This document shows positions 1-64,000 of a stretch of DNA of 64,000 bases, piece after piece; positions within the stretch are counted from its first letter, which is position 1; every line of letters starts with the position of its first letter. The notes under the pieces are model-generated. The model worked only from the letters and a program-made list of their open reading frames with translations. It did not search any database and had not been told where the DNA came from. Where the stretch lies: contig KV419410.1 of the NCBI GenBank assembly GCA_001630475.1, positions 310,001-374,000 on the forward strand, written 5' to 3'. Made by a program: the position numbers and the translations under genes. Source of the DNA: Sistotremastrum niveocremeum HHB9708 (taxonomy: Eukaryota > Basidiomycota > Agaricomycetes > Sistotremastrales > Sistotremastraceae).

Positions 1-342
1 ACTTCCGAAGGCTTCACACTCGTGTCCGAATGGTGGCCTAGCCTGTTGAACATAACGTGCACCTGGATCTCACTTCCGTCCAACGGTCTTAACTACATCG
101 ACCCTTTTATCGCATCTGGACAGGCCATGTGGGGCCAAATCGACTTCAGCCAGAGGAACCTGAAAGGCGTCCCCGGCGTGTTCATGGCCATCAGTCAGTT
201 ACATGCAGATGCTTCCAAAGGCCTCCGCGTTCGGCTCAGGCCCCACGACGTGAATACCTCCAGCATGTGGTGGTTCGTGGATACTTGGTACGGTTCGGAT
301 ATAAAAGAAGTCGGTGGGGTCATCTGGGCGAGACGTTTCTGA
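1..342 (+). CDS. Open frame of unknown identity, open at the left edge
   Basis: This frame is open from the first base and ends with a TGA at 340-342, so it could be the last exon of a gene that begins left of the window. It would encode about 113 residues rich in Trp and Ser (for example SEWWPSLLN and SSMWWFVDTWYG). I recognise no family, signal or membrane segment. The downstream neighbour is a P450 pseudogene on the opposite strand, ending 110 bp away. It may equally be a chance open frame; upstream sequence or transcript data would be needed to decide. Confidence 0.2.
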   Translation, partial: TSEGFTLVSEWWPSLLNITCTWISLPSNGLNYIDPFIASGQAMWGQIDFSQRNLKGVPGVFMAISQLHADASKGLRVRLRPHDVNTSSMWWFVDTWYGSDIKEVGGVIWARRF

Positions 343-451
343 ACTCGTAAGCCGTCGAGGCGAATTCTTTTGGATGTGAGAATGCGGAAACAAGTTGTCC
401 AGTATTAATGTGTATATTATTCCTCTAGATCTCTTGTTAAATAACAAGAAT

Positions 452-1127
452 TTACGATCCGAGCAGAGCACCTCCAAAGTCGTTTCTAACGGTAAATTTG
501 CATTGGAATGGTTTTGGATGGCTGACGATCATTGTCGATGAACTCGTGTCCACGCTTCAATTCAAGAAATAATACCTTATAGGGCCATTCTCGTATTCAA
601 GATGCGTTGTGATAGGATATCCTTTCTCGTCGGTCGGAATCGAAATATCAAATACTGACAATAGTGTGGCCATGGCGAGCCATAACGATGCAGAAGCAAA
701 GTGACGTCCAGGACAAACTCTATTGATGAAATCAAGCTGCGATGAACAGGGAGTCACATACCGCCTTCCAGGAGTTCGGTGGCAGCCTTGAAATTGTTGA
801 GCACGATGATGAGGTTGTCGCCAAATATTCTTAGGCCAATGACGGGACCTGCAATTATGGAGATGGGAGGGGTTTGATGGAACGATCAAGCTCCTGACCA
901 TAGAACTTAGATCAGTACGAAAACGTTATCCACGGTTGGGACGTAGGCATCTGAAAGGCATTGCCAACGAGTGGATATTGCCGGGGTCCGGGAGGATAAG
1001 GCGAACGAGGACGGTATGATAGCAATCTCACGGCAAGAAAGAAACCAGCCACAGTTAAGATACAGAATCCCACAATGGCAGACAGATGGAAATAGTCATT
1101 GAAGGAATAGAAATTCATGCCTAGCAA
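452..1127 (-). pseudogene. Cytochrome P450 remnant lacking its whole middle
   Basis: Exon 1 (1127-899) encodes an N-terminal membrane anchor followed by the proline-rich hinge YPPGPRQYPLVGN and the P450 start WITFSY. Exon 2 (848-762) carries VIGLRIFGDNLIIVL and KAATELLE, the usual second block. The sequence then jumps directly to the haem-ligand region VCPGRHFASASLW (from about 719) and a last exon (521-452) ending in HPKPFQCKFTV. About 300 or more central residues, including the I-helix and ExxR, are absent. The apparent junction lies inside what looks like a 42-bp chimeric intron (761-720). Exon 1 also has TGA at 914-912 where the family has Trp, and the joined exons are out of frame. Anchor, hinge, haem motif and C-terminus all fit a microsomal fungal P450. 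It is almost certainly dead as an enzyme. Confidence 0.85.
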
Positions 1128-2234
1128 CCCAGCGCAAGAAGGCGGGGACAGGAAAGAAGCCAGTTAGTCTTGCAGAAAGTCAGAAAGCTTTTGATGCTCG
1201 GTCGTCTCTATCATGCCTCCTCGACGGCTATCGCCAGTAGAGTCTCAAAAGGTCAGGTTGGTGTAGCGCCCCGGTCAGGGAATATGGCGAATGAATTGAT
1301 GCCAGAGGGTCGCCTACGACGGGGGAAGAGAAGCACCAATCGTCATTTAGGCACCTGACCTGGACCTGCAACTTAAAATCTGAGAATACGAGGCATAAGG
1401 TCGAGGGTGCGGTTGATTGGTAGGCCGCCAGTAGTCTGTGAACACATGGACACATTGAGAAGGATGAGTTCCCGCGTGCAAATTCCACGAAATCATATGC
1501 TTTGCTGTTCCTGATAGCTGACACCCGTGTTCTGCTTTGTTCTGATACCGTAGATCTCATGTCACCAAGACCTCCATATGATCACATTGATAAGACCAAT
1601 TAGACCCCCCAGTGCGTCGCCCGCGCAGTGTGGGACTTGCGCTATCTTCGTTGATCAAAGCATCATCGGTGGCAGTAGACCATGGGGACATGGCTGTGAT
1701 TCACTGAGCTGACATGTCCTCAGAGCTGGCCCTGAGCTAGCTGGACGCGACGCACGTTACTGCGCAAACGTTGGCGATGCCGTCAGCGTCGACAGAGAGG
1801 AACGACGAGCAAAATTTCTGAATTTTGATGAATTTTGATGGTAATTTCGATGATAGATGGTATCGAACTGCGAGTCATTAGAAAGGCCCAATGGAATATT
1901 CGGGGTCGAGTGGGCCAGGGGACGGAAGATTGGTTGCCGAGGGCGGCTCGTGGTTGAAATCTCCGGAGACCATTGGTCGCAGGAAATGCCCCCTCTTTCT
2001 CGTCGACCGCTCTCTCTCTCCTCGTCGTTCTGTGCTATTATATTCGTACATATTTCTCCATTTTCATCGCTGTAACCGCCGTCCCCGTCATTGTTTCCAT
2101 ATCTGGATTTGCCTTTTGTTCTATTGTTCTCCTGTTCGGATCTGTGAATTCGCTCTCCACCTCACTGTTCTCTTCTTCCGTCTCCTGTTCCCAACCCAAC
2201 TAGCTATCATCTCACCAGTTTACTGTCTATAGCC
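1128..2234. other. Intergenic region with pyrimidine-rich leader
   Basis: I see no gene in this 1.1-kb stretch between the P450 remnant and the PB1 gene. A short direct repeat (gaattttgat twice) lies near 1817-1840. From about 1985 to 2230 the plus strand is rich in C and T, as is common for basidiomycete promoters and 5' leaders, so this part is probably the promoter and untranslated leader of the gene starting at 2235. Confidence 0.5.
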
Positions 2235-4860
2235 ATGGATGGCGGAATCATTATGCTGGTACGCAGTCATAACGTCCATTTCATTAATAGGATCTAACCG
2301 AAGCTCTATCGCAGGGCGTCGACGGCCCACCTTCATCCATGGTACGATAGTCTTTTAGCATTTTGCAAATGCTTCCTAACAGCTTCCTTAGGCCTTCAAG
2401 AGAGCCGTGTTGAAATACCCGCCTCGAGAGTTCTCGCTCGACGTACTTCCTCCCGCTAAGCATGGTCAGTACTTTTGCGTGGCACAGCCCTAGAATTTTG
2501 ACGTCGACATGTGGCCTATAGGGAGCGCTTACTCTTATGGTCTGAGAGTCTCTCCGATCAAATCAGATACCGCGACTATCAATTCAGGTCATTCATGGTC
2601 CCACGACTACGAGATCTGGCGCCGATGGGAAGACTGCCTGAATTTCCAGGAAATTTTGGAGCAGGAATACGCAGAGATGTCGAAAGAAAAACGTAGGGGT
2701 CTTGCGAGCGGCAAGGGCATCAAGAAAGGTGGCGTGTACCAGAGATCAGACTTCGCCTCGTCTTGGGACTCTCTGCCACCTGGCCCAGATCCCAGTTCAG
2801 TCGCCAGAGACATCCATGCTTACCTGCCTCGTCTTTCCAAGAAGGGATCCATTTTTCGCATCAACCAAGCTACCATCGCACAGAGAGGCAAAGAGTTCGA
2901 AGCGCTCATCAAGGCTCTATGGGATTCAGATCCGCCCACTCTTGTCAAAGAATTACGTCAATCATCGACCGTCCGCGATTTCTTTGGCTTTTGGAGGAGA
3001 GACTCTGATCGACTGAAGAGATCTGGGATTGCTGCACCGACCAGTCCCAGTCTTTACAGCACGGTCTCGGTATCTGCTTTCTCCCTGGTCCCGACGAGTC
3101 CCACTTCTGCCGATGGAGTAGCTCCCATGCTCCTCAAGCTGAAGTCGGACGACAACATGTCCATCACTTCTCGTGACTCCAACAACACCATCACGCCCAA
3201 CCCACTGGCAACGCTGTCCCCATCGGGATCCTCATTCTCCTACTCCAGAAAGCGAGAATCTGATGACAGTACACTCGAGAGTGGTTCTTTGCCATTGACA
3301 CCCAATTCCCCCGTCGAAGGGTTCGGCGGTTCTGACCCATCACTCAAGTTCGTTCTCGACTCATCAGACATCGAATTCGAAGAACCCGCCGAACTCACTT
3401 CCACCTTTACTCATCGTTCTGCTGACTTTTTGCGCTATCAACATCAGCAAAGAGCGGCCACTAATCCTTCGGCAGATGCTCAGCACGGCCTCCCTTCACC
3501 GGTCGCTGCTTCCGCTCCTCGGCCCCCAAGACGCGGAGCCCCGCCAGCGCTAACCGTGAATAATCGGTCTGTCCGTATCCTCCCTGCGTCGGGCTTGGCC
3601 AGTCCAGTCGAGGAAGATGAGGCAATTTACCTCCCTCATTTTGACTGGCCTACTCCCCCGGCGTCTCTTGGTACACCACCGCCTCCCGGTCCACCGCGTT
3701 CAGTGCTCCTTGCCAACTCCAGGAGATCGCCGCTCAGTGCAACCACATTCGACTCTTCGCCACAGAGTGCAGTCTTCTCAGAAGCTGAGACGGACATCTC
3801 GAGTGCCACATCGCTTCAGGCCTCGTCTGCTTCCAGCTTGTACGAGCGCAAACGTGCCAAGTCGCTGGTAAATCCTCGATCAAGCAACCGTTCAGATGGA
3901 CCCTCTCGAAAAGCGAGCGTGCAGTTCGAGAAAGAGCCTGTACCGAGCATTCGGGACTCCATCGCCAGCTTGACATCCATCTACACTCAGTCGTCTGCGC
4001 AAGCTGGTCCTCCTCGACATGTGCGCGGTGGAAGCGGTGATCTGAGACGTAGCTTGTCTTCGGGATCCAGGAGACACGCAGAGAGCATTCATGGAAGAAC
4101 TTACGATCCCTCAATGGCTGAAGAAGAGAGTCTGCATGATAGTCTGGATTTCATCGACAGCTATCTGGAAGACGGTATGTTGCCACTTCAACTCACCACT
4201 TCTGCAGAAGCTCATACGTATCCACGAGTAGAATCCGCTCAACTATTCGACTCTTTGAATCTTCATGAAGGCAACTGGGACGCTCGACGGCGAACCATCT
4301 TGCATGATGAGCCAGCTCGTCCTGAATCCATGATTGGAGGCCGCGATTCCATCAACTTCTCTTTGCCATCACCACATCGATATTCCAGCTTTGGCTCATT
4401 CCGCGGCTCTATGGGACCTCTCCCGCAATCTCCAAGTAGCATCGTCTCAGAACATAGCGCCGAATCCCCGTTGGAAGCCACAAATCTATCACCGACTTTC
4501 GTGGTCAAGGCGATTTTCCAAGACTCGATCATTGTCTTGAAGGTTGATCGCACGATCTCGCTACATGACCTGCGACATCGTATCCACGAGAAATTCAGCA
4601 AGCAGGAAGACATTCCACTTTCGGAAACTCTTGTCCTTGGATACGTATCTCCCTCGCCAGCCTCTCCAGAAAAACGCAGCTCGGGCGGTCGTCCGCGCTC
4701 AAATTCCGACGCTGCTTCCTTCATCTCCTCTGTCTCGACGCTTGACATAGGCCGAGTCGAATTCGTGACGGAAGAAGAGCAGTGGCAAAATATCAAAGCT
4801 ACCGGAGGGGCTAAGATGACCATTCGCATTTTCGATTCTCTGTCCGATATTGCGGGCTGA
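2235..4860 (+). CDS. PB1-like domain protein with long serine-rich middle
   Basis: Joined exons 2235-2258, 2315-2341, 2392-2464 and 2522-4860 give 820 residues. The first ATG is followed by two very small exons of 24 and 27 bp, and the frame is kept across three introns of about 50-57 bp. The N-terminal 150 residues (for example WRRWEDCLNFQEILEQEYAE) look folded. Residues about 200-690 are Ser/Pro-rich and low in complexity, typical of phosphorylated linkers. The last 120 residues (FVVKAIFQDSIIVLKVDRTI, then LHDLRHRIHEKF and a final WQNIKATGGAKMTIRIFD) have the beta-grasp pattern of a PB1 domain. PB1 domains pair with other PB1 proteins in polarity and NADPH-oxidase signalling. I infer a scaffold role; no catalytic motif is visible. 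Confidence 0.75.
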
Positions 4861-5211
4861 GGAGTCGAAACCTTTGTTGGTCACTCTGGATGCACTCGCC
4901 TCGGATTATCTCTCACATTTTCATTTCATCTTCTTCGTAAATGTTTTTCTTCGGATTTTTGTCGATATCCCTTCGAGCTTGATTCAAGTAGCATACCCTT
5001 TCGCTTATAATGCGCCATTTCGTTCTCTGTTCGACTCTTCCTCTATCTCGCTTCCTGTGTCTGGCGTTCAGGTGTTGTAATTCAAATTGGAGACATTGAA
5101 ATAGACTGAAGTTGTACAAAGAGTCTCAAGTGAAACGAGAAGACATGGCTCCAACGCCGAGCACTTCGGCGTCGAGAAAGATACCGCTGAGGCAGTTCTG
5201 TCAGTGAATGT
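4861..5211. other. Convergent 3' intergenic region
   Basis: This 350-bp stretch lies between the ends of the plus-strand PB1 gene and the minus-strand ARP10 gene. It is T-rich on the plus strand after 4905 and holds no recognisable gene. A possible extra 3' exon of ARP10 (LPQRYLSRRR, reading minus from about 5200) could extend into it, but the reading is ambiguous. Confidence 0.4.
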
Positions 5212-7190
5212 TCAAGTGGGAACAGTTAAAAGCCCATGAGTATTCGCCGGCGGGGGCCCATGACCCCATGGAACATACTTGTGGGTCCAATCCGGCATAA
5301 CCATATGGCGTTGCGATCTCACAGAAGTGCTAGGATCGGTCTGCGAAGATTCGCCAATATCTGTCTCAGTATTCGCATTGGCTTCTGCCTGATCCCACTT
5401 CTCGCGCGACATATCTTGTCCACCGATCTTTAGCGACCTGAAGAAGATCATCAATTTCCATCAGGATGCATCAAAGCAGAAAGACGATTACCCTGTCAGT
5501 GAGCCGCCAACCCATGGGAGAGCAGCGGGGGAGTAAGCAGGCGCGCGACCAGCATTATGAGCGGTCGTCGCTGATGCGGGGGCGCCGTGATTGGGATCAT
5601 TCACGATCGAGAGAACACTTTTCATGGGACGTAGAGTGGCGAAGGGATCATAGAATCGTTTCGAAGGACTAGTACCCGGCGGTCTTGTAGGCTTCTCCAG
5701 GGCTAACAACAGTTGCTTTCGTAGACGGGTTATGAAGCCAGGGAGCATCGCTGTTCCCCCGACGATGAGGATTGATGAGGCCAACTGACCCCGAAGGTCA
5801 ATCGGAACCTGATTTTTCAATCGCCGTTAGAGAAGAAAACCTTGAACCTTTTCATTTGATGACTCACCTTCAACAGTGAATGCAATATAACTTCCGCGAT
5901 GCTCAGTTCATCAATATCGCCACCCTCGAAAAAGAGCTCTGCTGCGCGCTCCCTAATCCATCCAGGGATAATCAGTGTTCCCATACCAGGAACAGACTGT
6001 GGTTGTGCCATAGCAGCAGGTGATAATGCAGACACTGTCATTTTCACGTCCGTTGCTGTTGACCGAGGTTTATATATTTCTTCTATCACATTTGAATATG
6101 CTTCGGCAGCGGATTGTCTGGAGGTCGCCTCTGGTTGGCTTGGGGTTACGTTGGATGTTCTGGACATCGTGACCGGCGTCGTAGATTCTTGTTCTGCGTC
6201 TGACATTATAGAATCACTGTCTGGGACCATCATAGTCGCCGTTGATTCGGCATTCGATGGAGGTTCTTGGGTCAAATCAATGGGATTACTCGCAAAACAG
6301 CATCTCGTCTTGATTTCTTCCACGACGGCGTCTGTGAGGAGTTCCTCCGGTACTCGAGTTATTCTGTCCGCCGTTGGAATGCTGACAGAACTCCCGAGGT
6401 TGGGTAAAGGCGGAATGTATGACGCGAACTGTAGCAGAAGCGCTTTGATGTGCGCATTGAATCTCGCGCCTGCTAGAGGAGTAGTCTTGAGATGGGTGTA
6501 TAGGGGACGGGATGAGAAGATCTGAGAGACAGTTAGTTGGGTGGCAAGAGCATCTTTGCGAAGGGAGTATGCACCGGTAAAGCTGTGCTTTCAAGATGGC
6601 CGCAGTCAAGTACAAGACCAGTAACACGACCGACAGCCAAGAGAGATAGTAGAGAACTTGATGCGAAAGAAATCGAGGGAGCTTGTAAGTTTGTGAAAAG
6701 AGCTCGGGCTAGAGTTTCCTTGACGCGCAAGGGTAGCAGGGGGTGCTCAACAATGATGACTTTCCTGGCTCTTGGATCTGCCATTAGTGAGCTGCGCATA
6801 TATGTTAAGATTCCATTAACTCAGCCAATACGAGGTGCACCATCACCTATGGAAGACTCGACGAAGGTGGTCTTTGAGCCGCAGATACAGCACCGTATCC
6901 TCTTCGCCGCGTCCAGCCACCTCGTCCAAACCAGTCAGCGACCACAGAGGTCTCTTGTCGAGGCCATCCACGAAAAACACGTCGCGGGGCCTGCCTTCGC
7001 CGCTGAAACCAACTTTCCAAATGTGTGAGCCAGGGTCAATCACGATACGGTCTTCCGTGCCATAAAGGGAATGACGACGTGTTGTAGTATAGTGAGGAGA
7101 GCTAATGACCCCAGTTGGTCGTGTTGATGCTGGAGTAGTTGGGTCGAATGAAGCTTGTCGACGAGGAGTGCTAGGAAATTCGACAGACAT
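5212..7190 (-). CDS. ARP10: Actin-related protein 10, dynactin pointed-end subunit
   Basis: Exon 1 (7190 to about 6849) ends in LKDHLRRVFH and contains the actin-like opening IVIDPGSHIWKVGFSGEGRP. The next exon carries KVIIVEHPLLP and VGRVTGLVLDCGH, the second phosphate-binding segment of the actin fold. A later exon (about 6520-5870) has a low-complexity Ser/Thr insert, then PGWIRERAAELFFEGGD. The next contains SSILIVGGTAMLPGFITRL, matching the actin ILxGG...PGF segment. This order fits fungal Arp10, which caps the Arp1 filament of dynactin, the dynein cofactor in the cytoplasm. The 3' end is uncertain: I stop at the TGA at 5212, but a further short exon downstream is possible. The start is only 45 bp from the divergent ASA1 start, so the two probably share a promoter. 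Confidence 0.8.
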
Positions 7191-7235
7191 GGCAAAGGTA
7201 CAGTCTTACCGTGTCCGCGCTTTGTTGACTTCGTG

Positions 7236-8670
7236 ATGCCACCCCCTCCACCATCTCCTGCGCATATCCTTAGACTCCATGGTTCTCAGATAAACGATCT
7301 CTCATTCTCTCCTGACAACGAGCGACTCTACGCTGGCGACGCCGACGGACATGTTACCATTTCTTCTACAATTACACTTCGACCGATTGCGAATTGGAAA
7401 CCGCATTCAGATGGTCTTCTCGGCATACAAGAGTGGAACGAATTTATCATAACGTAGATCCTCTCGCATAATTGCAAATGGACTTTGGCTACCCTATCAT
7501 GTGCATAGGCAGGGTCGAGATAACAAACTACATATATGGCAAAGACCTGGGAAGGCTGCTCAGCTCACTGAAACTGCCGGTTCTCCAGATCTCGCAACTC
7601 CACAACTCTTGAAGACCCTAGATGTCAATTCTCTGAACTACTGTCGATTCTCAATTATGAACCTATACGATACCACCGATTTGGGCTACACAGGCATGTT
7701 GGCCATCCCAAATCTCGTTGATTCTTCAGTGGCATGTATCTTTCGGTTTGAGTCTTGGGCTGTATTATGACCCTTTGATAGGCGGATATATGGAGCCTAC
7801 CCTCGCTGACGAGGATCCACGCAGCTGTGGGGAAGTGGGATGTTGAAGGACCCATTCCTGTCGACGGCAGAGGGGACACGAAGACAGGTTCGTTCATCAC
7901 TTGAATGCTATTCGGGCATACGACATCTTCATTTTCTAGGGATCATCATGGCCTTACACCTCTTTTTGAGCGAAGAAGAATCAAGCTCGCGCCGTCGTCT
8001 CAAGCTTCTGGCTGCGTACGAAAATGGGTCTGTGACTCTATGGGGTTTCAGCGAAGGCCTGGGTGATATGTCGGTGGAATCGAAGGGGTGGAATGAGATA
8101 TGGTCGTCTCGAATACATGTCGAGACAGGTGATTTCACATGGTGCCAGCGATCTCCGTGTTCAATGTTCATGTTGTTTTTCAGTCATGGCGATGGCGGTA
8201 ACTCCTGAAAATCGCGTGGCGTTTACTGTTTCAGCAGATCACATTATCGGCCAGTATCCGATGGAGGTATGCTATCTGTGTCTGAAGCGCTTCCGAGACT
8301 GAAGACCGTTCAGCAAACTGAGTGCGAAAGTACCAATGCTTCTCCCACAATACACCGTACAAAATATCCAGGAAATGCTGCCATTGCGATACGTTCCGAT
8401 GGCCGAATATTCGCAACAGGCGGATGGGATGGCAAAGTTCGACTTTATTCAACGAAATCATGCAAACCCCTCGGCACATTGAGTTACCACAGGGACAGTT
8501 GTCGCGCCATTGCTTTCGCAAACCAAAATTACGAGGGATTTGCTTCAGATGACGCTGACGAGTCTGACGATGATATCGAAGAACGGCTGGAAAGGAAACA
8601 CTGGTTCGCGGCCGGTGGGAAGGAAGGTCGCATATCGCTCTGGAAGTTGATGGATTTCACAAAGAAGTAG
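7236..8670 (+). CDS. ASA1: ASTRA-associated protein 1, WD40 propeller
   Basis: The protein starts MPPPPPSPAHILRLHGSQI and continues with WD-type repeats: INDLSFSPDNERLYAGDADG, GRDNKLHIWQRP, LLAAYENGSVTLWGF and near the C-terminus GRIFATGGWDGKVRLYS and KEGRISLWKLMDF. This layout, with the THxRDNKLxxW block after the first repeat, is that of Asa1/GNB1L, a subunit of the ASTRA complex that helps mature PIKK kinases such as Tra1 and TOR. At least five introns interrupt it. The one near 7728-7787 has no good GT donor in frame with the conserved ADIWSLP block; it works either with a GC donor (gcatgt) or an alternative gtggca donor. The acidic insert SDDADESDDDIEE before the last repeat is probably a loop. 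Confidence 0.85.
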
Positions 8671-8741
8671 ATGTACAGCACAAAATAGTACAGCAAAATG
8701 ATCGCATACATATAATCTCCTAATATCACTACCCAACCAAA

Positions 8742-10477
8742 TCAACCCATACTCTGATGGAAATGCAAGAATCGTTGATTGGCAGCTGTCAGCACGCCGA
8801 TCGCATTGTCGTATTCTGCTTCTGCTTTCGCCACATATCCAGGGGGTGCGCGTGACCGAGGAGGCAGTCCTTCGACCGGATCCGTGACTACTTCGATGTG
8901 CTGCGATATGAGAGGGACGCCGGGTGGCGCCGTCGTCGTAAATCCAGCTGCTGCGAATGGCAACAATTCTACCGCATACTGTCAACGGGATATGTCAGCG
9001 TTCAATGAGTCAAGAAGCATGTAGGATAGATTTCTCACCCGTAATGAAACTCTTGGGAACACGAAACTAATTTTCGTAGTTGCTGCGATATTGACCTCGC
9101 CTTGGAGTACTCGTTCACCTCCGGCTGCTGAAGTTTCGGCACTCCCTTGAGTTTCACTGAGAGGCCACACGATGCCTCTCCCAGCAACTTGAGGAAAGGT
9201 GGTATCGGAGCGCTCTTCTCTATTATTATCGGAGGCATCTGGTCCGACGGCAAGCGTACGCTTGAGACGAATCAAGAATGAGGACGGAGTGGAAAGAAGG
9301 TCTAACAATTGCGGATCTGCAGATTTTAGGGTAATCCACAGGGGGACAGGGGAGTTCAAGGAGAATATGAGCTGGTTGATATCTGAGATAAGTTTTCTAG
9401 AAGTGAGGAATCTCTCACAGGTGTCCCAAGAGCAAGCTATATCAAAATTAGTATCTCAGATTAGGGGAGAGGTTGGAGAGCTCCCACAGAAACTTCAACT
9501 TCAACTTGTTTCGTGTCGAATAGTGTACCTTGGATTTTTACTGGAGGTAGCACCTTCCAGCCAGCGGGATCAGCATCGGGCCCGACCATTTGACCGCCAT
9601 CTATATATGAGGCCCGCTGAAGGTCCGAAGGAGGGGGCGGCCGTCGTCGGGGATAATGAGCGACAGATGTAGCAAGCCTACGACATGCTCAGTATATATG
9701 AGCATATATTGCAACCCGAGAGCGTACGTGTTATCGACTCTGAAACTTCCTCTCTTGATGGTGACGGTAAGCTTGTAGTCCACATACGCAGCCGAGCCAC
9801 GCTCGGTGAAACTTGGAGGTAAAGGGAAGGTTCGCTTAGGGCCTTTAGGAGTGTCCGATGCTTGAGTTTCTTCGGGAAGTGTTATTGAGAAATCCCAAGA
9901 GTAGGTGCCCTTTAGCTTAGGGCTCGCCGCCTTGACTTTGCTTTTGCTTCCTCCGACCTCCGGTACAGGGGTCGGGTTTTTTGGATCGCCCATCTCAGTC
10001 GACCATAGTGTGATAACCTGTGAGTAGAAAGGTACAGGATCTTGACCGACTTGCAGAGTTTCGCCTGAAAGCTAGATGGCGTGCTTTGAGCACCAAGATC
10101 GGGATGCATTCGTTTGCGGGAGTGCCACTTACAGTAAGAGTGACACCTTGGATGTGTTCCGTCTTTTCGAGATCCAGCTCCACTTTTCCGGTTATCTTAT
10201 CATTATCGAAAAAGAGCGGAAGACTCTTCGGATCCTTAGCCTTGCTGTTGACCTTTAGAAGTAACCAAGCTTTTGGCTTAGAACCTGGAAGAGATATCAC
10301 TCGTTACGGTTCAGAAGTTATCTTCATATTAGCCTTACCTGTCTCAAGAGTATACACATGCTCAGAACGCAGAACACCCCTGTCGGTCCTCGCAGAACTG
10401 TATCCCGGTAATTCATGGTCAGTCTTCCCATCGCCAGTAGCTGGAGGTGTCGCTGGTGGCAGGTCCTCTTTGCCCAT
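8742..10477 (-). CDS. Arrestin-like domain protein
   Basis: The start ATG at 10477 gives MGKEDLPPATPPATG, then a spliced arrestin N-domain: SKPKAWLLLKVNSKAKD, DKITGKVELDLEKTEHIQG and LKGTYSWDFSITLPEE, followed by SAAYVDYKLTVTIKRG, which matches the beta-strand pattern of Arrestin_N. A C-terminal region carries further beta-rich blocks and ends in NQRFLHFHQSMG. Six or so introns split it. Fungal alpha-arrestins recruit Rsp5-type ubiquitin ligases to plasma-membrane transporters, usually through PPxY motifs; I see only a possible weak motif near the N-terminus (LPGYSS), so ligase recruitment is not shown. Function beyond the fold is inference. Confidence 0.75.
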
Positions 10478-10694
10478 CGTTATGTGGGATAGGAGAGAGA
10501 TAGACCGTGGGGGAGGTTGTGTGATGATTGCGCTCTGTGTCCCATATCTTCTGTCTGCGTATAGCACTCGCCCCACATGGCGGCAGCTAGAAATCAATAC
10601 GCGTGAGATCGTTCTCGGTCACTCTGCCGCGTGAATGCCGCAGTATAGATCTTATCGTGCATCAATCCTGAATTGTCTACTGTAATATATACCG

Positions 10695-12007
10695 TTACAG
10701 AGTGCTCCGTAGTCTATAGAAGAAATTCATTATCAGAAGTGTATAAATCTCAAACTGATCTTTGGACATGAAAAGCAATGCCTGCGATAGCACAGCTTTC
10801 GTGATTTGAGCACCCATCCCCTGTGTCCAACATTAATATGTGAGGATACTGGGCACGAACAAATCATACCTTGTACCAACCCAAGAATCCGTCGTCTTTC
10901 AATACCTTCTTGAGTATATCTATAGCACCCACAGACTTGGCTTGAGTCTTTTGTGCTGAACCCTCCTTCTCCTCTCCCTTCGTTTCCTTGTCGGTACCGG
11001 CTTGGATGCGAACCTTGGCCATAATATAGGGGTACGTGACCTAGATAATCAAAAGTGAGCTGAAGCATAGTTGACTCGGGATCCAACTTACAACTGTAGC
11101 CAAGCTCTTGCTGAACGCGCCGAGCAAGAATGACATCCACGGATTTAACTTCGTTGCAGTTGAGCCCAGCAGGACCATGGTCTTGACGCGCTCAAAAACA
11201 CCATACGTAATGGATGGATTGACAGTCAAGACAAGACCAGGTTTGATGCCTAACCATAGTCCCTGCACCCCATCTTCTCGCACAATTTCACGCGCAACTC
11301 CAAGGAACGAATCATCTGATTCCGCCAGGGCCTTCTGATTCTCTGAACCAGGTGAAGGACTCTCAGGTTTTTTACGACCGACTTGTTGGCGAGTCGCTAT
11401 GACTGAAACTGGGATCGTGAATATTTGCGCGAGAGCCCCGGCCACGGCTCCTAAGAGCAGCTCTGCTGCCGTAGAAAGTGCGGGGATCGGAGATCCTGCA
11501 GGAAGCTTCTTGGTGAGTCTTTTGATATAAGAGGACCGGACGGCTGAGTAGAAGAAGAAATAGGCATATTCTGAAGAAAGGCAGCCTCTGTGAGTGAAAT
11601 GGGTGGTCCCCCAACGGAAGACTGACGCATCGAGAATGTATTGAGCATGCTTGCACCGAAACCTTTATAGTATCCAGCAATGCCTTCTTCCTTCAAAATA
11701 TCCAAGAGGAGGTTGACAATAGATATACGAGCAGCAGCTCGATCTGTGCGCTTTCCATTTTTGCTTGTCGTCGCTGCCTGTATCCGAGTCTTCACGCTAT
11801 TGAATGACGTTTATATCATAGATTGCTCCAAGAAACTCGATTAACATACGTGTCGAGGGGGTAGACAGCGCTATTAGTGAACATTTAGCATGATCTATGC
11901 GAAAGCGAGACATGGACGTACGCATTAGCAAATACACCTCCAAGAGCTCCAGCAAGAGCGTGACCAAACGGAGTGAGCTGCTCAACAGGAACGAAAGGCT
12001 TAGACAT
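10695..12007 (-). CDS. ANT1: Peroxisomal adenine nucleotide transporter, mitochondrial carrier family
   Basis: Spliced exons give a three-repeat carrier. Repeat 1 begins MSKPFVPVEQLTPFGHALAG with a VYPLD-type signature, then VKTRIQAATTSKNGKRTD and GIAGYYKGFGASMLNTF. Repeat 2 has AGALAQIFTIPVSVIATRQQ, an altered Px(D/E) signature with Ser in place of the acid, then GVQGLWLGIKPGLVLTVNPS. Repeat 3 has FSKSLATVVTYPYIMAKVRI and GFLGWYKGMGAQITKAVLSQ. The repeat-2 IPVSVIATRQQ and repeat-3 YPYIMAKVR forms are those of Ant1/PMP34, which exchanges ATP for AMP across the peroxisome membrane to feed fatty-acyl-CoA activation. The family is firm; the peroxisomal subtype is inferred from these signatures. 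The gene stops with TAA at 10695-10697. Confidence 0.82.
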
Positions 12008-12119
12008 GTCCGATGATGAGCTCGCTGCTGTTGGGGATGCTGGGGAAGAAGAGAGACGTACCGGAAGTTCAGATATAGGCTAACGGCGTAAGAGATTGGA
12101 TTGGGCAAGAAACAATCAC

Positions 12120-13280
12120 ATGCCCCAACGCGTCACCCAGCTTTCGTTGAGTCCGCTCATGGCCTCCAACCCGAACTTTCCGCCTGGCTTGGATATCGCG
12201 CCTTCTCTTATCCCCGGAGAGCATCAGGATGTTTGGGAGCAGCAGTCAGCTATACAGCGGTTTGGAATAGCGGGCAGAATTTGGTTCGTTGCCCGGTTCG
12301 TCTCTTGAATTTTACTGATGCCACCATAGGGAAGCTGCATATCTATTTGACGAATATCTTGAGCCACCCGAAGGCGTTGAACACGACCCTCCCTGCTCTC
12401 TCATCAAAATTGATGGACGGCCTAAGGTTGTGATTGAATTGGGATCTGGGACCGGTTATGTTGGATTTCGTCTGGCCGAACAGTTGGCGAAGAAGAATCA
12501 CCCGACGTCAAGTGTTGCTCATCGCTTGATCCTCACTGATCTTGAGGATGTCTGCCCATTGCTCGAAGCCAACTGGATTAAAGAACGAGAAAAATTGAAA
12601 ATCTTTGAACAAGCTGACCATCTTTCGGTCGATCTCGCCGTCCTTCCATTACCATGGGGAAGCTATCAGCACGCATCCTCTGTGTATCAATTCCTCCGTT
12701 CGCCTATTAGCTCTTATCCACGGACAGCCAATTCTCCCCCTATCTTCTCGCATATCGTATGCAGTGATCTGGTAGGCTTCTGATCTGCATCTGCGCATGT
12801 ATATAGTTTGGATCGGGCAGCTGAATGTACTCATAGGTTTATTTTCCTCAACTCCTTGCCCCGCTTTTGCGTTCATTATTGCATTTAACATCCAGTCCAT
12901 TCAATCCAGAAGCTCAAGTGATCATCGCTTGTAAGAGTCGTACATGGTTTGCGCATGCCTCGACCTTGCTCATACCGCATCTCTCAGACAAGATCAGGTC
13001 TCTCGAGAAAGAAAACGCGTTCTGGTGTGCGTTTGGACGATGGTTTTCTTTCGAGCCTGTTTTGGTTCGCTCTCGTGAAAGCCAGATGTGGTCACGTCTA
13101 GGCTCTGAAAATTCTGCTTTCATTTTCATCGCACGAAGGAAATTCCGCTCGTTGACCTGGACTGTTCCGCCTGACGACCATAGTCTGCTAAATAATTTAG
13201 GAGATGCCCCTGTGCCGAACGACGGCTCTGATTCATTTGAGACTCTTCTATTAATGGGACTCGACAACATCGAAGCATGA
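12120..13280 (+). CDS. METTL21/Methyltransf_16-type protein methyltransferase
   Basis: Three exons splice to a class-I methyltransferase. Before the fold is GRIWEAAYLFDEYLEPP, the usual entry helix of lysine methyltransferase family 16. Motif I is VVIELGSGTGYVGFRLAEQL, binding S-adenosylmethionine. A post-I acidic strand is HRLILTDLEDVCPLLEAN. The catalytic-face motif is HIVCSDLVYFPQLLAPLL, split by an intron after DL at 12775. Members of this family methylate single lysines on translation factors and chaperones; the target here cannot be told from the sequence. Two in-frame ATGs are possible, 12120 and 12159; the second gives MASNPNFPPGLD and may be the real one. Confidence 0.75.
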
Positions 13281-14365
13281 CATCGAAGCAACAGCGTCAG
13301 CTGACTTTTGTGGCTGGAAGGGTCTCAAATGATCTCAGAGGTTGGGGGAGCTCCTTGAGGTTCCGGCGGGTCCCGCGTTTGCACATCCAATAATTGCATA
13401 TTATTCGATCTTAGCAGTTGATCGGAGATCGAAGTTCCGTCAGGAACGATGCCATGAGTTGCATGGCCGTCGCCGACTTTCGAGATCAGTTGACTTCCCC
13501 ATCTCCGGATCGACCAGCACTTAAGATCGCATTTTTGAGCGTCCAGCGTCGGCGAAATCACCCTATTTCGTGGACGTTCAGCTAGATCTCAAAGTGAGCA
13601 TGCATGATCATGGCCTGCGGCAACATTAGAGTGACGTGTTACAGGGTTTTAGCATTGGTGGCGTATGAAAAATAGCAGTCAGATGTCGCGTTGTCTACCC
13701 TTGACCGCGAAATGCGGTTTATCCGGAAGAACAGATGTGTTTGGTCCAGGCTTCGGCCTGGTTCTTTTGACTGCATGAGAGATCGTTGGGGCTATTGGGC
13801 CGGCAAGGTGACCCAGTTCAAGTGTCTTTGGTGCCTGGAATACGGCTGAATATTGGCGCAGAAATTTCTGATCGACGCTCTGTGGGGTACTCGTGCAATA
13901 TTGAAGCGATTGGGGTCGTTGTCTCTGTCTCATATGGCAAACAGACCCCAGACAGTCTCCGACAATGACGCGGAGCAATGTCGGAGGATTGCTGTTGCGC
14001 TTAGACAGGTAAGGCTTCGCGTCTTCTAGCTTGCTGGAGTGCGAAGAACGTCGAGCGTCCATGTCATCATGGAGAAGTATAGAAGAATTACTATAAACAG
14101 CGTTCGTCTTCCCGCGTTCTAAGTCAGTCAAATGTTGAATTATTGGGCTAACTAGAAACAGGGGGCTCATGTTTCACAATGCATCACGTTCACTCAGATC
14201 TGCTATGGCACATGGCCTTGTAGTCCCTGAGTGCAATATTTGTGCCGGGGAAAACCGGGCGACGACGCCTTTGAAGTCTCTCCGCTGCTTCCTCGGTCCG
14301 CTGACGATGATCATGGGGCTACCACTTTCTCGATCTAGAATTATTCTGAGAAGGACTGCAAATTC
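13281..14365. other. Intergenic region, nothing recognised
   Basis: This 1.1-kb gap precedes the carboxylesterase. A 163-codon frame on the minus strand (13679-14170) is open but resembles nothing I know and has no low-complexity or motif support, so I do not call it a gene. The last few hundred bases are likely the promoter of the esterase. Confidence 0.4.
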
Positions 14366-14366
14366 C

Positions 14367-14375
14367 TATATTTAT
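14367..14375 (+). promoter_or_regulatory. Probable TATA box of the carboxylesterase
   Basis: The sequence tatatttat lies 47-55 bp before the start codon at 14422. It is followed by a CT-rich stretch with several CTC/TTC motifs, as expected for a fungal core promoter with a short leader. Confidence 0.55.
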
Positions 14376-14421
14376 TGGCTCTCCACACCCCAGTCTCTTC
14401 ACCCCGCACTCTTCCCCAGAG

Positions 14422-16797
14422 ATGGTTCAGCTTCGCTCCAGTCTCCAGCTTGCTGCTGCTGTCACCGTCTTGAGCGCTAGGGCGACTTTGGCAACTCCTA
14501 CTCCTGCTTCTGTCGGATCCGACCTCAACTTCATCTTCCCCAATGACCTCAACTGTTCGTCTTGCCTTCTATCATATCATTATCCTCTCTTGACACTTTT
14601 ACAGGGCCAACGGCTGGCGCTCATTTGAGCACTATCCTCATCTCCGCTCGCAGTAATGCCGACGCCATCACTGCCTGTGGAAAGCTCTCGGAGGGCCTGC
14701 TCTTGTCGAACGGCACCTACTTCAAGTCCGACATCGAGAACGTCCTAAATTACCGTGTCCTCGAAGGTGACTCCATCCTCGAGCAGTACTGGATCGCTTC
14801 CTCGAAGAAAGGCGTCTGCGAGGCCGTCTCTCACCTCGGCATACTCCCTCTTCCATGTGACCTCAAGCTCCCCGCTTTCTGTTCGTCGAGTGCACCTAAC
14901 AAGGTCTCCGGCTCCACCGATCTCTCTACTCAGTGGCAGACCGAGGTCACCTCTGGCAAGCTCCAGGTCACTGGGTGTGTTCTTGTCTTTTCCTCTGCGC
15001 TCTAGATCCATCTCATTCATTGCGTGCTTTCAGAACTCGCGACCATCTTTCCTTCCGTTTCCTCGGTATTCCCTACGCCGACCCCTTCCAGCGATGGACC
15101 TACTCCAGCGTCTACAGTGGAAGCGGTGCCATCAATGCCCTCAACTTTGGAAACCATTGTTACCAACTCTACAGCGGTGGTAGCGAGGACTGCTTATTCC
15201 TCAACATCTTCACTCCTTACCTGCCCAATCCATCTACCAAGAGCAAGAGCTTGAAGCCCGTTATGTTCTGGATCCACGGTGGTGCTTTCACTGGTGGTGA
15301 AGGAAGCGACGGTATCTTCGACGGTGGTAACCTCGCTAGTCGTGGTGATGTAGTTGTTGTGACTATCAACTATCGGTAAGTTTTACTTTCTACGTCGAAT
15401 CCAATATTTCTAACACCGTTCATAGTCTGAGCACTCTCGGTTTCTTGGCTTTGAACGATGGCGTCACCAACGGCAACTACGGTTTGGCTGACATGGTACT
15501 GTTGTCTCCTTCACATCTTATGAATGCCAATTGACACGCGTCATAGATCACCGCTCTCAAATGGGTGCAAGAGCACATCGCTGACTTCGGTGGTGACCCC
15601 AGCCGTGTCACTATCTTTGGTCAATCAGCCGGTGCAGGTGCTGTCCGTGCGTTGCTTGCCGCTCCTCCTGCCTTCGGTCTCTACACTGGTGCTATCGCCG
15701 AATCTAACCTTGATGGATTCGGTTATGCTTCCACCTACTCGAACTACTACACCATCGCTCAGGAGGTCTCCGTTGCTGCTGGTCCTCTCGTCACCGCAGT
15801 TGGATGTTCCGGCGCCTCTAATGTTCTTGCCTGTCTCCGTGCCGTTCCCGCCCAGACCCTCATCTCTGCGCCTACTGCTCCCAGGTATGTTGCGATCTGA
15901 TTCATGGACGTTGAAATACTCATGATGCTCCCAGATTCATCGTCGTCGACGGCAAATACATCCAGACTAACCAGCTCGAGGTCAACGGCAAAGGTCCTGC
16001 CAACAAGAATGCTCACGTTATCTTCGGATGGATGGAAGACGATGGTGCCGACTTCATCGGCTCATACCCCGCTGCTGGTACCACTGCCGCAAGTGCCATC
16101 GCTGCCGTTGGGTACGTATAAGACTTATATATATTGACGGCCATTAATCTCAATTCTCTCTGAATATAGCATCAGCTCTACTGAGACGAGCTCGATCTTG
16201 TCTTCCGGTCTCTTCCCCGTCCCCAACGGCGCCAACTCTACCCTCGACGTCTTCAACGTCACTAGCCGTGTTGCTACTGATGGCGAGTTCCGTTGTCTCG
16301 ACCAAGCCACCGTCGCCGCTGCCGCCAAGCACAACGTCTTCCAGTCCGTCTGGACCTACGAATTCCAGAAGAGTTACGACGGTTACGAGCCCTTCCCCGC
16401 CGTCTGCGAGCCCCCCAAGACTGCCACCCACCCCAACGGTGACCCTTCTCAGCCCTACTTCAAGTGCCACTCCGGTGAACTCTACTACGTCTTCGGTTCC
16501 CTCGGCCAATCCCAACTTCCCTTCCGTGACTCCAACGATCTCCTCTTCTCCCAGTTGAGTGTCGACGCATGGACCGCCTTCGCTCGCACCTACAACCCCA
16601 ACCCCTCCGCTGCATTCCTCATCGCCAGAGGATACTCTACCACCGCCGATGCCCTCCTCAAATACGGCACTTGGCAACCCGTCACTCCTTCCAACCCTCG
16701 CCCTTTGAGAATCCTCGACGTTCCTTTGAAACAGGTTGGCTACCTCGAACAGCCTCAGTGCAACCTCCTTGGATATCCCATCTCCTACTATTATTGA
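14422..16797 (+). CDS. Secreted type-B carboxylesterase/lipase
   Basis: The protein begins with a signal peptide (MVQLRSSLQLAAAVTVLSAR and a small-residue cleavage region ATLATP). The alpha/beta-hydrolase body follows: FRFLGIPYADPF, the SEDCLFLNIFTP block, the oxyanion-hole motif VMFWIHGGAF, and the nucleophile elbow VTIFGQSAGAGAVR with catalytic Ser. The acid is probably in GWMEDDGADF and the His in FKCHSGELYYVFG. The N-terminal 130 residues before the fold are an extension seen in some basidiomycete esterases. About six short introns interrupt the gene, each in frame with conserved blocks on both sides. Such enzymes hydrolyse esters or lipids outside the cell; the substrate is not evident. 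Strong codon bias (many CTC, TCC, GTC) suggests high expression. Confidence 0.88.
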
Positions 16798-18229
16798 TCT
16801 CTTCTCAAACTCTTTTGGGCCGCAGGGTCTCTTTCGCAGTGTTGTAAAAAGTATACTAGCAGTACCTGGGACTTTCTAGTATAATGGATGTATGTGTTCA
16901 TGAAATAACAAATATGTACCTCGAGTATTTCTAACAATCTTGATCGAAAGCCACCGACGAATAGTGGGTCGAGAGAATCGTTATCTTGTGATGAACGTCA
17001 AGATGTATTAGATCATATTATTGATGACATCGCACAGAACACGATGCATGAGTACAAAATCAGATGAGCATCCTCATTGAGACACGAGGGATGAGGAGAG
17101 TAATCAGTCTCGACTCGGAGAAGCTACCGTTCTGACCATAACGTATTGGAAGGCTTCCGAAGGAAACGCTCAAAGCTGGTGAACAAGATATAGAGGCACG
17201 TCTGGAAATCTAGAGATCGAATAGAAAAGTTCATGGGTTTGACATTGTGCAGTGATGCAGGACAGAATGAGGAATCCAGCGAACTAGCCTGCGAGGCGAA
17301 TAGAGTGCTCAGGTATCGAACGACGTGACAGCGACGCGACAATCCAGCTCGTTAGCTAGAAGAATGGCATTGACGAGTTGGAATTATGTTTTGAATGGCA
17401 GGATTGAGAGAGAAAGTACAGTAGTGGTGAGTCGCTCGCTGGTTCAAGTGAGACATCGGGGGAGGAGCAATCGACGACGACGTAGATGCGCTCTCTCAGA
17501 GGGACATACTAAGTAGGGAGACGCGTATTAGCACATGATTTGCTGATGGAAAGCTTCAGTGGACCGCCAGGGGCTTGGGACCGTCCAGGATGATGTGGTC
17601 GACGCCGTCAGCTGGCCTCCCCGGTAGCATCTGCTATATCACGACAAATCGATGAATTCAGGCCCAGTTTCCTCGAGAATCTCGATAAAAATCCTAAGCT
17701 GATCACTATTTCACAGGTATGACAAGCTGGACACACAAAATGTCGGCCCCAGTATCTCACATATAGCACCCCCGCCTTTCCAGCATCCCTCGCCCCATTA
17801 CTATATCTGGCAACACCGATTCCGAGTGCGATAGGCGAGCGACGACGACGAAAGCGAGCAAGTCAGAAAGCAGATGCAGCCTCGAAACCTTTCGGCTTGG
17901 AGAGCTGCAGTCGATAGGAGAAAAACAGTGCAAAAAATAGGGCGAGAACGGAGTCACGAGGATCACCAGCGCCAATCAGCGGGGAAACCCCTGAGCCATC
18001 AAATGAGGACCCTGCATTCGTCATTTCGCTTCCCCGTGACTTCTAGCGCTCGCCACTGACTTTCCTTTCCCGTCTCGACCACCTCCTCGTCGAGTCTATG
18101 TCGTTTTCGCTCGTCCAGCGGCCAGGTCGTGAAAACACCTCCCAATAAGGAAGGATCGGATACTCGGATGCAGTATATCATCTCGTCAATTTTCAATCTC
18201 CGCTCTCTCCAACAACGCTTTGTTCTACG
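16798..18229. other. Intergenic region, nothing recognised
   Basis: I see no convincing gene in this 1.4-kb stretch between the esterase and the coiled-coil protein. The final 200 bp before 18230 is rich in CT tracts (ctccgctctctcc) and is likely the leader of the next gene. Confidence 0.4.
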
Positions 18230-19135
18230 ATGAGCATTTTTACTTCGCAACTCGGGTTCTTCCGTGGTTCCGACATTTACATGCTACATCCCGCGTTGTT
18301 CGGCCTCGGCCCTTTCGCACTCATTGCTTTTGCAATGCTTTTCTTCTTCGCTGCATTTGCGGCGGTTTTCACGGTGGTTTGGGGGGTTTTGAGAGTCGCG
18401 GACGTGGTGGTCGCGGCGTGCTTCGCTGTCGACGTCGCCCATGCTCGACAGACCGTTGAGGTTTTCTCTTCAGGTTCCGGGGCTGGGCAACGTGCAGCGG
18501 AGTTGGAGAAGGAGGTGGAGGTGTTGAGGCGGTTGTTGGCGGAGCGGGATGCGCAGGCGGCGGCTGCGGCGAGGGAGGCAGCGGAGGCCAAGGGGAAGTT
18601 GGCGGCAGTGGAGGCGAGGGTGGTGGAGCTGGAGAGTGCGGTGGGTAAGCTGGAGGGGGAGGCGAAGGACCAGAAGATGGCCGTTGGTCTGCTTAAGGCA
18701 GAGAACCAATGGCTGTCTTCTATGGTCGAGAGTGGGGAGTCGGATGCGGAGACGGAGGTTGGGGAGGAGGAGGTCGAGGAGAAGGTAGTTGAGGAGGTCG
18801 AGGTTGTCGAGACCGTTTCCGTGGTCGTCGACGCAGGTAAGTGCGAGGCGGTGGATGGTGTGGATGCGAGGATCACCGCTGCTCTGCTCAAGGCAGAGCA
18901 ACGGTGGTTGTATGCGCATGCCGGCGACGCTGACGGCAGGGGCGATTTGGAGGTGCCGCGCGTCTTTGTGATCCCACCTGGCCCGGATTCTGCTGCGGTG
19001 GACGCCGACTTGTTGTGGGATGGAGTGGCGATGAGTAATGGGAGGTATTACTCGCCGGCGGTGGTGGATGAGTCGAGGCTGTGTGCCGAGGACTGGCGGT
19101 GGATGTATCCGAGGGAGGCGGACTCGGATGAGTAG
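18230..19135 (+). CDS. Orphan membrane-anchored coiled-coil protein
   Basis: A single uninterrupted exon of 301 codons, unusual here where most genes are split. Residues about 25-65 are strongly hydrophobic (GPFALIAFAMLFFFAAFAA then VFTVVWGVLRVADVVVAAC) and probably form one or two membrane segments. Residues about 85-155 form an Ala/Glu-rich coiled coil (ELEKEVEVLRRLLAERD and on). A Glu/Val-rich acidic stretch follows (VGEEEVEEKVVEEVEVVE). A short motif recurs: LLKAENQWLSSM near residue 157 and LLKAEQRWLYAH near 225, which hints at an internal duplication. The C-terminus ends in DWRWMYPREADSDE. I recognise no family. The GC-rich, GAG/GTG-biased codon use differs from the neighbours. It may be a lineage-specific gene. 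Confidence 0.6.
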   Translation: MSIFTSQLGFFRGSDIYMLHPALFGLGPFALIAFAMLFFFAAFAAVFTVVWGVLRVADVVVAACFAVDVAHARQTVEVFSSGSGAGQRAAELEKEVEVLRRLLAERDAQAAAAAREAAEAKGKLAAVEARVVELESAVGKLEGEAKDQKMAVGLLKAENQWLSSMVESGESDAETEVGEEEVEEKVVEEVEVVETVSVVVDAGKCEAVDGVDARITAALLKAEQRWLYAHAGDADGRGDLEVPRVFVIPPGPDSAAVDADLLWDGVAMSNGRYYSPAVVDESRLCAEDWRWMYPREADSDE

Positions 19136-20476
19136 TTGAAGGTAAGTCAAAAGGTAAGTGGGGGAGGGTTAGTCTTCTTTTTTTCTCTCTCTTTCGTTTA
19201 CGGTAGGATTCTTTCTTTCTTTTTCTCTTTTTATGGTAGGCTTCTTTCTCCTTTCTTCCTTTATTTTAAGGTATATTTCGTTCGTTCGTTCGTTTTCTTT
19301 CTCGTTCTCGGGTAGGCGTCTTCCTTTCTTTCTTTGTTTCTTTCTTTCTTTGGGTTCATCCCCATCTCCCCATACCTGCTATACTCCTCCATCGTCGGTA
19401 CGTTTTTCTGCTCTATTCGTGCTAACCCGCCATACTTAAGGTGCACCCTACATCTGGGTGCACCATCCGACCCCCTGCCTCGCTTCGGCTAGGCTTCACT
19501 CTCCTCCCGTCGAGTTGAAAGCCTATGTCGGATCGAGGACACCCATCATCGATAAGTCCATTCAACTTTCACTAGCATACAATGACAGTACTGATACTTC
19601 CGACAGAGATTTTCTCAATTTCGCCCCTCTCCTCCGGCCTGGGTGATTTTCCGATCTCTCTAACATAAGTGTTCAAGTTTATCATGCATATATTTGTGCT
19701 CTTGAGTAGATAGTCTGTCCAAAGTAGCCAGTTCCAACATCGACTCGTTGAAAATCTCATATTCATCCACACGATGGACCGATCAATATCCTTCGTTCAA
19801 GTCGTCGCTGATTCACTGACCATCGAAATCGCTCGGCGAACCTAAGTACTCTATGATCACGTTGCTTTTGTCTCACCTTTCCTTCGTTCGGCGTTTATGA
19901 ACCGATCGTCTGTAAATATCAGCGCACTCAAAGATATATAATTCATTCTACCCCTGTCTACTGCTCGTGCTAAATAATGACCACCATAAGCAAGCGTACG
20001 CCAAATCCCCGGCTCAGCATTCAATTCATTCCCGACGAACCCTCGAACCCTCAAGGGCTTAGACTCAGGTACTGTACTCAGGGGTAAATGCATTAATGAT
20101 CGTCAGGGCCCCACTCCTCGACGCGGAGTGGAGTGGCTCAAGGCTAAAACTGCTTAAAGCCAAATAGTCATCGATCGCCTCGGCTCAACGTCAACGAAGC
20201 GTCGATCTCATTCGCGAATCCAGAAGCCGGGTCCCTCAATGAGACTTAAGTTTTGGTAACGAACAGGCTTAAATTAAAGAATGGACGCCGTCCGATGACA
20301 GTACTGTGTACGAGCAAGCACGATGGATGAGTGACGAGGGTCAAAAAGGGTATTGCGAAAAACAACTTCTAAATATCGAAGAACATCCGCATTAATATAA
20401 CTAACATAACCAAAAGATGAACTTCATAGATGGGCCCTAACCGACTAATCGACTAAAGACGAGAAAAAGAAGGGAA
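19136..20476. other. Intergenic region with pyrimidine-rich tract
   Basis: About 19170-19350 is a T/C-rich low-complexity tract with degenerate ttct and ttcg repeats (ttcgttcgttcgttcg near 19278). Nothing beyond this and the hairpin at 19440 is recognisable; no gene is supported. The right part is the 3' flank of the phosphate transporter. Confidence 0.5.
19440..19464. repeat. Perfect 9-bp inverted repeat (hairpin)
   Basis: The arms GGTGCACCC and GGGTGCACC are perfect reverse complements separated by a 7-base loop (tacatct). Each arm also contains the 8-bp palindrome GGTGCACC. It lies 300 bp after the coiled-coil gene and 1 kb from the phosphate transporter end, so it could be an RNA hairpin in a 3' region or a protein-binding site. 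Confidence 0.6.
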
Positions 20477-22454
20477 TTATGCGACTTCCTTTTCACGGGT
20501 GGTAGTAGGGACGATGATATCGGTCGCATCGCCCGCGATACCGCTGATGAATCCGTGTTGGTCTTCGTTGGAGAGGTCTTCGAGGGTACGTTGTTTGGTT
20601 TCGGGGATGAGGAGGGTGGAGAATACACCGGTCAACATGAACAGCGCGAAGATCTCAAGACTGCAAAATCATCAGTGATAATTCAGAGACAGAGAGGGAA
20701 AGACGAACATATGTTTGACCCATGCAGACGAGCCAGGCGCACCACCGCGATCCTTAAGCTGGGCAAATCCAACCTGGGCAATGATAGCACCAAGCTTGCC
20801 AGACGCAGCCGAGATACCATGTGCAGTTGATCGGTAACGGGTAGGGAAGACTTCACCCGGGATGACGAATGTAGTAGTATTAGGTCCGAAATTCTGGAAG
20901 AAGTTGGCCATGCAGTAAAGGAATGTGAATGCTTTGCGTCCAGGATCGGTCTTTTGCATCGCGTCGTATCCGAAGCCTTCAATCATCAAATTAGCCCAAC
21001 GAAGAAAGAGGGGAAGGGAGAAGGGACGTACCCATGCATGCGAAGATGATAGTGAGGAGCACGAAACCCATCAATTGAATAGGCTTACGGCCCCATGAAT
21101 CGATAAGGAGGAACGTAGCCCAATATCCAGGAATAAGACCCCCGACGGAAAGGACGATATTCCCAACCGAGATATTACGAAGGTTAGTGTAAATCCCCAA
21201 CGAACCCGTCTGCTTCGGCTTTCCGAATCCAATAGCTTGAAGGACGATGGAGGAATTGAGACCGAGCCCGTAGAAGGCGATGTCGAGGGCGAACCAGGAG
21301 TATGAAGTTCCCAAAAGGACCTTTCCGTTCTCCCATTTTCCGAAATGTTGGAGGAAGTCGCGGCGGGTTGCTTTGGGCGCCTGGACGCGCTGAACGACGG
21401 CATCGGGGTCGACGACGAAGTTGCCGTTGGTAAGGAAGTTATCGACGTCCTGAGAAGCCTGCTTGACATTTCGCTCGATATCCATCGTGAAACGGGGAGT
21501 TTCAGGGATAGTAAGACGGAAGTAAAGAGCAATAGCACCAGGGACGGCACCGAGACCGATGAGAAGACGCCACAGGAAATCGACATGTTTAGGATCCGTA
21601 GGTGAGTCGGCTACGATCTGCTTCTTGAATGCGGAAACGACGACGGTGGAGACGATCGCAGCGGCGAGTTGACCCCATCCTTGAGAAGCAAAGACGGCAG
21701 TCATCATCCTTCCGCGGATATGGGTGGATGCGAATTCGGAGGAGATGACGGCGGAGAGGGGATAGTCGCCTCCGATACCGACGCCCATTATGAATCGCCA
21801 GACGACGAGGACACCGATGATGTTGACTGCGTGTGCTTCGCCTGAGACTGCTTGACCGAATGTACCGATGATGATGATCATCAATTCAATTCCATCTAGG
21901 AGAATATTAGAAAATGAATGGGAATGAGGGGGGAAACGTACACATGCGCTTGCGGCCCACAAGATCTGCGAGCCATCCGAAGAGGAGTTGACCGACGAGA
22001 GTACCACAGGGAGTAGCGACCTTGACACCCAGATCCTGGTTTTTAGGCAAGCTGCTAGCGTGGTCTGCGACATAGTCAGAAAGAGTCGAATAAGACGAAT
22101 GTATGCGCACTTTTGGTATAGACGTATCCCAACATCGTCGAAGCGATGTTAATCTATATGTAAAGATTAGATAAAATCGGCTATCGGGATCAGGGACGGG
22201 GCGCACGGCAAAGATATCATAGGCATCAGTGAAGAAACTACGTGGCAATCAGATTAGTTTGTTGATAAGAGAAAATGGACATACCCAACACCAGCGACGA
22301 CACAGACTTTGGCGTGGAACCAGGAGAAGCGAGCATTGTCGACTTCAGAGAGGGCAGCACGACGACGCTCATCAAGGGAGAGAGCGACGCCCTTGTTATG
22401 AGAGTCGACGTCGGAGCCGTCAAGCTTGTTCTGCTGGTAGATAGCTTCAGCCAT
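20477..22454 (-). CDS. PHO84-type phosphate:proton symporter
   Basis: Starting at ATG 22454, the protein opens [20 protein letters not shown] and then reads [20 protein letters not shown] and [20 protein letters not shown], the signature entry of Pho84-type MFS transporters. Further blocks are [40 protein letters not shown], the central loop [16 protein letters not shown], and [20 protein letters not shown]. It ends after REKEVA. The expected 12-helix MFS arrangement and the phosphate-family motif GGDYPLSA are both present. It would import inorganic phosphate with protons at the plasma membrane. At least five introns interrupt it. Phosphate-responsive control is likely from the family, but I saw no clear CACGTG site in the first few hundred bases upstream. 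Confidence 0.88.
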
Positions 22455-23552
22455 TGATGACGGGCGTGAGCGTGAGGGACAGGACAGGACAGGGAGCAAG
22501 CGTTGGTGTGGACAGGGAAGGTCTTATAAGGCGCCCGGAAGTCGAACGAGGGTTACAAATTTTCATGATCGATAATCGAATCGCGGCGGTGGTTTGTTCA
22601 CTGGAGCGAGTCGCGGCCAATCACTCGAGCTTGGAGGAGCAACGTTCGTGCCTAACAGGGACAAATAGATGCCTTTTTTGGATGAACGTGTCAGGTACGG
22701 ATCTCGGCAGGAGGGGAGCCGGGTGTGTTCTCCCAAGTGGTATTCAAGTATTCAGGTGGTTCGCGATCTTCATGCGGACAGGCACACAGTCTTCTTAGTT
22801 CTCACGTATGTGCTCGCTGACATTGACGACAATGTCGAGAAATAAAAGTTTTGGTAGTAGCTACGATGGATGCACTGACAATTGAAATGGTGGCTACACA
22901 TGCACTGTCTCCTCTCCAAGGCCGTGATCGAATGGGGTCCCACGAAGGTGTCTCCTGTACGGATTGCCGAGCTGGAGCCGCCGCAGACACGGCCACACCA
23001 ACGCCCGAAGATGACTGGAATAGGAGAGAGACTCCCAATGAGAAGAAGTGATTTGGGTCGCCATGTGCAGCGCTGTGCAGGAGACGACGGATCCATTTAC
23101 CCTCGTGGACTAGTGCTATGATTAACGTTGTATTTGATATGGATGCCGGACCCCTGTTTGAATAAATGGTGTCGTAAATTGAGGTGTCAAGGTCGGATCT
23201 CGCTGGATCTCGGGCAAGGACCGGGAAGTGAGTGCGAGGGACCAGGCCCAGGGGATTGGGTGAATATATGCGTGAGCACTGCGGATAGCGGTGAGCTAGG
23301 ACGAAAGGAGGGTCGAGGGTTGCCAGAGAAACGATACATTCGTGGTTAGGTCATCGGTCGATGAGAGAAGATGGAGTGCGGATCTGGTGGAGAGGAGAGA
23401 GCCGGTTTGACACGGAATAGAGAGAAAAAAGGGGAGAAAGCCAAGAGATGAACGTTCGTGGTGGCACGCGAGCAGAGTGGCGAGTCAGATCGACAGCTCC
23501 GATCGTCAGAATCTAGAGCAACTCAGTCAAAGCCTCGGCTACAACGGAACAC
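22455..23552. other. Intergenic region between phosphate transporter and acidic protein
   Basis: The part next to 22454 is the transporter promoter and holds a short tandem run (ggacaggacagg near 22480). The rest shows no gene. A plus-strand open frame at 23458-23811 is an antisense shadow of the acidic protein gene. Confidence 0.4.
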
Positions 23553-24071
23553 TCACCAGTCCACATCCACTTCTCCCTCCTCGTCCTCGTCCCGCTTTCT
23601 CTTCCCGGTCACCCGATCGCCGAATAGCCGGCCAGTGAGCAGAGTGTCAATCGACGTCGCCAGCGATTCAGCAGCTTCCACGCCAAAACTGCCTGCACGC
23701 ATCGAACTCGTCAACAACTCCAACACACTCTTCCCCGTCCCCGGCACAGAAAGCGACCAAAACGCCTCCATCGCATCCGTATCTCCCGCCAACTCACTCA
23801 ACACCCCATAAATCCCCTCTAGCACCGCTCGCTCAGCCGGAGTCGGGACATGAGCAGTCGAAATCGGAGTCGTCTCGTACGCCTTTGCGATATCCGCCCA
23901 CAACGCATCTCCCAACAATCTCGCAACAGCTTCAGCCTGCGCATCAGGATCATCATCATCCTCTCCCGAAGCATCTGCATCCGAGTCCTCGCTGCTGCTC
24001 ACTTCACTCTCCCCCTCTGCATCCGCGTCCATCTTGTCTTCTTCCTTGACTGCAATGCTCGGTTGAGACAT
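23553..24071 (-). CDS. Acidic protein of unknown function
   Basis: Starting at ATG 24071 this is one exon of about 172 residues. The first 55 residues are highly acidic (SEVSSSEDSDADASGEDDDD). A folded-looking helical part follows: QAEAVARLLGDALWADIAKA, ERAVLEGIYGVLSELAGDTD and SVLELLTSSMRAGSFGVEAA. The tail is basic then acidic (TGKRKRDEDEEGEVDVD), with KRKRD a possible nuclear-localisation signal. I recognise no family. The stop TGA at 23553 overlaps a donor-like GTGAGT; using that donor with the acceptor near 23512 would also stop at once. Its start is only 39 bp from the HEN1 start on the other strand. A nuclear chromatin- or RNA-related role is a guess from composition. Confidence 0.6.
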   Translation of the reverse strand: MSQPSIAVKEEDKMDADAEGESEVSSSEDSDADASGEDDDDPDAQAEAVARLLGDALWADIAKAYETTPISTAHVPTPAERAVLEGIYGVLSELAGDTDAMEAFWSLSVPGTGKSVLELLTSSMRAGSFGVEAAESLATSIDTLLTGRLFGDRVTGKRKRDEDEEGEVDVDW

Positions 24072-24110
24072 CTTGTCGGAATACGGATCCTTCCGATCAA
24101 CTTCAAGTCC

Positions 24111-25959
24111 ATGGCTCTGCCCGTCACCTTTAGTCCGCCTCTCTTCCTCCAACGACAAGCATGGCTCATCCGCACAATCAGACAAGAATCTCCTTCTTCT
24201 GTGATTCCACCCAAGCCTCGATGGCACCGTGCTAAACTCGCTCTAGTTACTCGACATAGGCTGTGGCGAAGGCGCCCTCCTAGCCTGTCTTTCTCTCCCC
24301 TCATCAACTCTCCCTTACACTCTCCCTCCATACCTCGGTCCCTTACAACCCTTTGACGAAATTCATTTGAAGAGAATTGCAGGACTCGATCTATCAGCTG
24401 ATGATCTCGCGAGCGCCATCACCGAAACCGCGCCTTCCTCGCCTCCTGATGAATCTCATACGCACGAATTCTCGCTCGGTCCAATGCGTTGGGAAGAGAC
24501 AGAAGTGAATATCTACCACGGGGATTTCCAAGATCCAAATCCCTCATTCATATACTCCCCTCAAAACAAAACAGGTTACGAATGTATAGTCTCCACCGAA
24601 GTGTACGCCTCTCCCATTTTTCCCATCTCAGTACTCAAGTCGCGTAGAATCGAACATCTAGAGCCTGATACATTACCCCTCTTCGCCCCCATCCTCCTAG
24701 GACACTACCGCCCCCGTCTCCTCCTCCTCACAACCCCAAACTACACATACAATCAACGATTCACCCCTCCCCACCTCCCATCCCCCAGCGGAATACCCGA
24801 TCCTACACATCGGACGGATAGAATGTTCAGACATCCTGATCATAAATTCGAGTGGACAGAGGAGGAATGGAGGGATTGGTGTGTGGGGGCTGCTGAGAGG
24901 TGGGGATACGAAGTTGAGATTGGAGGAGTTGGGAAGTGTGTTGAGGTTGATGAATGGGGACGCGATGAGAGTATTGGATACGCGAGTCAAACAGCTCTAT
25001 TCCGACTCACCTCCCCTGCACCTTCCTATTCCCCACCCACAAGAAAAGGAAAAGAACACGTCCTCCTCGCGCATCACATCCACACCCCCCATCCATCATC
25101 CCGAAATCCCCACCCAGCGGAGGAGATATTAGAAGGTGTAAGGAGACAGATGAAGCTTTGGAATGTTGCGGAGATGACGGTGCAGGAGGTGTGGGCGCAG
25201 CATGAGATTAGTATTCTTTGTGGAGGGGATGTCGTTGCGCTGTTGGATGCTATACACAATTCTTCCAATTCTTCCAATTCCTGCTCCTCCTCTTCCGATC
25301 CTTCTGGTCCTTCTGGTCCTTCTGGTTCATCTCAACCTTCCAGTGCCGAGCTGACCACCTCAGTAACCGAAACGGTCAGCGAGACCAGAGGTGGGAACGG
25401 CCACGGCGATGCAAACGGCGATGCAGACGGTACCGACCACGGGATAAAGGAAGAGGAAGCTGAATGGGAGATCGACACATCAAACAAGAAGAAGGAAGAC
25501 ACGATCTGGGAAATCGTGCTGAGGAATAAGAAGTATGTTCCTGAAGAGAGGACGTCTGTATGGACTGATGCCGGTTCTTCTTCTTTTGGGTTGCCGAGGG
25601 ATGGGGAGGGGTATGACGAAGACGAAGATGAGGAAGAGGAAGAACGGGAGGAACGGGAGGAACGGGAGTGGACACGTCCACTCGATCCGGAGTTTTCAGC
25701 AGCCGAACATGGATTCGTAACTGAAACTGACGGCGCCGACCACACTAGTGAAGAGAACGGGTGGGGCTGGGGCACCAATCCTTCCAGTGGATGGACAACA
25801 GAGCCGACACCAACAGAGCCGACGCCGACACCATCTAGAACGTCGCCCGACATCGACCTTGAGCGAACCGACGAGAGCACTGGTGTTTCATGGAGCGGCG
25901 TGGCAGGTAAACAAGAAGATGTATCCACATCCCCGTCCACGTCCACGGCGTGGAGTTAG
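24111..25959 (+). CDS. HEN1-type small-RNA 2'-O-methyltransferase with long acidic tail
   Basis: Exons 24111-24200, 24247-24602 and 24648-25959 give 585 residues. The start MALPVTFSPPLFLQRQAWL has the F-x-P-P entry of HEN1. The SAM motif LLDIGCGEGALLACL is restored by the first intron. The metal-binding motif E-V-I-E-H (residues 148-152) is rebuilt across the second intron, and FRHPDHKFEW (about 209-218) supplies the next histidine. Together these are the E-E-H-H set that marks HEN1/HENMT1, which methylates the 3'-terminal ribose of small RNAs. Residues about 290-585 are unlike the family: Ser/Pro/Gly repeats, then acidic runs (EDEDEEEEEREEREERE) and a Thr/Pro-rich end. That tail is probably disordered. 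The enzyme call is strong; its RNA substrate in this fungus is unknown. Confidence 0.85.
25258..25332 (+). repeat. Coding minisatellite in the HEN1 tail
   Basis: Two short tandem runs sit side by side: ttcttccaa repeated to encode NSSNSSNS, then ccttctggt repeated to encode PSGPSGPSG. A further run near 25646-25669 repeats cgggaggaa to encode EREEREERE. Such runs expand and contract easily, so tail length may vary between strains. Confidence 0.7.
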
Positions 25960-27861
25960 GATTTCATTCGGGGACGCTACGACGGCCACGCCGCCACGAT
26001 CTTTGGAAGCGGGAGCACGGGACTCTGGGAGCGCGACCGCGAAGATGAGTGGCGATGGCATGGCACGGTATCATGGCATGTCATCTACCGAGCTCACGTC
26101 TTATTACCGCATGTACGAGTACGAGTAGACAAGCCGTCAATGTATCCTTCTCAAGTTCCGTATCATGATACAGACTTAAGTATGCTAAGTCTATGTCTCG
26201 GCAGATACAAAGTCTCTCAGGCACAGTCCTGTACGAAGTACTGTAGTAAACAAAGACGCGACGAACGTGCTCGATTCAAATTCCCACGCCCGATATTGCC
26301 GTCCGAGTCCACTATTGATGTCGAAGAGTGAATTTTGATTTCCCTGTGAGTTTGCACTAAAATGAGTGTCAATGCTTTGCACTACTAAGTACTCACATTG
26401 ACATCCCCTACATTTTGTGGTTCCCTCAATTTGACAACGGCTCGACACTTACTACTTAAGTACTCAAGACTAGTACTGTACTCAATATTCGACATTCACT
26501 TACCCGTTACGACTTGAACACAATTTGCAGGTAAGCACCCACTGTTCAACCTGCCAGAGAGCCATCGGAACTCACCGGTACATCGAAGGACATTGACAGC
26601 TAGCTGTGACCTACTGGCCGTGCGCTTGCGCCTCCCATATGCCATGATTATCCCTGTGACCATTAACACGGTTCTGTCTCTCAGAATCAGACTGCAAGTC
26701 CTACTCGATCCAAGATCTCTCAATCATTCGCTCTTTCTATGATATCTATATTATCAACTTCCTGCGCAGCGCACCCTTGGACTCTCAGAGTACCTTCATA
26801 CAAACTCCAATCGATGCAAATGAATACCGTGTCCAGTGATTTGGGTCTTGTCGATCTCTTTGAAAGAGGAATCCGGAATAGCTGGTAATTTCGACCTCGA
26901 AGGGTGCCAAGATAAATTTGAAGGCAGGACTAGCTTGAGAATGCCATGGCCTTAGGTGAGAGGGCATTAATTGCGAGTTTGCGACTCCTGATTATTATAA
27001 TGCTGAAAATTATGCAATGCAGTGGACAGGGACGACTGTTCGCTCGGCCTACTCTGTCAGATGCATCATGCATGTATCCAAGCATCACAACTTTCTCTGG
27101 CACTTTCATCAATATTGTACGCAATCTTCAAGTTCGTATACACTCATCTCTCAGGAAAGTCTCCTTTCTCGTCTGACCGTGTGCGAACCTCTCAGCCGTT
27201 TCTTGTCCTGAATTACTGGTAATGGTGCTGGGCTTGTTCACGACCAACTTGTTCACGACGACTTCTGTTTGCCGCACCGTACTGTAGCAGCATAGCTCTC
27301 AAGTTCTACCTCCGTTACAATCATCACGGCCACAGATCTCTTTTCAGCACGCACGTCTGGTTTTCCTCGACCCCCGGCTCTGGTTTTGTGTAGTTCGCAA
27401 CGCGAAAGTAACCCCTGCAGTCCTTCACTATGTCTACTGGGGCTACTACCACTACAAAGGAGCAAGTGCAAGCCTCACTGCAAGGTCTATGGCAGATGTT
27501 CAATACTGAATCTAATGTATACACAATCAATTCTATGATAAGAGTGTACATGATGTTTATAGTGTATGGTAGAGAGATAAATCAGTCAAACGAGCGTCGC
27601 TCCCCTGTATGATGATTGCCCCGCGTAGTATTTGCCAAATCAGGTCAAGAAAACCAGGGACGTCGACAACTCGGAGCTCTGGTGTTCAACGGGAAGGATG
27701 AGGTGAGCTGAGGCAGCATTCGTTAGTAACTAGACAGACAGACGAAGAGGATAAAAACATACTCAGTAAAGAAAGCCACATTGAACAAGGTTTCTGACCG
27801 TCGGCCCCACACCACAAGTGATCCAGCGCAGAACTGGCCTGGTCATGCCTCTCGACATGGA

Positions 27862-27957
27862 CCAAGTTAGTATGCTTTCGCATAAGCCAGTCCCGAATTA
27901 ATCTCCACATGCATTGCAATAGCGAACTACCACAAAGCACGATCGGCGCACACAAGA
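27862..27957. repeat. Diverged repeat, copy 1
   Basis: Contains the 18-bp word atgctttcgcataagcca at 27872-27889, identical to copy 2. Flanks resemble copy 2 more loosely, ending in a shared cga..gcgcaca. Confidence 0.5.
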
Positions 27958-28074
27958 CCGCCCAAAGGCAGCCCTATGAGAGAGGGGTGTAGGGAACGAG
28001 GACATGTCGCCTAGAGAGAGAGAGAGAGAGTAGCACTATCAGCACGAGTGGCCCGGGGGCGTCTGGATGACAGG

Positions 28075-28157
28075 CCCGGTTAACATGCTTTCGCATAAGC
28101 CACACACTAGTCGTTGCCCGCTTTCGCAAAGCAACGACGTACGAATGCGCACATCCA
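28075..28157. repeat. Diverged repeat, copy 2
   Basis: Shares the 18-bp word with copy 1 at 28085-28102, 213 bp further on and in the same orientation. It also contains a nearby ctttcgcaaag palindrome-like word at about 28119. Confidence 0.5.
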
Positions 28158-28898
28158 ACAGTGGGGAGGGCTGTTGGATGGGGGAGGTGGGAGTACGGGG
28201 AAGAGATGGGGAGCGGAGTCTGTATGACTTGCTGGACATGTAGCAGGGCTCGGTGATTCGGGTGAAGGCGAGCTGAAGGGGGCAAACAACAGCAAACAAG
28301 CCCCCACTCCGAGTCACCGATTGCTTGCCAGTTTCTTTCTTTGTAACTTGGCAACGATGTACTCGTATTTTCGAGAGTGGAATGTAAGGGTAACTTAGTC
28401 ACAATTATGCTGATTGACTACGAATGAGACGAAAATGCTAGTACAGCTGGTTTGAGCTCTGAGGCGATCGAGTCGGTCGGTCTACGCGCTTACAGTTGAA
28501 GATTTGAATGACTCGCCGGTTCAGTCATCTACCGCGACCCAAAATAAAGACCGGAGAGGCCCAGTTTTGGCATAAAGCCGATAGCGTTTTCCAACCAGAG
28601 TCCGAAACCGTGGCAAGGCGACCGAAATCTGTAGGACTGTGGGACACGGCGCTAGTACCCGCAAAACCACTGCCAGGGAAGAGCAGAGTTGTGATTTTTT
28701 GGAGCGGATTATGTAGTTACAGACTCTTTTACAGTTCTACTTCGTGATAGGCATGTATGTACCAATGTATGTACTGGCGATCGATGATCAAAGGCGTGGC
28801 GCGATTATCCGCCACTCAAGAAAAACAGAACATAATTACGCAAACCTCTATACAGGCACCAGACAGCAATTAGACATTCCCCAATGACCAGTGACCAA

Positions 28899-30789
28899 TC
28901 AAGGCAACGGCTGGCCAGTACTATGGACCCGATGCATAGACTGCGACGCTAACCGAGGAGGGAAAGGCGTCTTCTTCGCTTGCACCGTCTTGATTTTACC
29001 CATCTCGCGCACGAAGGACGTTCCCCAATAAGCCGCGGAGTATTTGTCAACATACTACATTACCAGTCAGGAACACGCGAATGGCTTGACAAGAGAAGGA
29101 TGGCGTACCTTGAAAAGTTTACGATGGTTCTCAGCACGTACGTCCGCTTCCATCGTCACCGCTTCATACAGCGAATCAGCTACCTGCTGTGAATCCCATG
29201 GGTTGACGACTAGTGATCCGTTCAAACTTTGAGCGGCGCCTGCGAATTCTGATATGATCATCACGCCTTGTCTCTTCTGCTGACAAGCGATATACTCGTA
29301 TGACACCTGTTCACCATTAGTCAACCCAACCTCAACATTCAGGGAGAGAGGGACGTACGAGATTCATGCCGTCTCGTGTAGATGATACGAGGCAGATATC
29401 GCTGACGGCATATAGAGCGCATAATTCGTCAAAGGGCAATGATTTATGCATGAAGTGAATAGGCATAAAGTCCACCGTTCCGAACCGACCGTTGATTCGG
29501 CCGACGAGTTCGTTAACTGTTGAGCGAAGATTCTGATATTCTTCGACATCTTGCCGTGAGGGAACGGCGAGTTGGACAAGGACGATCTATGTGCAGGATG
29601 AGTTGAGTTGGAGATATGAGGGTGGAGAGAGCGATTGACCTTGCCGATCCATTCGGGGTGTTGAGTGAGGAAGAGTTCGAGTGCGTGCAGCTTTTGAGGT
29701 ACGCCTTTGATGTAGTCCAGACGATCTACACCGACGATGACTTTGCAGCCCTGGAACCTTTGCTCGAGGGCGGCGATTCTGGCCTTCACAGTCGGCTTTT
29801 CGACACCCTGCGTTCAATGTCAACATTCTGCAAACACTATGAGCCGGACAACACCAACCTCGACGAAAGTGGAGGGATCGATGCCAATGGGGAAGGTCCC
29901 GACGTGAGCGAGGCGGCCCTCGAACTCGACGCCGTTGGGCATCGTGGGTAGACCGAGGATACGCGTGCATGATGAGAGGAAGTGACGGGCGTAGTCGTAA
30001 GTGTGGAATCCAATCAAGTCGCAGTGCAAGACGCCAACGAGAATTTCTCGGCGCACAGGCAATATGCTATAAGACGGATGAGCCACGAGTCACTCGCAAA
30101 CGAAATGCGAAAACTCGCCGATAAATTTCGCTACTAGGGAAAGGAGTGTGGAGGAAGAAGCCGATTTTGATGTTTGATATTCTTTCAGACACAACGGGAG
30201 CACCGCCAGAGATACCCTCCGTCACTCTGTCCAACTCCTGTTTGGTGATTTCGCCTTTGGACGCCGATCCACTGATGAGGCCACGGAGGAGCATGGGGAG
30301 AAGCATAAGGTGGTAATCCTGGACCCAAACCATGTCCCCATCTCTCAACTGCGACCTAACAGTTTCAGCGAAACGCAAGTTGGCTTCCCTATAAGCAAGC
30401 CAATGCTCCTCGTCGAAATTCATCTCGCCAGGATGATAGTGGAAAAGCGGCCAAAGGATCGAATTGGAGAAACCATTATAATGTCTGTCCGCGACATCGT
30501 CTGTGAGATAGACGGCTTGACAAGCGAACTCGTCATGGAGGCGTTTATCGACCAAAGGTCGGTCTTTGGGAGGAATGAAAAAGCCAGGCCATCCGATCCA
30601 GGTGAATGACATGGATTTCTTGCATCCGGAAAGAGCAGACACCAGTCCGCCAGAGGACATCTTGAAGTGATACTCTCCCTTGGCATCTTTGGAGATGGTG
30701 ATGGGTAGTCGGTTAGAGACTACGATGAGGCGTTGGGTGGAACCGAATTCCATGTCTGAGAGGGTGGGGGACAACTCGGATGTAGGCAT
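28899..30789 (-). CDS. TPS1: Trehalose-6-phosphate synthase
   Basis: The start at 30789 gives MPTSELSPTLSDMEFGSTQR, then RLIVVSNRLPITISKD (glycosyltransferase-20 opening), FTWIGWPGF, NSILWPLFHYHPGEMNF, MVWVQDYHLMLLPMLLR and GFFLHTPFPSSEIYR. The second domain has LIGFHTYDYARHFLSSCTRI, VGVDRLDYIKGVPQKLHALE and the UDP-glucose end SRDGMNL with VSYEYIACQQ. All are hallmarks of the UDP-forming synthase, without a phosphatase domain. The last exon is spliced to YVDKYSAAYWGTSFVREMGK and ends in TGQPLP. The enzyme makes trehalose 6-phosphate from UDP-glucose and glucose 6-phosphate in the cytosol, for stress protection and control of glycolysis. Several introns of about 50 bp interrupt it. Confidence 0.93.
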
Positions 30790-31417
30790 TGTGGTGATGA
30801 AGCTAGTGTCTTATACGCAACGGTGAAGCAACGGTGAATCGCCGAGAGCAGAAAGGAAGGTTTGGAATCTGAGTCTGATCAGACGGATTGGGAGTAGCTA
30901 GCAAATTTTGATGCCGCCGACTATGAACGGTATGCGCGAATTTCGACAAGTGGGAGAATACACGTGAAAATTGGCGTGCGCGACACTAGAGGCCTTTGTG
31001 CTCGTCGTCGTCGTCGTTGTAGAGAAGAAAAGGAGGCGAGTAATGTAAATGAGCTCTGACGCACTTGAAGCGTACACTCGTCATCACGGGTTCCAGGACC
31101 CGAGCCGGCGCTACACCGACGCACGGTGCTCAGAACCCTCTCTATGCCATCACCGACATCAGTCCGCACACTCTGACACATCCTCGGAGATTTCAAGATA
31201 TCGCAACTTCCACAGCACTCGACTCTCCTGGAACATCGCTCAAAAATCCACAATATTCACGTCGGGATCATGAACATGATCATAGCGACGATCTTCCGAG
31301 ATTGACATCATCTTATCTCCGTCTAGGTCCGAGTCGTCACGAGGATGTCACGTGCTTACCAAACACTGTCACAAACATCATCCTGGAGACCAACGTCCGC
31401 CACCTGCAGAGCACGCG
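30790..31417. other. Divergent promoter region of TPS1 and CENP-C
   Basis: This 628-bp region separates two divergent starts. A short cgtcgtcgtcgtcg run lies near 31003. I saw no clear TATA box. An open frame at 31065-31442 in another phase is not supported by any conserved block. Confidence 0.45.
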
Positions 31418-33614
31418 ATGTCTCAGCGGAACAGCAGTGTAGGGCCAAGCAATACAAGGAGAGGTCCTCAGAGAAATCATCTACCTTTCAGGGCGGATGA
31501 CCTCAATCATGGAAAGTAAGCGCTGTTTCTTGTGCAGGATTCAACCTGCTCACCCCTGCTCAAAGGAAGACTGGGAAAGCTGTCAAGGAAGTTCAGAGGG
31601 ATTCAGATGATCTTGAACCGTTTGATCAGGTTATGAGTCAAGCCGACTATGCTACGCCTCCGAAGAAAGCTACAAATGGTCGAAACAAAGGGAAAGGGCG
31701 GGATCCCACGCCTATTGTGGAAGAGGAGGATGAGGAGGAAGGCGACGGGACTGTATCGATGGAGCTCGATGATGAGGAGGATGAAGAAGGTGTGCCTCAT
31801 GTCTACCCTCCAGTTGAAAGATCTAATCGTGGGGCACACTACAGGAACGCCAACGCAGTATTTCAAGAACACCAGAAGTATATGCTTCGTCTCTAGGCTT
31901 GATACATCCTAATCACAACTTATCTAGGACCATCAGGACCCAACAGTGCCCTGGGTGTAGGATCAGCTGGAAATCGACTACCACGACAAGCAGATGTTGA
32001 TTTTGATAGTGTTCCCAATCCCTCTCCACGTCCCCGCCGCGTTAGCACTCCCGCACCCCGTTCTTTCATCGCTGGAGACGAACTGGACGACGAAGAAGTT
32101 CTCACTCCTCAAGATGCCCTGGGCGACGCAGGCCTTGCTCCTCTCGGTGAAGAAGATCAGAATGAATCAGCGAACCAGGATCACGACATGAGCTATTCCA
32201 ATCTCGACTCCGTATACGAGACTCTGCCACCCTCCGCTCGTAAATCTTCTCGTCCTTCAGAGGCATCGGAAAATATCGCTATGGACTCGGAAGAGGAAGC
32301 AGAGCCTGAACCCATTGTTGCTCGACCTCGCCTCGCACGCACGCCCGTCCCTGAACGACGCCAAGAAGAACCAGATTCTGTCATGGAAGAAGCTCCTCCC
32401 TCCTCTCCTCCAGAAAGTCACTCAGCCCAGAGGAGTCGAACTCCCAATCAAGATGATTATCCGCCAGACGATAATCCCCCCGAAGCACATGAACATCAAG
32501 ACGAGCCGGAGGAAGATGCCGTCCCACCATCGTCCGATCAGGAGAACGAGGAACCTGTCAAAAAAGTTGTTAGTAAAGAGAAGAAGAAGAAGCAACCGGA
32601 GCCTCGAGCGAAGAAACAGGCGGCGGCGAAACGACCTCGGAAAGCCTTGCAAAATCGTATGTTCTTCATTCATCTAAAGTAGGTCTTGGATTCTGAACTC
32701 CATCACCAGTATCTCCGGAGCCGGAAGAGACAGAAGGTCTCCGGCGAGGGAAGAGATTGCGCTACGCCCCTCTCGAATACTGGCGCTGCGAAAAAGTTGT
32801 TTACGGCCGACGAGAATCTGGCAGACACGTTGTTCCTATCATCAAAGAAATCGTTCGACTACCAAAGGAGGAGCCAGCTCCTATTTCAAACAAGCCTAGG
32901 AGTAAAAGAGGACCTAGTAGTCGTCGAAGTCAAAGTGTCACCAAAGGCCATGATGATGACGAACGAGAGGTTATACATATACCCGCAGAGGTTCCCGAGG
33001 CAGGCTGGGATGAAAAAACAGAGCCTTACGGTGTGGTGCTAGATTATACCTCTGGTGTCGAGGTCAAACGCAGTGAGTGTCTTGATTCGCTACTCTTTTC
33101 ACGCCTGATGTTGTTCTTTAGGGGTCGCATTCACTTCCGCTATGATTAAACCTGAAAAAGCTGCTGGAGCAGAATATTCATACCAGAAAATATTCGGTGA
33201 CGGCAATTTCATGGCAGCTGGCCAGCTTGAGATCCCTCCAAAGTCTGCGAAGCCTGCTAAATCAACAAGAGACAATACCTATGTGAGACGCAGTGATTGT
33301 GCTACATCTTACTATGTCATACTGATTTTTTTGTTCCTCAGATATTCTACTTGATCGAAGGTGCTGTCCAATTCAAGGTACACCGCACAAGTTATATTCT
33401 AGCGCCTGGCGGTACCTTTATCGTTCCGCGAGGTAAGCTATTCCCTTTTCTCGCAGTGAATATTTGCGAACTCATGACTGGTCGAATAGGCAACATGTAC
33501 TACATCGAAAACATCGGTCAACGGGACGCTAAATTATTCTTCGCGCAGGCGAGGAAAATTCCAGCTGAGGAAGACGATGCGATATTATCACAAACACAGT
33601 CCCAGAATCAGTAG
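31418..33614 (+). CDS. Centromere protein C (CENP-C/Mif2) with cupin
   Basis: Exon 1 reads MSQRNSSVGPSNTRRGPQ then HLPFRADDLNHGK. A 50-bp intron joins it to KTGKAVKEVQRDSDDLEPFD, giving the Mif2 N-terminal block (RKTG..V). The middle is acidic and Pro-rich with basic patches (KKKKQPEPRAKKQAAAKRP). The CENP-C motif is RRGKRLRYAPLEYWRCEKV, which contacts the CENP-A nucleosome. The C-terminus is the cupin dimerisation domain: GVVLDYTSGVEVKR, MAAGQLEIPPKSAKP, IFYLIEGAVQFKVHRTSY and LAPGGTFIVPRGNMYYIENI. It ends in TQSQNQ at 33614. This protein builds the inner kinetochore by linking CENP-A nucleosomes to the Mis12 complex. The family is very secure; the first exon boundary is inferred. Confidence 0.9.
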
Positions 33615-33779
33615 TGACACTCCGGCTGTCTGGGTTTGTCCTTTCCATTCCTTTCAGATTGAAGGTGTATTTTTTCTATCTTCTATCTTCTATCATTGTA
33701 TCCATCGTAATTTGTACAAATCAATTTTTATGGAAGTAGTTCGACGGCTTCGGAAAATGGTTGCGGAGGACCACTAATG

Positions 33780-34684
33780 TCACATCGATGCCGAGTATTC
33801 TTCGTCTACCGACTCCATGAAGGCTAGGAGCTGTGCGCATTGATAAACAAACTCATCAATGTTTAGAACAACAAGCCACGTACAGTCTCGTGGCGTTTCT
33901 TGCCGAGAGCCTTTCCCGGAACGGTTTTGAGACGCTCGTGTATATGAATCAGTTTATCAGAGAAATGTTGGATGGAAGACTTGACATGGAGAGGATCATC
34001 TGTAGGGGTATGCAGAGGACTAAGAGACCCATTAGCAATCCATCATTTATTTTCTTGATAGAGTCACAGACCTATTGGTCGTCGTGCCATATGCGGCACA
34101 GCGCAAAATACCTAAAAGGCGTAACATCATCAGACTCTGCGCGCATTGATTAAAGTAGGACGTACCAAAGGCACCAATGGCGTCCAAACGATCCGCGTCC
34201 TGCACACAGTGCAGCTCGACCGAACTCTGATGCCACTCGCTCCATAATCCAGCCTTCCTTAACTTGCTCTCGTTACTCCAGCTCACATTATCCACAATTC
34301 GCGCGATATGCTTCGCTCGTCCATCCGATATCAGGTCAACATGGCCCTTGACTGATTCGAAGAATGGGAGGAAGAACGCGTACGGATCAGAGGCTTCGGC
34401 TGCTGATACGTATTTTTTGTCGAGCACATCGTGGAGAAGCGCGGCTAGTTCGATGGTCAGGAGGTTCGGATTGGATGAGGGGTCTAATTTGCGTGCTATG
34501 GCAAGGGCTGTTCGGCGGACGCGCTGGACTGGGCGACTGGAGTGGATTTGAGCACTCCAATAAAATAGAGAAAAATCAGCGAACCATGGTAGCGATCGTG
34601 TGAAGGGTCGTATCTCTTCATAGCATCTTCCATGAGGGCTTCAGCAGCATTGATAACTTCTACTTCTTCAGGTGATGGATACAT
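33780..34684 (-). CDS. HD-domain metal-dependent phosphohydrolase
   Basis: The start at 34684 gives MYPSPEEVEVINAAEALMED and AMKRYDPSHDRYH, whose His lies in the first HD helix. A spliced exon continues RVRRTALAIARKLD and LAALLHDVLDKKYVSA with the namesake His-Asp pair. Further on is HIARIVDNVSWSNE and the second acidic motif VQDADRLDAIGAFG. The end is spliced to LLAFMESVDEEYSASM with TGA at 33780. This pattern fits the HD family of nucleotide or phosphate-ester hydrolases that use two metal ions (YedJ-like). The substrate is unknown. It starts 37 bp from the COQ9 start on the opposite strand. Confidence 0.78.
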
Positions 34685-34721
34685 TTCCCAGAGTTAGTAT
34701 TTGTCGGAGTTCGCCGACGCG

Positions 34722-35590
34722 ATGACTTCAAGGTTCGTCGAGTTCTCGCTCTCAGCTTCTTGAAAAGGTCGGTTTGGTAACTCAGATCTGTTTCAGAGCC
34801 ATACTACAGCATGCTCTTCCATTGATATCGACCCATGGCTTCACAAGGAAGACTCTGTCACTCGCGGTTATGCAATTGCCGAATCCGCATTCGCAACCCC
34901 TCTCAGAGACAGCCATCACGGCCTTGTTTGGAAATGGAGACGACGCGCGAAGAACACTTATTAATGGATGGCTGAAAGGAGGTCTCGAGGATATGCAACA
35001 TGGGAAGACGACGGGCGGTACTATGCAACATATCCTGAAACGGCGACTACGGTGGAACGAACCAGTGTTGGAGCACCTTCCTGAGGCGCGTCGATTTTGA
35101 TTTCATTTTGACGGCCATGAATTCTGACTGTGCCCAAAGGCGTTCGCATTACTTGTAGCACCGCAGCAAACTCTTCCTCGGTTGGATATCCGTCCAGCTA
35201 TCTCGCACGCTGCTTCAGTGGCAGATGAAGCATGCTATCTAACTTCCGATATTCCAGAAGTGAGTCTGGGCGTCTGGTTGGCTCCTCGAACGTGTCAGGA
35301 CTAACACGTCACGCATTAGGGAACGTCCTGGTATGTGCGGCGTGCGGTCATTGCATCGATATACACCGCGGCAGGTAAGTCCGCAAAAGCAAGCACGTTG
35401 AACGCAGCTCATGGGTGGACGTAATGCAGAACTTCATCAGATTACCTCACCACAAACGTCAGAAGCGTTTTTAGACGAACTGCTGGAAAAGTCGGAAAGC
35501 GTTCGCCGGGTGGTCGCTGAGAGCAGTCTGTTCGCTGAGTACGTTGGCAAAAGTTGGGGATCGCTTATCAAAAGTCGCGGAATCTTCTGA
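34722..35590 (+). CDS. COQ9: Ubiquinone biosynthesis protein COQ9
   Basis: The first exon appears to be only 11 bp (ATG ACT TCA AG), spliced by a 55-60 bp intron to RAILQHALPLISTHGF, which restores the typical COQ9 entry. Then come ETAITALFGNGDDARRTLIN and RLRWNEPVLEHLPEA. The lipid-binding helices follow: FALLVAPQQTLPRLDIRPAI, HAASVADEACYLTSD and SWYVRRAVIASIYTAAELHQ. The tail is EYVGKSWGSLIKSRGIF. COQ9 is a TetR-like lipid-binding protein that presents precursors to COQ7 in the mitochondrial ubiquinone complex. The intron after LPE (from about 35096) has no GT donor in the needed phase; a GC donor (gcgcgt) with the cccaaag acceptor keeps the frame. Confidence 0.85.
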
Positions 35591-35753
35591 TCTTAGATCT
35601 GGCGGGGTAACAGTCAACTCTAATCTAATCGGAGCGAGTGTAATACTTTTTGTAATGCAGCCAAACAAAACCAAGCAGAACCGTATGGAGCTTGTGATTC
35701 CCTGCGCGGACCCTGACTAGTTAGCCGTGCTCTCTTCACCGTCCACCACCACA

Positions 35754-37202
35754 ATGCCCACGGCGACGACGACGATCACTGCCAATGCCTTCGGCGCCGT
35801 CCCCCTACATTCCAAGTACCCAACAGCCCACACCCAAGACACATCCAACAGTTCACTAAAGACACTCCGTCCACTATATTCACGTGCAACCCGCGCCTTT
35901 GTGCAGCGTGAATTCTCTCTCGTCTATTCATTAATGGAATCAGCATTTGCTTTGCTTCCACCACCTCTAGTAGCATCTCCTGATGCACTTTCGAGCCATC
36001 GAAAGAAATGGGATCTGCTCAGAATCACCCTCGAAAGTACCATGTACGGAAGTCACAGCCTCTCCGATCCGTCGCTACACCACCGACTGAAGGAGGACTT
36101 GCTACTCCCTCCTCCCGTTCTCATTGACACATTACTTCGACGATCTACTCGCTTGTTCACCCCCACCGCCTTTTCGCAGCGACCGAGTGAGGGATTTCTA
36201 CCCGCTCAGATCGTGGTCACGTTGGTGCTAGCGAGTCTGAAACTGGAATGTAATCAGGTCGGAAGAGGGATCATCGAGGAGTGGTTAGCGAAACGCCATC
36301 TGGTGGAACGGATCCAGGATGACGAAGATGGATATCAGAAAGTTGTCGAGATCTATTGCTTGCACCTCTTACCACGGTTAGACGAATGGGAGTATGCAGA
36401 CGAGTTCCTGCGATATGATCAAGAGTTACCTCAACAAGTTAAGAATGTATGTATCCAGGAACACAAAAATGAGACAAGGGTTGCTGAATTGATCCATCAT
36501 TTGCAGGACTTCCAGGCCACCCTGGAACTCGGTCATATTCGCGCCAATTCTCAAGCTCGAGCACCATCGCCCACCAGGACGGCGACGCCCACGCCTCGAT
36601 CGAAAATGGAACCTATTCCCAGTGGTTCCGAGCCCAGTCCCGTTTCCGCCCGGTCTTGTTCGCCTTCGCCGTCAACCTCATCGATCTCGACGACCTCGAC
36701 GCATACAGTAGTCCCTACGGCTCGCCGTACGGGGACGATGACACCCATCTCCAGGGCATCAACCGTGACCCCGCCGGCAGCCCGAGATCGTTCGACAACC
36801 CCAGGACCTCTTCCCCGTGCTCCCGCGGCACCACCACTTGAAACTGAGTCAGTGAACGCACTGGCACCCGATATTTTGACTTTGATCAAGACGTCGCTAT
36901 ATCCACATCTTACGACACGCAAGTTGACTTTTGCGTTGCTTGCGATCATTTTCTCGATATTGTCCCTGGTGTTGAAACTGCGAGCGCGTAAACGAAGGTT
37001 CGCAGCGGCAGCAGCCGCTCTAGGCACGATCACACCTCAATCCAGTAGCAGTCAGTCGACGCAGGTACAATTACGGACGGCCGCCGATTTGACACGGAAG
37101 CGTCTGGAGCTGGGCAATGGCGGTGCATTAAGTTATGTTTGGCAGCAGGTGAGCAGGGTCGTTGGGGACACTGTACGAATGGGAGGAAGGGGACTTGTAT
37201 AA
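35754..37202 (+). CDS. Tail-anchored helical protein, possibly PEX26/PEX15-like
   Basis: The ATG at 35754 gives MPTATTTITANAFG. A GTG further upstream is less likely as a start. One 60-bp in-frame intron (36447-36506) is removed, leaving about 462 residues. The N-terminal half is all-helical (LRPLYSRATRAFVQREFSLV, LVASPDALSSHRKKWDLLRI, IVVTLVLASLKLECNQ and YQKVVEIYCLHLLPRLDEWE). A Ser/Thr/Pro-rich linker follows. Near the C-terminus is one hydrophobic helix (KLTFALLAIIFSILSLVLKL) flanked by RARKRR. A helical cytosolic domain plus C-terminal anchor matches the peroxins PEX26/PEX15, which tether the PEX1-PEX6 ATPase at peroxisomes. That identity is inference from architecture, not from a recognised motif. 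Confidence 0.55.
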   Translation: MPTATTTITANAFGAVPLHSKYPTAHTQDTSNSSLKTLRPLYSRATRAFVQREFSLVYSLMESAFALLPPPLVASPDALSSHRKKWDLLRITLESTMYGSHSLSDPSLHHRLKEDLLLPPPVLIDTLLRRSTRLFTPTAFSQRPSEGFLPAQIVVTLVLASLKLECNQVGRGIIEEWLAKRHLVERIQDDEDGYQKVVEIYCLHLLPRLDEWEYADEFLRYDQELPQQVKNVCIQEHKNETRVAELIHHLQDFQATLELGHIRANSQARAPSPTRTATPTPRSKMEPIPSGSEPSPVSARSCSPSPSTSSISTTSTHTVVPTARRTGTMTPISRASTVTPPAARDRSTTPGPLPRAPAAPPLETESVNALAPDILTLIKTSLYPHLTTRKLTFALLAIIFSILSLVLKLRARKRRFAAAAAALGTITPQSSSSQSTQVQLRTAADLTRKRLELGNGGALSYVWQQVSRVVGDTVRMGGRGLV

Positions 37203-37536
37203 TGTAAGGGGAGTGAGCTCAGCAGGGGTATGCGCTTTCGGTTATGGGTTGCCGAGGCACCAAAAAGACGTCGGAAGACGGACGAGTTTCTTGCATTTGT
37301 CTTGCATATGGTCTCAGTGTTTGACCCCTCTGTATCAATACATTTTTCTTTGGATGCATGGCGAGAAGATGGGCCGTGTGGACACTGGAGTCGTCGAATG
37401 GCTATGCATTGCAACTACTGGAGAAAAGGGAAGCAGCATGTGGCTCAGATCACTTCCCATGGCGACTCCGAGCTCGTGGCCGCGGAAAGTTTGGGGTGCA
37501 TGACGAGAAGAGTCTGGCAAGAAATTCAGAGCGGGA

Positions 37537-37544
37537 TATATAAG
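37537..37544 (+). promoter_or_regulatory. TATA box of the bHLH gene
   Basis: tatataag lies 112-119 bp before the ATG at 37656 and is followed by a CT-rich leader. Its place argues that the open frame further upstream (from 37230) is not translated with this gene. Confidence 0.6.
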
Positions 37545-37655
37545 ACGCTCAATGTCTCGACTTTCTGCCACTTCGAGTCCCTTTCCCTCTCCGAGACTGT
37601 GCGCTGTTTGCACACTATTTGGTCCACGGCAACGCCCGAAGACACCGGTAAACAC

Positions 37656-38857
37656 ATGTTTATTCCGACCGAGCCCTGGCTCTGGGACGCTCATCCTCTT
37701 CTTCCAATGTCATCGTCGTCGTCGTCGCTCTTCCCAGAGTCGTCGATCCATTCAGCAACAGCGTTCAACCCACACTCATACGTCTCTGATCAGTTTGATC
37801 CGTACGCATCACACGTCCCAGAATGGAACGACCACTCTGTTCCCCAAACCGAAGGCACTGAGGCTCTCGCAAAGGCAACCAAAGACCTCATCTCGCTCGA
37901 CGACCGTCCAGGTGCATGGACAGCGGGCATAGCACGAGGCTCTGGTACCGCAGCCCAGAAATACCTGCGATCAGACTGGCCAGCGACCACAAATGCCTCA
38001 TCGTATTCACCGTTCGCGCCTTCGTCTGCTCCCCACAAGTCCTCGCTTCATTCCATCCGATCACCGTCCCACCCCTCACCCTTTGCCTACCTTTCTCCTT
38101 CAATTCCAAAGCCGTTTGAGGACCGGCCGACTTTACCCCATAAACGCTCTTCGCCGCTGGAACATCCACCAGATCGGCCCACACAAGCAAAGCGTCAACG
38201 AGCATCACCCCCTACCCCTCCATCCAACTTGTCGCCACCCCACCCCACGGCTTCGTCTTCATCTGACTCTTCATCTACCGTGTTCGCCCCTAAACCCACC
38301 TTGCTCACTGCCTCCCAGAAAAAGGCGAACCACATCCAATCCGAGCAAAAGAGACGCGCAAATATCAAGCGGGGGTACGAAGCCCTCTGTGAGACTATTC
38401 CCGCGTTGAGGGAGGCTATCCGCTTGGAGGAGGAGCAGATGACAGCCAATCAGTACGCCGGACATCAGCAGGGTAGAAAGCGTAACCGGCAGGCCAAGTC
38501 TGGGGACCCTGTTGGCGTTGAGTCGGGATCGGGCGAAAAGATTGATGGAAGAGCCGGCCCGAGGAGCGAAAACATCATATTGCAGAAAAGTACGCATGCT
38601 CTCTTTTGTCTAAATCGATTTTTGGAGATCCAGAGCTGACTTCTCCTATTTTGTGTCTTACAGCCATCGATCACCTCCGAGGTCTCTTGGACGAGCGTGA
38701 GCAGCTCAAGGGTCGTCTAGAACGCGCTCGGAGCGCTCTCGCCCCTGGTCATCCCCTCCTGCGGCCACCGAGTCCGGGCAGTTTGCCACTCTGGGAGCAA
38801 AAATGGCATGGGGGCCGCAAAGACAACGAGGATGAGCAGGATTCGGACGAGGATTGA
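37656..38857 (+). CDS. bHLH transcription factor with long loop
   Basis: The start MFIPTEPWLWDAHPLLPM leads into a Ser/Pro-rich low-complexity part. The basic region and helix 1 are KKANHIQSEQKRRANIKRGY and EALCETIPALREAI. It has His, Glu and Arg in the positions (H-x3-E-x3-R) that select CACGTG. A loop of about 50 residues (GRKRNRQAKSGDP and on) precedes helix 2, SENIILQKTIDHLRGLLDE, which crosses the only intron (about 38590-38663). A leucine-zipper-like REQLKGRLERARSAL follows. The C-terminus is acidic (DNEDEQDSDED). This layout resembles the fungal INO4/MAX-like group. Target genes cannot be told from the sequence. The frame remains open upstream to 37230, but the TATA box supports 37656. 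Confidence 0.8.
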
Positions 38858-39452
38858 TCATCGGACCGGACAGTCGTGAAGCCGTTGCGTCCACTGCTCC
38901 TTGATCTTATTTTATTTCTTTGCTATCAACCTCCGCGTTTTTGAGAGAGCGTAGCTCTCCGTCATGAATCCCTGACTGTCTGCGGCCCGTACGTCATCGA
39001 AACCCTGTCAACCTTGTTTTGTTAGTTTGTTTGCACTTGTTTAGCTCGATACCCCCAGGCACATTTTTCTTCGGTTAAAAATATTTCATGTATAGTACTA
39101 CTAATGCTTTCCATCTTCATTAATGGACCATGACAAGCAAGTCGAAGATCAAACAGTGTGTGTAATTCTAAGGGATTGGCTTTTAGAGTGGTGCTAAGAT
39201 GCGGAGATAGTAAAGTATTGGTGAGCGTGGTAATAGTTCGGGACAACAGCAGTGCAGCAGCAGCAGCGGAATGAGATGATTCGAAAACAGGAAAGATGCA
39301 CGACGTTGGGCATTCGAAATATGCCTCTCTGACTGAAGTGAAGATGCGGAATGGAACATGTGCAGGGCCCAAGAAAACGAAAGGCGATGGATGATGCTGA
39401 TGATGGTCAAATAATTTGGTGTCGCCGCGCCTGGCCGCGTCTTGATTATTGG
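38858..39452. other. Convergent 3' intergenic region
   Basis: 595 bp between the bHLH gene end and the NUDIX gene end. I see nothing beyond T-rich stretches such as ttattttatttctttg near 38909, consistent with 3' untranslated regions. Confidence 0.4.
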
Positions 39453-40097
39453 TCAACGTCGGGGTGCCATGCTCGACATGGAGAGGCCCTGAGCAAGCTC
39501 GGGCTTCCACGCAAGCCGAGTGAGCGCCTCGGCATAGTCGACAAACTCGCGGCTTCGCTCGTGGCTCTCGGGCCACTGGTCTTCCAGCTTGGTCACGTCT
39601 AATTCGTAAAAGTGATATGTTGTTGATTCGGTGGGTATCGTGGTAACGTATTTGGTAATCTTGCCATGTACGCCGGCTAAATTGTTTGAATGCCGAATTG
39701 TCGTTGAAGCAACAGAGTTGAAAAGTTGAGGGGATGCGGAAATAAAGGAGCAGAAATGGATGTGAGGGGTGACAGACTTTGTCTGAGAGGGAAGCGAAGC
39801 GACCTTCTTCAAACGCCTCGCGACTCGCCGCTGCCTCGAGCGTCTTGTCCGACGTTTCCCATCCTCCCTTGGGCACTGCATCATGTCCCACGATAGTTTG
39901 ATGAAAAAATGTGAAATGGGGAGAAGAAAGTTGAGGGGCCAATCAGTGACTGAACGCTGTGCAAAGACGAGAAAAGTGTACGCACAGACCCATGTACTTC
40001 GTTTTCTACTCGTAACCAACAAGACGGTTCCCTTTGCGCGGTATATAGGGATTGCACAGCAGACGACGCGGGGACGAGGGGTGTCCTTCTTTCCCAT
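39453..40097 (-). CDS. NUDIX hydrolase, diphosphoinositol polyphosphate phosphatase type
   Basis: Exon 1 from ATG 40097 gives MGKKDTPRPRVVCCAIPIYR and LLVTSRKRSTWV. A long intron joins it to LPKGGWETSDKTLEAAASR and EAFEEAGVHGKI, so the Nudix box G-x5-E-x7-R-E-x2-E-E-x-G is complete; its last residues AG come from the next exon. The tail is TTYHFYELDVTKLEDQWPES and EFVDYAEALTRLAWKPELAQ, ending in SMAPRR. This matches Ddp1/Aps1-type enzymes that hydrolyse diphosphoinositol polyphosphates and diadenosine polyphosphates in the cytosol. Subtype is inferred from the STWVLPKGGWE and trailing WPES blocks. The two introns, of roughly 100-130 bp, are longer than most in this window. Confidence 0.85.
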   Translation of the reverse strand: MGKKDTPRPRVVCCAIPIYRAKGTVLLVTSRKRSTWVCAYTFLVFAQRSVTDWPLNFLLPISHFFIKLSWDMMQCPREDGKRRTRRSRQRRVARRLKKVASLPSQTKSVTPHIHFCSFISASPQLFNSVASTTIRHSNNLAGVHGKITKYVTTIPTESTTYHFYELDVTKLEDQWPESHERSREFVDYAEALTRLAWKPELAQGLSMSSMAPRR

Positions 40098-41205
40098 GAT
40101 ATTAATGAAGAGTGGCGAGTGTAGTGAGACAAGAAAAATGGTGGGGGTGTAGGCACAAAAGTGATTCAAGACAGCGTTCAGTGAGGATGTAGCTCACGAC
40201 GCCTTCATTCGGCGATGTAAAGAGAGAGTTTATATGATGCGATGTTACTCGTACGATGCGAGTCCGAGGGCACGAGACTAGGTTAGGATGACTTGGGGCT
40301 TGCGGCCACTGCGGGGGTGAATGCTGGAAAGAGATGGCAGTGCTGGATATGAGTCAGTCGGTCAATCCGGACGTTGGAGATGCAGGGCAAGGGGGTCGAC
40401 TGACCACAGATGCTGGCGACCAAGAAGAGAGTGCTGGTCGGGAACAGGGAGGAGAAAGTGCTGGGGCAAGGGTGGGCTGTGGACGCAGAGACGAGGTGAG
40501 CTGCCGGGGCTGGGGTGGCAGCGAATATAAAGAGAATGGACTGACTGGACGAGTTGACGTCAGGAAGAAAAGCGCAGACTTGTTGGGAGAAAGAGTTGCT
40601 CTATCAACATCTCGATTTTCTGCGCGTCACAATTAGCGCGGTCACATCCGGTCACACGCGCACGTTCGTCACCCGGCATCTTTCTCATGCTCATAATGGT
40701 CTTCCCGACAGGGCCGTCTTCCAGAGCCTTGCCTTATCCAGTAAATATCGTATTTCTAGAACATCGTTTATTCAGACCCTGCACTCTTGCCAGGCCTCAT
40801 TTTTTCCCTGCTTTTTCCCTGTCTGCAGTCTTTGTACCCAGTCACTCACTTGGTCCCGGCATCGTACACACCAGTCCGAAGTCTCGGCGAAATTCCCCGT
40901 CTTCTCGTCAATGGCCAAAGTAGACCTTTCAATTGCGACCATGTCTTGTTTGCACGAGGCAGAGACAGATGTAGACCCAACAAATCGAAAGCTGACAAGT
41001 CCTCTCAGCGGATGGATCTAGCGAGCACATGCTTGCCTATCTCTGATCTCCATTGTGTGAACGCCTTGTATTTCGGTCCGAAAACATCATGCAGCCTCTA
41101 CGACCCTGCATGAGGCAAGGGACGAGGTCAACACTCGCATCTTATCTTGCGCGTTCATCCATCTACATCTTGCTCGATCTACCCTTCATCCTCGCAATCA
41201 AAGAT
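40098..41205. other. Intergenic region, nothing recognised
   Basis: A stretch of 1.1 kb between the NUDIX start and the ZIP transporter end. Open frames at 40554 and 40787 show no family resemblance and no good splice logic. Positions 40334-40560 on the plus strand are purine-rich. Confidence 0.4.
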
Positions 41206-43241
41206 ATCATTCGTTCCATCTGGAAGGCCGCAAGTCAGTATTGGTATTGCATCGGCGTCAGAAAGAAGGAGGCTAGTGGAAGAGAGGGGCAGCAATCTGT
41301 AATACTCACGCGACCGCGAACATGCACACGACCCCAAAAGCCATCGCCGCAAACTGGATGCCGGCATTCGCAATCAGATTCCGTCCTGGGCTCCCGATCG
41401 ACACGACCAAACAAGAGCTCACCTCCTTGAGTGCCTGCTTGCCGCTCCGACTTTCCTGCAGCAGTCTGAATGCATCAGCAGGTCTCGTGAGACTCTTTAT
41501 ATACTCAAACGTTGGCCCAAGCGACGCACGTTGGAAGAACAGCCACCGCCCCGATGTACATGAACCCTCCAGCAACAAAGGGAATCACCTAGAGTGTCAC
41601 CCATTTAGCTAGCTTGCGCAATAGCGCTCAGTTAATGACTAGTACCAAGTCGCCGGCTACCACGGTCGTTCCAAGCAACCCAGATGCTTCCCCACGTACG
41701 GCCGCTGTCAAGTCGGCGGATGTATCTCCATGTTCCGTCCCAGAAGACGAATAATTATGTATCGCTATGCCCATGAATGTCCTTTGGAGTTACCCCTGTA
41801 AATACACGTTACTGTTTCGCACAGCATCTGAAGCCAAACCCACCCAACCTACCAAAACAAAGGGGTTAGCTTGTGAATCTCCGTTACGTGAGGTTTGAAC
41901 AGCAGAAGCTTACAAAAGCGCCAACGGCCGTCAGGAACTGACTGCCCATTGCTTGTCTCTTGGTAAATCCACTTCGGATGAGAATTGAATAGTCCGCAAT
42001 CTCATGCGGAATCTCATGAGCGAAACATGCTAATGTAGTAGTGGCACCGATCAGTGGAGACGCGTAGAAGGACGCCGCCATGCTAGGTGTTTCAAAAACC
42101 CAAGATAAGAATCGATATAGAAGCCCTATCTCGTCACTTACGCCAAACCATCAGTGCTGCACAATCCGCATAAACATTAACAGCGAGCTAGCAACAGTAC
42201 GGCATCCTTACATGTTGTGGGTGAAATCCCCCATCAGATTGAGATAAGCTGATAACTTAGATGTCTTTGCCACAGGGGCTGAGGGTACGTCGCTTTCTTC
42301 CTTCAAGTCGGTCGACTTGCCGCTCCGTGATCGCAGCGCATCAGTTCCAGAAGCGGCGACTCCAGTCGATTGGCCAGTAGTCAAGGATGCATTTGGGCTG
42401 TTGTCATGTGAGTGAGAGTGCGTATGCGAAGGTGAGCGAGCGTCTTCTTCATCCCCAAGAACCCTAAATGTTTTTTCCATCACGAAAAACGCAGCAAACC
42501 CAACGAAGATGGCGAGCCTGGGACTCAGTCAACATCACTCCTTTCCGTGGTAGGTCGGAGGAGTTTACCCAATTATAATGTTTCGTTTCTCGTCTACCAT
42601 GATGACATGGACGCCGGGATGTTGGTGTTCTCCCATAAAAGAGTGTGGCACAAGGTGGAGAAAGACGTCAGACAAGAGCCCACCGGTCTGAAACAAACGT
42701 CATGCCGTGATTCAGACTTGGAAATAGATGTTCATTACTGCGAATGCGGTCATCGTGTTCAACGTGTCGGAATTGATTTGCTCGGGAATGAAAGCGAGGA
42801 TAAAATTGGGCACGCTTTTGAGAGATCATGAATGACTCTGTGTACAGAAGAATATTGAGGCTTGCATACGAGCTGATGTAGAAAGTAGCCAAGACTGGGA
42901 AACAAAGGAGATAGATTCACACATCGATCAACATACAGCACGCGACCGGTAAAAGCTCACTTGAATTCCAGCCTGGGCCAAATGGGAATAAGACATCGAA
43001 GACTCGACGTGTCAAAGTCGATGCAGATCCATCCACTTCTATTTTCAAAGCGCTTAGAGCTTGAACTGGCTTGCATTGCTGCAGATCATTCTCCTGTAGT
43101 CAGTCAATGAATAACATGACGAACTCCTTATCGGTAACACAGGAAGCTGACGGAGATGGTTATCTTGGACTGCACACAGCCTAAGAGAAGCGAAAGGATT
43201 AAAAGAGAGACGAATAACGAGTGCTGTCTCCAAGCCATCAT
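41206..43241 (-). CDS. KE4/ZIP7-type zinc transporter of the secretory pathway
   Basis: From ATG 43241 (or 43238) a signal peptide reads MMAWRQHSLFVSLLILSLLL then GCVQS. Splicing continues ENDLQQCKPVQALSALKIEV, then LATFYISSVPNFILAFIPE. The ZIP fold follows: GGLLSDVFLHLVPHSFMGEH, LAIFVGFAAFFVMEKTFRVL, a His-rich cytosolic loop (SHTHSHSHD), LMGDFTHNMTDGLA with the metal-binding His-Asn pair, and LACFAHEIPHEIADYSIL with HEIPHE, the core of transmembrane helix V. The last helix is QFAAMAFGVVCMFAVA. I place the end at TGA 41206, reached by splicing to AWNE; without that splice it ends at 41306. The family exports zinc from the ER or Golgi lumen to the cytosol (human ZIP7, yeast YKE4). Confidence 0.85.
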
Positions 43242-43305
43242 GGAAAGTAAAAGTGCAGGGTGCAATCTCCAGTTTCGCCGGACGCGAACGAGTGACGGTC
43301 ACGGC

Positions 43306-44529
43306 AATGTTCAGGCGCTCATCCTTACGACTGACATCTCATTGCAGGGCGTTCTCCTCTGCCAAATATCCAGGTCAAGGCTTGCTGAACATAATTAGAC
43401 TTGAACAGATCTATCAATGGGAATTGGACGTGGAAACTGAGCCGCCGCCTGCCTCCGTGTCATTGGGACAGGTTAGCCAACCTCAGGCCGAACAGCTATG
43501 GGCTCTCTTGCCAACGCGCAATCCACCTCACGAGCGAGGCGGAGATCTTCTTCCCAATCTTTTAGAGATCCATGGGTCTGGCGCAGTCTACAACGAATTC
43601 GAACCCCCACCACTTGCCCCGGGATTCACTCTAGCGACACCCTCCCTTTATGAATGGTCGCCCACATCGCGATTGAATAAGGATGGAACAGATCCTAATG
43701 AGCTTCCTTCATTGCCTCCTGAATTTCCACGGCGGATGTGGGTTAGCGGGAAGCTGACCTTTCCCGTTAGGTCCCCTATTCCCGTAGAAGAATGTTTCAG
43801 GGTCGTCCGGCAGCTAGCTCATGTTTCTCTCAAAGATGCTGAGGGCGACCGGCCCAAACTCTTCGTGACACATCGACTTGGATATTTCCCTCGCTATATG
43901 CCGCCTTGGGAGGTGGGCAATCCTGAACATGCTCTCATGGAAGAAGAGCGGACGCATGTTTATCTTCCTGCAAATTTTAAAAGAAAACCGACCAAAAGTA
44001 AGCTCTCTGGCGGAATAGCTTCTGCTGGACTGAAAAGACGCCAGATCCCAAATTGCCTCCTGCCGATTTTGAATTCTCCTATGTGCCGACGTCTTCGATG
44101 CTGTTTCAATTCTCTGCCCTCACATACAATGCACACAAAATACACCTCGATAAGGAATATGCTCGTGAAGAGGAAGGCTTGGAAGGTCGGACATCGCCTC
44201 ATGATATGTGTCCAGTGGCATTTGAGTCTAATTCTACCACAGGACTAGCTGTGCACGGCCCATTGACAGCATTAATGTTGCTGGAATTGGCGACACTGAA
44301 ATGCTGCAAAGATCAAAGGCAGCGCATTCGATCTTTCTCATACAAGGCTACCAACCCTTTGATCGCGGACGAACTTTGTGAACTTAAGGGCGCCGTTACA
44401 TCCCGAAAGAAAGGCGTCCAAATGGTGCAACTTTGGGCCACGAACCCTCGAGGTGTCGTGGGTATGACAGCTGAGGCAGAAGTAGAAACGATAAAGGAGA
44501 CCACAGAGAAAAAAGTTTCGGAGGATTAG
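43306..44529 (+). CDS. HTD2-like mitochondrial 3-hydroxyacyl-thioester dehydratase
   Basis: The ATG at 43306 gives MFRRSSLRLTSHCRAFSSAK, an Arg/Ser-rich mitochondrial presequence. The N-terminal half (EQLWALLPTRNPPHERGGDL, RRMWVSGKLTFPVRSPIP and KLFVTHRLGYFP) resembles the FAS1-like dehydratase hot-dog fold. An intron near 43998-44037 joins it to TPDPKLPPADFEFSYVPTSS and MLFQFSALTYNAHKIHLDKE, whose F-x-x-Y-N-x-H-x-I-H block holds the hydratase active residues. GLAVHGPLTALMLLELA and RSFSYKATNPLIADE complete the second hot dog. Such proteins dehydrate 3-hydroxyacyl-ACP in mitochondrial fatty-acid synthesis. A mesaconyl-CoA hydratase-like role is the main alternative. The start lies 64 bp from the divergent ZIP gene. 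Confidence 0.78.
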
Positions 44530-44729
44530 ACTCCGGACGCATTGCGATTTTGTATGTGGTAAAGTGTATCATTGATGTTATTCCTGTTAGGGTTAGTAGC
44601 CCCTATATTGGGCTAACGATCGGACTCTGAAATACAAAAGTTGTCTTGCGGCTTGCAACCCTAACCTTGCACATACCCACTTTCCAACAATCAGCCATTA
44701 CTTCAGGACCGTATTCCGATATTGCTGAC

Positions 44730-45725
44730 ATGTCTGACTGGGGTGACCATAATTTCCGCAATTCTTGCGAATTTCTGGCCCTCTAACGTGCAACGTGTGA
44801 CTTGACAGATGCATCCGACAGCGAGGACGTGAAGCCAACCCCCGCAGCCGTTCCTACCCTGCCCAAACCTATCATACCACCGAAGGTGAATAAATGGGAA
44901 GGAGAAGATGATGAGGAAGAAGGGGGCGTAGCGGTATGTTCTTCTATCCTATTCCATTTCTTATTTATTGACACGGGTCTAGAGCGATTGGGAAGAGTCG
45001 TCAGAAGAGGAGAAACCGAAGACTACTACCCCTGCCCTGGCGCCTCCAAAGAAGAAAGGCACACTGAAAGCCAAATTAGCTGAGAAAGCCGCGGAGAAGG
45101 CAGCTCGAATAGCAGCAGGAGACACTAGAGATGTAGAGCTTGACGACGTGTTGGATGAAACGACCAGGCGAAGATTGGAGAAGGAGCAAGAGATCAAAGC
45201 GGATCTCAATCACGCTGCCGATCTTTTTGGTGTCACCAGTATCGCTGGTGGTGTGTTGCTCCCTACTTTCTGTCTTTGGATCTTAATATTTTGCCAGGTC
45301 CAACAACGGAAGACATCAATACATTACTGTCCTACCAGCCACGGACGAAGGACGATTGGCAGAAGCTCTCCACCATGATCATAGATTATATCATCAAGCC
45401 TCATCAATCCAAGCCCCTCTATGCCACTTTCGCCGAACTTCACGCACGAGAATTAGCCCAGCCTTTGCGTGATGTTGAAGTGCGGAAAGTAGCGACTGCC
45501 CTCACGACACTGGCAAATGAGAAGCAGAAGGAACAACGAGACAAGACCAGTGGCAAGAAGAAGCCTAAAGCTGCCACCAAACCAGTCTTGGGAGCAGCGA
45601 AAGTGAATAGCAAGTGAGTACATCATCGTCCTCTGTCAGGCCACACCTAATATCACATATGAAGGGTCGATACTCATGCATACGAGGAATCATTGGACGA
45701 CTTCGGCAATGACGATTTCATGTAG
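44730..45725 (+). CDS. HCR1: Translation initiation factor eIF3 subunit J
   Basis: A tiny first exon encodes MSDW and is spliced to DASDSEDVKPTPAAVPTLPK then PPKVNKWEGEDDEEEGGVA, the acidic N-terminus of eIF3j (SWD...W..ED). The next exon carries SDWEESSEEEKPK and KKKGTLKAKLAEKAAEKAAR, followed by LEKEQEIKADLNHAADLFGV. Then GPTTEDINTLLSYQPRTKDD, FAELHARELAQPLRDVEVRK and a Lys-rich stretch lead to the end DDFGNDDFM. This order is characteristic of Hcr1/eIF3j, a loosely attached eIF3 subunit that aids 40S binding and ribosome recycling. Five exons fit with introns near 50-65 bp. It ends 125 bp from the convergent CYP51 end. Confidence 0.9.
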
Positions 45726-45849
45726 CCACTTTTCGGATTTTTGGCTATATAGCATTCATATCCAACCCATTTTGATAATGGTCCACTAACAGAGCTATAG
45801 AAAGCATATTAAGACTGAGTAATAAACAGGTATCTAGGAGATAATCTAA

Positions 45850-47845
<1,996 letters not shown>

Positions 47846-49190
47846 ATAGACGACGACGCGGAGAGATGAGCGAAAGGAAGGTGAGTGAGAAGACCTGGGA
47901 CCGTGGTACGATAAGTAGCTTTTCTAGCGATGGGCCCATTATTTTTGCTATATGTCACGCGTGACAATCCAGTCCAGTCGCGTCACTTGTGTTGGTGGTG
48001 CTGACAATGGCAGTGCGATGCCACAGAAACTGACGACGACCAGCAGTGCCTCTCATGCCATCTATCATTCTGGAAGCGCTACTAACTTTGTCGCGCTGAA
48101 TTTCCTGCTCGAGGCTCGTACGTTGAACTCGACTCAGGACCGTCAACTTAATCCGTGCCTTTCGTCGGCTACATCCAAGGCGATCAAAACCCTCTCGCTT
48201 GTGTTGACAAATAATCTGAACGCCGGATGAGCAACACACTTTTTGGGTCTCCCGAATGATCGATTGCGAGGTGCTTTGATCCGCTGCCACAGACGCCGAA
48301 GCTGTTTTCTATCTTTGATCGGAGTCATGCCCGGCATTTAGGGGCGTCCTCATCTTCCATAGTGCAGAAGAACTGGCACAGAGCTTTCTTGCAAGTTGAT
48401 GGAGACGTCTATACAGCCCCGGCGTCTGACACCTCTGAATACTAATCTCTCCCACGGCGGCTGTGCGCGGTTGATAATCTACGCCGCAGCGTACTTATAA
48501 TAAATCATTGCCATCAACAAACAAGAGCTTTCCTCTCACAGGTTGATTTTCTTCGTGACTAAATTGACTCTATATTGCTAGATTGCCACGGCACCCATTA
48601 GCCCATTAAAATCCATCAGTCTAGCATTGCTGGCGACTTTCAGGTCAGGTTCCTGCCGGCTGAGGACAAATGTGCATCACTAGTTTTCTCATCGAAGCTT
48701 GCTCGATGTTCTCTCGCGGAATCTGGAGTCGAGCAGCGAGGAGCTGTCTCTTGCAACGGGCTCGCGCCGAATCCTGATATATTAATCCAGTGTCCATCGG
48801 ACGCCTATATTTTAGATTTCCGGCCCAAATATTACTCGGACTGCAAGGCTTTGTTACTCTTGACAACGTTTCCCAGCACTGCAGACAAGGAGCCTCTTAG
48901 CTGTCCTCTGTTGCCTGTCCCTCTTGTGTTTCCATTTTCTTCTTGGATATCGGGAAGTATGGTCTGTCTCCTTCCTGCTATGTATGTGATACCCGTACAT
49001 GAGAGGACAACAAGTATGACATAAACATATCGGTTCTAAAGTAATCATAGTGTGACAAAATAAGAATGCACGACGATAACCAAATGCACCCACGACACAA
49101 AAATAAGAAACCTTAGTGTGCGAGTCAATACGACGGGCTGACTGCTCGGAGAGTTGCCAGGGGCAAAGTGGAAGCGGAGATGCCGGTCCA
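47846..49190. other. Gene-poor flank of the inverted-repeat island
   Basis: The first few hundred bases upstream of CYP51 are its promoter region. A TATA-like ttataataaatc occurs near 48497. No gene is supported. A 310-codon open frame on the minus strand (48854-49786) crosses into the inverted repeat but resembles nothing known. Confidence 0.4.
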
Positions 49191-49617
49191 GAAGACCTTC
49201 GCAGAGCGATAATTAGTATCTGATAACCAAAAATGAGAGGAAGAGACTTATGAATGATAGGAGATGATCCCCTTCCCGGACGCATCGTACTCGACTTGAA
49301 GCTTGAGGAGTTGGACCACTGGCAGGGATACCAAACGAGCCGGCCTCCCCACGGAGAGGAGTCACAAAGTAACCGTACCAAGACTCTCACGGTTGCCCGA
49401 GGAGCAGGAATCGACACGACGGGGTGCAATGTCATGCCGGAGGGAACTCGCTGGCAATCCCAGAGGGACGACCCACACGCAGCAGGGCAGAGACCAGAGC
49501 GGTTCAACCCACGGACATCATGCACACGACATGGTCGGCAGGGTACCGCAATGTTCTCTACTCTGCGTTTTGAATCGTGAAGAAGTGGTTGAGTGGATGG
49601 GCGGGAAGAGGATGGAG
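49191..49617 (+). repeat. Left arm of a 425-bp inverted repeat
   Basis: This arm is the reverse complement of 50562-50986 with about 95 percent identity by eye. Bases 49368-49558 are identical to the partner, while the outer 110 bp and the inner end carry nearly all differences, including small indels. Both arms begin with gaagaccttcgcagagcg at the outer side. The arm contains open frames on both strands, none recognisable. Confidence 0.85.
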
Positions 49618-50561
49618 TCCGATGGACTGAGAGATGACTGAGAGAGAGCAGGGTCCCTCTCTCAGGAGAGTCCCAAAACGAGCGAGGCAGCGGGCCCGGA
49701 CCCAACCTCGCCCATTTCCCGACATCTTGAAGCTCAGTGCCTACGGCACGTCGCAATCGAACCTCTGCTCCGATTAAGCTCTCCAACTAGTCGCAGACCG
49801 CAAAAGCCGCAGGCGCGTAATGCTGCATCTTTAGCCTGGTAAATCACCAGTAGCGTAAGTGGATTCTGTCCGAAGACGATGAGCCCTCCTCAGCACCCAG
49901 AGGCCTGAGGAGGTGGGAGACGAAGCGGGCATGGGGGTTTCCGAAAGTGCAGCCGTTATTCTATACACGTTTGGCTTGTTATTTCTTCTCACGAGCTGGT
50001 GACTGGGCTGATTAATCTGAGTTGGCAGCCGTTGAGTGATGAAAGGCATTTTAAAGAGGAACAAAACAAGGTGGACGCTCAGTTTAAGCGTTTTAGAGCG
50101 ATTCACTGAAATTCAGTCCAGTAAGCCAATTATTGAAGGGCATAAAGAGCAATACAGAGCGAGATGCTTTCAGAAAGTTCGTAGCCAGAGTTATCCGCTA
50201 CTACGTTTCGATAAACATTTGATCAAAGGGTAACCCATGAGCCAGAATGACCAAGTCAGTGCTCCGTGGTGGTGGTCCTGTGTGGACCAGTGGTGCTAAC
50301 CGACTGAGCGCTAAAAATGCTTCCGTTGCTAGCCGACGCTTCTTTCGGCTCTCGTACCGGCGCTTCACTTCGAGTTCTTTGGGCGCCTCCGCTTGCGCTT
50401 CAACGCGTTCAAAACTTGTGGGCTCTTTCGCTGAATGGTCGTTTAGACTCTCAGGCTATACGGACTGCTTGACGAAAATGCTGTTTTCGGTTCGCACGAT
50501 CACGCGCTGCCAAACATCGAAGATGCTCTATAAAATTCACACAATATTCAAACTCAATGAT
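49618..50561. mobile_element. Core between inverted-repeat arms, possible non-autonomous element
   Basis: This 944-bp core is not repeated elsewhere in the window and has no recognisable protein. On the minus strand at 50314-50292 it carries gcgctcagtcggttagcacc, which resembles the tRNA D-arm/box A of a SINE head, but no box B follows at the normal distance. Long, nearly identical inverted arms around a short non-coding core fit a non-autonomous DNA transposon or foldback element. I could not find a clear target-site duplication, so the class is unknown. Confidence 0.4.
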
Positions 50562-50986
50562 CTCCATCCTCTTCCCGCCCATCCACTCAACCACTTCTTC
50601 ACGATTCAAGACGCAGAACTGAGAACATTGCGGTACCCTGCCGACCATGTCGTGTGCATGATGTCCGTGGGTTGAACCGCTCTGGTCTCTGCCCTGCTGC
50701 GTGTGGGTCGTCCCTCTGGGATTGCCAGCGAGTTCCCTCCGGCATGACATTGCACCCCGTCGTGTCGATTCCTGCTCCTCGGGCAACCGTGAGAGTCTTG
50801 GTACGGTTACTCTATGACTCCTCTACGTGGGGAGGCCGGCTCGTTTGGTATCCCTGCCAGTGGTCCAATTCCTCAAGCTTCAAGTCGAGTGCGATGCGTC
50901 CGGGAAGGGGATCACCTCCCATCATCGATAAGTCTCTTCCTTGCTTTTTGTTTTCAGATACTAATTATCGCTCTGCGAAGGTCTTC
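50562..50986 (-). repeat. Right arm of a 425-bp inverted repeat
   Basis: Partner of 49191-49617. Beyond the outer end at 50986 weak similarity continues for about 10-15 bp (tgccg..cag on the other strand) and then stops. Confidence 0.85.
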
Positions 50987-51491
50987 TGTATCGGCACCCT
51001 TCTGGAACTTCATTCCATCATCGCCACCCCATTTCTTTCCGTCTCCCAGATGTGTCTCAGTGATATCGTCTGCATGACAAAACAGCTCAGTAATAACCTA
51101 TGTGTAGCCCAGTATCCGTCAGAGACTCAGAGATCACAGATAAAATACCCCATCATTCTCCCTGCAATTATTTGTCCTGACGCACAATCATGACTCTCAC
51201 ATATAAAAACAAAAACAAAAGTACAGCCGTGTTTACGGTCTCAACGAAGGTATTGAAGAGACCCACGAAAGAAGACCGAGGCCTTGCGCAATTGCTGCAA
51301 ATGTCCGATGGAAATTTGATGTGAAAGAGAAGACGCAGCAGTATGGTTCATAATATAGCTGTACAACACAACGAACTTAATTTTGACATCAGAAGTAGTA
51401 CAAGATGGTAACAAGATGTTATGATACATATTAGTGAACTCAGATCGATTTCGCAGAAAGGTTTCTTCAGGGTTCTGCTTCCGTTGTCTGC
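50987..51491. other. Right flank of the inverted-repeat island
   Basis: About 500 bp between the inverted repeat and the end of TPR-MYND copy 1. No gene is supported; part of it must be the 3' region of copy 1. Confidence 0.4.
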
Positions 51492-52295
51492 TCAGCGCTC
51501 AGCAGTAGTCGGAGCTTCTGATTCCAATTTGGCTTTTGCATCTTGGGCTTCTTTTTCTTTGCGTCGTTCCTTTTCTTTCTTACAGGGACCCTTATGTCGA
51601 GCCCAATCTTTCTTCTGCAATCGGATTAGATGAGGTGACAAAACTTCCAGACATTTCGGTTACCTGGCAATCCGGTGAGCAATAGAACACGCAAGAGCAC
51701 ACAGAGCATGATTTGAGAGCCGACAGAAGGAACAATTGACCTGGACACTAAGAAGAGTCGACATAAATGCTGAGACGTCTATTGAATCACATACCTTATC
51801 GTTCCCACACGCAATGTGACCTTTAGACTTGCCTCTCATTCTCATCTCTTTAGCCTCCTCAAATCTTCCTTGAGCCTCTCGAAGTTGCGCCATGTTCTCT
51901 CTGGTAACAGCCGCGTCGAATCTTGGGCCCTCACCAAGTCCACCAAAAGTCTTGTCGTCTCGGACACGGAGAGCCTTCGATAACGCTTCTTCAGCGCCCG
52001 AAAGATCTTGCAACGATAAAAGTGACTCTCCAAGACCGTTGAATGATATAGCTGCCTGCACCGAAGTCTCTGGGAACGTTTTCAATTTCAAGGCCAGAGC
52101 TTGACGATGAAGGGCCGCTGCTGTTCTATAGTCTCCACTCATGGAAGCTTGTGTAGCACGATTCGAGATTTCAATCGCGCCCATGTTGGAATTGTACGAA
52201 TCCTGTACAGCTTCTGCTGACATCGAGGAGATATCGAAGACGGTGCCATGCATGGCAGATTTCGAGAGAAGTTTGTTCTGCTTTTTGGAGGGCAT
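51492..52295 (-). CDS. TPR plus MYND-like zinc-finger protein, copy 1
   Basis: Exons 52295-51795, 51747-51664 and 51614-51492 give 235 residues. After MPSKKQNKLLSKSAMHG comes a tetratricopeptide region: SGDYRTAAALHRQALALKLK, AAISFNGLGESLLSLQDLSG, AEEALSKALRVRDD and AQLREAQGRFEEAKEMRMRG. The finger is CGNDKC, then CSVCSCVFYCSPDCQ and KKDWARHKGPC. The end is a Lys/Glu-rich helix. The second half matches MYND (CxxC, YCxxxC, HxxxC), but the first pair is C-x4-C instead of C-x2-C. One intron splits the finger just before the second Cys, the other follows CQ. TPR and MYND parts both bind peptides, so an adaptor role is likely; no SET or other catalytic domain is present. Confidence 0.82.
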
Positions 52296-52806
52296 AGTGA
52301 TCGTAGTGGGAGAGCCGTTATTCTCTGATCAGATCTGTCAGTCAAGGGCCCTCTTATGCACGATGCCATGTAAGACTCGCCAGACACTCTGAAGTCAATA
52401 GGAGAATGAGAGCAAGGACAGAAAGTCACCTGTTCAACTCCGCGAAACTGGCGTGTCTACATCGACTCGGATTGACTCATCTACGTAGCCGAGCCTCATG
52501 TCATCTCATAGTTCAGGACGGAACTTTGTAGAAATTCAGAGAAATATGCGGAATAGAAGGCGACCGTGAATGTCAGAACGTGCAGGGAAACAGCCATTTA
52601 CTTGATGGATCGGTCACAAAGACGGTATGTCCGTACGTTGGCCTGCATTTTGCTTCGTCCAGTAATTGAAACCAGGTCAAGATAATATTTCAGGGTTTCA
52701 GCGACATAAGGACAAGAAGCAATACCGAATCAACTGTAGGGATAAACGAGAATTGATCGTGACCGCGGCGAATACCATGACATTGACAAATCGAAGGCTC
52801 GTACTA
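52296..52806. other. Spacer between TPR-MYND copies 1 and 2
   Basis: 511 bp with no gene seen. It should contain the promoter of copy 1 and the 3' end of copy 2. Confidence 0.4.
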
Positions 52807-53654
52807 CTAATCAAGCACCAAAGAGATTGAAGCTGGACCTTCCAGCACCCTGCCTTCATCGGGAGGGATATGAAGGTGATCTGAGTGAATTTGGCTCTGT
52901 TGCGCTTCTCTTCGCCTTATTTCCGCTCTGCAGGGCCCTTTATGTCTGGGCCAATCCTTGGTCTGCAACATAAAAGAACATAAGAGAGGAGTAGCAGTTT
53001 GGGACGAGGGCATATACCTGACACACAGCAGAGCAGTAAAATACGCTCGAACATCCAGAGCATGATTTGAGGCCCGACAGAAGAAACATCCTGCCCGCTG
53101 GCGCACACTGAAAGCAGAGAGCTCAGATTTAGTATCCAATTTAGGCATAGACGATTGGATTATACACAAACCTGCATATTGGGACAACATATCTGGCCTC
53201 TGGTCTTGCCTCTCTTTCGCAATTCGACAGCATCTGCGAATCTCCCTTGAGCCTCCCGCACTTGTGCCATATTTTCTCTGGCTACAGCGGCATCGAATCT
53301 TGGACCTTGACCCAGTCCACCATATTCCTCGTAGTCGTAAACCCGAAGGGCTTTCGACAAAACCTCTTCGGCGGCTAAGAATTCGCCCAATGCAATCAAA
53401 GACTCTCCGAGTCCGTTGAATGTCAGTGCCGCTTGAACCGACGTTTCGGGATATGCTTTCAACTTCAAAGCAAGAGCCTGACGATGAAGAGAAACAGCCG
53501 TCTGATGATCACTTAGCCTGACTGCTTGAAATGCACGGTTGGAGAACTCGACGGCGCGAGTATTAGCCTGCATCAGAGCCATGATCCCTTCGGAAGACAT
53601 CGTCGGGGTCACTGGGTTGGCATGCATCGATGATCTTGAAAATCTGAGAGGCAT
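52807..53654 (-). CDS. TPR plus MYND-like zinc-finger protein, copy 2
   Basis: Start MPLRFSRSSMHANPVTPTM at 53654, with TPR helices SDHQTAVSLHRQALALKLKA, AALTFNGLGESLIALGEFLA, AEEVLSKALRVYDYEEYGG and AQVREAQGRFADAVELRKRG. The finger reads CPNMQC, then a two-residue longer linker, CSGCSSVFYCSAVCQ and TKDWPRHKGPC. Exon junctions fall at the same places as in copy 1 (introns about 65 and 55 bp). About 242 residues, ending in ISLVLD. The C-terminal tail (HSDHLHIPPDEGRVLEGP) differs from the Lys/Glu-rich tails of the other copies. The N-terminus has also lost the MPSKK start, so this is the most divergent member. Confidence 0.8.
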
Positions 53655-54269
53655 TGCGAGAATCTCAGGGGACAGAGCAAACGAGGCGTCCTGACTCCTG
53701 GCCCTGGTCCTTTATTCAGAATCTCTGTATCAATTATGTGGCAACGCCACAAATTATGAGAAGAACTCACCTGAGACAACGAGTCTGCATAAAGAGAGGA
53801 AGCGTATGACGCGTGTGCATTTCGTACAATGCATAACAAGGAAACGCGAGAATGCCGAGAACAAGGCAGACGTGGGAGCCATGCGTCTCGTGAAGCGCAT
53901 ATGCTTGAAAAATTGAAGGTTCATTGTCTCGGCTGCTACAGCGCCTGTAGGCAGTAGCCAATGCTGAGGATGGTAATCGTTGTTCGAAAGATAAGAAAGT
54001 TGACAATGAGCGGAGCGCAACGCGATGTCTTAGTCCATTTTGAGGACGCGTTGTTTAGCTGCAGGCGCTGATTCTTGGTGACGGATGTGCCACTGAACCT
54101 GTCAGGCGTTGGCTCCGGTCAACATTGCTTGCACAATGAATCGCTGTATGATAGGTCCAGACTCTGGAAGTTATTGACCTTGAGCTGAGATATAGCTTAC
54201 AAACGGTGAATAGCCTACGCTCAACGTACAATTAACAACAAGACAAGTCCGTTGGGAAGGGCATTACAA
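53655..54269. other. Spacer between TPR-MYND copies 2 and 3
   Basis: 615 bp with no gene recognised. An 88-codon minus-strand frame (53754-54020) shows no family features. Confidence 0.4.
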
Positions 54270-55097
54270 TTATGTCGCGTTCTCCTCGGTTTCCGGCGCA
54301 ATTTGATCTTCGTTCTCTTCTTTTTGCTCTTTTTCTTGAATTTCCGCAGCTTGCCTTCGTTCTTTTTCCCCATTGCAGGGACCCCTATGTCGTCGCCAGT
54401 CTTGTTTCTAAAGTGAAATGTATGAGAGACTGTTCAAGGAATAATAATCACCGCAAACTTCGGTACCTGGCATGCGGCAGAACAGTAGAATACGGAAGAG
54501 CACACTGAACTTGAGACCAGACAGCAGGAACAATTGGTTTGGACACTGAACGAGTTCGAGGTGAGTTTCAGAGCGCCATTAGAGAAAGATCATACATACC
54601 TTGTGGTTGGCACAACAGATCTGACCCTTTGATTGTCCCCTCAAGCGCAGTTCCTTAGCGTCTGCGAATCTACCCTGTGCTTCTCGAACTTGGGCCAGAT
54701 TTTCCCTCATTACAGCCGCGTCAAGCCTTGGACCTTCACCGAGACCACCGTGTATCTTGTCGTCACGAACGTAGAGGGCCTTCAGGAAGGCTTCTTCAGC
54801 ACCTGAGATATCTCCAAGTCGGAGGAGAGCTTCCCCAATCCCGTTATAACTCATCGACGCTTGGATGGAGGTCTCTGGGAAGGATTTCAACTTCAATGCA
54901 AGAGCTTCGCGATGCAACGTGACTGCCGTTTGGTAATCTCCTCTCTGAGCCGCTTGGTTGGCGCGATTCGCAACGGTAACCGCATTTGTATTCGCGTTGA
55001 TCAAATTACTGATTTCCAAAGAGGACATGGTAGCTGGGTCTAGAACGTTGGCATGCATCGCAGAATATGATATCTTCGTAGACTTTTGAGAGGACAT
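54270..55097 (-). pseudogene. TPR plus MYND-like protein, copy 3, frameshifted in the finger
   Basis: From ATG 55097 the frame reads MSSQKSTKISYSAMHAN and TPR blocks RGDYQTAVTLHREALALKLK, MSYNGIGEALLRLGDISGAE and AQVREAQGRFADAKELRLRG, then CANHKC and NQLFLLSGLK. Here, near 54508-54512, five bases are missing relative to the other copies, which removes the third finger Cys and shifts the frame. Downstream bases still spell VFYCSAACQ in the old frame, and the last exon still reads KQDWRRHRGPCNGEKERR to a TAA at 54270. Intron positions match the other copies. The TPR half could still be made with a different, finger-less tail (LKFSVLFRILLFC). I regard the finger as lost; whether the gene is dead or makes a TPR-only protein is open. 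Confidence 0.75.
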
Positions 55098-56520
55098 GAC
55101 GCGGATGGGAGATGATGCGATGGTCTGAGAGCTTCTTAGCTCACTGCACATAGTATATTCCAGTCACTCACCTGATATCCGATTCAACGAGAGCAAGAGG
55201 TAAAGTCAGGACAGCTGGGAGCTCGGCAGAGTATAATTTATATTGCAGAGCTTCATTCAATGACCTGTAGGGCCGGTCCTTTCAATACTTTGTACGTGTA
55301 TAGCTCCGTTCGAGAGTGATTGAACCGCCGAGAAATGGTCACCATTGAGGTTGCTGTTCCGCGTAGTATGCGCTACGATGTTCACTAAGCGGTTTCAATG
55401 TGTGCACGAACGAAACAATGCATCGATAGAATGACTATCACGACACGAAGCCACCTCATATGGAATGAAGTAGTTCAATCGGAGTGTTGACGAAATAAGC
55501 GCCCTGCGGCAGCTTCTTCTGCGGCCCCTCGGGGGGTGACGCAGACCCGGTCGTTTCCATATGGGGACCCATGGCCGTCTAATACACCACCACCACCACC
55601 ACCGATGCTTTCGCGAAATAAGCGTACGTGCACTAGTTAGTACTTCAACTCGATGCTTCTTGAGGGATTGGAGGCAGATACTACACGAGAATATATTTAG
55701 TGCTTACATACCCAATTAACACAGAAGGGAACAAAATAAAATTAGTTGGCAGCCTCAGCAAAAGAGAGACTCGGGTTGGTCCAGAGGCTACCACCTGGCC
55801 CTCATCTCCCCCAACAGTAGTGTACAGGGCAAGCGAGAACATGGGACGCACCTCCATTACAGAGTAAGGTGGGACTCAGGACTCGGGGTAAGCATCCCCC
55901 TTATCCGAATCAACCACCCTGCGCCTTATATCACATATCTCAAACCCGCAGCTAATACACCGCTCCGTTACATACAGGGTATGTGAGTGGACATGGGTAA
56001 ACTGAAAATTTGATTGTGAAAAGAGGCGGGTGGTTTGTTGACTGTTCAAGAGGCTTTTGTATCAGCAGCGCACCAGAGGAAGATAAATCAATGTCGGTGG
56101 CTCGAAGAAGGGGCACCGCTTTCGGCTGACAGTAGCCGATACGGCCGCTTGTCCTCTTTCTCTATGTTCGCTCCAATATCAACGGTAGGAGTGCTCTAGG
56201 AGCGAAAAACAGTTCACTTTGAATGATAGCAACCGTCAGAGGTCGTGGATAGAGTGATATCGTTTCGTCGTTCGTTTTGCTACTGATAGTCGAAGGTTGA
56301 GCGAATAGAGGAGATGGGCTTTGACTTTGAAGGACGGAACGAAATGCTGGCATGGGACGACAATAGTTAGATTTGACATCAATAAGGCGGCATAAGAAGA
56401 TTAATTATACACAGAGTCTTCAACCTTCCAGTAAATGATAGATTTCTTTTGTTCTGATGTTTTCTCTTCGAGCTTCCCTGGTGTCTTCGCTTCAATTTTC
56501 CCTTGAATAATGTCGGCAGG
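55098..56520. other. Spacer between TPR-MYND copies 3 and 4
   Basis: The longest spacer in the array (1.4 kb). It contains a CAC trinucleotide run at 55585-55603. I searched by eye for a further TPR or finger fragment and saw none, and no other gene. Confidence 0.4.
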
Positions 56521-57319
56521 TTAATTGGGATTAGCCGCCTTTTCTTCTTTTTCTTCTTCCACCGTTTGTGCCTTGCGACGTGCCCGTTCTGCTTTGCAGA
56601 GGTCCTTGTGTCTGTCCCAGTCCTTAAGCTGTGCAAATGAGGCTGAGAGAAGGTGGACAATTTATCAAAGAACTCCGTACCTGACAATCTGGAGAGCAAT
56701 AGAATACGCAGCTGCATTTGGAACATGATTTAAGTTCTGACAAGAGAAACATCTGGCCCGGGCACTGAGCAAAGATTCTCGTCAGCATCTCAATGAAACC
56801 AGGAAAAGCGTAGCCAAGTACGTTGTAGTTGCCGCAACAGACTTGTCCCTTAGATTTGCCTCTCAGCCGGATGTCTTTAGCTTCTTCGAATCTCCCTTGC
56901 GCTTCTCGGAGTTGTGCCATGTTCTCTCTCGTAACAGCTGCATCGTACCGTGGGCCAGTGCCTAGCCCACCGAATGACTCGTCGTCGCGGACGCGTAGGG
57001 CCTTGGTCAAGTTATACTCAGCCCCTGGAATATCGCCAAGAAGGAGCAGCTTCTCCCCAAGGCCATTGAACGACAAAGCAGCCTGAATTGACGTTTCCGG
57101 AAACATCTTCAACTTTCCTTCCAGGGCTTGGCGATGTAAGTTTGCTGCAGTTTGATGGTCTCCTCTCTTGGCAGCCTCCACGGCAGCATTCGAGGCGTCG
57201 ATGGATCCCAGCTGGGTATCAACGAGCGCGAAGGATTGGGCGGGCGACATTGATGAGGAATCTATCACGCTGATGTGCACGCCTGACTTTGAAAATTGGT
57301 GTTGTTTCTTGGAGGGCAT
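56521..57319 (-). CDS. TPR plus MYND-like zinc-finger protein, copy 4
   Basis: Start MPSKKQHQFSKSGVHISVID at 57319. TPR blocks are RGDHQTAANLHRQALEGKLK, AALSFNGLGEKLLLLGDIPG and AQLREAQGRFEEAKDIRLRG. The finger is CGNYNC, CSKCSCVFYCSPDCQ and LKDWDRHKDLC, followed by a Lys/Glu tail (KAQTVEEEKEEKAANPN) and TAA at 56521. Introns are at the same two places as in copies 1-3. Shared MPSKKQ start, CPGQ linker and SPDCQ ending place it closest to copy 1. It is the most upstream copy and looks whole. The repeated one-way order suggests tandem duplication by unequal crossing-over; whether all are expressed cannot be seen. Confidence 0.82.
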
Positions 57320-58530
57320 GGTGGAATACCAGAGAGATGTGTCTGTAGGGAGTGTTTTTTTTGTTCGCTGAGAGAACTATTGTAAATTTGTCGCACCGAC
57401 GCACCTGAGACACAGTGCCTGAATAGGAGCAGGGCAGAGACAAGAAAGCGGCGTACGCCATTGATGCTAGCTCTTATAGGCAACCCCTCGAGTGGATCCG
57501 CGGAACTAATGGGCATATCCTTGTACAACGGCCTGGAAACAGAATGACGTTTTGTATTGATTTGAGAAGCGAACCATGATATGAATTGAGAACAATGAAT
57601 GGGCTGCCAGGCTTGCCAGACCTAGTGAATGTGTTTCTTGCGACGAGACTGAAAAGAGAAGGACCGAGATGGCTGAGGAGACGAACCTCGACGGCGAGAC
57701 TGCTGCCGTATGTCCACGCGTGCTCCTTCTCCTGGGCTCAACTCACTTGAAATATTGGTGGCCTGACACGTCGACGCAGGTATCTCCTCTAGCCACCATC
57801 TTCACTCAGCAGAGACACCTGCATTCTTGCTGCTGAGGCATAATCGAGAACTTGCACGGTTTGCTGCATTCCCGTCGCAGCGTTGTTCCTATTAGTACCC
57901 ACCTCCTTCGCTCTCACGATATGGTCCTTGGGAGGCTTGTGCATTATGCTATAGATGCTGTCCTGTTGTCGACAGTCGTGGCAGGCGTTCGACGATCCAG
58001 TGGATTTGCGTGAGCACTAAATACCCACCTTGTTTCTCGATCTAAGCCACTGCAGACCGCAAACACCTCTGATCTCTGATCCAACTCTACGAAGCGTCAC
58101 CGACAAATATCTCGGGGTGGGAGAGACGATATTCGATATGATACAGGCTACTGCAGTTAACAGTCAGTACTGGGCCAAGTCATCCAGACGCTGAACCACC
58201 TTCCTCATCGTTTCGTTCGCTCTGTTGTTTTTACCTTATGTAAAGTTATTATCCATTCGACCCCAGACGAAATCATGTAACCATTGCTATCCTCTCTGGA
58301 TGTGTTCATTGCTCAAGCTAAAGCTAAGCCCACACGGCTACTTACCTGAGCTACATCCTTGCGTCATCAAGCGCCCATCCGGAGCACCCGCTCATGGCAT
58401 CGACCATCGTATCACAATATCTGCGGCGATCAGCACAAGTCTTTCGAGATGGCACTGTTTCAGGCATGTATCCAATACCTTACCGCATATACTGGCAGAA
58501 CGAGGCTCATGACGCCCCTCAGTGCTCAAA
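57320..58530. other. Intergenic region upstream of CIA30 and copy 4
   Basis: 1.2 kb between divergent starts. A short coding-like exon (MAEETNLDGETAA followed by gtatgt, 57669-57707) is present on the plus strand but leads to no recognisable protein. No other gene is supported. Confidence 0.4.
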
Positions 58531-59396
58531 ATGAGCGGAGCATCTGAGCCTTCTCGTGCCTCAAAACATCTCTATGGACTTCGAACACGCTCTGAAATCG
58601 CTCAATTTACCATTGGAAGCGATGCGGACATCGGTGGTTCATCCACTGTGAACTTGCAATTGGATGAAGAGAGAGGAGGGGCCAAATTTTGGGGCACAAT
58701 CGCTGCGAGCATCAGAAGGAGCAAGGGCGGTGAGGGATCTCTTGGTGGTTATGTCGGCATGAGAAGTAAGGTAAATCTAATTCAGCCTCTGGGAGAACTA
58801 TACTGAACTAGTCTTTCGACGTAGCGAAGGCCGACACTTTTCGGTGAAATGCTTTCGGACATCTCGAACCATGAATTTCTTGCACTGCGAGTTCGTGCGG
58901 CAGGCGACGAAAATACCAGAAACAGTTACTTTGTAAACCTTCAAACCGATCAAGTGGCCCAAAGCACAGAGATATGGCAGCACCGCTTATTCTTTCCTAA
59001 AGGTGATGGATCTTGGGAGGACGTCTTCGTGAGTGAAATATAAGAGATGAATAATTGGTGCTCAAGATCTGCCAGATTCCCTTCAGCAAGTTTATATGCA
59101 CCAATGCTGGAAACGTCGTGAACGATATGGGTGGCCAAATGGAGCTGCAAAAGGACAGACTACGTACCGTTGGGATTTCACTTCTGGCGGATTCACCTTT
59201 GCAAGGAACCGGGAATTTCGAGCTAGGGTTGGAAGAGATTTGGGCTGTGAACTGGGTACGCATCTATGGGCTAGATGATCTTGTTGCCTATCTAACAGAC
59301 GTTCAGGAGGATATCAAGGCGTCCGACCAAATCGTCACAGCAGGTGCTTCGATTGCCAACGGAAAAGAACCATCACTACCAGAGAAATCTCCTTGA
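58531..59396 (+). CDS. Complex I intermediate-associated protein 30
   Basis: From ATG 58531 the protein reads MSGASEPSRASKHLYGLRTR, then EIAQFTIGSDADIGGSSTVN, the hallmark opening of CIA30/NDUFAF1 (G.DxDxGG.S). Next are GGAKFWGTIAASIRR and a stretch spliced to DISNHEFLALRVRAAGDENT and SYFVNLQTDQVAQSTEIWQH. IPFSKFICTNAGNVVND, LRTVGISLLADSPLQGTGNF and LGLEEIWAVNWVRIYGL complete the jelly-roll. It assists assembly of mitochondrial complex I. I see no strong presequence at this start, so an upstream exon is possible (a MALFQACIQYLTAYTGRT frame begins at 58449). Introns of about 50 bp split the gene. Confidence 0.85.
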
Positions 59397-59559
59397 CGAA
59401 GCCTAGACATTCCTCTCCCATAAGTTACTTTACGCTCTCCCAGGATGTGTACTTGTTGTAGCCATACTGAATAATTATTTCGTGATTGGTCGGTTTCGGC
59501 CGAACGTCACTTCCTTCGGGTCTCCTTCCACCACAAAATTTTGGCCACTGCTGCTACAG

Positions 59560-61882
59560 ATGCAGAGCATCTCAGTGCTATGGAAGGCTCCTGTAATCAG
59601 TTCATCTAGGTGTATTCGTGGATTTGCCACCGTCTCACCTGGTCAACCTCGACAACCACAGACGTACATCGAAAAGGTGGTGCAAAAGTATGCGGTCGGG
59701 TTACCCGAGGGCAAGGTCGTCCGAGCAGGAGACTATGTGATGATTAGACCCGAGAATGTTATGACGCATGATAACACAGGGTAGTTATCTCGTCTGTGAG
59801 ACCCGGATTGTATTCATGGTTATTGTGCAGACCCGTCATCTCGAAGTACGACAAGACACATCACCCAAATGTTCTCATCTAATCTCTCGCAGGTTCAAAA
59901 GCATCGGTGCCACCCGGATCCTCAATCCCCAGCAACCTGTATTCACTCTAGACCACGATGTTCAGAACAGAACAGCTAAAAATCTCGCGAAATACGCTCA
60001 GATCGAAGCTTTCGCCCGAACACATTCCATCGATTTCTATCCTGCTGGTCGGGGCATTGGTCACCAAGTCTTGGTTGAAGAAGGCTACGCCTTTCCCAAT
60101 TGTCTGACGGTCGCGAGTGACAGTCATTCCAACATGTATGGAGGGGTTGGGTGTGTCGGTACGCCGATAGTGAGGACGGATGCGGCTGCGTTGTGGGCGA
60201 CTGGGAAGACTTGGTGGCAGGTTCCTCGCATGGTCAAAGTCGAATTCACCGGCCGATTAAAACCTGGCGTCACGGGGAAGGATGTTATCATTGCTTTATG
60301 CGGGTTCTTAAACCAGGACCAGGTGCTGAATGCAGCAATTGAATTCACCGGCGAGGGAGTCAAACATCTGGCGGTTGACGATCGACTCACGATTGCCAAT
60401 ATGACCACTGAGTGGGGTGCGCTTGCTGGCGTCTTCCCCGTCGACGGAGTTCTCCTGGATTGGTACGATGCTCTTTTGGCCCGAATCAGCGGCCAAACAT
60501 TCTCCACCGCGCCATCAGCTCCATTTACTTACGCCATTCCTCCACCTCCCGAACATCCTCGCATAAACCGCTCTCGACTTGACGTCCTCAGATCGCGAGC
60601 ATTGGCAGCAGACCCCGGCGCAGAATACTCGACCCACATCACTTTCTCATTGTCATCGTTATCACCCCACGTCTCCGGACCCAACAGTGTGAAGGTATCG
60701 ACGCCACTTGCCAAATTGGAGGAATCCAAGATCCCAATTCAGAAGGCATACCTTGTCAGCTGTACGAATTCTCGTGCCTCGGACATCGCTGCAGCAGCTG
60801 AGGCCATCAAGGGCAAGAGTGTTGCCCCTGGCGTCGAATTTTACATCTCAGCTGCGAGCTCAGTTGTTCAGCAAGATGCTGAGCGATCTGGTGATTGGGA
60901 TATCCTCATCGGTGCCGGAGCCATTCCTTTGACTCCGGGTTGTGGCCCATGCATCGGTCTTGGCACAGGTCTTCTGAAAGAAGGCGAGATTGGCATAAGC
61001 GCCACTAATAGGAATTATAAAGGCAGGATGGGACATCCGAATGCGAAAGCCTACCTCGCCAGTCCTGCGGTGGTGGCAGCCAGCGCTGTCAACGGATACA
61101 TCAGTGGACCTGCCTCATTAGAGGGCGAGTCTCTTCAGTCAGGCGTCCCTGAGTTCACCATCAAGGATACCCAATCCTCTCAGTCGACTTCTACCTCATC
61201 GAGCTCGAACGAACCTCTCTTTGCTGGATTCCCATCAACGTTCAGCGGGCCAATGTTGTTTGCTCCGCAAGACAATCTCAATACTGATGGGATTTATCCT
61301 GGGAAATATACTTACCAGGACGACATCACCCTGGAGCGTCAGGCTGAAGTCGTGATGGAGAACTACGATGTGACTTTCGCCAGCCGTGTAGCGTCTTTGG
61401 TCAAATCCTCATCGTCTTCCGGCGAATCAGCATCATCAACCAATGCTACTAAATCGGGTGTGATATTGGTGTCCGGGTACAATTTCGGCACAGGCTCCTC
61501 TCGCGAGCAGGCAGCGACTGCTCTGAAATCTGCAGGAGTTCCCCTCGTTATTGCGGGTTCATTCGGCGACATTTTCAAGCGCAATGCCATCAATAACGGA
61601 CTCGTCTGCATCGAATGCCCTGAACTGGTTGCCGATCTGACAGCAGAGTTCGCTGCGGATGGACAGAGAGCAGGAAAGACTATTTCTGGCGAGGCGACGG
61701 TGGATACGAGCAGGAATATTTCTATATCCATGACCAATGGAGAGGTGTTGGTTGCGGGAGCTGGTAAGGAGAAGAAGTATCAGGTACGACCTGTGGGTCC
61801 TAGCGTTCAAGAACTCTGGACCTGCGGCGGTTTGGAGGGTTTCGTATTGAAGTCGATCCGACAGGGCGAAGCCACCGTCTAA
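59560..61882 (+). CDS. LYS4: Mitochondrial homoaconitase
   Basis: Exons 59560-59780, 59831-59845 (15 bp) and 59893-61882 give 741 residues. A presequence ([20 protein letters not shown] then GFATVS) precedes [18 protein letters not shown]. Spliced [17 protein letters not shown] spans the tiny exon. The 4Fe-4S ligands appear in [40 protein letters not shown] and [17 protein letters not shown]. The swivel domain has [20 protein letters not shown]. It ends RQGEATV. Aconitase-fold with the LYS4-specific [20 protein letters not shown] and [10 protein letters not shown] blocks fits homoaconitate hydratase of the alpha-aminoadipate lysine pathway. A Ser/Thr insert ([12 protein letters not shown], about residue 510) separates the two parts. 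Confidence 0.93.
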
Positions 61883-62171
61883 CATCTAACAAGCGCTGTA
61901 TCTAATCTGTCTGTATATCCTCGTAATACGAGTTCTGCTTCCCTGGATTCACATGTATATGCGCGCTACTTTATCTACGTTAGAAAGTAGCTAGCCATTT
62001 TGAAAGGATTTTGGCTTTTGCGGGGTTTCCACGTGCCAGAGAAGCCAGATATCTAGCCCTGTGCCGAGGGAAACAGGGAAACGGCATCGAGCTGCCAGTT
62101 CGCCGCGTCATATCGGGCACGACGGTATTTCTTTCTTGACTGTACCGTCACCTGCTCGATAGGAGGGCGTG

Positions 62172-64000
62172 ATGCGAACCAACACTCTATCGTTGCTTCA
62201 GACCTTTGTAAAAGAATCAAGACCATGTACGAGACAATTGCGAGGAAGGGCTGATGGCCGCTGTACGACTTTCACAAAACGATCTATCTCATCTCATAAT
62301 ATTAATATCACGGTGAGCTTTATGGTGCTGTATTACTGTGATGACGAGGTCTCATTGATATCCAACGTAGAATCCTAAACCTTGTGCTTTCCCTACCAAC
62401 ATTCGAACGGTCTCGTCAGTTGCTCAAAAGAAAGTGGGCAATTCATCAGCGCACGAGACCATCCGCCCTACGAACACACGAGATCCGGCAATCGCTATGA
62501 AACCACAATGTACATTCGACGAGAAGAGAGTATCAGTCGGATGGGATGCGACAAACTGGTCGAAATTGTGAGTTGCATATACTCTTATCTGGAACGGCTC
62601 GATAACAACTTCTTGGACAATTGCAGCCATCATATCTGGCTGAGAGATCATTGTCGATGTCCTTCGTGTTTCCATGAGATCACGAAACAGCGGCTGGTGG
62701 ATACGTTTGATATCCCGAAGGATATCCATCCGTTGAAGGTCGAAAGTACTGTCGAAGGATTGCAAGTGCACTGTGAGTCGTTTCGAACCTGTACATCTGG
62801 AAATCTAAATACCAGTTGAAGGGCCCGCCTCTCAAGCTGAAGGACCACATATCTCTGTATACCCTTGGAGCTGGTTGTACGATAATTCTTATGATCCGAA
62901 ATTCGATATACCGCCCCTCGTTGAGAACGGGCCAGAGTGAGTTACTTTTCTATACACTTAAGCAGCATGTACTGATGGATCTAGAAAAATCCTTTGGTCA
63001 TCAAAGATCATGGAAGATCCCCCAACTGTACAATTTAAGGATGTAATGTATAATGATGAGGCATTGTATGCATGGTTACGCAAGATTGTGAGTACATTTG
63101 GCACATGCCGATTTAACGTCCTTCAACTGTCTGTTATAGGATCGATTTGGGTTCTCTTTCGTGCAAGGCGTACCGCATAACACCGAGGAAACTGAAAAGC
63201 TGGCCAGGAGAATAGGGTTCATTCGCGAAACACAGTGTATGTGATTACCTCTCCCGAACAACCTACGACTGATGTTTCGCAGACGGAAGCTTTTGGGATT
63301 TTAGCTCGGATCTGGCACATGGCGACACAGCCTATACAGATCTTGAACTTGCGGCACACACAGATACGACATACTATACCGATCCCTGTGGGCTACAGCT
63401 TTTCCACGTGCTGAAGCAATCTCCGCAAGGGGGGTCGACGCTATTGGTGGACGGGTTCTACGTGGCGTCGCTGATGCGATCACTTCACCCGGAGCTGTTC
63501 GAGACTCTAACAAAAGTTCGCGTGCCTACCCACTCGGCTGGGTCGGAGGAGAGCTTGTACTGGAACGGGAGTGGCCGACCTGTTCTAGAGCTGGATCGGG
63601 ATGAGGTCATTGCTGTGCGATGGAACAACGACGACAGAAGTGTGATGCGAGAATACGGAGAAGGAGGCGTCGAAGAGTGGTCAGTGATCGAAGACTGTTT
63701 TCATTAAGCTTTGTGGCTGATCAGGAACCAGGTATGAGTCCATCCGGATGTGGAATCAGCTTCTTCGGAGTGCAGACTCGCAGGTATGGGTTCCCCTGCA
63801 GCCGGGAACTGCCGTGGGTGAGTGTCCGAACTTGGTGGTATGATACCTCGAGGCTAATGTGTTATAGTTGTGGACAACCACCGGGTGTTGCATGGACGAT
63901 CTGCGTTTGTAGGACAGCGACGGATGTGTGGTGCATATATTGGCAAGGATGAGTTCAGGTCACGGCTGGCGGTGCTAGCGGAACGATACGGAGGGAAGGG
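62172..64000 (+). CDS. Trimethyllysine dioxygenase (partial, runs off the window)
   Basis: From ATG 62172 the N-terminus MRTNTLSLLQTFVKESRPC with RRSISS-like residues is a mitochondrial presequence. The spliced N-domain has VSVGWDATNWSKF and HHIWLRDHCRCPSCFHEITK with Cys ligands, then QRLVDTFDIPKDIHPLKVES. The dioxygenase core has RFGFSFVQGVPHNTEETEKL, DLELAAHTDTTYYTDPCGLQ with the iron-binding His-x-Asp, and, after an intron, VDNHRVLHGRSAFVGQRR with the second His. These are hallmarks of the 2-oxoglutarate/Fe(II) family that begins carnitine synthesis. Trimethyllysine dioxygenase is favoured over gamma-butyrobetaine dioxygenase by the LRDHCRCPSC block, but the last few dozen residues are missing and the choice is not certain. 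The gene continues beyond 64000. Confidence 0.85.

Follow-up and report, generated by a model that had tools for sequence, protein, structure and literature searches.

Mushroom-forming fungi are a group for which high counts of proteins with the MYND zinc finger (zf-MYND, PF01753) have been published. Table 3 of PMC4469406 gives 41 zf-MYND in its column 'Agaricomycetes (7)' and 7, 11, 26, 3, 7, 4, 2, 2 and 1 in nine other basidiomycetes, and 25 zf-MYND gene models are listed for Moniliophthora perniciosa (PMC2644716). Among fungal MYND proteins with a described role, yeast Mub1 is needed for the association of Ubr2 with Dsn1, which suggests that it acts as an adaptor of Ubr2 (PMC3567142), and in U. 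maydis Fuz1 is required for filamentous growth and for the integrity of the cell wall. Three MYND genes from sweep regions of Rhizoctonia solani were given the MUB1-RAD6-UBR2 complex by GO term (PMC13113206), an assignment probably made from the domain alone. The finger is also known together with tetratricopeptide repeats (TPR): ZMYND12 contains both, ZMYND12/TbTAX-1 being axonemal (PMC10629824), and SMYD3 has a TPR-like C-terminal domain (PMC4414169).

Here we describe four adjacent paralogous genes, g1 to g4, that join TPR with a MYND finger. All are located on the minus strand and they fill exactly positions 51492-57319 of the window, which is the whole 64-kb stretch of DNA that was analysed. 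By Pfam cut-off, three of the four copies carry the same finger as fungal zf-MYND proteins; the array differs from the published fungal sets in the C-x4-C spacing of its first cysteine pair and in the join to TPR, neither of which is mentioned in the available parts of those publications. Mub1 and Fuz1 resemble the array proteins in being fungal MYND proteins. SMYD1-3 have a MYND finger whose Tyr, Gln and Trp are spaced as in the array, but they possess a SET domain, which the array proteins lack, and their domain order differs. ZMYND12, like the array, combines a MYND finger with TPR, and its finger occupies chain residues 26-56 (PDB 8j07), near the N-terminus. In the array, by contrast, the TPR precedes the finger. 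For a protein of a mushroom-type fungus, a role in flagella is improbable.

A first-pass annotation of this DNA had considered an expanded TPR+MYND family unusual. The published counts and the combinations in ZMYND12 and SMYD proteins speak against that view: this is a known domain type, in a group already reported with high numbers of that type. The array seems to be an unremarkable local expansion of genes of a known kind, since its finger spacing recurs in an unrelated protein and one of its copies is broken.

Gene models were built from comparison of the paralogs, from which we infer the splicing as modelled. Each gene has three exons, the first (161-167 codons across the copies) coding for the TPR region and the second and third for the MYND finger and a tail. 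The exons of g1 (51492-52295, 235 aa) are 51795-52295 with the TPR, 51664-51747 and 51492-51614; those of g2 (52807-53654, 242 aa) are 53172-53654, 53018-53107 and 52807-52962. The broken copy g3 (54270-55097) comprises 54600-55097, 54467-54545 and 54270-54407, and g4 (56521-57319, 229 aa) comprises 56822-57319, 56681-56764 and 56521-56628. The eight introns, each of 47-64 nt, are all GT-AG; such small introns are in keeping with a basidiomycete. In all four copies intron 1 is placed directly 5' of the codon of the second finger cysteine and intron 2 directly 3' of the Cys-Gln of the third pair. Both introns are in phase 0 in g1, g2 and g4; in g3 intron 1 is in phase 0 and intron 2, as the gene reads, is not, because exon 2 has 79 nt. 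The same-strand layout and the identical intron places noticed in the first-pass annotation were confirmed in this way for all four genes, while the charged tail that it ascribed to each was recovered in g1, g4 and, in the frame of its paralogs, g3 (62, 54 and 50% K/R/D/E), and not in g2 (30%). A tblastn search of the 64-kb window with the four products found no fifth copy at E<=1. On the plus strand, positions 59765-61879 contain an aconitase-family frame.

Pairwise identity among the four copies is 54-68% in local alignments. For exon 1, dN by NG86 is 0.28-0.38 in the six pairs, and dS is 4.9 for g1-g2 and beyond the range of the method in the other five; YN00 gave dS of 1.8 and 2.1 in two pairs and no value in the other four. 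For exons 2 and 3 together, dN is 0.27-0.44 in three pairs, with dS of 1.9 for g2-g4 and out of range in two. As dS is saturated, ratios are imprecise. From these estimates the duplications appear old and the proteins conserved.

Search of each copy against Pfam at curated cut-offs (30.1 bits for TPR_12, PF13424; 22.7 bits for zf-MYND) reproduced only in part the layout proposed for every copy. TPR_12 exceeds its cut-off in all four proteins (39.4, 41.7, 46.0 and 35.1 bits in g1 to g4), and zf-MYND in three, g1, g2 and g4 (35.0, 44.8 and 32.5 bits); g3 as read gives no zf-MYND match. The domain order is TPR, then MYND. Only TPR-type and MYND-type models are found at E<=0.5 in g1, g2 and g4, g3 has in addition a sub-threshold MIT match, and no SET model appears at E<=0.5 in the array proteins. 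The claim that this tandem family has no catalytic domain agrees with Pfam, which shows none.

Structure of exon 1 alone was modelled from an alignment of the four sequences, with low confidence (mean pLDDT 65.1, pTM 0.56). The model has five helices of at least 4 residues, arranged as two pairs and one long helix, the helical part covering residues 27-157, with a separate short helix turn at 22-24. The earlier figure of about 160 residues of TPR is an overcount, because these helices span residues 27-157 and the best stretch of TPR_12 in g1 covers residues 45-112. All of the top seven fold matches are kinesin light chains or bacterial BKLC, at weak scores (best E 1.4e-2, none at or below 1e-3, TM-scores by query 0.39-0.42), and the solved structures nearest by sequence to the TPR region are KLC1 and amyloid protein-binding protein 2. 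Alignment against genome contigs gave a single match, a Roseobacter stretch with 31% identity over the TPR part; zf-MYND was found neither in that Roseobacter genome (0/1) nor in the controls (0/14). The array alignment found no relatives in viral contigs.

The finger of g1, g2 and g4 is built on seven cysteines and one histidine in C4-C2HC order, a pattern which g3 does not fit. Its first pair is CGNDKC in g1, CPNMQC in g2 and CGNYNC in g4, all conforming to C-x-N-x2-C, and it is followed by CxxC, YC-x3-C and H-x3-C; the usual MYND spacing of the first pair, C-x2-C, is present in none of the three intact copies. The second cysteine is separated from CxxC by 14 residues in g2, which has two additional residues between its second and third cysteines, and by 12 in g1 and g4. 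With full proteins as queries, the zf-MYND match starts at profile positions 6, 7 and 6 in g1, g2 and g4, past the first pair. When the finger only is used, it starts at position 4 in g1, on the second cysteine, and at 6 in g2 and g4. In g1 at least, the second cysteine is therefore in register and only the first one displaced.

In all four copies exon 2 also contains a C-x2-C pair in a different reading frame. We rejected this reading as coincidence, because, relative to the C-x4-C frame, the final 78 nt of exon 2 show 14, 12 and 41 differences at first, second and third codon positions; these are totals of the three, non-independent, pairwise comparisons among g1, g2 and g4. Selection acts on the C-x4-C frame, and C-x4-C is a genuine spacing in these three copies.

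Comparable spacing was met in a survey of viral contigs. MYND fingers were sought in IMG/VR by a DNA pattern, which yielded 24 distinct loci (L002-L025), all of them scanned; 20 were dropped by eye before Pfam because the frame was short, the motif contained a stop or a first cysteine pair was absent. The four recognisable MYND proteins (L002, L004, L005 and L006, with L004 and L005 on one contig) all pass the Pfam cut-off. The first pair is C-x-N-x2-C in L002 (CQNINC) and C-x2-C in the other three, thus one in four, in a sample that is small and drawn from genomes of another kind. In the C-x2-C fingers the zf-MYND match starts at profile position 1. The curated cut-off does not demand C-x2-C, as L002 lacks it and still passes with 28.6 bits. 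As in g1, g2 and g4, its C-x-N-x2-C is followed by CxxC, YC-x3-CQ, W and H-x3-C; it differs from them in that no TPR was noticed in its 212-codon frame, and it is otherwise unrelated. A search for relatives of L002 returned L002 alone.

First pairs of C-x-N-x2-C form are frequent in fungal MYND proteins. Neither a fungal TPR-MYND family nor a C-x4-C MYND finger was recognised among titles and abstract beginnings in the open-access literature, where the sole MYND paper found for the C-x4-C wording has ZC4H2 as its subject (PMC12383448). The first-pass annotation had held C-x4-C and a standard second half (CxxC, YC-x3-C, H-x3-C) to be kept in every copy, and on this ground judged the finger to be probably a real variant and not an error. 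Both halves stand in g1, g2 and g4 with a genuine spacing, and neither does in g3, where the frame is lost and no finger is encoded. The notion of a notable variant is weak, because the ordinary zf-MYND model accepts three copies, because in g1 only the first cysteine is displaced and because C-x-N-x2-C is shared by the unrelated viral-contig protein. Rather than a new finger, the spacing seems to be a variant that MYND tolerates. Its main message is that two additional residues can be accommodated in the first MYND loop, and a search pattern demanding C-x2-C would miss such fingers.

Exon 2 of g3 has 79 nt versus 84 in g1, 90 in g2 and 84 in g4. A deletion of 5 nt relative to the paralogs removes the codon of one CxxC zinc cysteine and shifts the frame, so that with the shared splice sites CxxC, YC-x3-C and H-x3-C are lost and a stop follows at 199 aa. 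Alternative splicing to a full finger was considered and rejected: none of 15 single GT/GC-AG joins that keep the later part in frame matches C4-C2HC. The join that keeps the whole of exon 1 (intron 54505-54595, 91 nt) is without one member of the second pair. Two of the 15, with GC donors and exon 1 shorter by 16 and 42 codons, read exon 2 in another frame and reach seven cysteines and the histidine by count, not in the required pairs.

Past the lesion, third positions account for 6/9, 7/10 and 6/11 of the differences of g3 from g1, g2 and g4. The lesion would be either young or an assembly error, since these later differences still fall mostly at third positions. An error of sequencing or assembly, with all four copies intact in reality, would agree with this pattern and with the fact that g3 shows just one lesion, its exon 1 being open and its exon 3 open to the end in the frame of the paralogs; the window, however, contains no N, and loss of 5 nt outside a homopolymer is not the commonest sequencing error, which counts against this explanation, and we consider it unlikely. 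The lesion would also fit decay of the whole array, in which the genes are surplus copies without important role and g3 shows the path that the others follow, as would the differences among tails. Every ligand is, on the other hand, kept in three copies, whose exon 2 shows an excess of third-position change, and decay seems to us still less credible than a plain error.

We regard as rather probable that the locus is an old tandem array of non-catalytic, probably fungal adaptors, of which three are intact and conserved and one is broken or mis-assembled. From the array, its gene models and domains, the ligand set, the lesion and the coding-frame constraint, all of which are observed, we infer zinc binding, peptide binding and bridging as follows. 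The N-terminal kinesin-light-chain-like TPR helices would bind one partner. The C-terminal MYND finger is predicted to coordinate two zinc ions through the usual C4-C2HC ligands and to bind a short proline-rich, PxLxP-like motif in a second partner, and the protein would thereby form a bridge between the two. By sequence, the solved structures nearest to the finger are those of SMYD2, CBFA2T1 (ETO) and DEAF1. Tyr70, Gln76 and Trp80 of SMYD3 have been proposed as PxLxP contacts (PMC6837996); in g4, Y188, Q194 and W198 are spaced identically (6 and 4), and all three are invariant in g1, g2 and g4. The same work ties the residue between the third and fourth cysteines to specificity, and this residue is V in g1, G in g2 and K in g4, so the intact copies may have diverged in partner. 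The fourth copy would have lost its finger by the small deletion, or carries an assembly error. The adaptor role itself is suggested by analogy, for which yeast Mub1 provides an example. If it is true, the array provides a small and tractable subset of the MYND genes of mushroom fungi, which are many and little characterised, and this subset includes a specificity-linked residue differing between copies.

The same domains would also suit nuclear transcriptional co-regulators with a role in fruit-body development, in which the MYND finger would bring in a corepressor or a chromatin factor and the TPR would hold a transcription factor. In Ganoderma lucidum 50 zf-MYND proteins were classed as transcription factors, of which 13 are differentially expressed, 10 of these with a peak in primordia or fruiting body (PMC9386254), and fingers of ETO, DEAF1 and BS69 bind PPPLI or PxLxP, the motif bound by ETO being located in the corepressor SMRT (PMC6837996). 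The label of transcription factor in the former report, however, appears to follow the name of the domain, and besides the finger Pfam shows no DNA-binding domain in the array proteins, which leaves a nuclear role doubtful beside that of adaptors. An elaborated form of the adaptor reading, in which splicing or retention of intron 1 switches the MYND finger and the paralogs diversify it, is highly improbable. Intron 1 of g4 (56765-56821, minus strand) separates the first finger cysteine from the second; its length of 57 nt is a multiple of three, it has no in-frame stop, and its retention would add 19 residues between these cysteines. Even then a whole finger would require intron 2 to be spliced out, and in g1, g2 and g3 intron 1 either contains a stop or has a length not divisible by three.

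Among the four tandem, minus-strand TPR and MYND genes (g1-g4), intron 1, which lies directly before the codon of the second finger cysteine, is open in frame throughout its 57 nt in g4 (56765-56821, minus strand). That of g1 is likewise open, with a length of 47 nt that is no multiple of three, and an in-frame stop is present in the intron 1 of both g2 and g3. The broken copy, g3, carries on the minus strand two copies of the acceptor-like 9-mer GTTCAGTGT, one at the intron 1 acceptor (54543-54551) and the other directly past the 5-nt deletion in exon 2 (54502-54510); the 9-mer is absent from g1, g2 and g4.

Two other open frames of the window, both on the plus strand, are without Pfam match at E<=0.01: one of 788 codons (2494-4857) and one of 570 codons (24247-25956).

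A search among viral contigs for relatives of the viral MYND locus L002 (IMGVR_UViG_3300017773_004847, match at 5730-5807, minus strand) returned none besides L002 itself, whose C-x-N-x2-C MYND finger sits inside a 212-codon frame of its contig.

Upstream regions of g2, g3 and g4 have in common a TCAG-GTGAGT-like site, located at most 330 nt before the start codons and reading GTGCGT in g4; in g1 such a site is not clear. The recurring site perhaps represents a 5'UTR intron shared by g2, g3 and g4.
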